Positions 1 to 64,000 of a stretch of DNA of 64,000 bases are shown here, one piece after another. The position numbers and the translations under genes are program-made. How positions within the stretch are numbered: the first letter of the stretch is position 1; each line of letters begins with the position of its first letter. The notes under the pieces are model-generated. The model worked only from the letters and a program-made list of their open reading frames with translations, did no database searches and had not been told where the DNA came from. Location: the NCBI GenBank assembly GCA_013285505.1, contig CP053450.1, positions 2,588,796 to 2,652,795 on the forward strand. Reading direction: 5' to 3'. Source of the stretch: Planctomycetota bacterium. Its GTDB lineage: Bacteria > Planctomycetota > Phycisphaerae > Phycisphaerales > UBA1924.

Positions 1-255
1 GGCGCTGCGCACGCCGGATGCGGGTATATGACGGAGGCTGTGGGGTTGATGCTGCGGCACGCGTTCGGGCGGGTGAAGCTGCACCGTGTGGAGGCGAACA
101 TCCAGCCGCACAACGCGCCGTCGCGGGCGGTTGCGCAGAAGAACGGGTTCCGGCTGGAGGGGTTCTCGCCGCGGTATTTGCGGATCGACGGGGAGTGGGC
201 GGACCACGAGCGGTGGGCGCTGACGGAGGAGGACTGGCGGGGGCGTTCGCGGTAG
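1..255 (+). CDS. GNAT-family N-acetyltransferase (RimJ-like), C-terminal part
   Basis: The gene enters from the left edge, so only the last 84 residues are visible. They read through without an internal stop to TAG at 253. Visible family features are the acetyl-CoA-binding segment GYMTEAV, the NAPSRAVAQKNGF motif (the Asn-Ser-x-x-hydrophobic pattern followed by 'xxGF' of the RimJ/RimL subgroup) and a final DHERWAL segment. Proteins of this kind acetylate N-terminal amines of ribosomal proteins or small molecules using acetyl-CoA in the cytoplasm. The substrate cannot be told from this fragment. It converges on the peroxiredoxin-like gene with a gap of six bases. Confidence 0.8.
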   Translation, partial: GAAHAGCGYMTEAVGLMLRHAFGRVKLHRVEANIQPHNAPSRAVAQKNGFRLEGFSPRYLRIDGEWADHERWALTEEDWRGRSR

Positions 256-261
256 CGTTGC

Positions 262-840
262 TTATGCGTTGTGGTCGGGGGCGTTGCCGGGCTTCCACTT
301 GATGTTGCAGCCGATGCTGGGGAGTTGGGGCTCGGGCACGGGGCGGCCGGCGAGGACGGCGTCGATGGCGGCGCGGAGGTCGCTGCCGGTGACGGGGATG
401 TTGTTTTTGGGCCGGCTGGGGTCGAGCTGCCCCCGGTAGGCGAGCTTGTGGTCGGCGTCGAAGAGGTAGAAGTCGGGCGTGCATGCGGCGCGGTAGGCCT
501 TGGCGACCTGTTGCGATTCGTCGTAGAGGTAGGGGAAGGTGTAGCCGGCTTCGGCGGCTTCGGCGGTCATTTTTTCGGGGCTGTCGTCGGGGTAGTGCTC
601 GGCGTCGTTGCTGCTGATGGCGACGACGGCGAGGCCCTTGGACTGGTAGTCGCGGCCGATCGCGGCGAGTTGTTCTCGGACGTGTTTGACGAAGGGGCAG
701 TGGTTGCAGATGAACATGACGAGGAGGGGCTTGCCGGCGGCGCCCTCGAGACTGACGGTGCCTTTGCCGGTGGTATTGGGCAGGTCGAACCCCGGGGCGG
801 GGGTGCCGAGCGGGAGCATTGTCGAGGGTGTGGCGGCCAT
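262..840 (-). CDS. Thioredoxin-like / AhpC-TSA family redoxin (PRX_like1 type)
   Basis: This is a 192-residue thioredoxin-fold protein. The redox motif CNHCPFVKH (a C-x-x-C) lies about 40 residues in, after a beta-strand LLVMFI, as in the PRX_like1 branch of the AhpC/TSA superfamily. Later landmarks are the cis-Pro loop region ACTPDFYLFD and the conserved YRGQLD segment. The ATG at 838-840 was chosen because the family starts a few residues before the 'G-x-x-APxF-LP' segment; longer reading upstream gives low-complexity sequence. No signal peptide is evident, so it is probably a cytoplasmic thiol oxidoreductase. It is transcribed divergently from the dockerin lipoprotein. Confidence 0.85.
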   Translation of the reverse strand: MAATPSTMLPLGTPAPGFDLPNTTGKGTVSLEGAAGKPLLVMFICNHCPFVKHVREQLAAIGRDYQSKGLAVVAISSNDAEHYPDDSPEKMTAEAAEAGYTFPYLYDESQQVAKAYRAACTPDFYLFDADHKLAYRGQLDPSRPKNNIPVTGSDLRAAIDAVLAGRPVPEPQLPSIGCNIKWKPGNAPDHNA

Positions 841-1018
841 GAGTCCTCCGGTGTCCGAATAATTTCGTGAGGTTGCGGAGCTTCCGCTATATTGCAACCG
901 TACCCGTCTCGCGGGGGGAACGTCTGTCGCCATCGTGCCGATGGAGGCATTACCCGAGGGGGGAAGGGTCGCGCTGTCGCGGTCCGTCCCGCGAACATCG
1001 TATTTCGGAGAGTTGAGC

Positions 1019-2845
1019 ATGCGTCGATCTGATGTTGTCCGTTTGTCAGGGCTGGCTGCGCTGGTTCCTGCGGCACTTTTTCTGGGTGCGGGGTGCAGCA
1101 CCGGCACTTCGACGAGCGTCGGTGCGTCCGGTGAGCACGCGTCGGGGCCGGCGTCGGCTCTGCCGGTGTCGAGCGTGTTCGGCTACGACAAGATGGAGGG
1201 CTTCCCGGAGCTGGCTTCGAAGCTGACGCCGCCGGATCTGACCGAGCCGGGCTCGTGGGCTCGCGGCACGGCGGAGGCGGAGATCATCGACACGCGGAAG
1301 TTCCCGGTGCAGATCCAGCCGAGCACGTTTGACGGCGAGACCACGCTGGTGAAGTACATGCTCCCGCCGCACGGGCGTGACAAGACGCTCCGTCAGGGCG
1401 CGGCGAACGACCTGGTGGCGGGCGAGGTGACCGATCAGATCACCGCGCAGCCGGGGACGCTGTTCCCGGGCATTGATGCGACGCCGTGGTCGCCGCCGGA
1501 CCCCTCGCTGGCGGCGGGTCCGGACCACATCGTGCAGGTCACCAACATGGACCTGGCGTGGTACACCAAGGACGGGACGCAGCAGTTCCGCACCCGCATG
1601 GACAGCACGGGCAACCCGGGCTTCTTTGAGGGCATCGGCGGCGGTAACTTCACGTTTGACCCGAAGTGCTTCTACGACCACGAGTCGGAGCGGTTCTTCA
1701 TCGTGGCGCTCGAGGTGTACGGCTCGACCCAGGCGTGGATCACCTTTGCGATCTCTGACGACAGCGATCCGAACGGCGTGTGGTACAAGTACCGCACGGA
1801 CGCCCGCGTGAACGTTGGCGGCACGGTGTACTGGGTCGATTACCCGGGCCTGGGCTTCGACAGCGACGCGGTGTACGTGAACGGCAACCTGTTCCGCCTG
1901 AGCGGCGGTGGCGGCGGCTTCGGCGGCGTGTTGTACCGCTCGATCGACAAGTCGTCGATCCTGAACGGCGGGACGGCGCAGTACACCGACATTCGCGACG
2001 GCAGCGGCGCGTCGGCGCAGGCGGCGCAGCACTTCGGCGACAACATCGCGCCGTTCTTCGTGCAGGCGAACAGCTCGACGAGCATGAAGCTGACGGCGAT
2101 CCGCAACCCGCTGACCAGCCCCTCGCTGGTGAACACGACCGTGGGCGTTCCTTCGTGGAGCTCTCCCGGGAGCGCGCCGAACAACGGCGGGAGCATCGAC
2201 ACGCTGGATGGCCGGATCATGAACGTGATGTGGCGTGACGGCCGGCTGGTCGCGGGCCACGGGGTGAGCACCGGTGGTCGGGTGCAGTCGCGGTGGTACG
2301 AGTTTGACACGGGCAACTGGCCGACGTCGGGCTCGCCCTCGCTGACTCAGTCGGGCAACGTCTCGGGCGGCAGCGGTACGTACTGCTTCTTCCCGGCGGT
2401 GTACATCAACGACGCGGGCGACATCGGCATGGTGACGGCGCACTCGCGTTCGAATGAGTTTGCGAGCGTGCGGTACACCGGTCAGGCTGCGGGCGATGCC
2501 CCGGGCACGATGGGTGCGCTGGTGAACGCCAAGACGGGCACGGCTTCGGCGAGCGGTCGCTGGGGCGACTACTTCGACATCGCGCTGGACCCGGATGGTT
2601 GCACGTTCTGGGTGGTCGGTGAGTACTACGAGAACAGCGGCTGGAACTCGTGGATCACGAGCTTCACGATCTCGGAGTGCTGCCGCGTGGATATCAACGG
2701 CGACGGCACCGTGAACACGCAGGATGTGCTGGCGTTCCTGAACCTGTGGTCGGCCAACGACAGCGCTGCTGACTGGAACGACGACGGTGATGTGAACACG
2801 CAGGACGTGCTCGCGTTCCTGAACGACTTCAACGCGGGCTGCTAG
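1019..2845 (+). CDS. Secreted lipoprotein with C-terminal GC-type dockerin-like anchor
   Basis: A 608-residue exported protein. ATG 1019 has a GGAG Shine-Dalgarno sequence eight bases upstream and opens a lipoprotein signal peptide with lipobox LGAGC. The body is rich in Gly, Ser, Asp and aromatic residues, as in beta-propeller or beta-sandwich surface proteins, and contains WSPPDPSLAAGPDHIVQ and WGDYFDIALDPDG, seen in uncharacterised planctomycete exoproteins. The last ~55 residues hold two Asp-rich calcium-loop repeats (DINGDGTVNTQDVLAFLN and DWNDDGDVNTQDVLAFLN) ending in AGC. This is the anchor found on many Phycisphaerae surface proteins. The enzymatic role, if any, is unknown. A strong terminator follows. 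Confidence 0.85.
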   Translation: MRRSDVVRLSGLAALVPAALFLGAGCSTGTSTSVGASGEHASGPASALPVSSVFGYDKMEGFPELASKLTPPDLTEPGSWARGTAEAEIIDTRKFPVQIQPSTFDGETTLVKYMLPPHGRDKTLRQGAANDLVAGEVTDQITAQPGTLFPGIDATPWSPPDPSLAAGPDHIVQVTNMDLAWYTKDGTQQFRTRMDSTGNPGFFEGIGGGNFTFDPKCFYDHESERFFIVALEVYGSTQAWITFAISDDSDPNGVWYKYRTDARVNVGGTVYWVDYPGLGFDSDAVYVNGNLFRLSGGGGGFGGVLYRSIDKSSILNGGTAQYTDIRDGSGASAQAAQHFGDNIAPFFVQANSSTSMKLTAIRNPLTSPSLVNTTVGVPSWSSPGSAPNNGGSIDTLDGRIMNVMWRDGRLVAGHGVSTGGRVQSRWYEFDTGNWPTSGSPSLTQSGNVSGGSGTYCFFPAVYINDAGDIGMVTAHSRSNEFASVRYTGQAAGDAPGTMGALVNAKTGTASASGRWGDYFDIALDPDGCTFWVVGEYYENSGWNSWITSFTISECCRVDINGDGTVNTQDVLAFLNLWSANDSAADWNDDGDVNTQDVLAFLNDFNAGC

Positions 2846-2869
2846 CTCCGCGGGGATCTCTGACACTTT

Positions 2870-2904
2870 GACGCCGTCCGCGCTGAGCGCGGGCGGCGTT
2901 TTTT
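2870..2904 (+). terminator. Rho-independent terminator of the dockerin lipoprotein gene
   Basis: A 12-bp stem (ACGCCGTCCGCG against CGCGGGCGGCGT, one G-U pair) closes a CTGAG loop and runs straight into a T tract, 25 bases after the stop codon. Confidence 0.85.
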
Positions 2905-2955
2905 GATGCGCGGGCACGGGCGGCGGGGCCCGGCTTGCCTGGGAGCGGCGGAGTG

Positions 2956-2963
2956 GTGATACT
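2956..2963 (+). promoter_or_regulatory. Possible -10 element of the BadF-type kinase gene
   Basis: GTGATACT lies nine bases before ATG 2973, and no Shine-Dalgarno sequence is visible between them. A start site 6-8 bases after the -10 would coincide with the initiation codon (leaderless mRNA). No good -35 was seen. Confidence 0.3.
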
Positions 2964-2972
2964 CGGCGGCGC

Positions 2973-3977
2973 ATGCGGCATGAACTGGTCATCGGTGTGG
3001 ATTCGGGCGGCACGACGACGCGGGCGGTGGTGGCCGATGTGCGTGGGCGTGTGCTGGTTTTGGGGCGGCGGGTGCGGGGAATCTGCGCGATGTGGGGCCG
3101 GGGGGGGATGGCGGCGGCGGTATCGGAGGCAGTGGACGGGGCGTTTGGTGCGGCGGGGCTGGAGCGTGGGCCGGCGCTGGCGGCGTTTGTCGGTGTGGCG
3201 GGGTGTTCGACGGAGGCGGAGCGGCGGGCGGGATTGGAGGGGCTCGAGGGTCTGGAGCTGGTGGAACTGGGGCCGCGGGGGGCGGTGGGGATCGGTCATG
3301 ACCTGCGGACGGGCGCACGCGGGGGCGTTTTGGGCGGGCCGGGCGTGGTGCTGATTGTGGGGACGGGGGCGTGCTGCTATGGGCGGGATGGGGATGGAGG
3401 GGAGTATCGCGCGGGTGGTTGGGGCGGTCGGCTGGACGATGGGGGCGGGGCGGCGTGGTTGGGTCAGCGGGCGTTGGCGGCGGTGTTTCGTGCGATGGAT
3501 GGGAGAGGGCCGCGGACGGTGCTGACGGAGGCGGTGTTGGAGGGGTTGGGGGTTGGTGATGCGCGGGAGGCGTTGGTGTTGCTGGAGGGGGCGGGGTATC
3601 GGGAGCGGTTTGGTGCGGTAGCGCCGCTGGTGACGGCGGCTGCTGCGGAGGGGGATGGGGTGGCGCTGGAGATCGTGGAGCGCGGTGCGGGTGAGCTTGC
3701 GGGGATGGTGGAGGCGGTGACGCGGGGGATGGCTGCAGGCGGGGCGTCGGGCGGGGGAGCCGGCGCGGTTGGGTTGGCGATGGTGGGCGGTGTGATCGGT
3801 GCGGGCGGGGTGATGCGGGGGGCGGTGGAGCGCGCGGTCCGGGAGCGGATGCCGGGGTGCCGGGTGGTGGAGGCGGCGGCGCGGCCGGAGGTTGGGGCGG
3901 CGTTTTTGGCGTTGGGGATGTTGGGGTCGGTGGGCGCGGGGGCGCGGGAGGAACTCAGGCGGTCTGGGCGCGCCTGA
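2973..3977 (+). CDS. BadF/BadG-type ATPase, N-acetylglucosamine kinase-like
   Basis: A 334-residue ASKHA-fold kinase. The N-terminal phosphate-1 loop VIGVDSGGTTTRAVV and the later VGTGACCYG (phosphate-2) and GGVIGAGG (adenosine) segments define the family, which includes N-acetylglucosamine kinases. In the reading frame as given, residues about 32-45 read RRVRGICAMWGRGG. Shifting the frame there gives GAGNLRDVGPGG, the sugar-binding 'G-x-G-N-x-x-x-x-G' motif expected in this family. This implies one missing base near 3066-3070 and one extra G in the eight-G run 3100-3107, so the sequenced protein is locally scrambled. The 3' end overlaps the convergent ribulokinase gene by 23 bases. Confidence 0.75.
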   Translation: MRHELVIGVDSGGTTTRAVVADVRGRVLVLGRRVRGICAMWGRGGMAAAVSEAVDGAFGAAGLERGPALAAFVGVAGCSTEAERRAGLEGLEGLELVELGPRGAVGIGHDLRTGARGGVLGGPGVVLIVGTGACCYGRDGDGGEYRAGGWGGRLDDGGGAAWLGQRALAAVFRAMDGRGPRTVLTEAVLEGLGVGDAREALVLLEGAGYRERFGAVAPLVTAAAAEGDGVALEIVERGAGELAGMVEAVTRGMAAGGASGGGAGAVGLAMVGGVIGAGGVMRGAVERAVRERMPGCRVVEAAARPEVGAAFLALGMLGSVGAGAREELRRSGRA

Positions 3978-5685
3978 CGTCATCGCGGATGGCGAGGAGT
4001 TGCTTCATGACGGGGCCGAGGTCAGGGGCGGATTGGACGCCGCCGAAGGCGTCGTGGAGTTTGGTGTAGAGGTCGAAGAGTTTGGCGTAGGTGGCGGCGC
4101 GGGCGGGGTCGGGGGTGTAGGAGCGGGGCTTGGTGCCGGTCATAGCGTGTTGGGCGGTTGGGACGTCGGGGTGTGCGCCGCCGACGACTGCGGCGCAGGC
4201 GGCGGCACCGAGGGCGCAGGCCTCGCTGGAGCGGGCGATGTGCATGGGGCGGTTGCAGACGTCGGCGTAGATCTGCATGACGAGGGGGCTTTTGTCGGCG
4301 ATGCCGCCGCAGTTGACGATGCGGTCGATGGTGATGTCGTGCTGGGCGAGTCGTTCGAGGATCATGCGGGCGCCGAAGGCTGTGGCCTCGATGAGGGCGC
4401 GGTAGGTCTCGGCGGGGGTGGTGTGGAGGGTCTGGCCGAGGATGAGGCCGGTGAGGAGCGGGTCGGCGAGGACGTTGCGGTTGCCGTTGTGCCAGTCGAG
4501 GGCGAGGAGGCCGGATTGGCCGGGGGCGAGTGCTGCGGCGAGCTTGGTGAGGTGGGCGTGCGTGCTGGCGGGATCGGGGAGGTTGGCGGTTGTGGGTTGG
4601 AAGCCGTTGCCGATGCGGGAGACGTACCAGTCGAAGATGTCGCCGACGGCGGACTGGCCGGCCTCGATGCCGAGCATGCCGGGGAGGACGCTTTCGGGGA
4701 CGACGCCGCTGACGCCGGGGATGGTGACGATGGAGTCGGTGAGCGGGGCGACGAGGCAGTCGCAGGTGCTGGTGCCGAGGATTTTGACGAGGGTGCCGGG
4801 GGCGACGCCGGCGCCGATGGCGCCCATGTGGGCGTCGAGGGCTCCGGCGGCGACGGGGGGTGTTGTGGGGCAGGCCGACGAGGTCGGCGAGATGGGGGTG
4901 AGGGTGCCGGCGGGTTGGTCGGCGGGGAGTGCGGGGTGGGTGTAGGTGTCGCGGAGTTTGGGGAGGGATGGGTGGAGGGAGGCGAGGAAGTCGGCGGGCG
5001 GGAGGCCGCCCCAGGCGGGGTGGTACATGCCTTTGTGCCCGGCGGCGCAGATGCTGCGTTTGATGGCGCGGGGGTCGGTGACGCCGGTGAGGAGGGCGGG
5101 GATGTAGTCGCAGAGTTCGACCCAGGCGTGCGCGGCGTCGAAGACTTTGGGGCTGGTGCGCGCGCAGCGGAGGGCTTTGGACCAGAACCACTCGGAGGAG
5201 TAGACGTTGCCGCAGGCGGTGAGGTAGGGGGTGCCGGCGGCACGCTCGGTGATCTCGGCGGCCTCGGCGTGGCTGGTGTGGTCTTTCCAGAGCCAGGCCA
5301 TGGCTGCGGGGTTTTCGGCGAGTTGCGGGTTGAGGGCGAGGGGGCGGGCGTCGGCGTCGAGAGGGAGCGGGGTGGAGCCGGTGGTGTCGATGCCGATGCC
5401 GACGACGCGGGAGGGGTGGAAGCGGGGGTTGCGGGAGGCGGAGGCGACGGCTTCGGCGACGGTGCGGGTGAAGCCTTCGGCGTAGTCGGCGGGGTGTTGT
5501 CGGGCGAGGTTGGGGTCGGCGGCGTCGGTGATGACGCCGCGGCGGCCGTGGGCGTATTCCCAGGAGGCGACGGCGAGTTCTTCGCCGGAGTCGGTGTCGG
5601 CGACGAGTGCGCGGACTGCGCCGGTGCCGTAGTCGACGCCGATGGCGAAGCGGGGTTGGTCGTGCGGGGCTGGCGTCGGGGTCAC
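3955..5685 (-). CDS. araB: Ribulokinase (FGGY-family carbohydrate kinase)
   Basis: 576 residues, the usual ribulokinase length. The phosphate loop FAIGVDYGTGAVRALV is at the N terminus; IGIDTTGSTPLP, CDYIPALLTG, GALDAHMGAIGAG, ILGTSTCDC and a C-terminal NCGGIADKSP (ATP site) follow in family order. The GTG start at 5683-5685 overlaps the DUF1080 stop (GTGA), implying translational coupling. Between LTP and VAAGALDAH the given frame reads ISPTSSACPTTPP, whereas the shifted frame gives LADLVGLPHNTP, as expected in ribulokinases. One G is therefore missing from run 4894-4898 and one extra in 4855-4860. It phosphorylates L-ribulose or a related ketopentose in the cytoplasm; the exact substrate is inferred. 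Confidence 0.85.
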   Translation of the reverse strand: MTPTPAPHDQPRFAIGVDYGTGAVRALVADTDSGEELAVASWEYAHGRRGVITDAADPNLARQHPADYAEGFTRTVAEAVASASRNPRFHPSRVVGIGIDTTGSTPLPLDADARPLALNPQLAENPAAMAWLWKDHTSHAEAAEITERAAGTPYLTACGNVYSSEWFWSKALRCARTSPKVFDAAHAWVELCDYIPALLTGVTDPRAIKRSICAAGHKGMYHPAWGGLPPADFLASLHPSLPKLRDTYTHPALPADQPAGTLTPISPTSSACPTTPPVAAGALDAHMGAIGAGVAPGTLVKILGTSTCDCLVAPLTDSIVTIPGVSGVVPESVLPGMLGIEAGQSAVGDIFDWYVSRIGNGFQPTTANLPDPASTHAHLTKLAAALAPGQSGLLALDWHNGNRNVLADPLLTGLILGQTLHTTPAETYRALIEATAFGARMILERLAQHDITIDRIVNCGGIADKSPLVMQIYADVCNRPMHIARSSEACALGAAACAAVVGGAHPDVPTAQHAMTGTKPRSYTPDPARAATYAKLFDLYTKLHDAFGGVQSAPDLGPVMKQLLAIRDDVRRAQTA

Positions 5686-6998
5686 GGTTCGATTCGCTGG
5701 ATGCGGACTTTGCGGAACTCGACGGGGTCGTTGTGTCCGGCGAAGCCGAAGTGGCCCTGGGTGCGGGTGCGTCCGGCGAACTTCTCGGCTTCGTACATGA
5801 AGTCGGTCAGTGTGGAGGTGTCGCAATCGAGGATCTGCGTGCCGTTGAGTTCGACGGTGATGCGCGGGCCGACGACGCGGACTTCCTGGAAGTTCCATTC
5901 TCCGGGTGCGCGGAGGTAGCCGCGGTGGGCGGGGTGCTGGCCGTAGATTGAGCCGTGGTACTGGCGGGGCTCGAGTGCGGCGTAGTTGGGGTGGGTGTTG
6001 TCAAGGACCTGGAGCTCGCACATGCCGGCGTAGGCGGTGTCTCCGGAGCCGGGGTAGCGGATGGCGAGGCCGTTGTTGCCTCCGGGGGGGAGTTTGAACT
6101 CGAATCGGACGGCGAAGTCGGCGTATTCCTCGTCGGTGTAGATGGTGCCGCCGTGTCCGGGTTTGCAGCGGAGTGCGCCGTCGACGATCTCGTATCCGTC
6201 GGTCGGGCCGGACCAGCCGGTGAAGTCTTCACCGTTGAAGACGGGGGTGAACTGTTCGTTGCCGCGTTCGGCGAGCCAGGAGTTTGCTTCGGTCGCGTCG
6301 ATCTCGCGGACGAAGACGTTGCGCCAGGCGACCTCGCCGCCGTGGGTCTGGAGTTGGATCGGGCCGGTGCGGGGGACGGGGAGGCTCCGGTCGAAGTAGT
6401 TTTCGAGCCGGGCGTGGTCGACGACGAGGACGCCGTTGAGCCAGACGGTGACGCGTTCCCCCACCATCACGACGCGGACGAGGTTCCATTCGCCGAAGGG
6501 GCGGTCGGCGAGTTCGAGCGGGTCTTTGCCGGGAGCGCCGGGGCTGTTGTTCCAGAGGCCGCCGGAGCCGAAGTTGGCGCCGATCTCCCACTTGCCGCCG
6601 GCCTCGGTGGTGTCCCAGATCTGGACTTGGGGGATGCCCCGGAGGTAGATGCCGCTGTCGGCGTTGGCGACGGTGCGGTATTCGAGGATGAGTTCGAAGT
6701 CGCCGAAGAGTCTGTCGGTGGTGAGAAAGAGTCCGTTGCCGTCGTTGACAAGGACGTTGTCGATGTTTTTCCAGTGGGCCTCGATGTCGGCGAGGCTCTC
6801 GTCGTGGCGGCGGGCGAAGGCTTCTTCGTCGAGGCTGTAGACGGCGCGGGGGTCTTCGGTGCCGAGCCCCCACCATCCGGCGAGGCCCTCGTCGGCGATG
6901 AGCCGTTGGAATCCCTCGGGGGCGTGTTGCGCCGTCGCCGCTGTGGCGCCGAGTGAGAACACACCGAGAAGACACACCAGAGCCCTGCGAACAGCCAT
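5682..6998 (-). CDS. Secreted double DUF1080 (3-keto-disaccharide hydrolase-like) protein
   Basis: 438 residues starting at ATG 6998 behind a GGGAG ribosome site. A Sec signal peptide (LLGVFSLGATAATA-Q) precedes two concanavalin-like DUF1080 domains, roughly residues 28-235 and 245-438. Each carries the 'D-F-x-L-x-x-E-[YF]' strand (FELILEYR; FAVRFEFK), the 'NSGIYLRG'-like loop (DSGIYLRGIP; NGLAIRYPG) and the 'GEWN' segment (GEWNLVRVVM; GEWNFQEVRV). The family hydrolyses 3-keto-glycosides produced by sugar dehydrogenases and works outside the cytoplasmic membrane. The gene is coupled to the ribulokinase gene and divergent from a Gfo/Idh oxidoreductase, a plausible partner. Tandem domains are less common than single ones. 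Confidence 0.85.
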   Translation of the reverse strand: MAVRRALVCLLGVFSLGATAATAQHAPEGFQRLIADEGLAGWWGLGTEDPRAVYSLDEEAFARRHDESLADIEAHWKNIDNVLVNDGNGLFLTTDRLFGDFELILEYRTVANADSGIYLRGIPQVQIWDTTEAGGKWEIGANFGSGGLWNNSPGAPGKDPLELADRPFGEWNLVRVVMVGERVTVWLNGVLVVDHARLENYFDRSLPVPRTGPIQLQTHGGEVAWRNVFVREIDATEANSWLAERGNEQFTPVFNGEDFTGWSGPTDGYEIVDGALRCKPGHGGTIYTDEEYADFAVRFEFKLPPGGNNGLAIRYPGSGDTAYAGMCELQVLDNTHPNYAALEPRQYHGSIYGQHPAHRGYLRAPGEWNFQEVRVVGPRITVELNGTQILDCDTSTLTDFMYEAEKFAGRTRTQGHFGFAGHNDPVEFRKVRIQRIEP

Positions 6999-7155
6999 TC
7001 CTGAATCTCCCTTGATCTCGCCGGCCGGGCGGACGGTTGCGTGTGGCCTGACGTTCACGGTACCATCGTGCCGGAGGGCCGTCCAGCCCCCGCACACTGC
7101 CCCATCGTGATCTGTTTCGCGGGGCCTTGCGTTTGAGCAGAAAGGGCGTTGCGCC

Positions 7156-8538
7156 ATGAGCAACCCGCGTCAGACTGATCGTCGTGAATTTCTGAAGGTG
7201 TCTGCGGCGGCGGCTGCCGCGGGCGCGTGGTCTCTCTCGGCGGCGTCGTACGGCCGCGTGATGGGTTCGAATGCGAAGCTGCAGGTCGCCTATGTGGGGA
7301 CGGGCGGTATCGCGGGGAATCAGCACGTGCCGATCCTGACGGATCTGGGCGCGGGGTGCCCCTGCTACTGCGATGCGGACCGCAACCGGTTCGGGCCCGC
7401 GGCCGAGCGGTTCCCGGATGCGCCGGGGTACACCGATTACCGGCGGATGTACGACAAGCACCTGAAGGAGATCGACGCGGTGATGGTCGGGACGCCGGAC
7501 CACCAGCACTACCCGGCGACGATCATCGCGATGATGGCGGGCAAGCACGCGTACACGCAGAAGCCGCTGACGCACACGCCGTGGGAGGCGAGGCAGTTGG
7601 CAATCGCGGCGGAGAAGTACAAGGTCGCGACGCAGATGGGCAACCAGGGGCACGCGTGGGAGGGGCTGCGGAAGAACATCGACTACCTGCGCTCGGGCGT
7701 GCTGGGAGACCTCAAGGAGGCGCACATCTGGACGAACCGTCCGATCTGGCGTCAGGGCATGGCGGTTCCGGAGGGCGGGCAGGACGTCCCGTCGAACCTG
7801 GACTGGGAGGCGTGGGTCGGCCCGGCGCCGATGCGTCCGTTCCGTCATGACCCGGCGGACGGCTGGGGCGGGTTCTACCACCCGTTCAACTGGCGGGGCT
7901 TCTGGGACTTCGGGTGCGGTGCGCTGGGTGATATGGCGTGCCACGAGGTTGACCCGGTGTACTGGGCGCTGATGCCGGGGCTGCCGACGTCGGTGGAGTT
8001 GATCCAGCCGGAGCCGATCGGTGATCGGCCGATGTATTTCTCGACCGGCATCGTGAAGTTCCGGTTTGCCGCGGACGGCGATCGGCCCGGGTTTGACCTG
8101 TATTGGTATGAGGGTGGGGACAAGCCGGAGCGTCCGGAGGAGCTCGAGGCCGAGGGCACCGAGCTGACGGCCGAGGGGGCGCTGTACATCGGCACGAAGT
8201 GCAAGATGGTGGCGATGCCGGCGGCCCGGGCGGAGCCGCGGCTGTTGCCCACTGAACTGCACGAGTCGACGGGGACGCCGGCGCAGATGATCGAGCGCTC
8301 GGAGGGTCACCACCTCGAGTGGTACAAGGCGTGCACGGGGGATGCGCCGTACACGCACCCGTCGAGCAACTTCATGTACGCGGGCCCGCTCTCGGAGTCG
8401 ATGCTGCTGGGGTGCATCGCGCAGAAGGTTGGCGGTGTGCTGGAGTATGACGCGGAGGCGCAGCGCTTCACCAACAACGACGAGGCGAACCGGTACATCA
8501 CGAAGGAGTACCGGAAGGGGTGGGACTTCCGGATGTGA
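7156..8538 (+). CDS. Gfo/Idh/MocA oxidoreductase with Tat-type leader
   Basis: 460 residues. The N terminus carries a twin-arginine pattern DRREFLK followed by an Ala-rich hydrophobic stretch, typical of planctomycete Gfo/Idh proteins exported folded with their NAD(P). The Rossmann motif is VGTGGIAGNQH (about residue 47) and the substrate-proximal Lys lies in AYTQKPLTHTP (the EKP-equivalent motif, here QKP). NLDWEAWVGPAP and GFWDFGCGALGDMACHEVDPVYW are hallmarks of the planctomycete subgroup. It probably oxidises a sugar or glycoside hydroxyl in the periplasm. It overlaps the convergent oxyR-like gene by 41 bases and is divergent from the DUF1080 gene, with which it may act. Confidence 0.88.
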   Translation: MSNPRQTDRREFLKVSAAAAAAGAWSLSAASYGRVMGSNAKLQVAYVGTGGIAGNQHVPILTDLGAGCPCYCDADRNRFGPAAERFPDAPGYTDYRRMYDKHLKEIDAVMVGTPDHQHYPATIIAMMAGKHAYTQKPLTHTPWEARQLAIAAEKYKVATQMGNQGHAWEGLRKNIDYLRSGVLGDLKEAHIWTNRPIWRQGMAVPEGGQDVPSNLDWEAWVGPAPMRPFRHDPADGWGGFYHPFNWRGFWDFGCGALGDMACHEVDPVYWALMPGLPTSVELIQPEPIGDRPMYFSTGIVKFRFAADGDRPGFDLYWYEGGDKPERPEELEAEGTELTAEGALYIGTKCKMVAMPAARAEPRLLPTELHESTGTPAQMIERSEGHHLEWYKACTGDAPYTHPSSNFMYAGPLSESMLLGCIAQKVGGVLEYDAEAQRFTNNDEANRYITKEYRKGWDFRM

Positions 8539-9439
8539 GCGGCTTGCGGGCGGATGGCCCGGTGAGTCTTTCGCGGAGCAGCTCGGTGAATCGTTGCGCG
8601 AGGCGCGAGGTGCGTCGCCCTGCGCGCGTGACGAGCACGATCTCGCGTGAGGGGCCGTTGCGTTTGAACGCGAGGTAGCGGCGCGCGGGGTCTGTGTCGC
8701 GGGCGGCGACCATTTCGGGGACGATGGACACGCCCAACCCCATGCGGACGAACTCGAGCAGGGTGTCGATCTGTGTCATGTGGCAGACGATGTTGCCGTC
8801 GAGTCGGTGGGCGGTGCAGAACTCGGTGATCTGTGTGCCGAGGCAGTGCATCTCGTCGAGCCGGACGGCGGGCTGGTCGCGGAGGTCGGCCATCGCGATG
8901 GCGGGCGCGGAGCAGAGGGGGTGCTCGGCGGGGACGACGATCCTGAGCGGTTCGCGGCTGAGCGTCTCGGCGTGGATGAGGTTGTGCTCGGGCGGGGTGC
9001 TCATGACGGCCAGATCGAGGTCGTTGTCGGCGATGGCTTCGGTGAGGTGCTGGGTGAGGCCCTCGCGGACGATGACGTCGCAGGCGGGGAACTCGGCGCG
9101 GAGGGCGGCGATAAGTCCGGGGAGCAGGTAGGGGGCGATGGTGGGGATGGCGCCGATGGCGAGGCGGTCGCGTCCGGCGTCGATGTCGGCGAGGAGGTTG
9201 GACTCTGCCTCGTGGACCTGGGCGAGGATCTTGCGGGCGCGGGGGAGGAGGGCTCTGCCGGCGTCGGTGAGGGCGATGCCGCGGCCGAGGCGGTCGAGGA
9301 GTTGCGCACCGAGTTCGGATTCGAGTTTGAGGATCTGCTGGCTGAGCGAGGGCTGGGTGACGCCGCATCGGGCGGCGGCGCGGCTGATGGTGCCGGCGTC
9401 GGCGGCGGCGACGAAGTAGCGGAGCTGGCGGATTTCCAT
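8498..9439 (-). CDS. oxyR: LysR-family peroxide sensor (OxyR-like)
   Basis: 313 residues. The N-terminal winged helix (MEIRQLRYFVAAADAG...TQPSLSQQI) is followed by a LysR substrate domain. When translation is started at ATG 9437-9439, cysteines fall at positions 199 and 208 in HCLGTQITEFC, the same spacing and numbering as the redox switch of Escherichia coli OxyR. The gene is divergent from a catalase gene, the classic arrangement for an OxyR-type activator that senses hydrogen peroxide by disulfide formation. A more upstream ATG would add two residues; 9439 fits the family start better. The symbol is given on motif and context. Confidence 0.88.
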   Translation of the reverse strand: MEIRQLRYFVAAADAGTISRAAARCGVTQPSLSQQILKLESELGAQLLDRLGRGIALTDAGRALLPRARKILAQVHEAESNLLADIDAGRDRLAIGAIPTIAPYLLPGLIAALRAEFPACDVIVREGLTQHLTEAIADNDLDLAVMSTPPEHNLIHAETLSREPLRIVVPAEHPLCSAPAIAMADLRDQPAVRLDEMHCLGTQITEFCTAHRLDGNIVCHMTQIDTLLEFVRMGLGVSIVPEMVAARDTDPARRYLAFKRNGPSREIVLVTRAGRRTSRLAQRFTELLRERLTGPSARKPLTSGSPTPSGTPS

Positions 9440-9470
9440 AAGCACATCCTATGTCACCAATGGCCGTATC

Positions 9471-9482
9471 GGCATTGATGCC
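9471..9482. promoter_or_regulatory. Inverted repeat, candidate OxyR/LysR operator
   Basis: GGCAT-TG-ATGCC is a perfect inverted repeat in the 101-base divergent region. It overlaps the -35 of the catalase promoter, where LysR-type activators commonly contact DNA. It does not match the full four-tetranucleotide OxyR consensus. Confidence 0.45.
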
Positions 9483-9503
9483 TATGGGGCGGCGACCTAT
9501 CTT
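9475..9503 (+). promoter_or_regulatory. Sigma-70-type promoter of the catalase gene
   Basis: TTGATG (9475-9480) and TATCTT (9498-9503) are separated by exactly 17 bases. Transcription would begin near 9510, leaving a leader of about 30 bases that contains the GGAGG ribosome site at 9528-9532. Confidence 0.65.
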
Positions 9504-9540
9504 CTCAGGCATTCTCAACCGCGACCCGGAGGTATTTGCC

Positions 9541-11055
9541 ATGACCACGACCAACGACGGAACCTGCCCCCATCTGACCACGGCGGAGGGCGCCCCGATC
9601 GGGCGGCAGCACGCGATGACGGCCGGGCCGAAGGGCCCGCTGCTGATGCAGGACGTGCAGCTGCTCGAGCAGATGCAGCACTTCAACCGCGAGCGGATCC
9701 CCGAGCGGGTGGTGCACGCGAAGGGCTCGGGGGCGTACGGCACGTTCACGGTGACGCACGACATCACGAAGTACACGAAGGCGTCGATCTTCTCGGAGGT
9801 GGGCAAGCAGACGGAGCTGTTCCTGCGGTTCTCGACGGTGGCCGGCGAGCGGGGCGCGGCGGACGCGGAGCGTGACGTGCGTGGCTTCGCGGTGAAGTTC
9901 TACACCGACGAGGGCAACTGGGACATGGTGGGCAACAACACCCCCGTGTTCTTCGTGCGAGACCCGTACAAGTTTGCCAACTTCATCCACACGCAGAAGC
10001 GCGATCCGAAGACGAACGTCCGCGAGATGGACATGCAGTGGGACTTCTGGAGTCAGTGCCCGGAGTCGCTGCATCAGGTGACGATTCTGTTCTCCGACCG
10101 GGGGTTGCCGGCGAGCTATCGGCACGTGAACGGGTACGGGAGTCACACCTATTCGCTGATCAATGCCGCGGGGGAGCGGGTGTGGTGCAAGTTCCACTTC
10201 AAGACCAACCAGGGCATCGAGAACTGGATGGACGAGAAGGCGGCGGGCGTGATCGCGGGCGACCGCGAGAGCCACCAGCGGGATCTGTTCACGGCGATCC
10301 ACGAGGGGCGGTTCCCGAGCTGGACGCTGAAGATTCAGGTGATGACGCAGGCGGAGGCGGAGGCGTGGTCGGCGAGGACGGGGTGGAATCCGTTCGACCT
10401 GACCAAGGTCTGGCCGCACGCGGACTTCCCGCTGATCGAGGTCGGGCAGATGGAGCTGAACCGGAACCCGGAGAACTACCACGCGGAGGTGGAGCAGGCG
10501 GCGTTCAAGCCTTCGGCGCTGGTGCCGGGGATCTCGTCGAGTCCGGACAAGATGCTGCAGGCGCGGCTGATGAGCTATGCGGACACGCACCTGCACCGGG
10601 TGGGGGTGAACCACCACCAGATCCCGGTGAACAAGCCGCAGTGCCCGGTGATGCACTACATGCGTGACGGTCAGGCGGCGACGGCGGAGACCTACGGCGG
10701 TGCGCCGAACTACTGGCCGAACACACGGGCGGGTGCGCCGATGCCGGATGAGAAGTTCGTTGACCCGGCGTGGGACCTCGGCCAGGCGGTCGTGGATCGG
10801 TACGACTCGACGCAGGATCACGACGATTTCACGCAGGCGGGGAATCTGTACCGGATGTTTGACGATGCGCACCGGGACCGGCTGGCGACGCGGATCGCGG
10901 GGGTCTTGGGTCAGGCACGCCAGGAGGTACAGATGCTGCAGCTGTGCCACTTCTTCAGGGCGGATGAGGACTACGGCCGCCGGGTGGCGGCGAAGCTGGG
11001 TGTGGACCTCGACGCGGCGATGGGTGGTGCCGCGGCGGCGAACGCGGTTCGCTGA
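9541..11055 (+). CDS. katA: Monofunctional haem catalase (small-subunit clade)
   Basis: 504 residues from ATG 9541, which has GGAGG eight bases upstream; an in-frame ATG at 9451 lacks such a site and would place the promoter inside the gene. The distal His59 lies in RVVHAKGSGAYG, the active-site Asn in GNNTPVFFVRDP, and the proximal haem-ligand Tyr346 in RLMSYADTH, followed by HRVGVNHHQIPVN. The length fits the small-subunit (about 500 residues), NADPH-binding clade. It converts hydrogen peroxide to water and oxygen, and is probably cytoplasmic since no signal peptide is seen. The neighbouring OxyR-like regulator very likely induces it. Confidence 0.95.
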   Translation: MTTTNDGTCPHLTTAEGAPIGRQHAMTAGPKGPLLMQDVQLLEQMQHFNRERIPERVVHAKGSGAYGTFTVTHDITKYTKASIFSEVGKQTELFLRFSTVAGERGAADAERDVRGFAVKFYTDEGNWDMVGNNTPVFFVRDPYKFANFIHTQKRDPKTNVREMDMQWDFWSQCPESLHQVTILFSDRGLPASYRHVNGYGSHTYSLINAAGERVWCKFHFKTNQGIENWMDEKAAGVIAGDRESHQRDLFTAIHEGRFPSWTLKIQVMTQAEAEAWSARTGWNPFDLTKVWPHADFPLIEVGQMELNRNPENYHAEVEQAAFKPSALVPGISSSPDKMLQARLMSYADTHLHRVGVNHHQIPVNKPQCPVMHYMRDGQAATAETYGGAPNYWPNTRAGAPMPDEKFVDPAWDLGQAVVDRYDSTQDHDDFTQAGNLYRMFDDAHRDRLATRIAGVLGQARQEVQMLQLCHFFRADEDYGRRVAAKLGVDLDAAMGGAAAANAVR

Positions 11056-11076
11056 GTTCGGGTTTCTGAACGATCA

Positions 11077-11113
11077 GGGGCGCACGCGTGCAGGCGTGCG
11101 CCCCTTTTTTTTT
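11077..11113 (+). terminator. Rho-independent terminator of katA
   Basis: An 11-bp perfect stem (GGGGCGCACGC / GCGTGCGCCCC) with a six-base loop is followed by nine T residues, 22 bases after the katA stop. Confidence 0.92.
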
Positions 11114-11133
11114 GCTGCGCTGGGCGGCGGGTC

Positions 11134-11677
11134 TCAGCGGTGCAGAGCGACGGACCCGAGACTCTTGGTGCCGTCTTCGGTTTCGATCTCGATCCACCAC
11201 TTTGCCGTGTCGGCGAGGGGGGTGGGCGCTTCGGCGTGGATGTCGTAGACGCCCTTGTCGCTGTCGAACTCGCCCTTGCCGACGATCGAGGCGAGGCGGT
11301 CTTCGGAGCCGATCCAGGCGCGGACGATGGCGGTGCCGCTCTGGTCGCCGGTGAGGGTGACGACGAGGTGGAGTTCCTTGCCGGGGGCGGCGGCGCCGTG
11401 GCCCTGTTGGGCGGAGACCTGGTGGGTGCCGATGGTGGCGGTGCCGAGGGGGCGCCATGGTGGCGTGGTCGTCCTGTTCGTGGCCTGCGCCCTCGGCGTG
11501 GTCGTGGTCGTCGTGGCTGTCGTCGTCGGCGTGGTCGTGGCCGTCTTCCGCGGCGTGGTCGTGGCCGTCGTGGTCGTGGTGGGCGGCTTCGGGGGAGCTG
11601 TCGGAGGCTGGGCCGCAGCCGGTGAGGAGTGCGGCGGTGAGGCCGGCGGCGGCGAGGATTCGGAGAGTGTCGTGCAT
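11134..11677 (-). CDS. His-rich lipoprotein, last gene of the metal-efflux operon (frameshifted here)
   Basis: Starts at ATG 11677 with AGGAG seven bases upstream. A lipobox (LLTGC) is followed by about 45 residues dominated by His and Asp (blocks such as HHDHDGHDH and DDSHDDHDH), a likely metal-buffering segment. The His-rich frame then runs into Arg/Pro-rich nonsense. Removing one base from the G run 11448-11452 continues it into a compact beta domain (GTATIGTHQVSAQQG ... EIETEDGTKSLGSVALHR) ending at TGA 11134. The total span is one base over a multiple of three, consistent with one extra base. Inferred role: periplasmic or outer-leaflet metal binding that supports the adjacent RND pump. 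No characterised homologue is recognised. Confidence 0.7.
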
Positions 11678-11725
11678 TTTCTGGCTCCTTGTGCGGGGGA
11701 TTGAGGGTGGTACGTGAGAATCGGT

Positions 11726-14700
11726 CTACTTCGGCTGATTCGGTGAGTGATTGCGAGTGTCGGTGCTGAAGACCAGGGCGTATCCGGCGGGGACGACGAA
11801 CAGGTTAAGGAAGGTGGAGGTGAGGAGGCCGCCGAGGGTGACGATCGCGAGGGGGGCGAGGAGTTCGCTTCCGGGCTTGCCGGAGGCGAGGGCGAGGGGG
11901 ACGAGGCCCAGGGCGGCGCAGAACGCGGTCATGAGGATGGGGACGAGTCGTTCCATGGAGCCCTGGATGACGGCGTCACGGAGGGGGACGCCCTCTTTGT
12001 GCATGAGGTGGTTGTAGTGGTTGATGAGAAGGATGCCGTTGCGGACGGCGATGCCGAAGAGGGTGATGAAGCCGACCATGCTGGCGATGGAGATGACGGG
12101 CGGCTCGTAGGTGGAGCTGAGGCCGAAGAGGCCGAGGGTGTTGGCGAACAGTCCGCCGCCCTCGGTGATGTAGATCGCGGCGATGCCGCCGATGAGGGCG
12201 AGGGGCATGTTGAGCATGACCAGTCCGGCGGCGCGCATGGAGCCGGTGGAGATCTGGAGCAGCATGAACATGACGACGAGGACACCGAGGCCGGCGATGG
12301 AGATGGTGCGTGCGGCGGACTGCTGGGCCTCGAATTGGCCGCCGTAGACGACGGTGTAGCCGGCGCGGTTGACGATGGGGGTGACGCGGGAGCGGACTTG
12401 TTCGATGAGGTCGCCGAGGTTGGCGCCTTCGGCGACGTTGAGGGAGATGACGGCCTTGCGTTGGGCGCTTTCGCGGGTGATGAGGTTGCTGGATCGTTCG
12501 GGGGCGATGTCGGCGACGTCGCGGAGGCGGACGGTGGCGCCGGAGCGGCCTCGGAGGAGGAGGGATTCGACCTGAGCGATGGTTTCGCGTTGGTCGGGGG
12601 CGAGTCGGACGACGAGGTCGTACTGGCGGAGGCCCTGATTGACCTTGGCGACGACCTCGCCGTAGATGGCTTCGCGGACCTGTTCGGCGGCGTCGGCGGG
12701 GCTGAGTCCGGCGGCTGCGAGGTCGGCGTGTCGGTAGCGGATGGGGAGCGAGGTGATCATGACCTCGCGGTTGGCGTTGACGTCTCGGGCGCCGGGGAGG
12801 GCTTGGAGTTCCGTCTCGACTTCTTTGGCGACGGCGCGGAGGCCGGGGAGGTCTTCGCCGAAGATGCTGATGGCGATGGCCGCGGGGGTGCCGGAGAGGA
12901 CGTGGCTGAGGCGGTGTTCGATGGGCTGTCCGACCTGGGTGACGATGCCGGGGACGGAGGCGAGGATGGCGTCGATCTCGGCGCGGACGGCCTCGCGGTC
13001 GCGGCCGGGTTGAACGGTGACCTCGATCTCGGAGCTGCTGACGGGTTCGGCGTGTTCGTCGCGTTCGGCGCGGCCGGTGCGGCGGGCGACGGTCTCGACG
13101 CCGTCGATCTGGACGAGTCGGCTCTCGACGCCCTGGGCGAGGCGGTCGCTCTCGTTGAGTGAGGTGCCGGGGGGGGCGAAGAGGAAGACGGTGAAGGTGC
13201 CCTCGTTGAAACTGGGGAGGAAGGAGGTGCCGAAGGTGGAGGCGAGCCAGAGGGTGGCGAGTGTGGCGAGGCCGGCACCGCTGAGGACCCAGACTCGGAG
13301 CTTGATGGCGGTGCGGAGTGTGGGTTCGTAGACGCGTTTGAGGAGACGGACGAGGAAGCCGTCGCGGTCTTCATGCTTGCCGCCGAGCTTGCCTCGGAGG
13401 AGGTAGCGGCACATGGCGGGGGTGACGGTGAGGGCGACGATGAGTGAGGCGAGGATGGAGACCATGTAGGTGAGGGCGAGTGGGCGGAAGAAGCGGCCCT
13501 CGAGGCCGTCGAGGAAGAGGAGGGGGACGAAGACCATGACGATGATCACGGTCGCGAAGACCATGGCGGGCCGGATCTCGTTGCTGGCGTCGAAGATGAT
13601 CTCGGTGACGGGGCGTTGGTCGGCGGCGGGTCTGGCGCGGTTCTGCTTGAGGCGGCGGAAGACGTTCTCGACGTCGATAATGGCGTCGTCAACGAGGACG
13701 CCGATGGCGACGGCGAGGCCGCCGAGAGTCATGACGTTGAGCCCGAGCTGCATCCAGTCCATCATGAGGAGTCCGACGGCGATGGAGATGGGCAGGGCGG
13801 TGAGGGTGATGATGGTGGTGCGCACGTTGAGCAGGAAGAGGATGAGGATGATGGCGACGATGATGACCGCGTCGCGGAGGACGTGGAGGACGTTGTCGAT
13901 CGAGCGTTCGATGAAGTGGCTCTGGCGGACGACGTCGCGGTTGAGGACGATGCCGGCGGGAATGACGGCCTCGGCCTGGTCGAGGAGTTCGTCGATGCGT
14001 TCGGTGAGGGCGAGGGTGTTGGTGCCGGGTGACTTCTTGATGGAGAGGATGACGGCGGGTGCGCCGCCCTCGGCGCCGGTGCCGCGTTTGGGGGCGGGGC
14101 CGAGGCGGACGTCGGCGACCTGGCCGATGGTGACGGGCACGCCGCTCTGGTGTTTGATGATGGTGTTGGCGACGTCGGCGGCGCTGGTGACGCGGCTCTG
14201 CTGGCGGAGGGGGATCTCGCGGTTGTCGGCGTCGGTGAGATAGCCGCCGCTGGCGGTGGAGTGGGCACCGCGGGCGGCCTCGACGACGTCGGAGATGGTG
14301 AGGCCGTAGAGACGGAGGCGTTCCTGGTCGGCGTTGACCTGGTATTCGGGGAGCTCGCCGCCGATGGCGACGACCTGGGCGACGCCGGGGATGGCGAGGA
14401 TCTTGTTTCGCAGCTCAAACTCGGCGTAGGAGCGGATTTCGAGGGGGGTGGCGGTGTTGTCGGGAGAGGAGAGCGAGACGAGCATGATCTCGCCGACAAT
14501 GGAGCTGATGGGGGTGAGCTCGACGTGGACGTCGTCGGGGATGTCTTCGCGGACCGCGGCGAGGCGCTCGGCGACGAGTTGTCGGGCGCGGTAGAGGTCC
14601 GCGCCCCAGTCGAGATCGACCCAGACGATGGAGAGACCGATGGCGCTGGAGCTGCGGACACGGCGTACGCCGCTCATGCCGTTGACGGCCGTCTCGATGG

Positions 14701-14902
14701 GGAAGGTGACGTACTGCTCGACCTCGTCGGCGGCGAGGCCGCCGGCCTCTGCCATGATGACGACGGTGGGCGCGTTGAGTTCCGGGAAGACGTCCACGCT
14801 CATCTTGGGGACGCGGTAGGCGGCGAAGCCAACGAGAAGAAGAGCGGCGATGAGGACGAAGGAGGAGTATGTCAGTGAGAAGCGGATGAGACTCTTGAGC
14901 AT
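11726..14902 (-). CDS. Heavy-metal efflux RND transporter, CusA/CzcA type
   Basis: 1058 residues, full length for the HME-RND family and uninterrupted. The N-terminal membrane helix is followed by the FPELNAPTVVI porter segment, a second porter half, and twelve predicted membrane helices with the central proton-relay helix AIGVLVDDAIIDVENVF. This pump sits in the inner membrane as a trimer and drives metal ions (Cu/Ag or Zn/Co/Cd) through the adaptor and outer-membrane factor encoded just upstream. The gap to the adaptor gene is 15 bases. Ion specificity cannot be fixed from the sequence; the VDDAI variant of the relay helix matches neither reference pump exactly. Confidence 0.9.
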   Translation of the reverse strand: MLKSLIRFSLTYSSFVLIAALLLVGFAAYRVPKMSVDVFPELNAPTVVIMAEAGGLAADEVEQYVTFPIETAVNGMSGVRRVRSSSAIGLSIVWVDLDWGADLYRARQLVAERLAAVREDIPDDVHVELTPISSIVGEIMLVSLSSPDNTATPLEIRSYAEFELRNKILAIPGVAQVVAIGGELPEYQVNADQERLRLYGLTISDVVEAARGAHSTASGGYLTDADNREIPLRQQSRVTSAADVANTIIKHQSGVPVTIGQVADVRLGPAPKRGTGAEGGAPAVILSIKKSPGTNTLALTERIDELLDQAEAVIPAGIVLNRDVVRQSHFIERSIDNVLHVLRDAVIIVAIILILFLLNVRTTIITLTALPISIAVGLLMMDWMQLGLNVMTLGGLAVAIGVLVDDAIIDVENVFRRLKQNRARPAADQRPVTEIIFDASNEIRPAMVFATVIIVMVFVPLLFLDGLEGRFFRPLALTYMVSILASLIVALTVTPAMCRYLLRGKLGGKHEDRDGFLVRLLKRVYEPTLRTAIKLRVWVLSGAGLATLATLWLASTFGTSFLPSFNEGTFTVFLFAPPGTSLNESDRLAQGVESRLVQIDGVETVARRTGRAERDEHAEPVSSSEIEVTVQPGRDREAVRAEIDAILASVPGIVTQVGQPIEHRLSHVLSGTPAAIAISIFGEDLPGLRAVAKEVETELQALPGARDVNANREVMITSLPIRYRHADLAAAGLSPADAAEQVREAIYGEVVAKVNQGLRQYDLVVRLAPDQRETIAQVESLLLRGRSGATVRLRDVADIAPERSSNLITRESAQRKAVISLNVAEGANLGDLIEQVRSRVTPIVNRAGYTVVYGGQFEAQQSAARTISIAGLGVLVVMFMLLQISTGSMRAAGLVMLNMPLALIGGIAAIYITEGGGLFANTLGLFGLSSTYEPPVISIASMVGFITLFGIAVRNGILLINHYNHLMHKEGVPLRDAVIQGSMERLVPILMTAFCAALGLVPLALASGKPGSELLAPLAIVTLGGLLTSTFLNLFVVPAGYALVFSTDTRNHSPNQPK

Positions 14903-14917
14903 GGCGTGGCCCCTTCC

Positions 14918-16371
14918 CTATTCGTCTTCGCCGGAGTGGAACGTGCCGTCGGCGTGAAAGTGACCACCCGCGTCCTGCCCGGCGTTTGCGGAGGCGAGCA
15001 TGAGTTGGAAGGCGCCGTCGAGGACGACCTCGTCGCCGGTGCGGAGGCCGCTGTTGACGGCGGTCCAGCGCCCGTCGGAGAGGCCGAGGTCGGCCTGGAG
15101 GCGGATGGCCCGGTTGGGATCGGCGGGGTCGCGACGGAAGATGACGCGTTCGAGGCCGTCGGTCTGGATGGCGGCGTTGGGGACGGCCAGAACCGGGGCG
15201 GCGGTCTCGTCGGTGATGATCTCGAGCTGGGAGGTGATCCCTGCGCGGGCCCAGGGGGCGAGCGTTTCGGGGATGACGAACAGATCGATGGTCCGGTCGT
15301 CGGGATCGCCGGAGAGGCCGATGGAGAGCGTGCCGGTCATGGTCTGGCTCATGTCGATCGCGCCGGCCACGCGGGTGATCTGCGGGGTGACGATGCGGGC
15401 GGGGAGGCCGTCGCGGAGACGTCCGAGGTCGCTCTGCAGCGCAGAGGCGTGGAAGCGGATGCGGTCGGGCTGGAGGGTAGTGACGACGGGGGTCTTCTCG
15501 TCGGCCCAGGCACCGTCGGTGAGGCCGAGGGACTCGACGATGCCGGGCTCGCGAGCGACGACCTGGATCGTGGTCAGCGTGCGCGCCAGCGGGGGAGCTG
15601 GCCGCGGGTGGCCTCGACCGGCTCGGTGAGGGTCTCGGTGGAGAGGCCTGTGAGCGTGGCGGCGACGTCGAGAAGCAGTTCGCGGCTGGAGCGGGCCGCG
15701 GCGAGGCCGGAGATGGTCTCGGCTTCGTCGGCTTCGAGTTCGGCCTCCTTCTCGAGGACCTCGGCGAGGTCGGCCTGGGCGGCGGCGGCGGTGCCTCGAG
15801 CCTCGGTGAGCTCGGCGAGCCGGCCGCCGCCGGCGGTGACGAGGGCTTCGAGCTGCGCGATGCGTTGATCGTGGATCTCGATGACGCGGGTGAGCTGTTG
15901 CTCGTGGTTGTGGTGGGCCTCGCGGAGCGGGCCGTAGCTGTCGCGGCGGGAGGTGAGCCGCTGGATCGCGAGTTCGGCGTCGGTGAGTTCGCGTTGCAGC
16001 GAACGCCAGGCAGGGGAGTCGATCTGGTAGAGGGGTGTGCCGGGCTCGACGGCGTCGAACTGGTTGACGAGGATCTCGACGCGTCCGGCCAGCGAGGTGC
16101 GGTATTCGCGCCGCGCGGTGGGCAGGAACTCGAAACGCCCGGGCGTGCGGAGCATGGCCTCGACCCGGCGGGGCTCGACCTTGACGAAGGTGATCCCGAG
16201 GTTCTGGCGGACGGCGGCAGGGATATCGATGCGGTTTGTCGGGGCCGCGGCGGGCTCGTTGGCGCTGGTCTCGGCGCCGGCATCGGCCTCGGGCTCGGGC
16301 TTTCCGGAGCAGGCGGTGAGTGCTGCAACCGCTGCGACGAGCAGCATGGTGCGGGGTGTGGCTGAGTTCAT
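14918..16371 (-). CDS. RND efflux periplasmic adaptor, CusB type (frameshifted here)
   Basis: About 484 residues. The N terminus (ATG 16371) has a lipoprotein signal ending AALTACSG. The beta-barrel strand DIPAAVRQNLGI, a lipoyl half SLAGRVEILVNQFDAVEPGTPLYQI and a long coiled-coil hairpin (residues about 110-240) follow. At about residue 260 the frame ends in RWRAR; adding one base in the G run 15591-15595 resumes with LARTLTTIQVVAREPGIV and the C-terminal barrel down to GGHFHADGTFHSGEDE. The span modulo 3 agrees with one missing base. ATGA overlap with the preceding outer-membrane gene implies translational coupling. The His-containing tail may bind metal. Confidence 0.82.
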
Positions 16372-17790
16372 GGCGTGTCTCCGGTCGCGCTCTGGGTCGC
16401 GTCGGTGTCTTGTGATTGCGTATCGGGGCCGAGGAGCTGCGCGATGGTGATCTCGATCTGGCGTTCTTCCTCGCGCAGCACGAGCAGCCTGGACTTGGCG
16501 TCGGCCTGTCGGGTGACGGTGTCGAGAAGGAGAAGAGTGTCAACATCGCCGAGGGAGGCGAGGTGCTCCACATCTGCGGCCTGCGCGGTGAGCATGGGGA
16601 CGAGCGTGGACTCGTAGGCCGTCTGCTGGCTTCGGACGGCTTCGAGTGCGGCGCGGGCGGACTGCAGCTGGTGGAGGAGGTGTTCGAAGGTGGTCTCGGC
16701 GCTGCCGCGGGCGAGGGGCGCGGGCGGCGATGGCCTCGGCGATGCCGGGCGCGGTTGGCGTTGAGCGAGGGGATCGGGAGCGAGAGGCCGAGCAGGAGGC
16801 GGTCGTCGTCCTCGTTGGCGTAGCCGGTGCCGATGGTGATGTCGGGGTACTGCTTGCGGACTTCGAGTCGGAGGGCGTGCTCGGCGGCCTGATACTCGGC
16901 TCGCCGCACTGCGAGGAGCGTGTTGGACTCGATCATTCTGGAGGCCAGGGTCGGATCGGGTTTGACCGGGAGCGTCGGGAGGCCGGGAATGAGGTCGATC
17001 GTTGTTGCGGGCGGGAGGCCGGCGATCGCGAGCAGGTCGAGCCGGGCCTGGCGGGCCTGCCGTTCGGCGTCGGTGTGTGCGGCGCGCTGTGCGGCGAGTT
17101 CGGCGCGGAAGAGGCGGGCGTCTACCCGCCGGATCTCGCCCGCGGCCTCGAGCTGGTCTGTGAGTGAAATGATGCGTTCGAGCTGGGCCAGAGCCTCGTT
17201 GTGCAGGTCGAGCTGGAGGGCGGCGGTGGTCCAGCGGGTCCATCGCCTTCGGACCTCGATTCTGGTACGCCACTCGGCGTCGGCAACTCGGCGGAGTTGG
17301 GCTTCGTGCTCGGCGCCGGCGAGGTCGCGCTCGATGCCGAGCCGGCCGGAGACGGGGAGCGTGAACTGCAGGCTGAATCCGAATTCGAACGGGGCTGCGG
17401 GGGAGAGGATCTCGGCACCGTCGAAGCCGAAGACTGGGTCTTCCCAGAGTCCGGCGTTCTCGTAGGTAGCGAGGGCGACGCCGGCCTGGAGCCGGGCGAG
17501 ACGGAGGTCGGGGTTGTAGAAGAGGGCAACGACCTCGGCCTCAGCAGCGGTAAGGCCGTCGGCGAAGTCCATCCGCGCAGGGACCGTGGCGTCGGACTCC
17601 CGGAGCCTTGCGGCGAACGCTTCGACGGGCTCGGCGCTGAGGGGCCGGGAATCGAGCTCTGCGGTATATGCGCCGAGGTCGAGCGGGGCCGCCGAGTAGC
17701 TCTGGCAGCCGCCCAGGATAGTGCCGAGTGCGGCGAGCAGGAAGGCGCCGCCGAGCGGTGCGCGCGCCTCGCGCTGAGTATGTGGAGCAT
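16368..17790 (-). CDS. TolC/CusC-like outer-membrane efflux factor (multiply frameshifted here)
   Basis: About 474 residues over three frames. One frame gives a lipoprotein leader (GGAFLLAALGTILGGCQS) and the first TolC-like helical repeat through YPDITIGTGYANEDDDRLLLGLSLPIPSLNANR. Removing one G at 16747-16749 gives GIAEAIAAR, and removing another at 16715-16718 gives ARGSAETTFEHLLHQLQ and the second repeat to TGA 16368. Near the start, the ATG at 17790 needs one added base in the GC repeat 17760-17767 to join the leader. Net +1 agrees with the length. It would form the outer-membrane channel of the efflux complex. The stop overlaps the adaptor start (ATGA). Confidence 0.75.
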
Positions 17791-17873
17791 CCGATGGACC
17801 TCTGTGAGTGGTTCACGTGCGTGTTCAGCGCAGCGGATCGCCGGGCCGAGACGGTTCAGTGGTCACAGAGGAT

Positions 17874-18311
17874 TCAGAGTCGGAGCTGCGTGGTTCGGGC
17901 AAGACGGCGCGGTATTCGTGCGCAGGGGTCTTCGCCCGGAGTGGGGACAGCCGGCCGCCACTGGAACGCGGCATCGGCGGAGGGAGGCATGGTGAGCGGG
18001 AGCGATCCGGCCGCGTCAGGGGCAGGGCGGTCGCTCTCGGTGCGGGCATACTCTGGGGCCTCGTTGACTGTGACGGGCAGGTCGGAGCAGCAACACTCAG
18101 CGTGGTCTGCCAGATGGAGGTGGACTTGCTCGTCGTCGCAGCCGGCGTGGGCCCGATCGGTGTGCGATGCGGCCGCCCGGGCGTGGTCATGGTCGGCGTG
18201 GCCGAGGCAGATGGTGATGCCGCCGGTCCCACCGAGAGGGCCGCCAGTAGCGCCGAGGACGACGTTGAGCCCCAGCAGGGTGGAGAGCAGGATGGCGAGA
18301 TAGCGTGCCAC
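17874..18311 (-). CDS. Small secreted Cys/His-rich protein, first gene of the efflux operon
   Basis: 145 residues from GTG 18311. A hydrophobic N terminus (YLAILLSTLLGLNVVLG) looks like a signal peptide or anchor. It is followed by a segment crowded with Cys and His (ICLGHADHDH ... HAGCDD ... HLHLADHAECCC), suggestive of metal binding, and then a Pro/Arg-rich tail. It lies 83 bases upstream of the outer-membrane factor on the same strand, directly behind a recognisable promoter, so it is probably the first cistron of the metal-resistance operon. No known family is recognised; a periplasmic metal chaperone or sensor is an inference. Confidence 0.7.
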   Translation of the reverse strand: MARYLAILLSTLLGLNVVLGATGGPLGGTGGITICLGHADHDHARAAASHTDRAHAGCDDEQVHLHLADHAECCCSDLPVTVNEAPEYARTESDRPAPDAAGSLPLTMPPSADAAFQWRPAVPTPGEDPCARIPRRLARTTQLRL

Positions 18312-18317
18312 GAGTTG

Positions 18318-18346
18318 AGTCTATCGGCCGGATCGGGGGCGGGCAA
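18318..18346 (-). promoter_or_regulatory. Promoter of the metal-efflux operon
   Basis: On the minus strand TTGCCC (18346-18341) and TAGACT (18323-18318) are spaced by 17 bases. The -10 ends six bases before the GTG start, so the transcript would begin at or next to the start codon. No ribosome site is visible. Confidence 0.6.
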
Positions 18347-18425
18347 CACCGGAGTTGCCGGCTCCGCGCGCGGGCCTGCGGGCGTCGAGACCGGGGATGG
18401 CCGACGCAGGGGCGCGGGCGGGCGG

Positions 18426-21400
18426 TTAAGCGTTGACCTCGAGCAGGTGGCGGACGAGCGCGGGCGTGGGCATGCCGAAGGGCCGGAATTTCTCTTCGGC
18501 GCCGCGTTCCTCATCGTAGAAGATGGCGCGGTGGAGGCCGAGGCGTCCGGCGGAGGTGGACTCGATGAGCATGCTGCTGTCGTTGGCAGACATCTGCATG
18601 AGGACGCGGTTGCCAAACTCGGCGATGGAGGCGCGGTCGAGAGCGCGGACGAGGCTGGTGGTGGTGTCGCACCACGCGAGCACGAAGACGCCGAGGCGGG
18701 GGCCGTCGATGAGGAGTTGCTTGAGTTGTTGGTCGGGGGCGGGGCCCTTTGCGTCGGCGTCCATGCTGAAGGAGAAGTCGTCGTCCTTGCGGCGGAGGCT
18801 GCGGAGCCAGTGCAGGCCGTGGAGGACGAGGTAGATCGCGGGTCCGTCGGTGCGGTTGGCGTCTTCGCGGGCGAGCATCTCGGTGTAGCACTGCTCGACG
18901 GCCTGGGGGGCGTCGCGCCAGGAGACGGCGTGGACCTCGTGCGGGAGGGGTTCGAGGGAGGCGGCGAGGCGGCCGGCGAGTGGGTCGTCTTCGGGGGTGG
19001 CGTCGACGATGTGGAAGCTGGCGGCGCGGTCGCCCTCGGCGTCGTGCTGGGCGGCGAGGCTGATGACGGAGGCCGCGAGCATGGCGGCGGCGGTCTCGGT
19101 GCGCTGGCCGACGATGAGGAGGTTTGCACCGCCCCGGCGGCGCATGGTGGCGCCGGTGGGGTCTTTGATGGAGACCGGCTCGCCGAGCCAGGCGATGGGT
19201 GCGATGGGGCGCTGGTGTTCGGCGAGGCCGCGGCGGAGGGCGCGGTTGCGGTCGAGTTCGGCGGGGGCGTTGCCCTCGAAGAACACCGGCTCATCGAAGG
19301 TGACGGAGCGTTCTTCGGCCATGTGCTCGACGCGGCGGAGGACCTCGTCGCGGGCGTCGTCGCCGAGCCAGGCGACCTGGAACGGGTTGTTGCCTTCGAC
19401 GAGGCCGTTGGCGTCGTTGTAGATCGCTTCGCCCGGGCGGGTGAGGAGGCGGGCGGCGCCGTTGTCTTCGCTGAGGATGAGGTAGCTGTCGGTCTCGGAG
19501 CACTTCATGGCGATGCGGACGGCCATCTGTCCGACGGTGGAGCGGGAGAGGGTGTAGGCGCCGCTGAGGGTCTGGCTGGCGAGCAGGATGTGGATGCCGA
19601 AGGCGCGGCCCTGGCGGACGAGGCGGTCGAGGAGGAGCGAGGCGTCCTGGGCGATGCGGTCGTCCTCGACGAAGAACTCCTGGAACTCGTCGATGATGAG
19701 GATGGACCGGGGCATGGGCTCGTCGGGGAAGCGCTGGCGGAACTGGGCCAGTGACTGGAGGCCCCTGTCGCGGAAGAGGTCGCCGCGGCGGCGGAGTTCG
19801 GTGTCGAGGCGTTGGAGGACGCTGAGACCGAACTCGCGGTCTGACTCGATGGCGACGGCGCGGACGTGCGGGAGCTTGCCGCTGGCGTAGGGCTTGAACT
19901 CGACGCCCTTTTTGAAGTCGACGAGATAGAACTCGACCTCGGAGGGGTCGTGCCAGAGCATGGCGGCGGTGGTGAGGACGTGGAGGAGTGTGGACTTGCC
20001 CGAGCCGGTCTTGCCGGCGATGAGGGCGTGCTGGCTGGTGCCCTTGCCGAGGCGGAGTTCCTGGGCTTTGGTGGCGCCCGGCGCGGCCGATGGGGATGCG
20101 GAGTTCGTCCGCGGCGCTGCGGGTCCAGCGGGAGTCTTCGGGCGGCTCGACGACGCTGTAGCGGACCTCGACGCGGCCGGCGGACTGGGCTTCTGTCCCG
20201 ATGAGGTCGAGCAGGGCGACGGTCTCGGTTTCGCTGGGTGGCGGGTCGGGGGTGAACGGGAGGTCGCCGAGTGGATCGCTCTGGAGACGGAACCGCGGGT
20301 GGGCCGGGTGGTCGTCGGCGGCGGCTCTGGGGCTGGAGTACGACACGCGCGCGCGGAGGGCGTCGAGGTCGAATCCGGCGGGCTGCTTGGCGGCAAGGTC
20401 GGACAGCATGACGACGAAGACGCCGCAGCGGGGGCCGGCGTCGATGACGGAGGCGAGCCGGGCGACGGCGTCCTCGGAGAAATTGGCCGGGAAGTCGGCG
20501 ATGACGAGGTAGCGGTAGGGCTCGGCGATCTCGCCGGCGACGCGGTTGTACTCGTCGATGGTGGCGTAGTCGTCGCGGAGGTACTTCTGGATGACGTTTT
20601 CGATGTGCTCGGTGAGTTCGGTGAGGCGTTGCTCGATGTGGCGGCTCTCGGTCCAGATGCGGGAGCCGACGAGGGAGTCGTCGTGATCGGCGAGGCGCAT
20701 GAGCCCGGCGAAGGAGCGGCCGCGGCCGACGGGATCAATGATGGTGAGCTTGGCCCGGCCCGGCGGGATCGACGCGAGGAGGCGGAGGAGGACGGTCTGG
20801 AGGAGGGTGAGGCCGGCGTTGCGCTGTCCGGCCGCGGCCTCGACCAGGAGCGACTGCCGGTCGACCATGTCGAGCACGACGGGGAGGTCGAGTGTGTCGG
20901 GGAGCGGGCGGTAGTTCCGCGCGTCGAGTGCGAGCTCGGCGAGCAGTGAGGCGAGGTCGAAGGTGACCCGGCCGAGGCGGGCGGCGGTCCTGCCGGGGGT
21001 TGGCGGCTGCCAAGCACCGTGGAGTCGGTCGTTCCACTCGGGGCTTGCGAGCGCGGCGGTGTGGGCGATAGACTCGGCTTCGGCGGCGCTTTCCCGGATC
21101 TGCGTCTGCCATTCGCGGTCGAGTTCGGCGGTCAATTCCTGGGTGGCCGTCTCGGTGGCGGCGAGGGTGTCGCGGGCGGTCTGTTCGGCCTCGGCGACGG
21201 CGGAGGTGTGGGTCGCGTGGGCAGAATCGCGGTATTCGGTGATGCGTCGATCGATCTCGGTGCGGGCTGCGGCGGCGGCACGTTCGAGCTCGGCGAGCTC
21301 GGCCTCGTGCTTGGCAGTGGCGGCGCTGAGGTGGAGCTGCCACTCTGACTCGAGCGATTCGGTGGCCTGCTTGGCTTCGCCGTTGGCGCGTTCGAGTTCG

Positions 21401-22348
21401 GCCTTGCACTGGGAGACGAGCAGTTCGATGGCGTCGTCCCGCTCGGTCTCGCTGCGGGCTTGCACGGCTTCGGCGCTGGAGTAGATGGTTTGCGCGCGCG
21501 CTTGCCACTCGCTGATATCGCGGCGGAATCTTCGTGCGGCTCGAATACGGAGCGGGACGGCGATGATGACGGCCAGGAGCAGTCCGCCCAGGCCGGCGGC
21601 GAGGGCGGGTTTCCAGTCGTTCCAGTCGGTCGCGAGGCCGACGCCCGCGGCCGCGGCGCCGGCGGTGATCGGGACGAGCACGAGGTGGAGGCCGCCTCGG
21701 AAGACTTTGGGAAGGAATGCCCGGTCGATGGACTTGGCCGCGTGGCCGAGGTCGGCGACCAGCTCCTCGAATTGCTCGGGGTCGTCGGTTGCGGGCTCTG
21801 CGGCGGTGCCTTCGGGTGGCGGGACATCTTTCCGCATCGCGACGTTCGGCCAGAGGGAGTCGATGAAGGCCTCCCACTCCCCCACCGTCTTGCGCCCGGC
21901 CTCGATGCGTTTGAGGATGGCTGTGTGTGCCTGCTGCGGCTTGGGGCGGCCGCTCTCGAGCACGGTCTCGGCGAGCCAGACCGCCTCGCGTCGGCGGCGT
22001 TCGATCCGTTCCATACGGGCGTCATTGCGCTCGCTGTCGCTGGCTGACTGGGCGTCTCGCGCGCTCCGGACGGCGGCGAGCCGTTCGGCGTGCTGGGCGT
22101 CGGCGCGTTGGAGTGCTTCGGCGAGTTCGGTCTCGGCGCTTGCGGCGCCGGTCGAGTTCGGCGTTGGCTGTCTCGATTGCCTGCGAGCGGTCGCGCTCGA
22201 CGCGGGACCGTGCCGCGGCGAGGCGCTCGGCCGCCTCGGTGGATCGCTCGGCAAAGGAGGTGAGGAACCTGCGCAACCCGGCGACGAGAGCTTGCTCGCG
22301 GCTGAACAGCCCGGGTTGCGGTGTGGTTCTTGGCGTCGGCTCGGCCAT
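18426..22348 (-). CDS. FtsK/SpoIIIE-type ATPase of a type VII secretion-like locus (frameshifted here)
   Basis: About 1307 residues. After an N-terminal helical region come two membrane helices (about residues 220-240 and 246-266), a long coiled coil, then three RecA-like modules. The first (about 455-640) has a Walker B-like IADFPANF but no P-loop. The second has an intact Walker A AGKTGSGKST (about 779) and Walker B SILIIDEFQEFF (about 886). The third, from GGANLLIVGQRTETAA onward, lacks the P-loop Gly-Lys-Ser/Thr. This layout parallels EssC/EccC motors. Two extra bases break the frame, near 22145-22150 and at 20077-20079; length modulo 3 agrees. Upstream WXG100-like genes supply the context. 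Substrates are unknown. Confidence 0.82.
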
Positions 22349-22463
22349 CGGCTGCAGCACCTCGACTCGCGGCGGGCCGGTCGTGCCCGCGCGGCTCCTC
22401 TTGATCTTGTCGTCCGTCTCCCGCGCTACGTCGCGCCCGAGGGGTTTGCCGGTGGGCGATACT

Positions 22464-22676
22464 CTACTCGCAGGCCCTCCGGGCTGCATCCGCGGCTTCG
22501 GCGAGGCGGTCCATGGCCTCCGTGGCGCGGCGGATGTGCCCGTCGATCGGCGCGATGTAGCGGGCCTCGAACGCCTCGGCGTTCTGGTCGGTCCACGACT
22601 CGTGCAGACCGGCCCATTCGCGGGCGAACTGCTTGCCGGCTTCGAGGAGCATGCCGCGTCCGGCTGAGGTGCTCAT
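22464..22676 (-). CDS. Small WXG100-like protein (W-T-D turn)
   Basis: 70 residues with two predicted amphipathic helices joined by SWTDQNAEAFE, in the position where WXG100 proteins carry Trp-x-Gly. No signal peptide. Its ATG overlaps the stop of the helical protein gene before it (ATGA), and the FtsK-type ATPase gene starts 115 bases downstream. It is shorter than the usual ~100 residues. Inferred role: substrate or co-substrate of the ATPase. Confidence 0.65.
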   Translation of the reverse strand: MSTSAGRGMLLEAGKQFAREWAGLHESWTDQNAEAFEARYIAPIDGHIRRATEAMDRLAEAADAARRACE

Positions 22677-23200
22677 GCGGAGCCTCCCTCTTCGGGTTGC
22701 GCGGGGCGTGCTGGCCGCCGGTCGCCGATCTGGGCGTAGCTCTCGAGAATGTTGCCCATCTGCTCGAGTGCGCCGACGGCCTTGCCGAGTTCGCCCCGGA
22801 CGAACCAGCCGAGCTGGGAGACGGCGCCGTGGTACTCCTCGAGGGCTCGCTCGAGCTGCCTGGCCCAGCGGCGGACGTGCTCGAGTTTTTCCTCGGCGTC
22901 GCGGAGGCGTCGCTTGGCGGCGTCGAGATCGAGGCGGTCGTCGACCTTGGGGAGCGGGTTGTCCTGCATGGGGTCGGCGCGGGAGATCATGCGGGTGCGC
23001 GACCGGACAATCTCCTCCTGGTAGCGCCTGATCTCGCGTTGGAGTGTGGGCCGGCGTTCACGGAGGAGCCAATCGAGCGTGCGGCGGGCGGAGATCTCGG
23101 AGGCGGAGATTGCGGCCTGGCTCTCTTCGGCGAACTTGACGACGGCGGGCTTGAAGGCCCGCAGTGCCTCGACAGATCCAACGTTTGCCCGTTCGGCCAT
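22673..23200 (-). CDS. Helical/coiled-coil protein of the type VII-like locus
   Basis: 175 residues from ATG 23200, almost entirely helical by composition. There is a first helical part (SVEALRAFKPAVVKFAEE), a basic coiled-coil centre (RRYQEEIVRSRTRM; DAAKRRLRDAEEKLEHVRRW) and a hydrophobic helix ending in NILESYAQIGD. No signal peptide, membrane segment or catalytic motif is visible. It is placed between two WXG100-like genes and coupled to the second by ATGA overlap, so it is probably a chaperone, adaptor or LXG-like partner. The family is not recognised. Confidence 0.65.
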   Translation of the reverse strand: MAERANVGSVEALRAFKPAVVKFAEESQAAISASEISARRTLDWLLRERRPTLQREIRRYQEEIVRSRTRMISRADPMQDNPLPKVDDRLDLDAAKRRLRDAEEKLEHVRRWARQLERALEEYHGAVSQLGWFVRGELGKAVGALEQMGNILESYAQIGDRRPARPAQPEEGGSA

Positions 23201-23250
23201 ACCGCGTTGCTCCCTGCTGCTGTCGTGTTGCCTCTTCCGGCCGCTCGGAG

Positions 23251-23523
23251 CTATCGCTGGCGGAGGTACGCCTCGAGCCGCTCGGCCTTGCGGAGCAGGA
23301 GGGGCACCTGCTCTTCGCTGACTTCGATGAATCGCTGGAGCTGGCGGGTGGTCTGCTCGAACTCCTGCTGGAACTTGGCGTGCTCCTGGTCCCTCCATGT
23401 CTGCCCCAACGCGACGGCGTTGCCCTGGAGTTGTTGCATGGCCTGCCCCATGTTGGCGTTGAACGCCTTGAGCAGTTGCGCGAAACGACGCAGTTCTTCG
23501 GGATCGGCAACGGCTTTGGCCAC
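23251..23523 (-). CDS. WXG100-family protein
   Basis: 90 residues. GTG 23523 is preceded by a strong AGGAGGT site. The protein is a helix-turn-helix hairpin with the turn TWRDQEHAKFQ at mid-length (Trp near residue 43), matching the ESAT-6/WXG100 plan with Asp in place of Gly. The conserved C-terminal helix is Leu/Gln-rich. WXG100 proteins are small dimeric substrates of type VII secretion, recognised by the FtsK-type motor encoded downstream. It is the first gene of the minus-strand cluster WXG100 - helical protein - small WXG100-like - ATPase. Confidence 0.82.
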   Translation of the reverse strand: MAKAVADPEELRRFAQLLKAFNANMGQAMQQLQGNAVALGQTWRDQEHAKFQQEFEQTTRQLQRFIEVSEEQVPLLLRKAERLEAYLRQR

Positions 23524-23540
23524 GTGGCACCTCCTGTGCG

Positions 23541-23546
23541 AATATA
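23541..23546 (-). promoter_or_regulatory. Possible -10 of the type VII-like gene cluster
   Basis: TATATT on the minus strand, 18 bases before the GTG start, in an otherwise GC-rich 73-base gap. No convincing -35 hexamer was found. Confidence 0.3.
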
Positions 23547-23596
23547 CAGGGAAGCGACCGATCGGGATCCGCGAGATCGCGCCCGGCGGCGGAATT

Positions 23597-24805
23597 TCAG
23601 GTGAGAAGCCCGGCCTCGGCGAGGAGGGGCTCGAGCTGGACAGCCTTTCCGGACTGTGCGCTGCGGCGGACCGCTTCCATGACGCAGACGGTCTCGACGC
23701 CCTCCTCGAGCTCGGGCGAGGTGGGCGTGCCTTCGATGAGCGCGCGGGCGAATGTGTCCGCGTAGTTGGCGAACTCGCCGTAGTGCATGCCGTGTACCTC
23801 GCTGTTGAAGTAGTACTGGCGGCCGGCGTAGAGGCAGTCTTCGGTGACCTCCATGAGTTCGCCGGGGTCGAAGCCGTCGGTGGCGGCGGCGTGGTCGCCG
23901 GGCTCGGCGGTGTGCACGACGCGCATGTCGTGGTACTGGGCGAGGCTGGAGCCGCCGGCGGCGTAGATCATGCACTCGATGCAGTTGCGTGCGGTCGGGA
24001 GCTCGTGACAGCCGTAGTGGCCCATCGCGCGACCGATGCGGCCGTCCTCGGCGATGAAGTTGATCATGTACATGTCGTGGCCCCGCACGCCGAAGGCGGA
24101 GCCCATCCGCGAGCGGCCGCCGACGGCGTGGACGGTGGCGATGCGGCCGAGGTACCAGCGGATCAGGTCGATCGGGTGGCTCATGCCGAGGAAGACCCAG
24201 TCGGTCTCGGTCGCGACCCAGGGGCTCTTGCGGTAATACCAGTCCATGCGGTGGATGTAGTGGGCGTCGACCATCTCCACGGCGTCGAGTCCCCCGTGCT
24301 TGCCCTGTTCGAGCAGGCGGCGTTGGCGGCGGAAGGGCTCGAAGAACCGGCTGCTCTGCCCGACAAGGAGTCGTCGCCCGTTGGCACGACCGGCCTTGAG
24401 GATGCGGCGGGCGTCCTCGACGGTGTTGGTGAGCGGCTTGGTGCAGATGACGTCCTTGCCGGCCTCGAACGCCTGGGTGATGTGGTCGGCGTGGAGGTGG
24501 TCGGGGGTGTAGACGGCGACGATGTCGACGTCGTCGCGGGCGAGCATCTGCGCGTAGTCAACGGTGTAGGGGAGATCGGGGAGTTCGCGTTTGCAGGCGG
24601 CGAGTTTGTCCTCGTTGAGATCGCAGCCGGCGACGGGACGGGCGAAGGTGCACCGGGTTTCGAGCGCGAGGAGCAGCGTGCGGCCCTCGTGAAGGCCGAG
24701 GACTCCGACGCCGCGGGCCTCGGGGTGTTTGTCCGGGGCGCGGAGAGGCACGGTGCCGGGGATCTCGGTGACGAACCCTTCGCCGGGTTTGGGTCGGCTG
24801 GGCAT
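23597..24805 (-). CDS. Gfo/Idh/MocA family oxidoreductase
   Basis: 402 residues from ATG 24805 (AGGAG six bases upstream). The Rossmann region GVGVLGLHEGRTLLLAL is followed by VAGCDLNEDKL (end of strand 2), VAVYTPDHLHADH, and the conserved Lys motif ICTKPLTNT. The C-terminal domain holds GMSHPIDLIRWYLG and GRAMGHYGCHE, with a conserved His pair. There is no Tat leader, so it is probably cytoplasmic. It is 28 bases downstream of ribokinase on the same strand, so the pair is likely an operon for a pentose or related sugar. Confidence 0.85.
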   Translation of the reverse strand: MPSRPKPGEGFVTEIPGTVPLRAPDKHPEARGVGVLGLHEGRTLLLALETRCTFARPVAGCDLNEDKLAACKRELPDLPYTVDYAQMLARDDVDIVAVYTPDHLHADHITQAFEAGKDVICTKPLTNTVEDARRILKAGRANGRRLLVGQSSRFFEPFRRQRRLLEQGKHGGLDAVEMVDAHYIHRMDWYYRKSPWVATETDWVFLGMSHPIDLIRWYLGRIATVHAVGGRSRMGSAFGVRGHDMYMINFIAEDGRIGRAMGHYGCHELPTARNCIECMIYAAGGSSLAQYHDMRVVHTAEPGDHAAATDGFDPGELMEVTEDCLYAGRQYYFNSEVHGMHYGEFANYADTFARALIEGTPTSPELEEGVETVCVMEAVRRSAQSGKAVQLEPLLAEAGLLT

Positions 24806-24833
24806 GAAACACTCCTTCGTGATGTCGGTTGGC

Positions 24834-25754
24834 TCAGTGGGTTTTGGCCGCGAGTATCTCGCCCACGGCGGCGCGGGTCGGGAGGCTGGGGATCGCGCCC
24901 GGTTTGGTCGCGGCGAGGGCTCCGGCGACGCACCCGACTCTGACGGCGTGGGCGAGGGTCTTGTCCTCGGCCAGCATAGCGGCGACCGTGCCGCAGAAGG
25001 CGTCGCCAGCACCAACGGTGTCGGATGCGGTGACGGGGATCGTGGGGACGGTGTTGCAACCGGATGCGTCGGCGACGAGGGCACCGAGTTTGCCCAGGGT
25101 GATGATGACCGCCCCGGGACCGAGCGCGAGGAGGGCCTTGGCGAGTTGTTCGGGCGGGGTATCGATCGGCCGCTTGGTCAGGCTGGCGGCCTCTGCCTCG
25201 TTGACGATGAGGACGTCGAGCAGGCCGAGCAGTGCGTCTGAAAGCGGCCGGGCCGGGGCGGCGTTCAGGATGACGCGTCGGCCCGCGCCGTGGGCGAGTC
25301 TGGCGGCGGCCTCCACCGCGTCGAGGGGCACCTCGAGCTGCATCAGCAGCACCTCGGCGGACCGGATCAGCCCGGCGACGCCCTGGATATCCTCGGGCGA
25401 GACCAGCAGGTTGGCCCCGCCGACAGCGACGATGGTGTTCTCCCCCTGGGCGTCGATAGTGATGAGAGCGACGCCGGTGGAGACGCCGGCGGCGGTGCGC
25501 ATGGCGGTGAGGTCGACGCCCTCGCGCCCGAGCACCTTGCGGAGTTCGGTCCCGGAGGCGTCGGCACCGACGCGGCCGACCATCGTGACGCGGGCACCCA
25601 TGCGGGCGGCGGCGACGGCCTGGTTGGCCCCCTTGCCACCGGGAAAGGTCTGGTAGGACTCGCCGAGGAGGGTTTCTCCGGGAGTGGGGAGCGAGGGGGC
25701 GCGCACGACCATGTCCATGTTCGCGGATCCGATGACGCAGACGCGGCCTGTCAT
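24834..25754 (-). CDS. rbsK: Ribokinase (PfkB family)
   Basis: 306 residues. The N-terminal sugar-binding motif FPGGKGANQAVAAARMGA, the central NAAPARPL, and the C-terminal ATP/anion-hole signature DTVGAGDAFCG (catalytic Asp in GAGD) are all intact, in order and at ribokinase spacing. It phosphorylates D-ribose at O-5 in the cytoplasm. A ribose-type ABC transporter lies elsewhere in the window (33086-35260 and 46838-48445). A clear promoter sits seven bases upstream of the ATG and no ribosome site is visible. Confidence 0.92.
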   Translation of the reverse strand: MTGRVCVIGSANMDMVVRAPSLPTPGETLLGESYQTFPGGKGANQAVAAARMGARVTMVGRVGADASGTELRKVLGREGVDLTAMRTAAGVSTGVALITIDAQGENTIVAVGGANLLVSPEDIQGVAGLIRSAEVLLMQLEVPLDAVEAAARLAHGAGRRVILNAAPARPLSDALLGLLDVLIVNEAEAASLTKRPIDTPPEQLAKALLALGPGAVIITLGKLGALVADASGCNTVPTIPVTASDTVGAGDAFCGTVAAMLAEDKTLAHAVRVGCVAGALAATKPGAIPSLPTRAAVGEILAAKTH

Positions 25755-25760
25755 GGTGCG

Positions 25761-25789
25761 AGTCTACCCGACATCGCCCGGGGCGTCAG
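25761..25789 (-). promoter_or_regulatory. Promoter of ribokinase, probably giving a leaderless mRNA
   Basis: On the minus strand CTGACG (25789-25784) and TAGACT (25766-25761) are separated by 17 bases. The -10 ends six bases before the ATG of ribokinase (25754), so the predicted start site coincides with the initiation codon. Confidence 0.62.
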
Positions 25790-25798
25790 GTGGGGTGG

Positions 25799-28700
25799 TC
25801 AGGCCCTGCCGGTGGGCGTGTGGAGCCGCGCGGCGTGCGGATCGTCGCGTGCGTCGTGGCGGATCTGCTGCCACTGCGCGTCGATCCGGGTGGCGGAGAT
25901 CTTGCAAGCGGTTCCAAGTTCCTGAGCGAAGAGGGAGACTCGGTACTCTTCGAGGTTCCAGTAGTAGTCGTCGAGCGACCTGCGGAGCGTGGAGGATTCG
26001 GGGAGGTCCGCGGCCAGCCGGTCGAGTTCGTGCCAGCGTGCCCACCGGGGGGCGAGTTCGCGCGCGCGCTTGCCATCCCGTTCCAGACCGCCGCTGGCGA
26101 GCTTCTGCAGTCGGAGTTGTGCGCCCCGCAGGTATCTGGCGAGGTGGCCGGTCCGTTCCCAGGGTCTCTCGGAGAGAAAGTGCTCGGGGATGAGGTGCCG
26201 GAGTTGTTGCTCGACGTCTTCTACGGCGTCGCGCCAGGCCGGGGGTGGGGACTGGTCGAGCAGGCCGAGGACGGCGCGGGCGGCGCTCAGGATGTTCTGC
26301 GTGAGGTTCAGCGTCTCGAGCAGGGCTGCGTCGATACGCGGCTCGGTCTCGTCGGCGAGAGCTTCGAACTGGCTGCGCGCGCGGATGGTGGACGGGTCGG
26401 CGCCGGCGGAGGCCCGGGAGATGGCCATCAGCGAGATCTCGTCGTCGATGGAGGAGTCGATGCCGAGCCGCGGCGCTGGTGTGAGCGCATCGAGCCCATG
26501 GAGGGCCAGTTGCGGAGTGTGCGGCGGAGGAGGCGGCGGTGCTCGATGGCGAGGAGGCGGCGGACGCCGCGGGCGTGGGCGGCGGCGGCGGACACCTCGT
26601 CAGGGAGGAGCCGGAGCGCGACACTGGTCTGTTCGTCGATGAAGGCGGGGTAGGCGGTGACCGTTCCGCCGGGGGTGGAGATCCGGGTCTGGGGGGGGAG
26701 TTCGTCGACGTCCCAGGCGCGGATGCCCTCGCGTTGTTCGAGGGCCGAATCGCCGTGGCGGAGGACCTGCTCGACCTCGCCGGCGACGAGGCGGCGGAGT
26801 TCGAAGAGGTCGCGGCTCTGGGCGAGGACCTCGCCTGCACCGTCGGTCACTACGACGCGCGGCACGAGGTGGTGTGAGAGTTCGGCTTCGCGGAGGAGCG
26901 CGGCGGGGATATGCACTCCCTTCTCTCTGCCGATAAACGCGGCGAGCGCGTCGGCGAGGCCAATGTTCTGGTCGGGCTCGGTCGCGAGGAACTCGTCGAT
27001 GGCCTGGGGCGCGGGGCCGATGCTCTTGCGGAGCGTCTTGGGGAGCGCGCGGAGCATGGCGAGCGCGCGGTCGTGGACGAGGCCCGGGACGAGCCAGTCG
27101 TGCGTGGCCTCGGTGAGTTCGTTGAAGGCCGCGAGGGAGAGCGTGACGGCGACGCCGTCTTCGTCGACGTCGGGCTCGTGGCGGTACTCAAGCGGGTGGG
27201 CGCGGCCGGCGATCTCGACCTCGTCGGGGAATGCCTCCGGCCCGGGTGCCTCGTCGGCCCAGACGATCAGGTCGGCCGGGGTCATGCGGAGCACCGTGGG
27301 GTCGCTCGCTTCGGCCTTGTGGCGCCCAGCGGTCGAAGCGCTTGCCGCTCCAGACGTGCGGGGCGACGCGGCGGTCGAAGAAGTCGAAGCGGCCGCCGGC
27401 TTCGGACTCATGGTCGGTGCGTCGGGCCTTGGCCTCGAGGCGACGGACCTCGCTGATGACGTGGTCGTTGTGGTCGACGAAGTCGGCCTTGGGGCGGAAG
27501 GCTCCGTCGACGAGGCCCTGGCGGATGAAGATCTCGCGGGCGTGGACGGGGTTGATCTGGCCGTAGGCGATGCGCTTTTTGATGGGCAGTGCGAGGCCGA
27601 AGATGGAGGCGCGCTCGACGACGGTGGGCGCAGCGGTGCGGTGGTCCCACGAGGGGGGCGAGTGGGAGCGGTCGAGCAGGTGGTCGCCGAGGGTGGCGAT
27701 CCACTCGGGCCGCACGGGGGCGACCATGCGGGCGTAGACGCGGCCGGTGCGGGCGATCTCGGCGGCGACGATCCAGCGGGGCTTGCGGTCGAAGAGGACG
27801 GAGCCGGGATGGATGAAGAGCTCGGTGCCGAAGGTGCCCTCGTACTCATGGCGGTCGCCGCGTTTGGCGATGTTGCTGAGCAGGCCGGGGAGGATGGCGT
27901 GGTGGATGGTGTCGGCGTCGGCGGGGTCGGTGTTTCGCGGGAGGCCCCGGTCTCGGGCGACGCGGCGGAGCTGGCGGTGGAGGTCTTCCCATTCGCGCAG
28001 GCCGCGCCAGGAGAGGAAGGACTTGACGCACCACTTTTTGTAGGCACGGTTGGAGAGGGCGCGCTGCTGCTCGCGGGCGGCGTCCCAGATCTTGAGCAGG
28101 GTGAGGAAGTCTGAGTGCTCGTCGACGAAGGGCTCGTGGGCGCGGTCGGCGGCGTCGCGGGCGTCCATGGGGCGCTCGCGCGGGTCGCGGGTGGAGAGCC
28201 GCGGCGACGATGATCAGGATCTCGCGGAGTGCGCCCCTCGGCCGCGCCCTGCGAGGACCATGCGGCCGAGGCGGGGGTCGATGGGGATGGTGGCGAGCTG
28301 GTGGCCGAGGGGGGTGAGGTCGCCCTCGGGGGGTGAGTGCGCCGAGCTCGATGAGCGTCTCGTAGGCGTCGCGGATGCGGCGGGGGGAGGGGCGGTCGAG
28401 GAAGGGGAAGGTGCGGGGGTCGCCGAGGCGGAGGGCCTTCATGCGGAGGACGACGCCGGCGAGGGTGCTGCGGAGGATCTCCGGGTCGGTGAACTCGGGG
28501 CGCTCTCGGTAGTCGTCCTCGGAGTAGAGGCGGATGCAGATGCCGTCCGCGACGCGGCCGCACCGGCCGGCGCGCTGGTTGGCGGAGGCCTGGGAGACCG
28601 GCTCGACGTCGAGGCCCTGCATGCGGGTGCGGGCGTGGTACCGGTTGATTCGGGCGAGGCCTGTGTCCACGACGTAGTGGACGCCGGGGACGGTCACGGA

Positions 28701-29738
28701 AGTCTCGGCGATGTTGGTCGCGAGGATGATGCGGCGGCGTTCGTGGGGCTGGAAGGCGCGGAGCTGGTCTTTGGCGGCGAGGCGGGCGTAGAGGGGGAGG
28801 ACCTCGGATTCGCTGATGACAGGATCGCCGGAGGCTCTGAGGGTTTCGGCGGTCTCGCGGATCTCGCGTTCGCCCGGGAGGAAGACGAGCACGTCGCCGG
28901 GGCCGTGGTCGGCGAGTTCGGCGACGGCGTCGGCGATCTGCTGGCCGGGGTCTTGATCGCCGGTGTCGTCGGCGGCCGGGTCGCGGTAGCGGACCTCGAC
29001 GGGGAAGGTGCGGCCGGAGACTTCGACGATGGGGGCGTTGTCGAAGTGCTTGGAGAAGCGTTCGGGGTCGATGGTGGCGGAGGTGATGATGAGGCGGAGC
29101 TCGGGCCGGTTGGCGAGCATGCGGGGGAGGCAGCCGAGGAGGAAGTCGATGTTGAGGCTGCGTTCGTGGGCCTCGTCGATGATGATGGTGTCGTAGCGGC
29201 GGAGCTGGCGGTCGGACTGCAGCTCGGCGAGCAGGACGCCGTCGGTCATGACCTTGATGTAGGTCGAGGGGTCGGTGGTGTCGTCGAATCGGACCTTGAA
29301 GCCGACCTCGCGGCCGAGGGGGGTGCGGAGTTCGTCGGAGAGGCGGGCGGCGATGGTGCGGGCGGCGATGCGGCGGGGCTGGGTGTGGCCGATCACGCCA
29401 CGGACGCCCCGGCCGGCCTGCAGACAGAGGAGCGGGAGCTGGGTGCTCTTGCCGCTGCCGGTCTCGCCGCAGACGACGGTGACCTGGTTGTCGCGGATGA
29501 GGCTGACGATCTCTTCGGCCTTGGCGGCGATGGGGAGTGACTGGTCGAGTCGCACGTCGGGGAGGCGTTCGCGTCGATCGCGGGTATCGGCCTCGGCGCG
29601 GGCGATGGCTCGGGCGATCTGGTCGAGGCTGCCGACGCGGTCCCGGTCGAACTGGCGGAGCCGGCGTCCGAGGGTGTGGGCGGCCCTGACGCTGCAGCGC
29701 TCGAGGCGGGCGCGGAGATTGGCGGGATCGTGGGCCAT
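25799..29738 (-). CDS. hrpA: ATP-dependent RNA helicase HrpA (DEAH box; five frameshifts here)
   Basis: About 1313 residues, close to HrpA's usual length. ATG 29738 leads to Walker A GETGSGKSTQLP (about 93), the DEAH motif DEAHERSLNIDF (about 190), SATIDPERF, and motif VI NQRAGRCGR. Helicase-associated and DUF3418 C-terminal domains follow, ending at TGA 25799. The frame breaks at five places: extra G in 28328-28333, missing C in 28234-28237, extra C at 28199-28200, extra C in 25-base neighbourhood 27325-27327, missing C in 26495-26497. Net +1 agrees with the length. The helicase remodels RNA and ribosome complexes in the cytoplasm. Confidence 0.85.
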
Positions 29739-29766
29739 TCGGGATGATCGTTCGCGTGCGGGAGTG

Positions 29767-29802
29767 AAAAAGACAGACGCCCCCGAGAAGAGGGGCGTCT
29801 GT
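29767..29802 (-). terminator. Rho-independent terminator of the second dockerin protein gene
   Basis: A perfect 11-bp stem (ACAGACGCCCC / GGGGCGTCTGT) is followed on the minus strand by CTTTTT, about 33 bases after the stop at 29835 and before hrpA. Confidence 0.82.
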
Positions 29803-29834
29803 GAGGATACTGGCTTGTTCTGCGCTGGGCAGGA

Positions 29835-31826
29835 TTAGCGGCAGGAGTTCCAGATGTTGAGGAAGCAGAGGAAGTCCTGCGTGTTGACGGTGCTGTCACC
29901 GTTGCAGTTGGCTCTCGCTTCGCCGTTGTTCCACGAGTTGAGGAACGCGAGGAAGTCCTGCGTGTTGACGGTGCTGTCACCGTTGTAGTTGGCGTAGTCG
30001 CAGGGATCGCTGCCGACGGGGATGACGGCGAACTGGTCGCCGGCGTAGGAGGTCAGGTCGATCGTGTTGGTCGCGCCGCTGTCGCCGACGTTGCCGGTGC
30101 CGCCGGGCAGGCCGGGGAGGAACTGGTTGGAGAGGTAGCCGGCGTCCTCGTTGGAGATGAAGCCGAGCACCTTGATGTCGCTGGAGCCGTCCCAGCCGAG
30201 CTCGTCGAGGTCGATGACGATCTCGATGCCGGTGTCGACGGCCGCGGCGCCGGAGACGTCGCTGTCGGTGACGCCGGCGGTGTTGGAGTTGTCGATGTAG
30301 AGGCCCAAGAGCCCGTCAACGGGGTTGTTGGGGTCGAGCTGGGTGGTGCGGGGGCCGTAGTTGCAGAAGATGTTCGCGGTGAAGCCGTCCTGGATGTCCA
30401 GGAGCGGGCCGTCGAAGGGGACGGCGACGCCGTCGCTCTTGAAGTTGCCGTCGTAGGCGCCGTAATCGAGGGGGAAGCCCGAGAAGTCTTCGAGGCGTCC
30501 GTCGGTGCGGAGGACGGCGCAGTCGAGCACCTGGTAGACGGGGAAGTTGTTGGTCTTGACGCTCATCCAGTAGTCGGGCTCGAAGCCGGCGTCGAGGGTG
30601 AGGCCGTTACCCGAGCCGTCGTCGCCCATGCGGTTGAGGTTGCCGAAGGAGATGTCGACGTTGTCGCCGCGGAGCTTGTTCTGGCCGCCGGGCAGTGCGT
30701 CGATGAGGACGTTGATCTTGTTGCCGGAGTTCGAGTCCTTGCCGCCGTCGCCGTTCTCGATGTTGCCGGTGAAGAGGAGGTAGAGCTGGTTGTTGTCGGT
30801 GTCGACGTAGCCGTAGAGACCGGCGAGCTCGGAGCCGTTGGCGTAATCGACGGTGCCGCCGGGCTTGCAGCGTCCGGGGACGCCCTCGGTGTTGGAGTTG
30901 TCGAGGGTGAGCTGGACGCCGTAGGGGTTGTCGCCGCCGTCGAGGAAGCCGTCGGAGCCGGGGAGGGTCGAGCCGAGGTAGCTGCCGTAAACGCCGTTGA
31001 GGCTGGCGAAGTTGGCGTAGATGGTGACGGGGTCGCCGCCGTTGGTGCAGCCGAGGTAGTAGTCGGCGGTGAACCCGGCGTCGAAGATCATGCCGTTGTC
31101 GGAGCCGTCGTCGCCCATGCGGTTGAGGCCGTCGAAGTCGATATCGACGTTGTCGCCGCGGAGCTTGTTCTGGCCGCCGCTCTCGGTGTCGAAGAAGATG
31201 TCGAGCTTGTTGAAGTTGGACTCGAGGTTGCCGGCGATGAGGACGTAGAGGGTGTCGCTGGCGACGACGGCGTAGATGCCGTCGAGCTCGGAGCCGTTGG
31301 CGACATCGACGCTGCCGTCGGAGTTGTCGCCGAAGCCGGTCTGGTTGTCCTGGAGGGCGATCTGGACGTAGGAGGCGTCGAGCATGCCGTCGATGGTGGG
31401 CTCGGCGCCCGCGGCCGGGGTGAACTCGACGTACTGGGTGCCGGCGATCGCGTTGAAGTCGAGATCGCGAGGCTCACCGAGGTTGGGTGTGCCGAGGCCC
31501 GCGCCGGCGAGGACCTGGTTGGAGACGAAGTCGTGGCCGCCGCCGTTGACGAACGCGGCGATGCGGATGGCCCCGGCGGGGCTGCCCAGCTCGAGCAGGG
31601 GGATGGCGAACTCGACGCCGGTGACCACGTCGCCGGGGTTGCCGATGTCGTTGCCGTCGCAGTCGCCGTGGCCGGAGTCGCCGAAGAGGGTGGGGTTGGT
31701 CTGCAGCGCGATCGGGCCGCCGTAGATGGAATCACGCTGGCCGTCCATGACGGGCTGGGCGAGGGCGGGAACGGCGGCGATGGCCGCGGCGAGGCCGGCG
31801 GCACGAACGATGGACGCGGTGTTCAT
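29835..31826 (-). CDS. Secreted repeat protein with C-terminal dockerin-like anchor
   Basis: 663 residues from ATG 31826 (AGGAG eight bases upstream), with a Sec signal ending VPALAQP. The body contains two copies of a module with GGQNKLRGDNVDI and LNRMGDDGS motifs (about residues 220-265 and 390-435), plus DNSNTEGV/DNSNTAGV repeats, resembling beta-sandwich surface proteins. The C terminus carries two Asn/Asp-rich loops (YNGDSTVNTQDFLAFLN; CNGDSTVNTQDFLCFLN) of the Phycisphaerae anchor type, ending NSCR. The function of the body is unknown; a surface or matrix role is inferred. Confidence 0.85.
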   Translation of the reverse strand: MNTASIVRAAGLAAAIAAVPALAQPVMDGQRDSIYGGPIALQTNPTLFGDSGHGDCDGNDIGNPGDVVTGVEFAIPLLELGSPAGAIRIAAFVNGGGHDFVSNQVLAGAGLGTPNLGEPRDLDFNAIAGTQYVEFTPAAGAEPTIDGMLDASYVQIALQDNQTGFGDNSDGSVDVANGSELDGIYAVVASDTLYVLIAGNLESNFNKLDIFFDTESGGQNKLRGDNVDIDFDGLNRMGDDGSDNGMIFDAGFTADYYLGCTNGGDPVTIYANFASLNGVYGSYLGSTLPGSDGFLDGGDNPYGVQLTLDNSNTEGVPGRCKPGGTVDYANGSELAGLYGYVDTDNNQLYLLFTGNIENGDGGKDSNSGNKINVLIDALPGGQNKLRGDNVDISFGNLNRMGDDGSGNGLTLDAGFEPDYWMSVKTNNFPVYQVLDCAVLRTDGRLEDFSGFPLDYGAYDGNFKSDGVAVPFDGPLLDIQDGFTANIFCNYGPRTTQLDPNNPVDGLLGLYIDNSNTAGVTDSDVSGAAAVDTGIEIVIDLDELGWDGSSDIKVLGFISNEDAGYLSNQFLPGLPGGTGNVGDSGATNTIDLTSYAGDQFAVIPVGSDPCDYANYNGDSTVNTQDFLAFLNSWNNGEARANCNGDSTVNTQDFLCFLNIWNSCR
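29868..29985 (-). repeat. Two identical 37-bp direct repeats encoding the dockerin loops
   Basis: 29868-29904 and 29949-29985 are identical over 37 bases and are spaced by 81 bases (27 codons), encoding the GDSTVNTQDFL segment twice. Identity at the DNA level suggests recent duplication or gene conversion. Confidence 0.9.
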
Positions 31827-32135
31827 TCGACAATCTCCTGATGCACAAGACGGGCCTGTGTCTCTCCAACACGTTCGCCCCGTGTATCCCGGCAGAACTG
31901 TCGGGGGCGGGGCCATCACCATGCTATGGACATTGCCGGCGGATTTCGAGCTATTTCTCTGGGTCATTCGCGCGGCGGCCCCATAACGAGTGCGGCCGGC
32001 ACCTCCGGCACCTCTCCGGTATGCAGGCGGCTCTGCATATTCATGAAATCTGCACTTTCCGAACCCAGAATGCCGGGTGTTCGGGTGCACTGCGCTAATA
32101 TGGCGATCGGGGTGACCTGATCAGGAGACTGCCGG
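31827..32135. promoter_or_regulatory. Divergent control region, dockerin gene / prepilin-like gene
   Basis: 309 bases with no gene, clearly AT-richer than its surroundings. GCTAATAT at 32094-32101 is a candidate -10 for the prepilin-like gene, whose AGGAG ribosome site is at 32123-32127. No convincing -35, riboswitch or operator could be identified. Confidence 0.4.
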
Positions 32136-33059
32136 ATGCCGCTACGCCGCCACCAACTTGGGTTCACGCTCATCGAACTGCTCGTTGTCATCGCGATCAT
32201 CGCGCTGCTGATCGGCATCCTGCTGCCGGCGCTGGGCAAGGCGAGAGCGGCGGCGCAGTCCGCGGCCTGCCTGAGCAACGACCGGCAGATGGGACTGGCG
32301 TTCTCAGGCTACGCGAACGACTGGCGGTCCTGGTTCCCCATCGTTCCGCTGCGCGAAGGCGGTCCCTACTGGGACGCGTTCTACACAGGATCGAAGCAGC
32401 AGCGATATCTTGACGGTCAGTTCGCCGTCGGCGGCGTGGCGGGGCTCTTCAGTCTCCAGCAGTTTGGAGACGCGACCGGGCCGGGTCAGGGCGACCATGG
32501 ATACATCGGCTCGGACGGCACGGAGAACACTCAGGTGTACCCGGACGGCACGAAGGAGCCGCTGATGCGAGGGCGGCTCGACGGGTTCGGCGTGCTGACC
32601 TGCGCGGCCGACCGCGAGGATTTCTGGTACGGCCGCCCGAGCCAGCCGGGACAGTCGTACAACTCGTATCAGTCGGTCAAGCAACCGAAGGAGCCCGCGT
32701 CCGAACGCGATATCGTCTCGTACAACATCAGCTACCTGTACATCGCCGGTCTCAAGAGCGAGGAGCAGGTGGTCGTCAAGCCGGTCCCGATGTGGGGCGA
32801 CGAGACGAACGGCAACGACATCTCGACCGACGCGTGGTACGGCTATGACGGTGCCGATGAGGCGGGCACGCAACCGGGCTACTACGCCCCGCAAGACAAT
32901 CACGGGTCAAAGGGCGGCAACTTCGTGTTCAGCGACGGGCACGCAGAATTCGTGACCGGCGATGTCCAGGACACCTTCTTCAGCGACGCGAACACCAGCA
33001 GCCAGAGCATCAACATTATTGACGGCACCCGCAGCCGCCGCGTCCAAACGATCGACTAG
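32136..33059 (+). CDS. Prepilin-type N-terminal cleavage/methylation protein (DUF1559-like)
   Basis: 307 residues, ATG 32136 with AGGAG eight bases upstream. The class III signal [24 protein letters not shown] has the prepilin peptidase site after Gly9, Glu at +5 and a hydrophobic assembly helix. The C-terminal [18 protein letters not shown] is a variant (ten residues between His and Asp-Gly) of the H-X9-DG motif of planctomycete pseudopilin-like proteins. The protein is probably exported by a type II/IV pilus-like machine encoded elsewhere. The cargo function is unknown; planctomycetes have many such paralogues. Confidence 0.88.
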
Positions 33060-33069
33060 CCGGTCCCCT

Positions 33070-33077
33070 GCTACACT
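33070..33077 (+). promoter_or_regulatory. Candidate -10 (GCTACACT) of the ABC permease gene
   Basis: GCTACACT ends eight bases before ATG 33086, and no Shine-Dalgarno sequence lies in between. It is one of several such motifs at similar distances in this window. No -35 seen. Confidence 0.4.
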
Positions 33078-33085
33078 CCGCTCCC

Positions 33086-34191
33086 ATGTCTGAGGACGCT
33101 ACCCCTGCATCATCGCCGAAGTCCGGGAAGAGTCTCTTCCGCCGGCTGGCCTCCGCCCAGGAGTCCGGGCTCCTGTTCGTGATCGCGATGATCATGCTGG
33201 GGCTCACGATCTTTGGCGGGACTACGCAACAGACCGTCATCGACCAGGAGACGGGCCAGGCCCTTCGCGGCGACGACGGCCGCCCGGTGCGGCGGGACGT
33301 CAACACGTTCCTCAACTCCCGCAACCTGATCCTGCTGGCCAACAACGCGAGCTTCATCGCGGTGATGGCGGTGGCGATGACCGGGGTGATCGTGACGGCG
33401 GGGATCGACCTCTCGGTCGGTTCGATTTATGCCCTGGCGGGGATCATCGGGGCGGAGATCATCAACAACATGCCGCCGGACTCGGGGGGGCTGTTCGCGG
33501 CGATGGGGCTGATCCTGGTCGCGTGCGCTGCGGGGGTGTGCTGGGGCTGGCCAACGGGGCGATGATCGTGGGGTTCCGGCTCCACCCGTTCATCATCACG
33601 CTGGGCACGATGAGTGTCTATCGCGGCATCACGCTGCTGCTGACCAAGGGGCAGACGGTCTCGGGGCTGCCGGGGGCGATCCAGCCGGGGTTCTTCAAGG
33701 CGGACTTCGGGCTGGGGGCGGCGCACCCGATGAACACGCTCATCATGGTGCTGGTGGCGGTGCTGGGGTGGTTTGTGCTGCGGTACACCGTGTTCGGGCG
33801 GCGGGTGTTCGCGGTCGGAGGCAACGAGACCGCGGCCAAGTACGCCGGCGTTCCGGTCGGACGGGTGCTGATCCTGGTCTACACGCTGATGGGCGTGGCC
33901 GCGGGGCTGGCCGGGGCGATGGCGGTGGGCTATTTCGGCGCGGCGACCTCGGGCGCCGGGCAGGCTTATGAGCTGCGGGTGATCGCGGGGGCGGTCATCG
34001 GCGGGGCGTCGCTGACGGGCGGACGCGGGACGGCGTTCGGCGCGGTGCTGGGCACCATCGTCATCGAACTGATCAACAACGCGATCACGATCCTCGAGAT
34101 CGACACGAATTACCTGTACGTGGTCACGGGCGGGGCGATTATCCTCGCGGCGGTGATCGACCGGCTCAAGCAGGGCCTGCAGGCCCGCTAG
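33086..34191 (+). CDS. rbsC: Ribose-type ABC transporter permease (frameshifted here)
   Basis: About 369 residues with eight to ten membrane helices. The family signature MTGVIVTAGIDLSVGSI is in the first half. The second half has LANGAMIVGFRLHPFIITLGTM, FAVGGNETAAKYAGV and GAVIGGASLTGGRGT (the EAA-like loop that contacts the ATPase). After CAAGV the frame goes astray; one missing base at about 33538-33541 restores VLLGLANG, and the length modulo 3 agrees. It forms the inner-membrane channel for a sugar of the ribose/rhamnose-like class. The cognate binding protein follows after 49 bases; the ATPase is probably the one at 46838-48445. Confidence 0.85.
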
Positions 34192-34240
34192 GCACCAACC
34201 ACGGGCCCCTCGTGCCCGAAGCAACACCAGGAGACATTTC

Positions 34241-35260
34241 ATGCATCGCACTCTCTGGAACACCCTCGCGGCGGCGGCTCTCGTCGGGCTGGCCGGGCTT
34301 TCCGGCTGCAGCAAGCCGGGCGACGACGGCACCTCGGGCACCGGCGGCGCGGCCCCGGGCGACGACGCGGCGAGCTACACCTTCGGCGTGATCGCCAAGA
34401 GCCAGTCGAACCCGGTCTTCCAGGCGGCCCGCACGGGGGCGTTTGACGCGGCCAAGGCGATCGAAGAGGAGCACGGGGTCAAGGTCAATATCCGGTGGGA
34501 GACTCCCTCGGATGAGGACGCCCAGGCCCAGGCCCAGCGGATCGGCCAGCTGACGGCGGCCTCGGTGGACGGGATCACGGTCTCGTGCACGGACGCGGCG
34601 CTGCTGACCCCGGCGATCAACGACGCGGTGGACGCGGGCGTCGAGGTAGTGTGCTTCGACTCGGACGCGCCGGACTCGAAGCGGTTTGCGTACTACGGCA
34701 TCGACGACGTGGAGGCCGGGCGTGAGGTGATGCGACAGCTCGCCGAGGCGATGGGCGGGACGGGTGTGGTCGCGATCCTCGCCGGCAACCAGGCGGCGCC
34801 GAACCTGCAGGCCCGGGTGCGGGGCGTGGTCGAAGAGGCGGAGAACTTCCCGGACATCTCGATCGGGTACACGTTCTATCACCCCGAGACCGCGGCCGAC
34901 GCGGCCAACAAGGTGCAGCAGGAGCAGCAGGCCAACCCGGACATCACCGGCTGGGCGATGGTGGGTGGCTGGCCGCTGTTTACGACCAACGCGCTGGACG
35001 GCGTGCACGAGGTGGCCAAGGTCGTCTCGGTCGATCACCTCGCCGAGGAGCTGCAGTACGTCCGCGACGGGCAGGTGCAGGCGCTGATCGGGCAGGACTG
35101 CTACGGCTGGGGCTACGAGACGGTCATGATGCTTTTTGACAAGGTCCACAACGGCGAATCGCCCGAGCAGGTGATCAACACGTTCGACCTGCAGATCGTG
35201 AATCAGGAGAATGTCGAGGACTACGCCGACATCTGGAAGAAGTGGGTGCCGAACGGCTGA
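34241..35260 (+). CDS. rbsB: Sugar ABC transporter substrate-binding lipoprotein (RbsB-like)
   Basis: 339 residues. The lipobox LAGLSGCSK marks a lipoprotein, followed by a Gly/Asp-rich linker and a type I periplasmic-binding fold: FGVIAKSQSNPVFQAARTGAF, VDGITVSCTDAALLTPAI, VVCFDSDAP, VAILAGNQAAPNLQAR and LIGQDCYGWGYE. It delivers a monosaccharide to the permease encoded immediately upstream. The symbol is by family; ribose itself is not proven. Confidence 0.88.
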   Translation: MHRTLWNTLAAAALVGLAGLSGCSKPGDDGTSGTGGAAPGDDAASYTFGVIAKSQSNPVFQAARTGAFDAAKAIEEEHGVKVNIRWETPSDEDAQAQAQRIGQLTAASVDGITVSCTDAALLTPAINDAVDAGVEVVCFDSDAPDSKRFAYYGIDDVEAGREVMRQLAEAMGGTGVVAILAGNQAAPNLQARVRGVVEEAENFPDISIGYTFYHPETAADAANKVQQEQQANPDITGWAMVGGWPLFTTNALDGVHEVAKVVSVDHLAEELQYVRDGQVQALIGQDCYGWGYETVMMLFDKVHNGESPEQVINTFDLQIVNQENVEDYADIWKKWVPNG

Positions 35261-35312
35261 GCGGGTGACTTCCGGCGATGGCGCCGGCGTCCGACCTGAT
35301 TGCACATCGAAG

Positions 35313-35345
35313 ACGGCCCGCCGGCAACGGCGGGCCGTTTGCTTT
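35313..35345 (+). terminator. Terminator of the sugar-binding protein gene
   Basis: A perfect 11-bp stem (ACGGCCCGCCG / CGGCGGGCCGT) with GCAA tetraloop is followed by TTTGCTTT. It also faces the end of the convergent esterase gene and may serve both strands. Confidence 0.75.
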
Positions 35346-35369
35346 CGCGGAGGGCTTGACGGGCTGCGG

Positions 35370-36726
35370 TCAGTCGCGCTCTGCCGGGTAGAGGAACCGC
35401 AGGGCGTCGTCGAAGCGGTCGGCCCAGGCGGCCTCGTTGTGCGCGGCGTCGGGTTCGATGAGCAGGGTGACGTCGGCACTCTCGCCGCTGCTGCCGAGGC
35501 GTTCGGCGAGGGACTTGGCGGCCTCCACGAGGACGCGGTCGCGGGCGTCGTCGCCGGACTCGCTGCCGCCCATGCCGATGAAGACGCGGGCGTTGGAGGC
35601 GTCGAGGCCCTCGGTGAGGATGGGGGAGGAGGTCGCGGCCGCGGGCGGTGAGGGAGGGGCTCTCGCAGAGGAAGCGGCCGAAGGTGTCGGGGTGGAGTTG
35701 GGCGGCGCGGAGTGTGATGAGGCCGCCGAGGGAGGCGCCGCCGAAGCCGCGGTCGGCGGGGTCGGTGCTGGCGCGGACGACGCGTTCGACGCGGGGGACG
35801 ACCTCTCGGACGACCCAGGCGAGGTAGGCATCGCCGTCGGGGGCGACGCCGATGGCCTCGCCGAGCCGGGTGAACTCGGTCGCGGGGACGCGGAGGCCGG
35901 TGGAGCCGGGGATGTACTCGGCGGCCCGGTTGGCCCCGGAGTTGGGGATCGCGACGATGATGACCGGCTCGATCTGGCCAGCCTCGATGAGGGTAGTGGC
36001 GGTCTCGTCGGCCCCCCACTCCTCGGGTGTGGGCGGCGAGATGTCGAAGAGGTGCTGGCCGTCCTGCATGTAGAGGACGGGGTAGCGGCGGTCTCGGTTT
36101 GCCTCGTCGTTGTAGCCGGGTGGGAGCCAGACGGTGACATCGCGCATCGAGCCGGTGGCCTCGCCCGCGCCGCCGATGACCTGCACACGGAACGCGTCAC
36201 CGGTGACGTTGAGCGGGCGGGCCGAGTCGGTGCGGAAGGCGGGCTTGGGCGCCCCCTCGCGTTCGTCGGCGAAGCGTTCGACGGTGAGTTCGACGACGTA
36301 GGGCTTGCCGGGCTCGAGGGCGTCCGGCTCGACTCGCACGAGCGTTCGGTTGCTGATGTCGCCGAGGTCCTCGGCGACCTCGCAGGTCTCCCACGAGCCG
36401 CGGGTGAACTTGAATTCGAGCCACGCGTCGTTGCCCGCGGCGACCGGCCCGGGCAGGAGGATCTGCCAGCGGAGGTCTGAGCGGCCGCTGAGCTTCATCG
36501 AGGGGTCGCCCGCGTTCCAGCCGACGGCGTTGGAGGCGACAAACAGGGGCGAGTCGTTGGAGACCAGGCCCGACTTGTCGGTGACGACCAGGAGGATTCC
36601 ACCGGGGTGCGACTCGGGGCGGACGAGAGACTGGGCGCGGGCCGGGGCGGGGGCGATCGCGGGCAGCAGGGCCGCGGCAAGGATCGCGACGAATGCCAGA
36701 GCGCGGCTGAACGGGATGTGTGTCAC
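35370..36726 (-). CDS. Secreted alpha/beta-hydrolase esterase (enterobactin esterase/EsD type; frameshifted here)
   Basis: About 452 residues from GTG 36726, with GGAGGG upstream. A Sec signal (LAFVAILAAALLPAIAPAPARA) precedes an N-terminal beta domain (about 35-190) and a PF00756-type esterase domain: DVTVWLPPGY, YPVLYMQDGQHLFD, nucleophile elbow GFGGASLGGL and, after the shift, VFIGMGGSESGD and DAAHNEAAW with the likely catalytic His. The frame breaks after CESPSLTA; one extra base in the G run 35643-35645 explains it, and the length agrees. Probably an extracytoplasmic acyl- or feruloyl-type esterase. Confidence 0.8.
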
Positions 36727-36779
36727 GATGGGTTCCCTCCGGAGGTGCCGGAGGGTATCACGGCGGGGCGCACGTCGCG

Positions 36780-37320
36780 GGGAAGGCAGAACGCGGAGGC
36801 CGCGAAGCCAGAACAGAGCCCGAAGCGCAAGCGAGGAGCCCCGCGGCGGAAAGGCAGAACGCAGAGCACGCAGAGTGGACGCAAAGGACGCCAAGGAAAG
36901 AGGCCCTACGCGCCAGCGTGGGCTTGGGTGGAGCAAGGCAGAACGCAAGAACGCGGAGGGAGAGAGGAGGCACGAATCCAAAACAGAGCCCGAAGCGCAA
37001 GCGAGGAGCCCGTTCTTTGCACACGAAGGGCACGAAGGTCGCGAAGAGAGGCAAAGGCAGTTCACCACAGAGGCACAGAGCACACAGAGAGGTGCTTGTG
37101 CCACGGGTGGCTCTGCACCCGTGCTGCCTGCCCGGGCCTCTCGGCACGGGTGCAAAGCCACCCGTGGCACAGAAACTCGAGTCACGCGCTCTGCCACCCC
37201 CACCACCCCACCCCCCCAAAGCAAAGGCAGCGCGAGCCTCCGCCCGCGCCGCCCGTGGCGTTTCTGTTGTGCTCCGCGTCCTCCGCGTCTTCCCTTTGCG
37301 GACTCCGCGTTCGGTCTTTC
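36780..37320 (+). repeat. Intergenic cluster of planctomycete-type degenerate repeats
   Basis: A 595-base gap (36727-37321) without a credible gene. Two copies of a 29-base repeat (36812-36840 and 36982-37010, core GCGCAAGCGAGGAGCC) alternate with a 'GGCAGAACGCAGAGCACGCAGAG'-like purine-rich unit shortened in several degenerate copies. A large palindrome lies within. Open frames here are frame-specific translations of the repeat and have no conserved content. Confidence 0.8.
37097..37171. repeat. Large intergenic palindrome
   Basis: Two 28-base arms (37097-37124 and 37144-37171) are inverted repeats with one mismatch and flank a 19-base loop. The arms contain CCACGGGTGGCT and CTGCACCCGTGC. 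No T tract follows, so it is not a simple terminator; it resembles a REP-type element. Confidence 0.85.
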
Positions 37321-37321
37321 C

Positions 37322-38005
37322 TTACGCGGCCAGCCCCAGCGGCGTCCCCCCGCTGTTCTCGCTCTGCACGCCGCTGCCCGAGCCAAACCGGAAGTTGAAC
37401 TGCGCCGGCGTGCCCCGCAGCGTCGAGCGGATCGCGGTGATCTGGTAGATCACCTGCCCGGAGGTCGAGGGCACCGTCTCGTCGAGGAACGTCCTCTCGC
37501 CGATCGTCGTCAGCGTCACGAACTCCCCGCCGTCCACGCTCCGCCGGATCTCGTAGACCGTGCCGGGCGCACCCGCCGGGTTGTTGCACTTCCACTTCAG
37601 CTCGACCGCCCCGTTCTGCTGCAGGGCCAGGCGGAAGTCGAAGGGCGTGCCGGGGGGCGGGACGGTGCCGGGCTCCGAGGGCGGCGGGATCTCCGCCAGC
37701 GTGTAGACGTTGGGATCGTCGGTGGTCTGGGCGTAGTTCTTGATCGTGTCGATCATGTCGCTGCCCTTGCCGGGCGCGCTGTGCATGGCCTCGACCATGT
37801 TGTAGAAGTTCTGCGTCGCGGCCTTGGAGGCGGCCCGCGCCGCGATCATCTCGTTGTACGCCGTCCGCGCCGCGCCGGTAGCGACACCGAGCGACGTGAC
37901 CTCCGCGACCTCGAGCCCGATCGCCAGCGCGTTGGTCGCCCAGGGCGAGATGTGCGTCTCGTAGAACGTGACCTTGCCGATACGGCTGTTCGGTGTGATA
38001 CCCAT
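37322..38005 (-). CDS. Fibronectin type III domain-containing protein
   Basis: 227 residues from ATG 38005 (GAAGGAG upstream). The N-terminal half (ITPNSRIGKVTFYETHISPWA ... AARAASKAATQNFYNMVEAMH, DDPNVYTLAEIPPP) is helical and matches a conserved family of planctomycete/verrucomicrobial proteins of unknown role. The C-terminal half is one fibronectin III domain (FRLALQQNGAVELKWKCNNP ... YEIRRSVDGGEFVTL ... VIYQITAIRS). No signal peptide is seen. It lies between two repeat-rich gaps. Confidence 0.8.
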   Translation of the reverse strand: MGITPNSRIGKVTFYETHISPWATNALAIGLEVAEVTSLGVATGAARTAYNEMIAARAASKAATQNFYNMVEAMHSAPGKGSDMIDTIKNYAQTTDDPNVYTLAEIPPPSEPGTVPPPGTPFDFRLALQQNGAVELKWKCNNPAGAPGTVYEIRRSVDGGEFVTLTTIGERTFLDETVPSTSGQVIYQITAIRSTLRGTPAQFNFRFGSGSGVQSENSGGTPLGLAA

Positions 38006-38213
38006 AGCGGGCACTCCTTCTGCGCGGTTCCGCGCGAATGCGGCGGCGCACCCGCGCCGCCGGTGTGAGGTGCGGCGGGACGCACGGCTCATCCCCGCAC
38101 TAGAACTCGATCAACTCCCCCTGTGTCGTCCCCGCCCCCCGCACGCTCCAGCCCAACCGGCACAACCGTGCCAAACAGCACAAAAACGCGGCCCGACGCG
38201 GATATCGGGCGTT

Positions 38214-38402
38214 CATCAAGAGCAGATGAACGCCCATCAAGAACAGATGATGGCTCATCGGGACCAGATGAAGGCTCATCGAGAGCAGATGAAGGTCCAT
38301 CAAGAGCAGATGGCCGTGCTCCGGGAACAGATGACAGGCCAACAGGAACAGATGACCGCCCATCGGCGACAGATGCACGCCCATCCCGAGCGGGTGAAAG
38401 AC
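38214..38402 (+). repeat. Nine tandem 21-bp units, potential heptad-coding minisatellite
   Basis: Nine consecutive diverged 21-base units of the form CATCRRGAGCAGATGAARGCY. In the plus frame beginning at 38214 each unit would encode seven residues like H-Q/R-E-Q-M-K-A, a heptad pattern. No convincing start codon with ribosome site opens this frame, so whether it is translated is unclear; it could be a gene remnant. Confidence 0.85.
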
Positions 38403-38430
38403 CACCCCCGACCGATGCAGGCCGCCCCAC

Positions 38431-38640
38431 ACAGAGCCCGACGCGCAAGCGAGGAGCCTCCCGGGGAAGAGAGCCAGAACGCAGAGCACGCAGAGGAGAC
38501 GCAAAGCACGCAAAGCACAGAGGCCCTACGCGCGAGCGTGGGCTTTGGTGGGGAAGGCAGAACGCAGAGGACACGGAGCAAGGCGACGGGGAAATCACTT
38601 CAGAGGCAATATGGATGAAGCGGAACAGCCACCTGGGGTC
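38431..38640 (+). repeat. Second cluster of the degenerate intergenic repeat
   Basis: 38431-38458 repeats the 'ACAGAGCCCG..GCGCAAGCGAGGAGCC' element of the 36.8-37.0 kb cluster. It is followed by the purine-rich unit and a copy (38526-38570) of the CTACGCG..AGCGTGGGCTT segment also found at 36909-36950. The rest of the gap 38006-38671 shows no gene. Confidence 0.75.
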
Positions 38641-38671
38641 GAAAAGGCGGGCCAGCAGTGTCATTCACCGG

Positions 38672-39355
38672 TCAGCGCTCTCGACTCGCAAGGAACGTCG
38701 TCTCCTTAACTAACCGAGCTGCCGGAGTTTGTGTGTACGCACCTACGGGAATAGTACCATCTTTGTGGCCAAATCCACGAAGTTGCCGCTCACACTTGTC
38801 GCCATCTAGCCTCGCTATGATCACACCCCGACTGCGGACGGAAACACTTGCGGAATACACCGGCGTAATGGGATCCGGAAAGCCGCGAGCATCCGATTCC
38901 GTCATTGTCCATTCGCATTTTTCGCCCGGGGGAATTGAGCCTGCAATTGGATCAAACACGAACTCGTTGACTATCGATTCCCCTTCGGGGCGGTCCTCTT
39001 GTCCGTTGACAATCATGTTCGGCTTAACCTTCTTGAAGACAAGTCGCATGCTCGGCGATGGAATATCTACGGCACCTGTGTTGACAAGAGAGAAACAGAG
39101 TGTGGTAGTTCGTGGACCTTGGTAGTGAAACCGGGTTGAGATCGAAACTTCTCCCATGGGACAAGCTCGCGCAGACTCCTCGCGACGTCTCCTCCGCTCC
39201 GCGATCCATTTCCAACCTTCAAAGGCTAGAGCACCGCTGCCAGTCAGTGCTCCCCACACGGCAGTAATCGCAATTATGTCCATGGCGAGCATCGTATCAC
39301 CGATCTCGGCAAAGCGGCTGGCCGCACCCTCCGGCAACTCCTGGGCCTTGCGCAT
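38672..39355 (-). CDS. Membrane-anchored protein of unknown function, AT-richer than its surroundings
   Basis: 227 residues from ATG 39355; in-frame ATGs about 20-25 residues later are possible starts. One membrane helix near the N terminus (MDIIAITAVWGALTGSGALAF) is followed by a basic stretch (WKWIAERRRRREE) and a beta-rich domain (FHYQGPRTTTLCFSLVNTGAVDIPSPSMR in segments; EWTMTESDARGFPDP). This suggests a single-pass protein with a cytoplasmic domain. Base composition is visibly lower in GC than neighbours, and it sits between inverted copies of the intergenic repeat, both signs of acquisition. No family is recognised. Confidence 0.65.
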   Translation of the reverse strand: MRKAQELPEGAASRFAEIGDTMLAMDIIAITAVWGALTGSGALAFEGWKWIAERRRRREESARACPMGEVSISTRFHYQGPRTTTLCFSLVNTGAVDIPSPSMRLVFKKVKPNMIVNGQEDRPEGESIVNEFVFDPIAGSIPPGEKCEWTMTESDARGFPDPITPVYSASVSVRSRGVIIARLDGDKCERQLRGFGHKDGTIPVGAYTQTPAARLVKETTFLASRER

Positions 39356-39935
39356 TAGTGCGCAACGTCGCTCTGACCGCGAACCGACCCGCCGAAGCGG
39401 TCGTTCGGTGGTGCCATGACCGTCCCACTCCTGCTCCTCTCTGTGCTCTCTGTGTCTCTCTGGCAAACCGCTTTTGCCTTCTTTCGCGATCTTCGCGGCA
39501 GGTGGCACCAACCCGTGCCGCCGATCCTCGGCTCTGCGAGGTCGGTGTGCCAGAAGCGCACCGACCCGACCAAACTGGGAGGTCGGCGGCAGGGCGATCC
39601 TCCCCTCGCCCCTTCCCGAATCCCCCTCCGTGGTCTCTGTGCCTCTGTGGTGAATCCGCCTTTGTCTTCCTTCGCGAGCTTCGTGCCCTTCGCGTTCACA
39701 AGAAATGCTCCTCGCTCGCGCGTCGGGCTCTGTTCCGACTCCGCGTCCTCTGCGTCCCCCCTCCGCGGCCTCCGCGTTCTGCCTTCCTCCCCCACGCAGC
39801 GCCCGCTCCGCCTCGATGCCGCGATGGCGGGTCCCGGTCGGGAATATGGTCCCGTCTTCGAATCCGGTGCATCCGGCGGGCGGCCTCCTCTCGAACGCAC
39901 CCCCACCACCCACACACCCGCACAAGGGGCCGGAC
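39356..39935 (-). repeat. Third repeat cluster, in inverted orientation
   Basis: A 580-base gap without a supported gene. 39707-39734 is the reverse complement of the 38431 element. The flanking pyrimidine-rich stretches (CTCTGTG, CGTTCTGCC) are reverse complements of the purine-rich units in the other two clusters. A 27-base hairpin (39540-39566, arms GGTCGGTG / CACCGACC) is also present. Confidence 0.75.
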
Positions 39936-40550
39936 ATGCGCGACACTCAGATCTCTGCCATCACCGCAGTCCCCAAGCCGCGGCGGGGCCGGCGGCTCCT
40001 GCTCGTCGCCCTCGGGGCGGGACTGGTGGCCGCGACCCTGGCCGCCAACGGCTGCTCGACCACCATCCCCAGCCGCGACCCGACCGGCGAGCGTTTCCCG
40101 GCGGTGGTCGGGCAGTCGCTCGAGAAGGAACGCACCGAGATGCCCGGGGCGTTCGCCGGGCGTCCCGCGGTCCTGCTGGTCGGCTACAAGCAGGGCACGC
40201 AGTTCGACCTCGACCGCTGGCTGCTGGGGCTGATGCAGGCGGGCGTGGATGCGGAGCTCGTGGAGGTGCCGACGATCCCCGGCCTCGTGCCGACCATCGC
40301 GTCGGGCTGGATCAATGACGGGATGCGATCGGGGATTCCCCGCGAAGACTGGGGCTCGGTGGTCACGCTGTATGGCAGCGCGGCCAAGCCCGTGGCGGAG
40401 CTGACGGGCAACGAGAACGGCAGGCGCTCACGGGTCATCGTGCTCGACGCCGAGGGGACGATCGTCTGGTTTGACGATGCCGGCTATTCGGCACGCAAGG
40501 CGCTGGAGGTTGCCGAGTTGGTCGCTTCGCTGGCCAGCGAAGCGGGCTGA
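39936..40550 (+). CDS. Lipoprotein with thioredoxin-like fold, function unknown
   Basis: 204 residues from ATG 39936. A basic N terminus (PKPRRGRR), hydrophobic stretch and lipobox LAANGC mark a lipoprotein. The mature part (PAVLLVGYKQGTQFDLDRWL ... VVTLYGSAAKPVAEL ... RVIVLDAEGTIVWFDDAGYS) has the strand/helix order of thioredoxin-like proteins but lacks a C-x-x-C, so a disulfide role is unlikely. It is 36 bases upstream of the enolase-superfamily gene on the same strand, though that gene appears to have its own promoter. Confidence 0.7.
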   Translation: MRDTQISAITAVPKPRRGRRLLLVALGAGLVAATLAANGCSTTIPSRDPTGERFPAVVGQSLEKERTEMPGAFAGRPAVLLVGYKQGTQFDLDRWLLGLMQAGVDAELVEVPTIPGLVPTIASGWINDGMRSGIPREDWGSVVTLYGSAAKPVAELTGNENGRRSRVIVLDAEGTIVWFDDAGYSARKALEVAELVASLASEAG

Positions 40551-40570
40551 GCGGCGGCCGGGTCCCATCC

Positions 40571-40578
40571 GCTACGCT
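40571..40578 (+). promoter_or_regulatory. Candidate -10 (GCTACGCT) of the enolase-superfamily gene
   Basis: GCTACGCT ends eight bases before ATG 40587 with no ribosome site between, matching the pattern upstream of 33086 and 46838. No -35 recognised. Confidence 0.4.
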
Positions 40579-40586
40579 GCGGGCCC

Positions 40587-42051
40587 ATGCGCATCCGCCC
40601 GCTCACCGCCGAGGTCTCAATCCTGCCCTGCCGTACGCGGCTGCCGTTCCGGTTCGGCATGCACACGATGACCGTGGCGCCGCTGGTGACCTGCCGGGTG
40701 GAGGTGGAGATCGGAGGGGGTCCGACAGACCGGTCGGTCGGCTACAGCAGCGATCTGCTGGTGCCCAAGTGGTTTGCCAAGGACCCGGACTCGGCCGTCG
40801 CCGACGACTGGCGGGACCTGCTCGGCGCGCAGCGGGCGGCGATGGATGTGCTGCTGGAGGGCGCGCGCGCGGACACGGCGTTCGGGCACTGGCGGCGGGT
40901 GTACGCCGAGCGGGTCGAGAGCACCCCGCGCACCGCGACCGACCGGCTCGTGCGGGGCGAGGGAGTCTCGCTTGTCGAGCGGGCGTTGGTCGACGCGGTG
41001 TGCCGGCACGCGGGCGTCGGGCTGCGGCAGGCGCTGGTGGAGGGGCTGCTGGGGTTTGACGCGGGGGCTTTGGACCCGACCGCGGCGGGATGGGACGCGG
41101 GGCGACTGCCGCCGCCGCGGCGCGGGATCGCGCTGCGGCACACGGTCGGCCTGCTCGACGCGATCGAGCCGGGGGACATCGCCGAGGGCGAGCGCGTCGG
41201 TGACGGGCTGCCGGAGTGTCTGGTCGAGGACATCAGGCAGTACGGGCTGACACACTTCAAGATCAAGATCACCAGCGACTCGGACGAGCAGATCGACCGG
41301 CTGGCACGGGTGTGGCACGCGGTGCGGCGGGAGGCCGGGGCCGCGGCGCGGGTGTCGCTGGACGGCAACGAGCAATTCGATTCGATCGGGCGGTTTGTCG
41401 GTGTGCTCGAGCGGATCGGTCGCGAGGACCGGTTCGCGGGGTTCCTGGATGCCCTGCTGCTGATCGAGCAGCCGCTGGCGCGCGCGCGGACGTTTGACAG
41501 GGAGGCCAACGCGGGGATGGACAGGCTCGCGGCGTTTGCCCCGTGCATCATCGACGAGGCGGACGCGGGGCTCTGGGCCCTGCCGGAGGCGCGGGGGGCT
41601 CGGCTACCGCGGCGTCTCGATCAAGAGCTGCAAGGGCGTGTTCGGGGCGGTGCTGAACCGGGCGCGGTGCGATGTGTGGAACGCCGCGGCGGCCGAAGAC
41701 GGCACCATCATGCAGTCGGGCGAGGACCTGACGACGCTGCCGGTGCTGGCGCTGCAGCAGGATCTGGAACTGATGGCGGCGCTGGGCGTGGAGCACGTCG
41801 AACGCAACGGGCACCACTACTTCCGCGGGCTCGGGCACCTCCCGGCGGCGGAACACCGCGCCGCGTGCGATGCCCACGGCGATCTTTACGAGACCGGCGA
41901 CGACAGGGATGGGACAGCCGGGTTGCGGATCGCATGCGGCGTGATCTCCATCGGCACCGTGATCGACGCGCCCGGCTTTGGCTATGCTGGGCCGATCGAC
42001 TTTGACGCGAGAACGCCCGCCGAAGCGTGGGACCCGGACTCGCTGCTCTGA
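40587..42051 (+). CDS. Enolase-superfamily (mandelate racemase/muconate lactonizing-like) enzyme (frameshifted here)
   Basis: About 488 residues. An N-terminal capping domain is followed by a TIM barrel with superfamily motifs: HFKIKITSDSDEQ (Lys strand), RVSLDGNEQF (first metal Asp), LLIEQPLA (Glu), IIDEADA (Asp) and SIKSCKG (Lys-x-Lys-like end). After LWALPEA the frame continues wrongly; removing one G from the six-G run 41593-41598 gives RGLGYRGVSIKSCKG and the end at 42051. Length modulo 3 agrees. The enzyme probably dehydrates or epimerises an acid sugar, placing it between the dehydrogenase and the aldolase-like DUF993 protein of the same gene run. Confidence 0.8.
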
Positions 42052-42078
42052 CCCCCCGGCGGATGTGTTCGCCACGGC

Positions 42079-43287
42079 ATGGAGAACCACAGCGTGGCGA
42101 CACAGACGGTCGGCATCGTCATGAACGGCGTCACGGGGCGCATGGGGACCAACCAGCATCTGGTACGGTCGATCTGCGCGATCATCGCGCAGGGGGGCGT
42201 GCGGGCGGCCGACGGGACGGTGATTATGCCGCGGCCGATCCTGACGGGGCGCAGCGAGAGCAAACTCCGCGCGCTCGCGGAAGAGCACGGGAACGCGGCG
42301 ATCGGCGAGCCGTTCGAGTGGACGACGGATGTGGCCGGGGCGGTCGCGCGGGACGATGTCGGGATTGTGTTTGATGCGTCGAGCACGCAGCTCCGCGGCA
42401 GGTTCGTCGAGATGGCAGCCGCCGCGGGCAAGGCGGTCTACTGCGAAAAACCGACTGCGCTGACGCTGGATGAATCAATCAGGCTGCTCCGGGTGTGCGA
42501 GTCTGCGGGCATCAAGCACGGCGTGGTGCAGGACAAGCTGTTTCTGCCGGGCATCATGAAGCTGGCACGCCTTCGGGACGAGGGGTTCTTCGGGCGGATC
42601 CTGAGCGTGCGCGGCGAGTTTGGGTATTGGGTCTTCACCGGGCACGATCCGGACCAGCCGCCGCAGCGGCCGAGCTGGAACTATCGCGCTGAGGACGGCG
42701 GCGGGATCATGACGGACATGTTCTGCCACTGGCGGTACGTGCTCGACCACACGTTCGGGCCGGTGGCCGGGGTGTACGCGACGGCGGCAACGGAGATACC
42801 CGAGCGGATCGGCGAGGACGGGAAGCCGTACCGCTGCACAGCCGATGACGCGGCGTACGGGATCTTCAGGACCGAGGGCGGCGTGATCTGCCAGTTCAAC
42901 AGCTCGTGGAACACGCGGGTGCGGCGTGACGACCTGCTGACGATCCAGGTCGACGGCACCGAGGGCAGCGCGGTGGCGGGGCTTCGGCGGTGCTTTGTGC
43001 AGGGGATCGCCGACACTCCGCGGCCGGTGTGGAACCCGGATGTTGAGCAGCCGATCGACTATGTCGGCGGGTGGGACGAGTTCGATGCGGACGGGGCGTA
43101 CGACAACGCGTTCAAGGTGCAGTGGGAGATGTTCCTGCGGCACGTGGTGTGCGACGAGCCTTGGTCGTTCGGGCTGCTGGAGGGTGCGAAGGGCGTGCAG
43201 CTTGCCGAGGCGGGGGCGCAGAGCTGGAAGGACGGCCGTTGGGTGGAGCTTGCCCCGCTCGACGGCGCAGCCGGCACGGGTGATTGA
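42079..43287 (+). CDS. Gfo/Idh/MocA family oxidoreductase
   Basis: 402 residues, uninterrupted. The Rossmann segment is GIVMNGVTGRMGTNQHL, a dihydrodipicolinate-reductase-like variant of GxGxxG. The Lys motif is AVYCEKPTALT, and the C-terminal domain begins KLARLRDEGFFGRILSVRGEFGYWVF with the conserved GGGIMTDMFCHWRYVLD. No export signal. Its stop is immediately followed by the GTG of the isomerase gene, implying coupling. It probably performs the NAD(P)-linked oxidation step of the local sugar pathway. Confidence 0.88.
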   Translation: MENHSVATQTVGIVMNGVTGRMGTNQHLVRSICAIIAQGGVRAADGTVIMPRPILTGRSESKLRALAEEHGNAAIGEPFEWTTDVAGAVARDDVGIVFDASSTQLRGRFVEMAAAAGKAVYCEKPTALTLDESIRLLRVCESAGIKHGVVQDKLFLPGIMKLARLRDEGFFGRILSVRGEFGYWVFTGHDPDQPPQRPSWNYRAEDGGGIMTDMFCHWRYVLDHTFGPVAGVYATAATEIPERIGEDGKPYRCTADDAAYGIFRTEGGVICQFNSSWNTRVRRDDLLTIQVDGTEGSAVAGLRRCFVQGIADTPRPVWNPDVEQPIDYVGGWDEFDADGAYDNAFKVQWEMFLRHVVCDEPWSFGLLEGAKGVQLAEAGAQSWKDGRWVELAPLDGAAGTGD

Positions 43288-44128
43288 GTGACAGAACTCG
43301 ACGCGATACAACCGCTCACGCCCGATCGCCTGGCGATCCACACACAGACGACGAGGCCGTGGTCGCTGGCCGAGGCGTGCGAGGCGTACGCGGCTGCGGG
43401 GATCGGTGGGGTGTGTCCGTGGGTCGAGCACGTCGCGCCGGTGGGCGTACCGGAAGCGGCGAGAATCATTGCGGACTCGGGGCTCCGGGTGCCCTCGTAT
43501 GTGCGGGGCGGATTCTTTGTGCACCCGGAGGCGATCGCGCGGCAAAGGGCGATCGACACGACCCGCTCGCTGCTCGACGACGCGGCAGCGCTCTCGGCGG
43601 AAATGCTGGTCATCGTGCCCGGCGCGTGCCCGGGTGTCGGGCTGGCCGACGCCCGGACGATGGTCGCCGACGGGCTGGCGGCCGTGGCGGCACACGCGGC
43701 GGGTGTCGGTGTCCCCCTCGCGCTGGAGCCCCTGCACCCGATGTACGCCGCGGACCGCTCGTGTATCAACACCGTCGCGAGCGCGCGCAGTGTGCGATCA
43801 GGTCGGTCACGCGTCGCTCGGCGTGGCGGTTGATGTCTACCACGTGTGGTGGGAGCCTGGCCTGGCCGAGCAGATCGCGGCGCTCGGGCGTGAGGAGCGG
43901 CTGCTGGCGTTCCACATCTGTGACTTCAAGGCGGAGACGACCCATCTGCTGCTGGACCGCGGGCTGATGGGTGAGGGCGTGATCCCGGTGCGGTCGATCC
44001 GGCAGGCGGTCGAGGCGGCAGGCTTCGGTGGCCCGGTCGAGGTCGAGATCTTCAGCGAGCGTTGGTGGGCGGCCGAGCAGTCGGTGTTCCTGCGAGAGAT
44101 CGTGAAAGCGGCCGCGGCGTCGGCGTAG
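43288..44128 (+). CDS. TIM-barrel sugar phosphate isomerase/epimerase (frameshifted here)
   Basis: About 280 residues from GTG 43288, which directly abuts the preceding stop. AP-endonuclease-2-type barrel motifs are PLALEPLHPMYAADRSCINT (metal Glu and neighbours), VAVDVYHVWWE, LLAFHICDF and PVEVEIFSERWW (terminal metal Glu). After INTVASA the frame is lost; one extra base in the GC run 43791-43798 explains it and restores AVCDQVGHASLGVAVDVYH. Length modulo 3 agrees. Expected reaction: metal-dependent isomerisation of a keto- or aldo-sugar. Confidence 0.82.
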
Positions 44129-44138
44129 TGCCGGATTC

Positions 44139-44146
44139 GTTACCAT
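44139..44146 (+). promoter_or_regulatory. Possible -10 (GTTACCAT) of the Nramp-like gene
   Basis: GTTACCAT ends nine bases before ATG 44156 in a 27-base gap without a ribosome site. The gene may also be read from the upstream operon. Confidence 0.25.
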
Positions 44147-44155
44147 GGCGGCACG

Positions 44156-45587
44156 ATGGCCGAACCGACCCCTGCAACCCCCACCGCTGCCCAGACTCGG
44201 GAGACCGCGTCCTTGGGAGCGCTGCGTGGGGCGAGCCCGGCGAAGCGCGCCGTGGGCTACTTCAAGCTGATGGGCCCCGGCTACATGCAGAGCGCGATGA
44301 CGCTGGGCGGGGGGCACAGCGTTCTCGGCGATCTTCGCCGGGGCGGCGTTCGGGTACGAGCTGATCTGGGTCGCGCCCCTGGGGATGATCCTCGGGGTGA
44401 TCGTGCTCTCGGCGGTCGCGCACCAGACGCTGAGCACCGACGCGGACCCGATCTGCGCCATGAAGAAGCACGCCGGCGGGTTCTTCGCCTACGGCTGGGG
44501 TATCGCGGCGATTCTCTCGTCGATCATCTGGCAGTTCGCGCAGTACGCGCTGGCGGCGTCGATGCTCGTGCTGCTGGCCCGGCAGGTCGGCTGGGCCGAC
44601 GCCCCGCGCTGGGTGATGGGGCTGGTCGCGCTGGTGTGGTGCGTCGTGGTCGCGCTGCTCTACGACCGGAGCCCGCGGCTCGTGCGGGTGTACGAAAACC
44701 TGCTCAAGGCGATGGTCTGGCTGATCATCCTGTGCTTCGCGGTGGTGGTGGCCAAGACGGGAATCCCCGAGCCGGCGAAACTGCTCGCAGGGCTCGTGCC
44801 GCACATCCCGGCCGAGCGCGTGATCGAGGGCGGCGACCCCATCCGGCCGATCACGGTGATCGTCTCCGGGCTGGCGGCGGCGGTGGGCGTGAACATGCTC
44901 TTTGTGTACCCGTACACCCTGCGGCGGCGGGGCTGGCGGCGTGACCACCGAACGCTGGCCCGGTACGACCTGATCTTCGGGATGTTCGTGCCGTACGCGA
45001 TCGCGGCGAGCCTGATCCTCATCGCGGCCGCGAGCGTGCTGCACTTTGCATCGCCGGAACTCTTCGCCGGGAAGAAGATCAGCCCGGACGCGATCGCCCA
45101 AATCCTGGCGGCCCCGGACCGGCTGGGTCCGGGCGTGGGCGTGTGGGTGTTCGGGCTGGGCATCATCGCGATGGCGCTGAGTTCGATCACGATGCAGATG
45201 TTGTGCTCGGGCTTCGCCTGCGAGACGATGTTCGGCTGGAAGCGGGGCACGCCGCTGCACGTGGTTGGCACACTGCTGCCGGCGATCGGCGTGCTCGGCG
45301 CGGTCTACTGGTCGGAGATGGCCATGTGGATCGCCGTGCCGACGAACGTGGTCTGCGGGCTGCTGATGCCGCTGGCGTATGTCGGGTTCATCGTTCTGCA
45401 ACGGAGCCGGGCCTATCTCGGCGAAGACCGGCCCGGGGGTCTCGGTGGCGTGGCGTGGGTCGCGGGGATGATCGTGGCGACGCTTGTGCTGCTCGGCGGG
45501 CTGGGCACGGTCATCGTCAAGGATGGACCTGGCTATCTGCAGCGGGCGCTCGATGCACTGGGCTCGTCCTCGGAGGTCTCGCCCTGA
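44156..45587 (+). CDS. Nramp-related membrane transporter without DPGN motif (frameshifted here)
   Basis: About 477 residues with about eleven membrane helices. The first helix reads GPGYMQSAMTLGGGTAFSAI once one extra G in run 44309-44314 is removed; length agrees. Nramp metal transporters have Asp-Pro-Gly-Asn in this helix, whereas here it is Met-Gly-Pro-Gly, so the usual Mn/Fe ligands are absent. Helix six, GLAAAVGVNMLFVYPYTL, also lacks the usual 'MPH' metal-sulfur motif. Position inside a sugar-catabolic run suggests a non-metal substrate, but this is inference. Confidence 0.72.
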
Positions 45588-45592
45588 CGCTG

Positions 45593-46776
45593 GTGCCGTT
45601 CACACTCCCGGATGGATCGACGGTCGATCTGGCTGCGGGCGCAGTGTGGTCGTCCCGTTCGGTGCTGCCCGCGGGCGACCCGGTCCGGCTGGTCTACGCC
45701 GCGGCGCACATCGTGATGGCCGAGAGCTATCGCGGCGTGGTGCACGCCCCCGCGCACCCGGGAAGTCCCGACGAAATCGCAAAACACATCGACTGGGACC
45801 GCACGATGCGTTTCCGTGAGCATCTGATCGCGCACGGGTTCGGGATCGCCGAGGCGATGGACACGGCGCAGCGGTACGAAATCGGCTGGCCCATCGCCCG
45901 GGAGTTGATCGAACGGTGTGGGAGGCTTTCGCCGCCGATGGGCTTTGTTGCCGGTGCCGGGACCGATCAACTCGCGGCGGTCACAAGCTCCTCCGACATC
46001 GTGGACGCGATGGCCGAGCAGTGCGCGGTGATCCGGGCGGCCGGGGGGTGGCCGATGCTGCTGGCCCAGCCGTGGCTCTCGGTCAATCAACACGACGCGG
46101 AAACCTATGTGGACGTCTACACCCGCGTGATCCGGCAGGCCGAGGGACCGCTCTTCATCCACTGGCTGGGACCGATGTTCCTGCCCGCCCTGGAGGGCTA
46201 CTTCCCTGGCGACTCGTTCGAGCGCATCATGGCGTTCGACCCCGGCAAGGTTCGCGGGTGCAAGCTGAGCATGCTTGATGCGGAGCTTGAGCGGCGTATC
46301 CGCCGCGACCTCGCGTCGCGGGAGCAGATCATGCTCACCGGCGACGACTTCCACTTCGGCTCGCTGATGGAGGGTGAGGCAACCGGCACCACGATGATCG
46401 ACGGCAGGGCCGCGGCAGTCGGGGACCTCAGCCACGGCCTGCTCGGTGTGTTCGACGGCATCGCGGTCCCGGCTGCGCGCGCTCGCGGCCCTCGGCGCGG
46501 GTGATTTCGGGACCTACCGCACGATCATGCGGGCCTGCGAGGCGTTCGGGCGGGTCGTGTTCGAGCCGCCGACGCAGCACTACAAAGTCGGGCTGGCCTT
46601 CCTGGCCCACCTGAACGGGCACCAGCCCAACGCCATGCTCGCCAACCACGCCGAGCGGTGCCGGACCACGGACCACCTGTGCGGGGTCGTCCGGGCGGCC
46701 GCGGCGTGCGGGGCGATCGCCGACCCCGCCGGCGCGCGCGCGGCTCGAAGCCTGGACAGCATCCATCACGGCGTGA
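45593..46776 (+). CDS. DUF993 family protein, dihydrodipicolinate synthase-like (frameshifted here)
   Basis: About 394 residues. The body (VYAAAHIVMAESYRGV, IDWDRTMRFREHLIAHGFGIAEAMDT, FIHWLGPMFLPAL, GCKLSMLD, IMLTGDDFHFG) matches DUF993, a DHDPS-like TIM-barrel family. Two extra bases, in GC runs 46475-46482 and 46733-46742, must be removed to reach the natural end ARLEAWTASITA at 46776; length modulo 3 agrees. GTG 45593 is used here; an in-frame CTG at 45584 sits seven bases from GGAGG (45572-45576) and overlaps the upstream stop as CTGA. Likely a lyase/aldolase on a keto-deoxy acid. Confidence 0.78.
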
Positions 46777-46823
46777 GGCGGGGGCGACCGCGGTGCGGAG
46801 GCAGGACCGCCGAGGCTCTTTCC

Positions 46824-46831
46824 GCTACGCT
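46824..46831 (+). promoter_or_regulatory. Candidate -10 (GCTACGCT) of the ABC ATPase gene
   Basis: GCTACGCT ends six bases before ATG 46838 with no ribosome site. A transcript starting seven bases after the -10 would begin on the A of the start codon. Confidence 0.42.
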
Positions 46832-46837
46832 GTCGGC

Positions 46838-48445
46838 ATGGTCAGCCCCGCGACGAGCCCCGATACACCCCCACCGCCTAGCGCCCCCGCCCCGCTCCTG
46901 GAGTGTGAGAACATTTCCAAGCGGTTTGGCGTGACGCAGGCGCTCGACGGCGTGTCGGCCTCGTTTCTTCCGGGCGAGGTCCACGCGCTGATGGGCGAGA
47001 ACGGGGCTGGCAAGAGCACTCTGGGCAAGGTCTTCAGCGGGCTGCACCGGCAGGACACCGGGGTGGTTCGGATCCGCGAGCCCGGGGGGCCGGACGCGCC
47101 GATGCGCGCGCTCACGCCGGGTGCTCTCGACGAGGCGTTCGCGGCTGGCATCCGGATCGTGCATCAGGAACTCGCCCAGTGCCCGAACCTGACGGTGGCG
47201 GAAAATCTCTGCCTGCACAGCATGCCGCGGAACCGGCTCGGGCTGGTGGACCGGCACGCGATGCACGAGCGTGCCGCGAGGCTGCTCGAATCGCTGGAGC
47301 CCGGCATCGACGTGGAGGCCCCGCTCGGCCTTCTCCCCCCCGGGCGGCGGCAGATCGTGCAGATCGCCAGCAGCCTGGACGACTCGGGTGAGGAGGGGGC
47401 CGCGTGCACGGACACCTCCAGTTGCGCGCGCGTGATCGTCCTCGATGAGCCGACCAGCTCGCTCAGCGTCTCGGAGGTCGAGCGGCTGATGCAGATCGTC
47501 CGCCAGCTCGCGGCGAGCGGCCTGACATTGCTGTACGTCTCGCACCGGATGGCGGAGATCTTCGAGGTGTGCGATCGGGTGACGGTGCTCCGCGACGGCA
47601 AGTTTGTCGCGACCAGCGTGGTGAGCGAGATCGACGAGCCGACGCTGATCGAGCAGATGATCGGCAGGCGGATCGAGCAGACCGAGAAACGCAAGGCGCC
47701 GGAGGCGGACACCAAGCGTCCGGCGCTCCGGGTCCGGCAGATCGATTCACCGGGCAAGCTGCGGGAGATCTCTCTGGATATCGCGCCCGGCGAGATCGTG
47801 GGCCTGGGCGGCCTGGTCGGTTCGGGCCGGAGTGAGTTGCTCGACGCGATCTTCGGCATCGACCGGCGCGCGCGCGGCAGCGTGCTGGTGGACGGTCGCG
47901 AGATCGGCACCGGCAACGAACGGGCGATGATCCGCGCGGGGGTCGGCTACGTCCCGGAGGACCGCAAGCTGCAGGGGCTGTTCTTCGACCTCGGGGTTGA
48001 CGAGAACCTGGTCATGCCCATCATGCCGTCCTTTGCGACCGCCGGGCTGCGGGGCCTGCGGGCTGAGCGAGCGGCGGTCAACGAGCGGATCCGGGAGTTC
48101 AAGGTCAAGACCGCGAGCCCCAAGAGCCCGCCGGGCTCACTCTCGGGAGGGAACCAGCAGAAGCTGCTGATCGCCCGCTGGATGACGCACGACACGCGGG
48201 TGTTGCTCCTGGACGAGCCGACGCGGGGCATCGACGTCGGTACCAAGAGCGAGATCTACCGGCTGATCCGCGAGGCCGCGGACCGGGGGGTGGCGGTGGT
48301 GCTCGTGACGAGCGAGATGCCCGAATTGCTCGCGCTGTCTGACCGCATACTGGTGATGTGCGCGGGCAAGATCGCGGGCGAACTCCGCGGCAAGGACATG
48401 ACGCAGGCGAACATCCTGACTCTGGCGACCGTGGACAGCCGCTGA
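46838..48445 (+). CDS. rbsA: Sugar ABC transporter ATPase, two nucleotide-binding domains (RbsA-like)
   Basis: 535 residues, intact. Domain 1 (about 25-270) has Walker A GENGAGKST and Walker B VIVLDEPTSSL. Domain 2 (about 290-535) has the degenerate Walker A GLVGSGRSE, signature LSGGNQQKLLIARW and Walker B LLLDEPTRGID. This is the RbsA/MglA arrangement of one polypeptide with two ATPase modules, energising uptake from the cytoplasmic face. No permease or binding protein adjoins it; the rbsC/rbsB pair at 33.1-35.3 kb has no ATPase, so the two parts probably form one importer. Confidence 0.92.
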   Translation: MVSPATSPDTPPPPSAPAPLLECENISKRFGVTQALDGVSASFLPGEVHALMGENGAGKSTLGKVFSGLHRQDTGVVRIREPGGPDAPMRALTPGALDEAFAAGIRIVHQELAQCPNLTVAENLCLHSMPRNRLGLVDRHAMHERAARLLESLEPGIDVEAPLGLLPPGRRQIVQIASSLDDSGEEGAACTDTSSCARVIVLDEPTSSLSVSEVERLMQIVRQLAASGLTLLYVSHRMAEIFEVCDRVTVLRDGKFVATSVVSEIDEPTLIEQMIGRRIEQTEKRKAPEADTKRPALRVRQIDSPGKLREISLDIAPGEIVGLGGLVGSGRSELLDAIFGIDRRARGSVLVDGREIGTGNERAMIRAGVGYVPEDRKLQGLFFDLGVDENLVMPIMPSFATAGLRGLRAERAAVNERIREFKVKTASPKSPPGSLSGGNQQKLLIARWMTHDTRVLLLDEPTRGIDVGTKSEIYRLIREAADRGVAVVLVTSEMPELLALSDRILVMCAGKIAGELRGKDMTQANILTLATVDSR

Positions 48446-48492
48446 ACGGCAGACCCGGGAACTGCCTTGTGTGAAGGGCGGACAGCGCGCGC

Positions 48493-50664
48493 TCAGTTGA
48501 GCGGGATAGTGATATCCTCGTTTTCGCGCCCGGTGCCTTCGAGCTCACGCCCGTCGGGCAGGAGGATCCTGACCCGCACTGCCCGCGTGGGTGCCGTCCA
48601 GCGGCCCTCGCGTTTGGTCGCCCGCACGAGAATCGAATCGCCCTCGGTGATCGCCTCGTAGGTGGTCAGGCGGAACTCACCGTCGCGGAACTCCCATCCC
48701 TCGCCCGCGTCCTCGTAGAGGGTTCCGGAAGCGTGGCCGTCTTCATCGAGCGCGATCAGGAGCGTCATCGGGTCGAGGAACTTCTCGCCGGTGTGCTGGA
48801 GCACGGGCCCGCTCGGAACGATCGAGCCGGCGCGGAGGTACATCTCGGGGAGGTCGGGGTCGTCAAGATCGTCGAAACCGAAGCGAGTCCAGCCGGTTTC
48901 GAAGTCGGCCGGGAGGGCAGGACGCCGGTCGCTGTTGAGGGTCAGGTCGGGGACGATCAGCAGATCGCCGCCAAGCAGGAACGCGTCGTCTTCGGAGCGC
49001 AGGGCCGGGTCGGTCGGGTCGAGGAAGAACAGCGGCCGCACGATCGGCATTCCCGTCATGTGAGCCTCTCGGAAGAGCGTGTACAGGTAGGGGAGCAGGC
49101 GGTAACGCCGTTCGAGCGCCCGGCGGCAGGTCGCCTCGACCTCCGGGCCGAACGACCAGGGTTCCTTGTCGATGTTGCCCTTGCCGGTGTGGCCCCGTGC
49201 GAACGGCAGCATGGCCCCGACGCTCATCCAGCGGGCAAACATCTCGCCGTCGCCGTTGCCGGCGAAGCCGCCGATGTCCGGGCCGGTGAAGGGGTTGCCC
49301 GAGAGCCCGAGGTTGAGCACCATCGGTACGGACGACTCGAGGTGGTACCAGTCGGCGGTGTTGTCGCCGGACCACGTGGCGGCGTACCGGTGGCCGCCGA
49401 TGTAGTTTGCCCGGCTGAGCACGAAGGGCCGTCGGTTGGGGTAGCTCTCCATGTAGCCGTCACGGGTCGCGCGGACCATCTGCATGCCGTAGATGTTGTG
49501 GTACTTGGCGTGGGGGCCCTGCCCGCCGAGGTCTTCGTCGGCGCGGTGGATGTTGTCGAGCGGCATGGTCTTGCTCTCGACGTTGAAGACCGCGGGCTCG
49601 TTCATGTCGTTCCAGAGGCCGTCGATGCCGAGGCGGACGAAGTCGGAGACGATGCCCGACCACCACTCGCGAGCGATGCTGTTGGTGTAGTCGGGGAAGA
49701 CGCAGTCGCCGGGCCAGACCTCACCGACGTAATCGGTGTTGCCGGTACCGGCGGCGGACTTGACCCAGATGTTGCGCTTGGTGCCGGAGTTGTAGACGAA
49801 GTAGTCCTCGTCGACTTTGATACCGGGATCGAGCATCCAGACGTTGCGGAAGCCGATCTCGGCGAGTTTGTTGTTGGTGTACCGGGGAGAGCGGAAGCCC
49901 TCGGGGTCGAAGGTGAAGACGCGGAATCCGTCCATGTAGTCGATGTCCATCCAGATGACATCCGCCGGGATGTTCCGCTCGCGGAACCCCCTGGCGACCT
50001 CGAGCACCCGCGAGTCCGGGAAGTAGGAGTAGCGGCACTGGTGATAGCCGAGCGCCCACTTGGGTGGCATCTCGATGGTGCCCGTGAGCTCGGCCAGCGC
50101 GGTCATCACCTCCTGTGGTGAGTCGCGATCGATCACGATGACGGCGAAGTCGGGCCCGTCGCTGATCATCTCGATCGCTGAGAGCAGATCGACGCGGACG
50201 CGCCACGTCGTGTCGGCCAGCACGCCGAACGCGGTGCCGTCCGGCCGGACCGCCAAGACCCACGGGTGGCTCTGGTAGAGGTGCGGCGAGGCGTCGCCGT
50301 AGCCGTACGCGTCGTAGTTCCAGCACTCGATGACCCGGCCGTTGCGGAGCAGCGGCCCGGCGACCTCGCCGGTGCCGTAGAGGCTGGTGCCGGGCTCGAT
50401 CTCGATTGCGAAACCTTCCTTGTTGTCGTCTGTCTCGAAGAAGATCGGTTCGACGGGGAAGTCTGCGGGGGCTGCGCCCATGCCGGGGCGCGGTTCGAGG
50501 AGGGCGACGGATGGCTCAAGATCGGTCGCCCGGACGCCGATGTCGGTGAACCTGACGATTCGATCGCCGATCCGTTCGGCGGTCGGCTGCGCCCAGAGGT
50601 GCGGCACGACGCCGTAGAGCGCGACTACGCACGCACCGAGAACCTGCCAGAGTCGAAGACCCAT
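48493..50664 (-). CDS. Secreted GH31 alpha-glucosidase/alpha-xylosidase
   Basis: 723 residues from ATG 50664 (AAGGAG seven bases upstream). A Sec signal ends HLWA-Q. The N-terminal beta domain contains the GH31 landmark LYGTGEVAGPLLRNG. The barrel has KWALGYHQCRYSYF, DVIWMDIDYMDGF and the nucleophile motif GLWNDMNEPAVF (Asp about 355); the acid/base region is TWSGDNTADW, followed by GPDIGGFAGN. The protein cleaves alpha-glucosides (or alpha-xylosides) at the non-reducing end outside the cytoplasm. It lies downstream of a Tat-exported oxidoreductase on the same strand. Confidence 0.92.
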   Translation of the reverse strand: MGLRLWQVLGACVVALYGVVPHLWAQPTAERIGDRIVRFTDIGVRATDLEPSVALLEPRPGMGAAPADFPVEPIFFETDDNKEGFAIEIEPGTSLYGTGEVAGPLLRNGRVIECWNYDAYGYGDASPHLYQSHPWVLAVRPDGTAFGVLADTTWRVRVDLLSAIEMISDGPDFAVIVIDRDSPQEVMTALAELTGTIEMPPKWALGYHQCRYSYFPDSRVLEVARGFRERNIPADVIWMDIDYMDGFRVFTFDPEGFRSPRYTNNKLAEIGFRNVWMLDPGIKVDEDYFVYNSGTKRNIWVKSAAGTGNTDYVGEVWPGDCVFPDYTNSIAREWWSGIVSDFVRLGIDGLWNDMNEPAVFNVESKTMPLDNIHRADEDLGGQGPHAKYHNIYGMQMVRATRDGYMESYPNRRPFVLSRANYIGGHRYAATWSGDNTADWYHLESSVPMVLNLGLSGNPFTGPDIGGFAGNGDGEMFARWMSVGAMLPFARGHTGKGNIDKEPWSFGPEVEATCRRALERRYRLLPYLYTLFREAHMTGMPIVRPLFFLDPTDPALRSEDDAFLLGGDLLIVPDLTLNSDRRPALPADFETGWTRFGFDDLDDPDLPEMYLRAGSIVPSGPVLQHTGEKFLDPMTLLIALDEDGHASGTLYEDAGEGWEFRDGEFRLTTYEAITEGDSILVRATKREGRWTAPTRAVRVRILLPDGRELEGTGRENEDITIPLN

Positions 50665-50768
50665 CTCACTCTCCTTGGACTTTGCCGCAACCTCGCCGGT
50701 CGCGGGTGCCCCGCGTCGTTTCCGAACGTCTCTGCGTGCAGACGCCGGCCGTCATCCGCTCTCAAACG

Positions 50769-52127
50769 CTACACACCCGTCAGCGTCTCGGTGTCCTTGT
50801 CCCACAGCATGACCTGGTTGAGCCGCAGACCCTCGGCCATCATCCGGGTTCCGATCATCGACGAGAAGGCCAGATCGATGCCGCAGTCAGGGTCGGCTTC
50901 GCCGCGTACAACCGAGATGAAGTTGTCGATGACCGACGGGCGTTCGCCGACCTCCAGGTCGTACCCGACTTCGCCCGCGGGGGGGTCGGCGATCCAGCGA
51001 CCTCTGGAATCACGAGACATGCCGGCATCCACACGGTCCTTGTTGGACGAGCGGAACTCGGGGTAGAACCCACCATCCTCCTGCACTCTGGCGACATCGT
51101 CGGTGATCGTCGCGAAGCCGTGCCGGCCTCGGAAGGTGGTGTCCAGCCCGTGTCCGCTGGTGCCCGAGGCGGCCATCACGATGGAGTGCTCTCTGGGGAA
51201 GTCCAGCACCGTGAGCAGCTGGTCCGCGGTCTCCCGTCCATCGAAGTAGTTGTAGAGGCCGCCGCCGGACACGACACGCCGCGGCTGCTCGCCGCGTGCG
51301 CCCGAGATCGCCAGCAGCATGGGCGCGAGTACGCCGAAGAGCACCTCTCCGGCGAGCCCGTTGCTGTACTCGTAGTACTTCTGGTACCTGAAGAACCGAT
51401 CCTCGGAGATGGGCGTGCGCTCGGCGAGGCCCCACTCGGTGCCGAGCCACCGGTCCCACCAGAGGTATGAGTCGCTTCCGACGCGGGCCGAGACCGCCCC
51501 GGCCTTGGGGGTCGCAAAGATCGGGATGCGACCGTTCACGGTGAACGATCCCTGGCTCCACGTGATGCGGCCGATCCGCTGCTCGGCGATAGCCTGGCGG
51601 AGCTGCCAGTACACGTCGCGGCTGCACCGCTGGGCCGCCACGGCGAACGTGCCGCGGGTCCGCGCGACCGTATCGCGGATAGCGATCGCCTGCTCGATAG
51701 TGTGTGAGAGCGGCGTCTCGACGAGCACCGCCTTGCCGGCCTCGAGCGCGTCGATCGACATCTTGGCGTGCCAGTGGTCGGGGGTGGCGATGAGGACCGC
51801 GTCGATTTCCGGGTCGTCGATGATCTCGCGGTATTCCATGGTCCCGGCGTTCAGCGGGAGGCCGAGCAGTTCGGTCGTGCCCTTCAGACGCGGCTGCCAC
51901 ACGTCGCTGATCCGGGTGACCTTGAGCTGCCGCTCGTCGCCGCGAAGCCGGAACTCCTTGGCAAGCGACTGCCCGCGCGGGCCGCAGCCGATCACACCCA
52001 ACCGGATGGCTTCGTTGGCGCCCGAGAGCCGGGCCCACGACGCGGCGGGGAGCGTGGCGGCGATACCCCCGACAACCGCGGCCTTCTCCAGAAAGTCTCG
52101 TCTGTGCATCGGTGTTTTCTCGGTCAT
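50769..52127 (-). CDS. Gfo/Idh/MocA oxidoreductase with Tat-like leader
   Basis: 452 residues from ATG 52127. The leader MHRRDFLEKAAVVGGIAATLP has the Arg-Arg-x-Phe-Leu pattern. The Rossmann motif is GVIGCGPRGQSLAKEF, followed by IATPDHWHAKM and the altered Lys motif VLVETPLSHT, where Glu-Thr replaces Glu-Lys. The catalytic-domain segments include WWDRWLGTEWGLAERTP. Loss of the conserved Lys suggests a changed or lost dehydrogenase chemistry. The gene starts one base after the ApbE stop, so the two are co-transcribed, and GH31 follows 104 bases later. Confidence 0.85.
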   Translation of the reverse strand: MTEKTPMHRRDFLEKAAVVGGIAATLPAASWARLSGANEAIRLGVIGCGPRGQSLAKEFRLRGDERQLKVTRISDVWQPRLKGTTELLGLPLNAGTMEYREIIDDPEIDAVLIATPDHWHAKMSIDALEAGKAVLVETPLSHTIEQAIAIRDTVARTRGTFAVAAQRCSRDVYWQLRQAIAEQRIGRITWSQGSFTVNGRIPIFATPKAGAVSARVGSDSYLWWDRWLGTEWGLAERTPISEDRFFRYQKYYEYSNGLAGEVLFGVLAPMLLAISGARGEQPRRVVSGGGLYNYFDGRETADQLLTVLDFPREHSIVMAASGTSGHGLDTTFRGRHGFATITDDVARVQEDGGFYPEFRSSNKDRVDAGMSRDSRGRWIADPPAGEVGYDLEVGERPSVIDNFISVVRGEADPDCGIDLAFSSMIGTRMMAEGLRLNQVMLWDKDTETLTGV

Positions 52128-52128
52128 C

Positions 52129-53198
52129 TCATCCGTCTCCGTCGTTCTGTTCGGTCGGGGAAATTCGTACAGATTCTGAACCAAATCGGCTCTCGATGCC
52201 GTCCACCATCATTCGGACCCCAAAACCGGAGGTCCGCCCGAAGCGTTCGAGCATCCGCTCGGGCCCGAGCACACAGGCCGCGGAAGCCAGCGCGTCCGCG
52301 GTCGCCGCGTCGCGGGCGATCACCGTCGCGGCGGTTCGCGTGTTCAGGCCGAATCCGGTCCGTGGATCGAGGATGTGTGAGTATCTGGCACCACCGATCT
52401 CGACGAACTGTTCGGTGTCGCCGGAGGTCGCGACGCCCTCGTTGGCGGCGTAGACCACCGGGCGTGGCCCGTCCCCGTAGCCGGACTCGATCTCGATCCG
52501 CCACGCCGACTGGCCCGGGGGCGGATCGCCGACCGCGATATCGCCGCCGATGTCCACCAACGCACGGCTGACGCCGTGCGGCCGCATCGCGAGGATCGCC
52601 TCGTCGGCGCCGAATCCCTTCCCGATCGCGCCGAAATCGATCCGCATCTGCTCCCGTTCCATCCGCACCGCCCGGGGCCCGCATCGAGCCGGACCAAACG
52701 CCACCCGACCCGGGCTCTGGCATGCTCAAGGTCGGACGCCGCGGGCAGCTGTTGGTTCCGCCGGGCCCCTCGCCAGAGCAGCGAAAGCGGTCCGACCGTG
52801 TGGTCGAACGCCCCGTCGCTGGCCTCGGCAATCTCCCGGGCCCGCGTCAGAACGCGGAACAGTTCGGCAGAAACCGGCGTCCAAACCCCCGCCGGTTGCG
52901 CGCAGAGACGGCTGACTTCGCTATTCTGGCGGTAGTCGCTCAGGACGGCGTCAAGCTCCGCCAGCCGGGCGAACGCGGCACCGGCCGCGGCACGGGCTTG
53001 GGGCTCGTCCGCGGCGTAGAGCACGATCCGGGCCTTGGAGCCCATATGGATCTGCGAATAACTGAACCTCGAGAGCGAGGGCGAGCCGCCGGACGGACCA
53101 TCGGCCGCCTGCCCCGCCACGGTGCCGCACCCCGGCCCGCAGAAGAAAGTGAGCACGAGAAGGACCATGCCAAGAAGTTTCCACAGCACGCTGAGCAT
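52129..53198 (-). CDS. apbE: FAD:protein FMN transferase ApbE, lipoprotein (frameshifted here)
   Basis: About 356 residues from ATG 53198, with a hydrophobic leader and lipobox-like FCGPGC. Motifs are MGSKARIVLYAADE, LDAVLSDYRQNSEVSRL, the FMN/FAD-site IDFGAIGKGFGADEA, DIGGDIAVG and HILDPRTGFGLNT. Near the middle the frame reads PGRCGWNG; one missing base at the four-G run 52674-52677 restores PRAVRMEREQMRIDFG. Length modulo 3 agrees. ApbE attaches FMN to Thr/Ser of extracytoplasmic flavoproteins (RnfG/NqrC-like). Its 5' end overlaps the divergent SUMF1-like gene. Confidence 0.87.
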
Positions 53199-54039
53199 CA
53201 AGGGACCATACGCCGCGGCCGTCTGCGTCGCGCTGGCGATGGCAGGCGCCGCGGCCGCGGATGGGGATCGCGAGAACGCGCCCCGGCAGCCCGAGGTCGC
53301 GTCCGCTGCGCCGATTACCGTCGAGGTGCCCAAGACGACGCTGTCGATCGAGCTCGTGCCCGTCACGATGCCGGACGGGTCCACGCTGCTGGTCACGCGC
53401 CGCGAGGTCGAGTGGCCGCTCTACGACACCTACGTGCACGGGCTCGACCAGGAGAGCCCCGCGACACCCGACGACGCGGGCGTTGTCACCCGCCCCACCA
53501 AGCCCTACATCAACATGGACCGCGGCTGGGGGCACACCAACTACCCCGCCATGGGAATGAGCCATCTCGCCGCGCAGGAGTTCTGCACGTGGCTCGGGCA
53601 CAAGACCGGCCGCACGTTCCGTCTCCCGACCGAGGCCGAGTGGGAGGCGATCGCCGAGCAGTCCGGCGCGACACCGGAAAACATCGACGCCCGCGCGTGG
53701 CACCTGGGCAACACCAGCGACACGACCGAGGGCCGAGCACTGAAAGAGCCCGACGACCTCGGCCTCTACGACCTGCTGGGCAACGTCGGCGAGTGGTGCA
53801 CCACCGAGGACGGCAAAGCCATCGTCCGGGGCGGGTCTTACATGGACGAGGACTACCTGCTCACGCCGAAGGCCCGCCAGAAGCCCCACCGCAGCTGGAA
53901 CTCCACCGATCCGCAGATCCCCAAGAGCAAGTGGTGGCTCGCCGACTGCACCTGGGTGGGGATCCGCCCGGTCTGCGTGCCCGGTGATCCGGCTCCGGCC
54001 GAGGAACCGGCCTCGGCCGAGGACACATCCACGAACTGA
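53167..54039 (+). CDS. SUMF1/formylglycine-generating-enzyme-like secreted protein
   Basis: 290 residues from ATG 53167 (GAAGG three bases upstream). The signal peptide is AAAVCVALAMAGAAAA. The C-type-lectin-like SUMF1 fold is recognisable from SIELVPVTMPDGS, YPAMGMSHLAAQEFCTWL, FRLPTEAEWEAIAEQ, GLYDLLGNVGEWC and IVRGGSYMDED. The catalytic Cys pair of true formylglycine-generating enzymes is not evident, so a binding or accessory role is as likely. A Glu/Ala/Thr tail ends the protein. It is divergent from apbE with overlapping 5' ends. Confidence 0.8.
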   Translation: MPRSFHSTLSIKGPYAAAVCVALAMAGAAAADGDRENAPRQPEVASAAPITVEVPKTTLSIELVPVTMPDGSTLLVTRREVEWPLYDTYVHGLDQESPATPDDAGVVTRPTKPYINMDRGWGHTNYPAMGMSHLAAQEFCTWLGHKTGRTFRLPTEAEWEAIAEQSGATPENIDARAWHLGNTSDTTEGRALKEPDDLGLYDLLGNVGEWCTTEDGKAIVRGGSYMDEDYLLTPKARQKPHRSWNSTDPQIPKSKWWLADCTWVGIRPVCVPGDPAPAEEPASAEDTSTN

Positions 54040-54120
54040 CCCCCCGCCACTCCCTCCCGACGCCGCCAAAGCGGCCCCGCTGACACACTCCCACTCCCGT
54101 CCACACGAAACGGAGCCGAC

Positions 54121-55482
54121 ATGACCGACACCACCAAGACCTCCCAAACCCCCGCCGCCGCGAGCCTCAACCGCCGCAACTTCGTCAAGACCACCGCCGC
54201 CGTTGCCGCGGCGTCGGCCTTCGCCAAGCCGCTGCTCGCCCACGCGGCGGGCTCTGACGAGCTCAAGATCGGCTTCGTCGGGTGCGGCGGCCGGGGCACG
54301 GGTGCCGCGCTCCAGGCACTCAAGGCCTATCCCGGCAACACGCTTTGGGCGATGGGCGACCTCTTCCCCGAGCGGATCGCCTCGTCTCAGGCGGGCATCA
54401 ACGACGAGCTCGCGGGGATGGACGAGGACGAAGGCAGCGGCACCGCGTGGCGCGACAAGATGCAGGTCTCGGACGACCGCAAGTTCATCGGCTTCGACGC
54501 CTACAAGGCGGTCATCGACAGCGGTGTGGACGGCGTGATCCTGACCACCTTCCCCCAGTTCCGCCCGGCGCAGATCGCCTACGCCGTCGCCGCGGGCAAG
54601 CACGTCTTCGCCGAGAAGCCGGTCGCGGTCGATGCCGCCGGTATCCGCGCGGTGCTCGCCGCATCCGAAGCCGCAAAGCAGCGCAACCTCGCCATGCAGA
54701 TCGGTTTCTGCTGGCGGTACCACAACGCCATGCGGGCCGGATTTGACCAGCTCGCCAGCGGCGCGATCGGCGACGTCACGACCGTCCACACCACCTACCA
54801 CGCGGGCACGCTGCCCAAGCGTCCCCGCCAGGCCGAGTGGTCGGACATGGAGTTCCAGCTCCGCAACTGGTGGCACTTCACCTGGCTCAGCGGCGACCAC
54901 ATCGTCGAGCAGGCCATCCACTCGGTAGACCGCATGGCATGGGCGATGGGCGACCAGACGCCGACGAAGGTCACCTGCCTCGGCGGCCGTCAGGCCCGCA
55001 CGGGCCCCGAGCACGGCAACGTCTACGACCACTTCGCCGGGGTCTACGAATACGCCGACGGGCGCCGGGCCTTCCACACCTGCCGGCAGATGGACGGCTG
55101 CCCGAGCGACAACTCCGACTACGTCTACGGCACCAACGGCTCGGCCTACATCAACGGCTGGACGCCCAACAACATCGAGACCAAGAACCTCGACGGCCAG
55201 CGCACCTGGAACTTCAAGGGCCGCCCCGAGGACATGTACCAGACCGAGCACAACGAGCTGTGGGCCTCGATCCGCGAGGGCAACCCGATCAACGACGCGG
55301 AGCGCGGGTGCAACAGCAACCTCATGGCCATCATGGGCCGCATGGCCGCCTACACCGGCCAGGTCGTCACGTGGGACCAGGCCATGAACTCCGAAGAGAA
55401 CCTGACGCCCGACCGCTACGGCATCGACGTCGCGCCCCCGCCGCCCACCGTCGCCATCCCCGGCCAGACGAAGTTCGTCTAA
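54121..55482 (+). CDS. Gfo/Idh/MocA oxidoreductase with Tat leader, paralogue 1
   Basis: 453 residues, uninterrupted. The leader NRRNFVKTTAAVAAASAFAKP has twin arginines. The Rossmann motif is GFVGCGGRGTGAALQAL; then LTTFPQFRPAQ and the Lys motif VFAEKPVAVDAAGI. The C-terminal domain includes WSDMEFQLRNWWHFTWLSGD and HIVEQAIHSVDRM, giving the Asp/His pair of the active site. It closely parallels the next gene (shared QLRNW-x-x-FTWLSGDHI segment). Probable exported NAD(P)-dependent sugar or glycoside oxidoreductase. Confidence 0.9.
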   Translation: MTDTTKTSQTPAAASLNRRNFVKTTAAVAAASAFAKPLLAHAAGSDELKIGFVGCGGRGTGAALQALKAYPGNTLWAMGDLFPERIASSQAGINDELAGMDEDEGSGTAWRDKMQVSDDRKFIGFDAYKAVIDSGVDGVILTTFPQFRPAQIAYAVAAGKHVFAEKPVAVDAAGIRAVLAASEAAKQRNLAMQIGFCWRYHNAMRAGFDQLASGAIGDVTTVHTTYHAGTLPKRPRQAEWSDMEFQLRNWWHFTWLSGDHIVEQAIHSVDRMAWAMGDQTPTKVTCLGGRQARTGPEHGNVYDHFAGVYEYADGRRAFHTCRQMDGCPSDNSDYVYGTNGSAYINGWTPNNIETKNLDGQRTWNFKGRPEDMYQTEHNELWASIREGNPINDAERGCNSNLMAIMGRMAAYTGQVVTWDQAMNSEENLTPDRYGIDVAPPPPTVAIPGQTKFV

Positions 55483-55541
55483 GCGCCGAGCACGCAGACC
55501 ACACGCAACACACCCGATCCGACACTCACGGAGCCGACCCG

Positions 55542-56831
<1,290 letters not shown>

Positions 56832-56895
56832 TCGCCCGCCGCGGCCGACACCCAACGCACCACCGAAGGCGCCCGATGCACGGAGAGCCCAGCCC

Positions 56896-57810
56896 ATGGA
56901 CCGTCGAGAATTCATCGCCAGCAGCGTGGTCGCCGGAGCGGCGGCGGTGACTGCGTCGTCTGCCGCCGGTTCGGGCGGTTCCCGGAGCTCGGCCGAGCCG
57001 TTCAAGCTCAAGTATGCGCCGCACTTTGGCATGTTCGGCAACCACGCCGAGGACCGGCTCGACCAGATCCGCTACGCCGCGGACCAGGGCTTCACTGCGT
57101 GGGAGCACAATGGCATGGCGGGCGAGTCGGTCGAGTTCCAGGACCAGTTCGCCAGGGTCATGGACAAGCTCGGCATGACGATGGGCGTGTTTGTGGTGAA
57201 CCCTTCGACGGCGTGGGGGCCGAATTTCGTCAAGGGCGAGGCCGCGGCCCGCGAGCAGTTCGGCAAGGACTGCCAGAACGCCGTCGAGGTCGCCAAACGG
57301 GTCAACGCGACCTGGATGACGGTCGTCCCCGGCACCACAATCAACAACCGCGAGATGGGCTACCAGACCGGGAGCGTGATCGACCAACTCCGGGCGGGGG
57401 CCGAGGTGCTCGAGCCGCACGGCTTGGCGATGGTGCTCGAACCGCTCAACCCCTGGCGTGACCACCCCGGCATGTTCCTGACCAAGATCCCGCAGGCCTA
57501 CGAGGTCTGCCGCGCGGTCAACAGCCCGGCGTGCAAGATCCTCTTCGACATCTACCACCAGCAGATCACCGAGGGGAATCTCATCCCCAACATCGATCTT
57601 GCGTGGAGCGAGACCGCCTACTTCCAGGTGGGCGACAACCCCGGCCGGCGCGAGCCCGGCACCGGCGAGATCAACTACCGCAACGTCTTCCGGCACATCC
57701 ACAGCAAAGGCTTCACCGGGGTCGTCGGCATGGAGCACGGCAAGAGCATCGGCGGGAGCGAGGGCGAGGACGCGCTGGTCAACGCCTACCGGGCATCGGA
57801 CCAGTTCTAG
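56896..57810 (+). CDS. Hydroxypyruvate isomerase-like TIM-barrel protein with Tat leader
   Basis: 304 residues. The N terminus MDRREFIASSVVAGAAAVTAS is a Tat-type leader. The barrel resembles the hydroxypyruvate isomerase/sugar epimerase family: YAPHFGMFGNHAED, GFTAWEHNGM, MTVVPGTTINNREMG, MVLEPLNPWRDHPGM (metal Glu), ILFDIYHQQITEGN and a terminal VVGMEHGKS Glu. It lies 64 bases after the second oxidoreductase on the same strand. Inferred role: isomerisation of the keto-sugar made by the two dehydrogenases. Confidence 0.85.
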   Translation: MDRREFIASSVVAGAAAVTASSAAGSGGSRSSAEPFKLKYAPHFGMFGNHAEDRLDQIRYAADQGFTAWEHNGMAGESVEFQDQFARVMDKLGMTMGVFVVNPSTAWGPNFVKGEAAAREQFGKDCQNAVEVAKRVNATWMTVVPGTTINNREMGYQTGSVIDQLRAGAEVLEPHGLAMVLEPLNPWRDHPGMFLTKIPQAYEVCRAVNSPACKILFDIYHQQITEGNLIPNIDLAWSETAYFQVGDNPGRREPGTGEINYRNVFRHIHSKGFTGVVGMEHGKSIGGSEGEDALVNAYRASDQF

Positions 57811-57850
57811 TCCGGCCCGGACGGTCGCGTACATCCCAAAACACCAACTG

Positions 57851-57889
57851 TGCCGACCCGGCCGCTCGCGGCGTGCCGGGGGCATTTTT
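57851..57889 (+). terminator. Probable terminator after the isomerase gene
   Basis: A ten-base-pair stem with a two-base bulge (TGCC-GA-CCCGGC against GCCGGGGGCA) is followed by TTTTT, 40 bases after the stop. A GCTACCCT motif just behind it (57890-57897) may be a new promoter for the transporter gene. Confidence 0.5.
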
Positions 57890-57956
57890 GCTACCCTGCC
57901 CGCTCTCGTCGCCGAACGGTTCGATCCGCCCCGCCCGACACTCGAAAGGCACGCCG

Positions 57957-59270
57957 ATGACAGCCCAACCCACCCGCTCCGGGCCCATGCTCACCCTGAT
58001 GCTCTCGGTGATGATGTTCCTGCAGTTCTTCCTCTGGGGCGCGTGGTACGTCACGATGGGCCCTTTCATGAACGCCAGCGGCATGGCCCCCGACACGATC
58101 GGCACCGCCTACGCCCTCGGCCCGATCGCCGCGATCATCTCACCGTTCTTCCTCGGGCTCGTCGCCGACAGGTACTTCCCGACGCAGATCGTCCTCGGGG
58201 TCATGCACCTGCTGGGCGGGGCGCTGCTGCTGCTGGCACCCATGGCCGCCGGCCAGTCGGCGAACCTGTTCCTGGCGGCGGTGCTGATCCACATGCTCTG
58301 CTACATGCCGACGCTCGGCCTGACCAACACGCTCAGCTTCAGCAACATGACCAACCCCGAGAAGCAATTCCCGCTCATCCGCGTCTGGGGCACCATCGGC
58401 TGGATCGTCGCGGGCTTTGTGATCTCCGGGCTCAAGTTCGACGTCTCGGCGAGCATGTTCTACGTAGCCGGCGGTTCCGGTATCGCGATGGGCGTCTTCA
58501 GCTTCTTCCTGCCGCACACGCCGGCACCGCAGAAGGGCAAGGCGTTCTCGGCCAAGGAAGCGTTGGGGCTCGACACGCTCGCGATGATGAAGGACCCGTC
58601 GTTCGCGGTCTTCATCATCTGCTCGCTGCTGATCTGCATCCCCCTCGCGGCCTATTACAGCTTCGGCGGGCAGTACGTCGGCGAGGTTGGCTTCGAGAAA
58701 ATCGGCTCGACCATGAGCTTCGGGCAGATGTCCGAGATCGTCTTCATGCTCGTCATGCCCCTGTTCTTTGTCAGGCTCGGCGTCAAGTGGATGCTCCTGA
58801 TCGGCATGGGCGCGTGGGTGTTGCGGTACCTGCTCTTCGCCGGTGCGTGGGGTTCTGAAGGCACCGACCACGTCAAGTGGATGGTGCTCGGCGGCATCCT
58901 CCTCCACGGCATCTGCTACGACTTCTTCTTCGTCACCGGCTTCATCTACGCAGAGAAAAAGGCCAAACCCGAGCACCGCGGCGCCGTGCAGGGCTTCCTC
59001 GTGCTGGTGACGCAGGGTCTCGGCATGTTCATCGGTGCGAAGGCCGCCGGCCGACTGGTCGCCCACTACACCACCACGGAGACGACCTCCGACGGCGTGA
59101 TCAGCACGATTGCGTGGGACAAAGTCTGGCTGGCGCCCGCCCTCTTCGCCACCGGCGTGCTCGTCGTGTTCTTCATCTTCTTCCGCGACAAGATCAAACC
59201 CACCACGACCGACGTCACCGAGCACACACCCGACGGTGACACCACCGCCGAAACGGAGACCGCCGTCTGA
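57957..59270 (+). CDS. MFS transporter, nucleoside:H+ symporter-like (NupG/XapB type)
   Basis: 437 residues with twelve predicted membrane helices. The start FLQFFLWGAWYVTMGPFM and the LGLVADRYFPTQ loop (motif A-like) are typical of the nucleoside/H+ symporter branch of the major facilitator superfamily found beside sugar isomerase genes in planctomycetes and Bacteroidetes. RVWGTIGWIVAGF and GFIYAEKKAKPEHRGAVQGF are further family blocks. GAAAGG lies eight bases before the ATG. Its TGA overlaps the next ATG by one base. Probable importer of the sugar handled by the adjacent isomerases. Confidence 0.88.
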   Translation: MTAQPTRSGPMLTLMLSVMMFLQFFLWGAWYVTMGPFMNASGMAPDTIGTAYALGPIAAIISPFFLGLVADRYFPTQIVLGVMHLLGGALLLLAPMAAGQSANLFLAAVLIHMLCYMPTLGLTNTLSFSNMTNPEKQFPLIRVWGTIGWIVAGFVISGLKFDVSASMFYVAGGSGIAMGVFSFFLPHTPAPQKGKAFSAKEALGLDTLAMMKDPSFAVFIICSLLICIPLAAYYSFGGQYVGEVGFEKIGSTMSFGQMSEIVFMLVMPLFFVRLGVKWMLLIGMGAWVLRYLLFAGAWGSEGTDHVKWMVLGGILLHGICYDFFFVTGFIYAEKKAKPEHRGAVQGFLVLVTQGLGMFIGAKAAGRLVAHYTTTETTSDGVISTIAWDKVWLAPALFATGVLVVFFIFFRDKIKPTTTDVTEHTPDGDTTAETETAV

Positions 59271-60091
59271 TGCCACGACTCGCTGTCTGCTCCTGGTCGC
59301 TCCGGCCCACCGGACCCGCCGATCTGATCGAGAAGATCTGCGCCTGCGGCATCGACGCCGTCCAGCTCGCGCTCGACCCCATCCGCCGCGGCGAGTGGGA
59401 CGAGGCCGAAACTGCGCGCGCACTCGCCGACGCCGATATCACCATCGTCTCCGGCATGATCGAGATGGCCGGAGAGGACTACTCCACGCTGGTGACCATC
59501 AAGGACACCGGCGGCGTCAGGCCGGACACCACGTGGCCCGCCAACCTCGAGGCAGCCAATGCCAGCGCCGCGATCGCCGCACGACTGGGGCTCAATCTCG
59601 TCACCTTCCACATCGGCTTCGTCCCGCACGAGGCGTCCGACCCCGAGCGGGCCAAGCTCATCGACCGCGTCCGCCAGATCGTCGCGGCCTTCGACGCCCA
59701 CGGCATTTCGATGGCGTTCGAGACCGGGCAGGAAGCCGCCGACACACTGCTGCCCGTGCTCGACGCGATGCCAGAATCGGTCGGCGTCAACTTCGACCCG
59801 GCCAACATGATCCTCTACGGCATGGGCGACCCGATCGACGCGATCCGCAAGCTCGCCCCCCGCACCAGGCAGATCCACATCAAAGACGCCTCCCACACCG
59901 AGACGCCGGGCACCTGGGGCACCGAACAGCCCGCGGGCCGGGGCGATGTGGACTGGGACGCGTTCTTCAAGGTCTACCGCGAAACGGGTCTGACCTGCGA
60001 CCTCGTTGTCGAACGCGAGGGCGGCGATTCCCGCGTGGACGATGTGCGCACAGGTGCCGCGTTGGTCAGATCGCAGGGCTTGGGCACGTAG
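59270..60091 (+). CDS. TIM-barrel sugar phosphate isomerase/epimerase
   Basis: 273 residues, intact. Barrel motifs are CSWSLRPTGPADLI, IDAVQLAL, LVTFHIGFVP, ISMAFETGQEAADTL (metal Glu), VGVNFDPANMILYG (Asp), RQIHIKDA (His) and CDLVVEREGGDSR (terminal Glu). All metal ligands of the xylose-isomerase-like/AP-endonuclease-2 family are present. No leader, hence cytoplasmic. It is start-stop coupled to the MFS gene (TGATG), so uptake and isomerisation are linked. Confidence 0.9.
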   Translation: MPRLAVCSWSLRPTGPADLIEKICACGIDAVQLALDPIRRGEWDEAETARALADADITIVSGMIEMAGEDYSTLVTIKDTGGVRPDTTWPANLEAANASAAIAARLGLNLVTFHIGFVPHEASDPERAKLIDRVRQIVAAFDAHGISMAFETGQEAADTLLPVLDAMPESVGVNFDPANMILYGMGDPIDAIRKLAPRTRQIHIKDASHTETPGTWGTEQPAGRGDVDWDAFFKVYRETGLTCDLVVEREGGDSRVDDVRTGAALVRSQGLGT

Positions 60092-60130
60092 GAGTGGCTT
60101 CCTGAAAACCGAACCGGCCGAAAGGCCGCC

Positions 60131-60588
60131 TCAATCGCCCTCGGACCGAGCCGCCGCCAACGCTTCGAGTCTCGCCAAGCCCGGCCGTCCCGCGAGTTGG
60201 CGGGCCTCCGGGGCTTCGAGCGCGGTGCGCGCGCCGTCGCGCTCGCGAGCATCGCCAGGGCTGGCACACCCGAGGCTGTTTCGAGCTCGTGGAGGAGTCC
60301 ACCCGCTCGCCGGCCGAGCCGCAGCCGCCGGGCGAGAGTGCTCTGGGCGACCACCTCCGGCGACATCGACCGAGCCGCCCGCCGGTTGATCCACCACGCC
60401 ACCGCCGCCAGCACAACGGCCGCGACAACGAGTGACGTGACCAGGGTCGTGGGAAACTCCCGCCGCTGGAGCGGCTCCACGCCTTCCTCGCGGTTCTGAC
60501 GGATGACCGTCCGCACCGGCGCATCGCGTCCCGCGGGAGCAGTCCCGCCCGCCTGCATCGTCGTGAACTCGCCGAACTCCAGTGTCAT
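60131..60588 (-). CDS. Single-pass membrane protein of unknown function (frameshifted here)
   Basis: About 152 residues from ATG 60588, which overlaps the stop of the HEAT-like gene (ATGA). A Gly/Arg/Gln N-terminal part is followed by one membrane helix (TTLVTSLVVAAVVLAAVAWW) and an Arg/Ala-rich helical tail (STLARRLRLGRRAGGLLHELE). The given frame drifts after AMLAS; one missing base at about 60238-60246 restores ERDGARTALEAPEARQ and the end at 60131. Length modulo 3 agrees. No family recognised; it likely works with the coupled HEAT-like protein. Confidence 0.6.
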
Positions 60589-62738
60589 GCCGAGAGCACC
60601 CCCGAAGACCTCGGCCCCAGGCCCTGCATCGCGGCGTTGACCCGGTGGGTGACCAGACCCGCTCGCCGCCGGATCGCCTCGTCGCCGTCCTCGTCGGCCA
60701 GCCAGCGGATCCGCCCCACCACCCGCTCCCACTTCATCCCGACCGCCGGCTCCAACGACACCCCGAGCGATCGCTGCACCACCCAGACCCCCGCGAGCCG
60801 GTGCGAGGGACGAGGGTCGGTCAGCATGTCGGAAACCACCTCAACCGCCGTTGTCGCCGCCCGCCCCGCCGGCTTCGGCTCGGCCGCCAGCGCCCGCCCG
60901 CACAACGCTGGCGCGGACGCGGTGGTGGTCGTCGGCAAACGCCGCGTCCTTTGGCGCCCCTTGGGCGTGCACCCCTGGCAAGCGCCTGAGCCGCCCCAGC
61001 GCCTCGGCGGCATTGCTCCGCACCCGCGGGTCCGCGTGCCGGGCCAGGCAACCTTCCAGAACTGACACCGCTCTCGTAGAGGTCAGCCCCCCCAGACACG
61101 CCACCGCCGTCGCCACCAGTTTGGGGTCCCAGCGGCCGGAATCGTCCATCGAGTCGCGCACGATCGACAGAAGCAATGTCTCCACACCCGCGGCCGCACG
61201 AATTGCACGGACGGCCATCAACGCCTCCACACCCGCAGCCTCAGAGTCGTCCGTCGCTGTCCTGACCCAGTCGGCAAACGCCGACGGATCCGAGAGCCAC
61301 AGCCGCCGCGCCGCCAGCCGCGACAGCGGTGCCCGGCCGCCGGGGGTGAGCCGGTCCAGGTCGCGTTGGCCGATCCGCCGCACGACGGCGTGAGGCGACC
61401 GGGCGAGTGAGCCGGCGGCCCGGCATCGGTGCAGGTCTCCGGCGCGCGCGCGAAGACTCGGCAATTCCGAGCGCGCAGGTACGCAACGCCGCATGCCGCG
61501 CGATCACGGGGTGGGCGTCGAAGCACCAGTCAGGCGCGCCAGTCCGAGGCACCGTCCTGCACGCGGCCAGCCGGACAACCGGGTCCGGATCCACCAGCAA
61601 TGGCTCGAGCCGCGAGCGTGGTCGGCCCGTCTGCGGCACGCAGCGCCGCGACGAACGCCGGGAACCACCGCCTCGCCGGGGCCGAAAGCCCGGCCAGCAC
61701 GGCCCGGTCAGGAACGACCCCGCCGGGGTGCAGTCTCTGGGCGGCGGGCACGTCCGGCGGGCGAGTGTTGGCTGCGGCCGGACCGGTGGTCAGCGGAACT
61801 ATCGCCAGTGCCTGCGAGCGAGCCGGGGCGAGGCACAGATGGCCGAGTTCCAGCACCAGGCGATGGTCTTCGGCGGTCGAGGCCCGTCCGAGTCGATCCA
61901 GGCAGGCCGCCGCGAGCGACTCCTCACGAAGCCACAGCCAGGCCCGATGCCGAGCGAGCGGGACCCGCCCCTTTCGGAACGCCGTGCGGAGCGCAGAGAA
62001 CGCGGCGCTGCCGGAGTCCCTCGCGATGGCGGCCAGCGGATCGGCCGGGCACTTGGGCCACCGCGGGCCCTCCAGGAGCACCAGCGCGGCGAGCAGGACA
62101 TCCTTTCGCCCATGATCGTCATAGCCCTCGACGCCGGATGCGACGACCTCGAGCAGCCGCCGCACGTCCGCGGGGTCCCGAACCGGGGGCACGGGATCGA
62201 GGGGCGGGCTCATCAGCGATGAGTGGTCGTCGATCCCCAACGACGCGGGGTCCACCGGCGAGGCATGCCGGAACGAGAGCACGAGCAGCGCCCGTGCCGC
62301 GGCCTGGACCCCCCCGCCGGTCGCCGACTGCAGCACACGACCGAGGACCGGCAGCAGGGCGGGGTCGTCCGAGTCCGTGGCGAGTTCGGCGAGCGAGCGG
62401 CCGGCGTTCAGGATCTCCAATTCAGAGAGCGCCCCGAGCCCAACGGACCAGTTTCCACGCCCGGCTGCGACCGCGACGCGCCGGGTCTCGGTATCGAACG
62501 CGGCCCAATGGACGGCGAGCAGACCGATCGCCCGTGCCGCGGCTTCGTGGCGTTGCGGCGCGGGGCGGCTCGGGGTCTCACCGCGTCGCGTCCGGCCCGC
62601 GGCAAGTTGGATAAGCAGCCAGGCAAATTCACGCCGCTCAGTGGCCGAGGCGTGGGGCCACGCCGAACCGATGGCCGCCAGTTGGGCGGCGGGCTGCAGC
62701 CGTGCGAGTTCACGAGTTTGTGCTCTGCTAGGGTTCAT
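60585..62738 (-). CDS. HEAT-repeat-like protein (frameshifted here)
   Basis: About 717 residues from ATG 62738. The sequence is a series of Ala/Leu-rich helical pairs (ELEILNAGRSLAELATDSDD; LLPVLGRVLQSATGGG; PLLVDPDPVVRLAACRTV; AVSVLEGCLARHADPRVRSNA) typical of HEAT/PBS scaffolds, with no membrane segment or catalytic motif. Three extra bases, near 61610, in GC run 61441-61452 and around 60893-60899, split it into four frames; three extra bases keep the length a multiple of three, as observed. Likely a cytoplasmic protein-protein scaffold, coupled to the downstream membrane protein. Confidence 0.68.
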
Positions 62739-63026
62739 GGCGTATCGCGACGAACATCGTGCGGCACCGTCAGGGTACCCAATTTGTGAAGGCCGTGAGA
62801 AAAAAGTCTGGACTCGGACCCCGATACCCGGATATGTTGTGCCTATCGATGCAGCACACCCCAAGCGGGTGTGGGCACGCCTCTGGGGGTATCAGGGGTG
62901 GAAATGCGGACCGTTCCGCTATAGTGATCGCAAACTCTGCGAATGAGTCGCATGGCAGCGTTCTGCGTGGCGAAGCTTTCACGGAAGCGGGCAGGAACGT
63001 CCGAATCACACGAATCGAGGCTACGC
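62739..63026. promoter_or_regulatory. Divergent gap between the HEAT-like and DUF2617 genes
   Basis: 288 bases with a more AT-rich stretch. GCTATAGT at 62918-62925 is a candidate plus-strand -10 for the DUF2617 gene, which would give a ~95-base leader. A GAGG ribosome site precedes ATG 63027. No -35, operator or RNA motif could be supported. Confidence 0.35.
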
Positions 63027-63572
63027 ATGGAAACGACGACTCGTACGAACAGCCTGCAGACCTACCAAGTGATTCTGTACGAGCGAGCGTTGCACCCCGA
63101 GTTCTTTGAGCTGCAGGATCGCCGGGTCGAGCGGCTCAACGGCTACGAGTTCGAGGCCTGGCTCACGGCCGGCGGCCACGTTCTCAGGTTCGAACTGGAC
63201 AAGCTCTGCGCCTGCGAACTGCTCACCGACAAGGACCGCGGCCTGCCGAACACGGGCGTCGTCGCGGCCTTCCTTTGCGCCGGCGAGCGTGACTTTGATC
63301 ACACCTTCCCGACCGCGCCCCTGAACTACATCACCACGGTCCAGACCGAGACCCTCGCCGAAAACCTCTATATCTCGACGTTCGAAGAGCTGCTCGCCTT
63401 CGGGCGCGACGCCAAGGCCATGATCCACGTCTGGGAGGACGACTCCGGTCGGTGCCTGTCGATGCTGGACACCCAGCGGCACAGCGACGAGATCCACATC
63501 CAGGCCTACCACCTTCTGGCCAATCAGGGCATCGTGCTCAGGTCGCAGACCATCTTCGAACAACGCTCGTGA
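63027..63572 (+). CDS. DUF2617 family protein
   Basis: 181 residues from ATG 63027. The family is recognisable from VILYERALHPEFFEL, VERLNGYEFEAWLTAGGHVL, the central CELLTD, the FDHTF...INYITTVQTE-like segment, AKAMIHVWEDD and the terminal IHIQAYHLLANQGIVLRSQT. The function of DUF2617 is unknown; it is cytoplasmic and conserved in planctomycetes and actinobacteria. An earlier in-frame ATG at 62943 would add a basic stretch not typical of the family. Confidence 0.82.
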   Translation: METTTRTNSLQTYQVILYERALHPEFFELQDRRVERLNGYEFEAWLTAGGHVLRFELDKLCACELLTDKDRGLPNTGVVAAFLCAGERDFDHTFPTAPLNYITTVQTETLAENLYISTFEELLAFGRDAKAMIHVWEDDSGRCLSMLDTQRHSDEIHIQAYHLLANQGIVLRSQTIFEQRS

Positions 63573-63920
63573 TGCCCGCAACGGGCAAGAAACCCGGTGA
63601 CCCGGTCGCCCGGCCTGGCCGACGGGCCGATGATTTGACGATGCCGCACGCCGACGCTTCCAGTCCGACAGCCGACCACCGCTTCTCACGTGTTGCGGCG
63701 TGGTCTCTGCGCCCGTGTCCCGGGCGAATTCCCATGCCCCGCGGGGCGTGAGCCGGGCCGCACCGCCCGAGCCGCTCGAGCCGCTCGCTGCGGGGCGTTC
63801 GCTGTCTTCTCACCCGAACGGCGATTCTCGGCCGGTCGGGTGGTCCCCTACCCTTGCCATCCATACACCCGACAGCACCCGCGGCCGCCGCGTGGTGCCG
63901 CCCCATCGACGAGCACACTC
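63573..63920. other. 348-base intergenic stretch before the probable ileS
   Basis: No open frame with family content. A TTGACG at 63635-63640 lacks a -10 partner at 16-18 bases. Short palindromes (TGCCCG-CAA-CGGGCA near 63584; GCCCCGCGGGGC near 63740) lack T tracts. No T-box leader features (specifier loop, T-box bulge) could be recognised. Confidence 0.4.
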
Positions 63921-64000
63921 ATGAGCAATACCAAGACCCCCCCGAAGAAGGGCAAGCCCGAGAGCCGATACCGGGCCACACTGAACCTGCCGACCACCGG
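63921..64000 (+). CDS. ileS: Probable isoleucyl-tRNA synthetase, N-terminal fragment
   Basis: Only 26 codons are visible before the window ends: ATG 63921, a Lys/Pro-rich opening (TPPKKGKPESRY), then RATLNLPTT. IleRS proteins characteristically begin with '...Y-x-x-TLNLP-x-T-x-F-x-M', which fits. Assignment rests on this short match. Confidence 0.5.
   Translation, partial: MSNTKTPPKKGKPESRYRATLNLPTT

What the first reader, a model, noticed from the sequence alone, without database searches (positions are those of the whole stretch)
18426..23523. Minimal type VII secretion-like locus in a planctomycete
Seen: four minus-strand genes in tight order, namely a WXG100 protein (90 aa, TWRD turn), a 175-aa helical protein, a 70-aa second hairpin protein with SWTD turn (ATGA-coupled), and a ~1307-aa FtsK/SpoIIIE ATPase with two membrane helices, a coiled coil and three RecA-like modules. 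Known: WXG100 substrates plus an EssC/EccC-type motor are the two core parts of type VII secretion in Gram-positive bacteria. Inference: this is a stripped-down, possibly Gram-negative-adapted export system with two hairpin proteins as an unequal WXG pair and the helical protein as adaptor. No EsxA-sized toxin, EssA/EssB or mycosin gene is visible, so how cargo would cross the outer membrane is an open question.
Basis: partly seen in the sequence, partly recalled or inferred. Interest (0 to 1): 0.8.

Follow-up and report, generated by a model that had tools for sequence, protein, structure and literature searches.

The report
Four-gene type VII-like machine, planctomycetes
A set of four genes (a WXG100 hairpin, a long coiled-coil hairpin, a short second hairpin and a membrane motor related to the type VII secretion ATPase) is kept together in about a third of planctomycetes, bacteria with two membranes, which makes it a likely but untested minimal protein-export machine outside the Gram-positives.

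Summary
The four genes are there as described, but in this assembly the ATPase frame is broken twice (near 22,145 and 20,085). An intact copy in the same genus, and broken neighbouring genes, point to assembly indels. In 298 Phycisphaerae-class genomes the ATPase occurs in 94, the WXG in 96, both in 92. Where the genes have scattered, the parts checked are still retained. Nothing else nearby is conserved. The ATPase folds like EccC/EssC: two membrane helices, helical stalk, three FtsK modules, only the middle one with a Walker A. HP70 is a shortened WXG relative; HEL is a hairpin of two ~70-residue helices. In a plasmid relative the HEL slot holds a nuclease followed by an immunity gene, so HEL probably is cargo or cargo-carrier. 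EssB is absent, YukD is not at the locus, and the YxxxD/E signal is missing. A 2012 footnote already noted planctomycete 'solo WXG' plus a three-module ATPase with only the middle one active. Verdict: new variant of a known kind; export across the inner membrane is likely but unproven.

The parts
23251..23523 (-). WXG100 protein, 90 aa (TWRD turn); closest solved relative Helicobacter pylori HP0062
   Evidence: Pfam WXG100 E 3.3e-8, above cut-off; 49 of 49 family members match; profile hits 3fx7/2gts E 2.6e-13
23530..23535 (-). Shine-Dalgarno-like AGGAGG, six bases before the GTG start of the WXG gene
   Evidence: read in the sequence
22673..23200 (-). HEL, 175 aa: hairpin of two ~70-residue helices
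   Evidence: ORF; AlphaFold2 model mean pLDDT 87, helices 7-75 and 86-159; no known family
22464..22676 (-). HP70, 70 aa: short WXG-like hairpin (SWTD turn, conserved Cys near the C-terminus), ATGA-coupled to HEL
   Evidence: ORF; profile match to the WXG family E 8e-6; 6 of 50 members match Pfam WXG100, best 5.6e-5
18426..22348 (-). EccC/EssC-like membrane ATPase, about 1307 aa if intact; broken into three frames in this assembly
   Evidence: intact homologues of about 1,300 aa
22154..22348 (-). ATPase N-terminal piece (first frame; start codon position inferred)
   Evidence: G661 alignment ends at 22154
20077..22137 (-). ATPase middle piece (second frame): coiled coils, membrane hairpin, first (inactive) FtsK-like module
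   Evidence: 60% identical to G661
21628..21684 (-). membrane helix 1 of the ATPase
   Evidence: hydropathy 1.85
21550..21606 (-). membrane helix 2 of the ATPase
   Evidence: hydropathy 2.44
18426..20093 (-). ATPase C-terminal piece (third frame): active middle module and inactive third module
   Evidence: PF01580 E 2.6e-28; 86% identical to G661
19992..20015 (-). Walker A GKTGSGKS of the middle module
   Evidence: motif positions invariant in alignment A4
19686..19703 (-). Walker B ILIIDE of the middle module

Best explanation
A four-component, inner-membrane, type VII-like export machine. Shown by computation: one WXG100 hairpin, one shortened WXG-like hairpin, one long helical hairpin (HEL) and one EccC/EssC-fold motor form a conserved, co-inherited unit across Planctomycetota. 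Inferred: WXG and HP70 form an unequal hairpin pair that docks on the motor; HEL is the dedicated cargo or cargo-carrier, like an LXG targeting domain whose toxin end has been lost or replaced; the motor hexamerises through its two-helix membrane hairpin, the middle module hydrolyses ATP, and folded helical substrate is threaded across the inner membrane. In planctomycetes the system looks domesticated: single copy, mostly vertical, with HEL ending in a tail or an Imm33-like domain instead of a toxin. How anything crosses the outer membrane is unknown.
For: Strict order in 63/63 named loci with all four parts and 37/40 class loci; co-occurrence 92 both, 2 ATPase only, 4 WXG only, 200 neither (Fisher p 3e-69); 116 of 394 planctomycete genomes. 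Parts retained even when scattered, e.g. G024: ATPase, WXG and HEL megabases apart. EccC/EssC fold: Foldseek E 8.5e-33 to EccC, VIA Z 27 to EccC and EssC ATPases 2-3, Z about 15 of the first module plus stalk to the EccC/YukB membrane-proximal part. WXG profile hits HP0062, EsxB and EsxA structures. HEL slot in a relative: Helicobacter plasmid WXG - helical protein with WHH/colicin-DNase end (E 1e-11, 1e-8) - SUKH immunity - 77 aa - FtsK; long HEL forms end in an Imm33-like domain (E down to 1e-14).
Against: No secretion data. No variable toxin set beside the planctomycete cassettes and as a rule only one WXG and one HEL copy per genome. The YxxxD/E signal is absent: Tyr is invariant in WXG and HEL, but the +4 residue is acidic in 0 of 49 and 5 of 57. 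EssB absent. Motors of plasmid cousins have no clear membrane hairpin, so part of the family may not export at all. The HEL profile match to the slot proteins is weak and coiled-coil-prone.
Confidence: 0.55

Rival explanations
1. An intracellular conflict or stress device: the FtsK-like motor remodels or releases a helical effector inside the cell and nothing is exported.
For: Plasmid relatives have motors without clear membrane hairpins and sit with CARF nuclease, VWA, PP2C, kinase and helicase genes (Caballeronia), TerD genes (Rhodococcus), Hsp70/GrpE, or nuclease plus SUKH immunity (Helicobacter).
Against: 39 of 40 class loci inspected carry at least one predicted membrane helix, most of them two, placed as in EccC/EssC; the planctomycete loci show no steady neighbours of that kind.
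Confidence: 0.25
2. A chromosome or division motor of FtsK type that happens to carry hairpin subunits.
For: The middle module also superposes well on FtsK motor domains (Z 28.8).
Against: Sequence profiles favour EccC/EssC over FtsK (118, 101 and 97 bits against 18); the ATPase is found in only 29% of planctomycete genomes, so it is not essential in the phylum.
Confidence: 0.07
3. In this genome the system is a decaying pseudogene.
For: Two frameshifts in the ATPase.
Against: Two neighbouring efflux genes are also shifted against intact same-genus homologues; the C-terminal piece is 86% and the WXG 94% identical to G661; the single-contig genome scores only 86% complete, as indel-rich assemblies do.
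Confidence: 0.06
4. A mobile type VII remnant, as the 2012 footnote suggested.
For: Patchy presence; plasmid relatives exist; one variant locus (L222) lies beside a transposase-like gene.
Against: In the ATPase tree Phycisphaerales rows form one group and the Planctomycetia-type rows one well-supported clade; no relative in IMG/VR.
Confidence: 0.07

Closest known systems
Planctomycete etc. 'solo WXG' with distinct YueA-like ATPase (Zhang et al. 2012, PMC3482391, Table 1 footnote 6)
   Same: Solo WXG, three FtsK/HerA modules of which only the middle is active, planctomycetes named
   Different: The passages read do not mention HEL, HP70, the fixed order or the co-inheritance; called mobile there, while the tree here looks mostly vertical within the phylum
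Helicobacter pylori HP0062 (PDB 3FX7, 2GTS)
   Same: Closest solved relative of the WXG protein (E 2.6e-13); WRD turn and an FtsK/SpoIIIE gene in its cluster (PMC3397514)
   Different: Function unknown; the plasmid cousin in Helicobacter sp. NHP19-012 has a motor without a clear membrane hairpin and a nuclease in the HEL slot
T7SSa/ESX (EccC, EsxA/EsxB) and T7SSb (EssC/YukB, EsxA)
   Same: WXG100 hairpin plus two-helix membrane motor of the same fold
   Different: No EssB found; EccB/D/E and mycosin not searched, but nothing else is conserved near the cassette; no YxxxD/E; one ATPase module fewer if the first module is the EccC DUF domain; long coiled-coil stalk; diderm hosts
T7SSg (Garrett and Palmer 2024, PMC11217815)
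   Same: Simple gene set, two WXG-like proteins, motor without FHA domains
   Different: T7SSg has a ubiquitin-like TsgB and a DUF5050 protein; hosts are Bacillota; no HEL
LXG toxins with Lap partners (from own knowledge)
   Same: Long helical hairpin plus small hairpin partners; toxin end in a plasmid relative
   Different: No sequence match found; planctomycete HEL lacks a toxin end

Membership tests
Type VII secretion (general) | WXG100-family hairpin protein | tested here: met
   34.1 bits over cut-off 27.3; 49 of 49 family members
Type VII secretion (general) | Membrane-anchored EccC/EssC-type FtsK/SpoIIIE motor | tested here: met
   Two membrane helices in most homologues; fold match to EccC and EssC; judged by fold and profile rank, not by the curated equivalog cut-off
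EccC/EssC equivalogs (TIGR03924, TIGR03925, TIGR03928) | Score above the curated cut-off | tested here: not met
   118 of 509, 101 of 347 and 97 of 778 bits
Type VII secretion (general) | YxxxD/E signal at the end of helix 2 | tested here: not met
   Tyr invariant, +4 acidic in 0 of 49 WXG and 5 of 57 HEL
T7SSb | EssB/YukC | tested here: not met
   0 of 24 carrier genomes; control rings in B. subtilis
T7SSb, T7SSg and most subtypes | Ubiquitin-like YukD/EsaB at the locus | tested here: not met
   Absent in 21 of 24 carrier genomes; the 3 hits lie far from the cassette
T7SSa | EccB, EccD, EccE, mycosin | not tested
   No dedicated profile searches run; only that no other neighbour is conserved
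Type VII secretion (general) | ATPase-dependent export of the WXG protein | not testable with these tools
   needs a mutant
Solo-WXG systems of Zhang et al. 2012 | Three FtsK/HerA modules, only the middle one active | tested here: met
   Walker A invariant in the middle module only; three modules in the model
Solo-WXG systems of Zhang et al. 2012 | Mobile | tested here: inconclusive
   Tree mostly follows taxonomy, no viral relatives, but plasmid cousins exist

The most novel reading that the evidence does not exclude
A complete type VII-type translocon reduced to four genes, native to a diderm phylum, whose single conserved cargo is a toxin-free long hairpin, so that type VII export has a housekeeping role in planctomycetes and the basic machine needs only motor, hairpin pair and cargo hairpin.
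Probability: 0.35. Interest if true: 0.8.

Novelty: new variant of a known kind. Interest (0 to 1): 0.6.

Why it matters
Type VII secretion is studied in Gram-positives and mycobacteria. A four-gene relative kept as a unit across a diderm phylum defines a much smaller candidate core, and makes the open question of which parts a type VII machine really needs testable: isolates that carry it exist (Aquisphaera insulae JC669, Paludisphaera soli JC670, Planctomycetales bacterium 10988). It also names two uncharacterised protein families (HEL and HP70) as parts of the unit.

Tried and rejected
Pfam and PDB profile searches with HEL gave only chance coiled-coil hits; structural matches of HEL are generic coiled-coil hairpins (Foldseek best E 0.09; VIA Z about 11 to unrelated proteins), so no fold-based function is claimed. 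HEL against WXG by profile: E 0.023, probability 2%, not taken as homology. PADLOC matches of the ATPase (SspH, mad8, HerA) cover only the P-loop module and were not taken as a defence assignment. A viral-contig scan found no relative. The pseudogene reading was rejected (see rivals).

Full report
What is in the window. Four minus-strand genes lie between 23523 and 18426: a 90-aa WXG100 protein, a 175-aa helical protein (HEL), a 70-aa hairpin (HP70) that starts in an ATGA overlap with HEL, and an FtsK/SpoIIIE ATPase. The WXG protein is over Pfam's cut-off (34.1 bits against 27.3) and is the only WXG100 match in the whole 4.12-Mb genome. The ATPase is not one frame: it runs in three, with breaks near 22,145 and 20,085. 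A genome of the same genus (G661) has the same four genes with the ATPase in one frame; against it two efflux genes beside the locus in the window are shifted too. I therefore read the breaks as assembly indels, though this is inference.

How widespread it is. The middle part of the ATPase finds a relative in 94 of 298 genomes of the class, and a profile of the first FtsK-like module finds one in 116 of 394 planctomycete genomes. The WXG family is in 96 of the same 298 genomes; 92 have both, 2 only the ATPase, 4 only the WXG, 200 neither (Fisher p about 3e-69; genomes are related, so the p-value overstates independence). In 40 fetched class loci, 37 have WXG, HEL and HP70 next to the ATPase in this order; in a public-genome scan with organism names, all 63 loci in which all four parts were detected have the same order, often with ATGA overlaps. 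The hosts are Phycisphaerales, Planctomycetales, Isosphaeraceae, Gemmatales and Pirellulaceae, plus one Lentisphaerae bin. No other gene family is a steady neighbour within about 8 kb.

Scattered but kept. In some genomes the unit has come apart. G242 and G152 keep WXG-HEL-HP70 together and the ATPase elsewhere; G270 and G395 keep the trio in another order. In G024 the ATPase, the WXG and HEL lie at 5.92, 2.50 and 4.30 Mb. HEL was found in 12 of 13 genomes examined for this, one copy each. Retention without linkage is strong evidence that the parts work together.

What the proteins are. WXG: all 49 family members match Pfam WXG100; in the PDB the profile's best hit is Helicobacter pylori HP0062 (3fx7, E 2.6e-13), then EsxB and EsxA structures. 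HP0062 is itself described as ESAT-6-like with a WRD turn and an FtsK/SpoIIIE gene in its cluster (PMC3397514). HP70 matches the WXG profile (E 8e-6, turn to turn) and has a nearly invariant Cys near its C-terminus. HEL is predicted as two antiparallel ~70-residue helices (pLDDT 87), with no recognisable family; in 14 of the 63 named loci it is longer than 300 residues, and all five of these that were scanned end in an Imm33-like domain (E down to 1e-14); the others end in a low-complexity tail.

The motor. Most homologues have two adjacent membrane helices. The model of a homologue (1,111 residues, pLDDT 83) shows a long helical stalk and three alpha/beta modules. Foldseek's best match is EccC (E 8.5e-33). 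VIA-align puts residues 529-1098 on ATPases 2-3 of EccC and EssC (Z 27) and 189-529 on the membrane-proximal DUF part of EccC and YukB (Z about 15). The ESX-3 paper shows that the EccC DUF is itself an ATPase-like fold (PMC6986878). So two registers are possible: modules equal to D1-D2-D3, or DUF-D1-D2 with one module missing; sequence profiles pair the active middle module with EccC D1, which favours the second. Only the middle module has a conserved Walker A.

What the slot of HEL tells. Plasmid relatives of the ATPase were found in Rhodococcus, Caballeronia, Deinococcus and Helicobacter. Four of them were tested and have WXG homologues beside the motor. In Helicobacter sp. NHP19-012 the order is WXG, a helical protein ending in a WHH/colicin-type DNase, a SUKH-type immunity protein, a 77-aa protein, and the motor. 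In Caballeronia a 436-aa helical protein with an unassigned globular end takes the same place. One Phycisphaerae-class genome (L222) has the order ATPase-WXG-WXG-helical protein-HP, the helical protein ending with an HExxH-like stretch (family support weak). This is the pattern of an exchangeable cargo end, and is why I read HEL as cargo or carrier. HEL's own profile match to these proteins is weak, so the link rests mainly on position. These cousins also carry a warning: their motors lack clear membrane hairpins and several sit among CARF, VWA, PP2C, kinase, TerD or chaperone genes, so an intracellular role is the main rival.

Known or new. Zhang et al. 2012 (PMC3482391) state in a table footnote that planctomycetes and other lineages have solo WXG domains with a distinct YueA-like ATPase whose middle module alone is active, 'mobile versions of T7SS'. 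My data confirm the ATPase statement, add HEL, HP70, the fixed order and the co-inheritance, and make mobility within planctomycetes less likely: the ATPase tree groups Phycisphaerales together and the Planctomycetia-type rows together, and no viral contig carries a relative. The 2024 survey of type VII variants a-j covers Gram-positives (PMC11217815). EssB is absent from 24 carrier genomes and YukD is not at the locus; the YxxxD/E signal is missing. I therefore do not file it under any named subtype; it is a type VII-like variant.

Noticed in passing
window 14918-17790: RND-type efflux genes (11726-17790) are frame-shifted at about 15,600 and 16,700 against intact homologues in the same-genus genome G661; the HrpB-like helicase at 29738-25799 also changes frame.
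   Followed up: partly
L236 (Caballeronia pSBC2-5), L238 (Helicobacter pNHP190012_1), L235 and L241 (Rhodococcus), L237 (Deinococcus): Plasmid clusters with a WXG protein and an FtsK-like motor without a clear membrane hairpin, some next to CARF nuclease, VWA, PP2C, kinase, TerD or Hsp70/GrpE genes; they look like uncharacterised conflict systems.
   Followed up: partly
L222 2280-10177: Variant cassette in a Phycisphaerae-class genome: ATPase, two WXG proteins, a helical protein with an HExxH stretch, HP protein; a transposase-like gene lies nearby.
   Followed up: partly
L132, L142, L190, L153, L178 (HEL genes): Long HEL proteins carry a C-terminal Imm33-like domain (PF24719), a domain named for immunity proteins, fused here to the putative cargo.
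   Followed up: partly
window 22464-22676 and family A5: HP70 has a nearly invariant cysteine close to its C-terminus; its role is unexplained.
   Followed up: no
L099 8340-8693: In this divergent planctomycete locus two hydrophobic stretches lie in a separate 118-aa frame just before a 1006-aa motor; split gene or indel.
   Followed up: no
L177: A Lentisphaerae bin carries the full cassette, nested among Phycisphaerae sequences in the ATPase tree; transfer or mis-binning.
   Followed up: no
window 29835-32090: 751-aa secreted-looking protein ending in two dockerin-like repeats.
   Followed up: no
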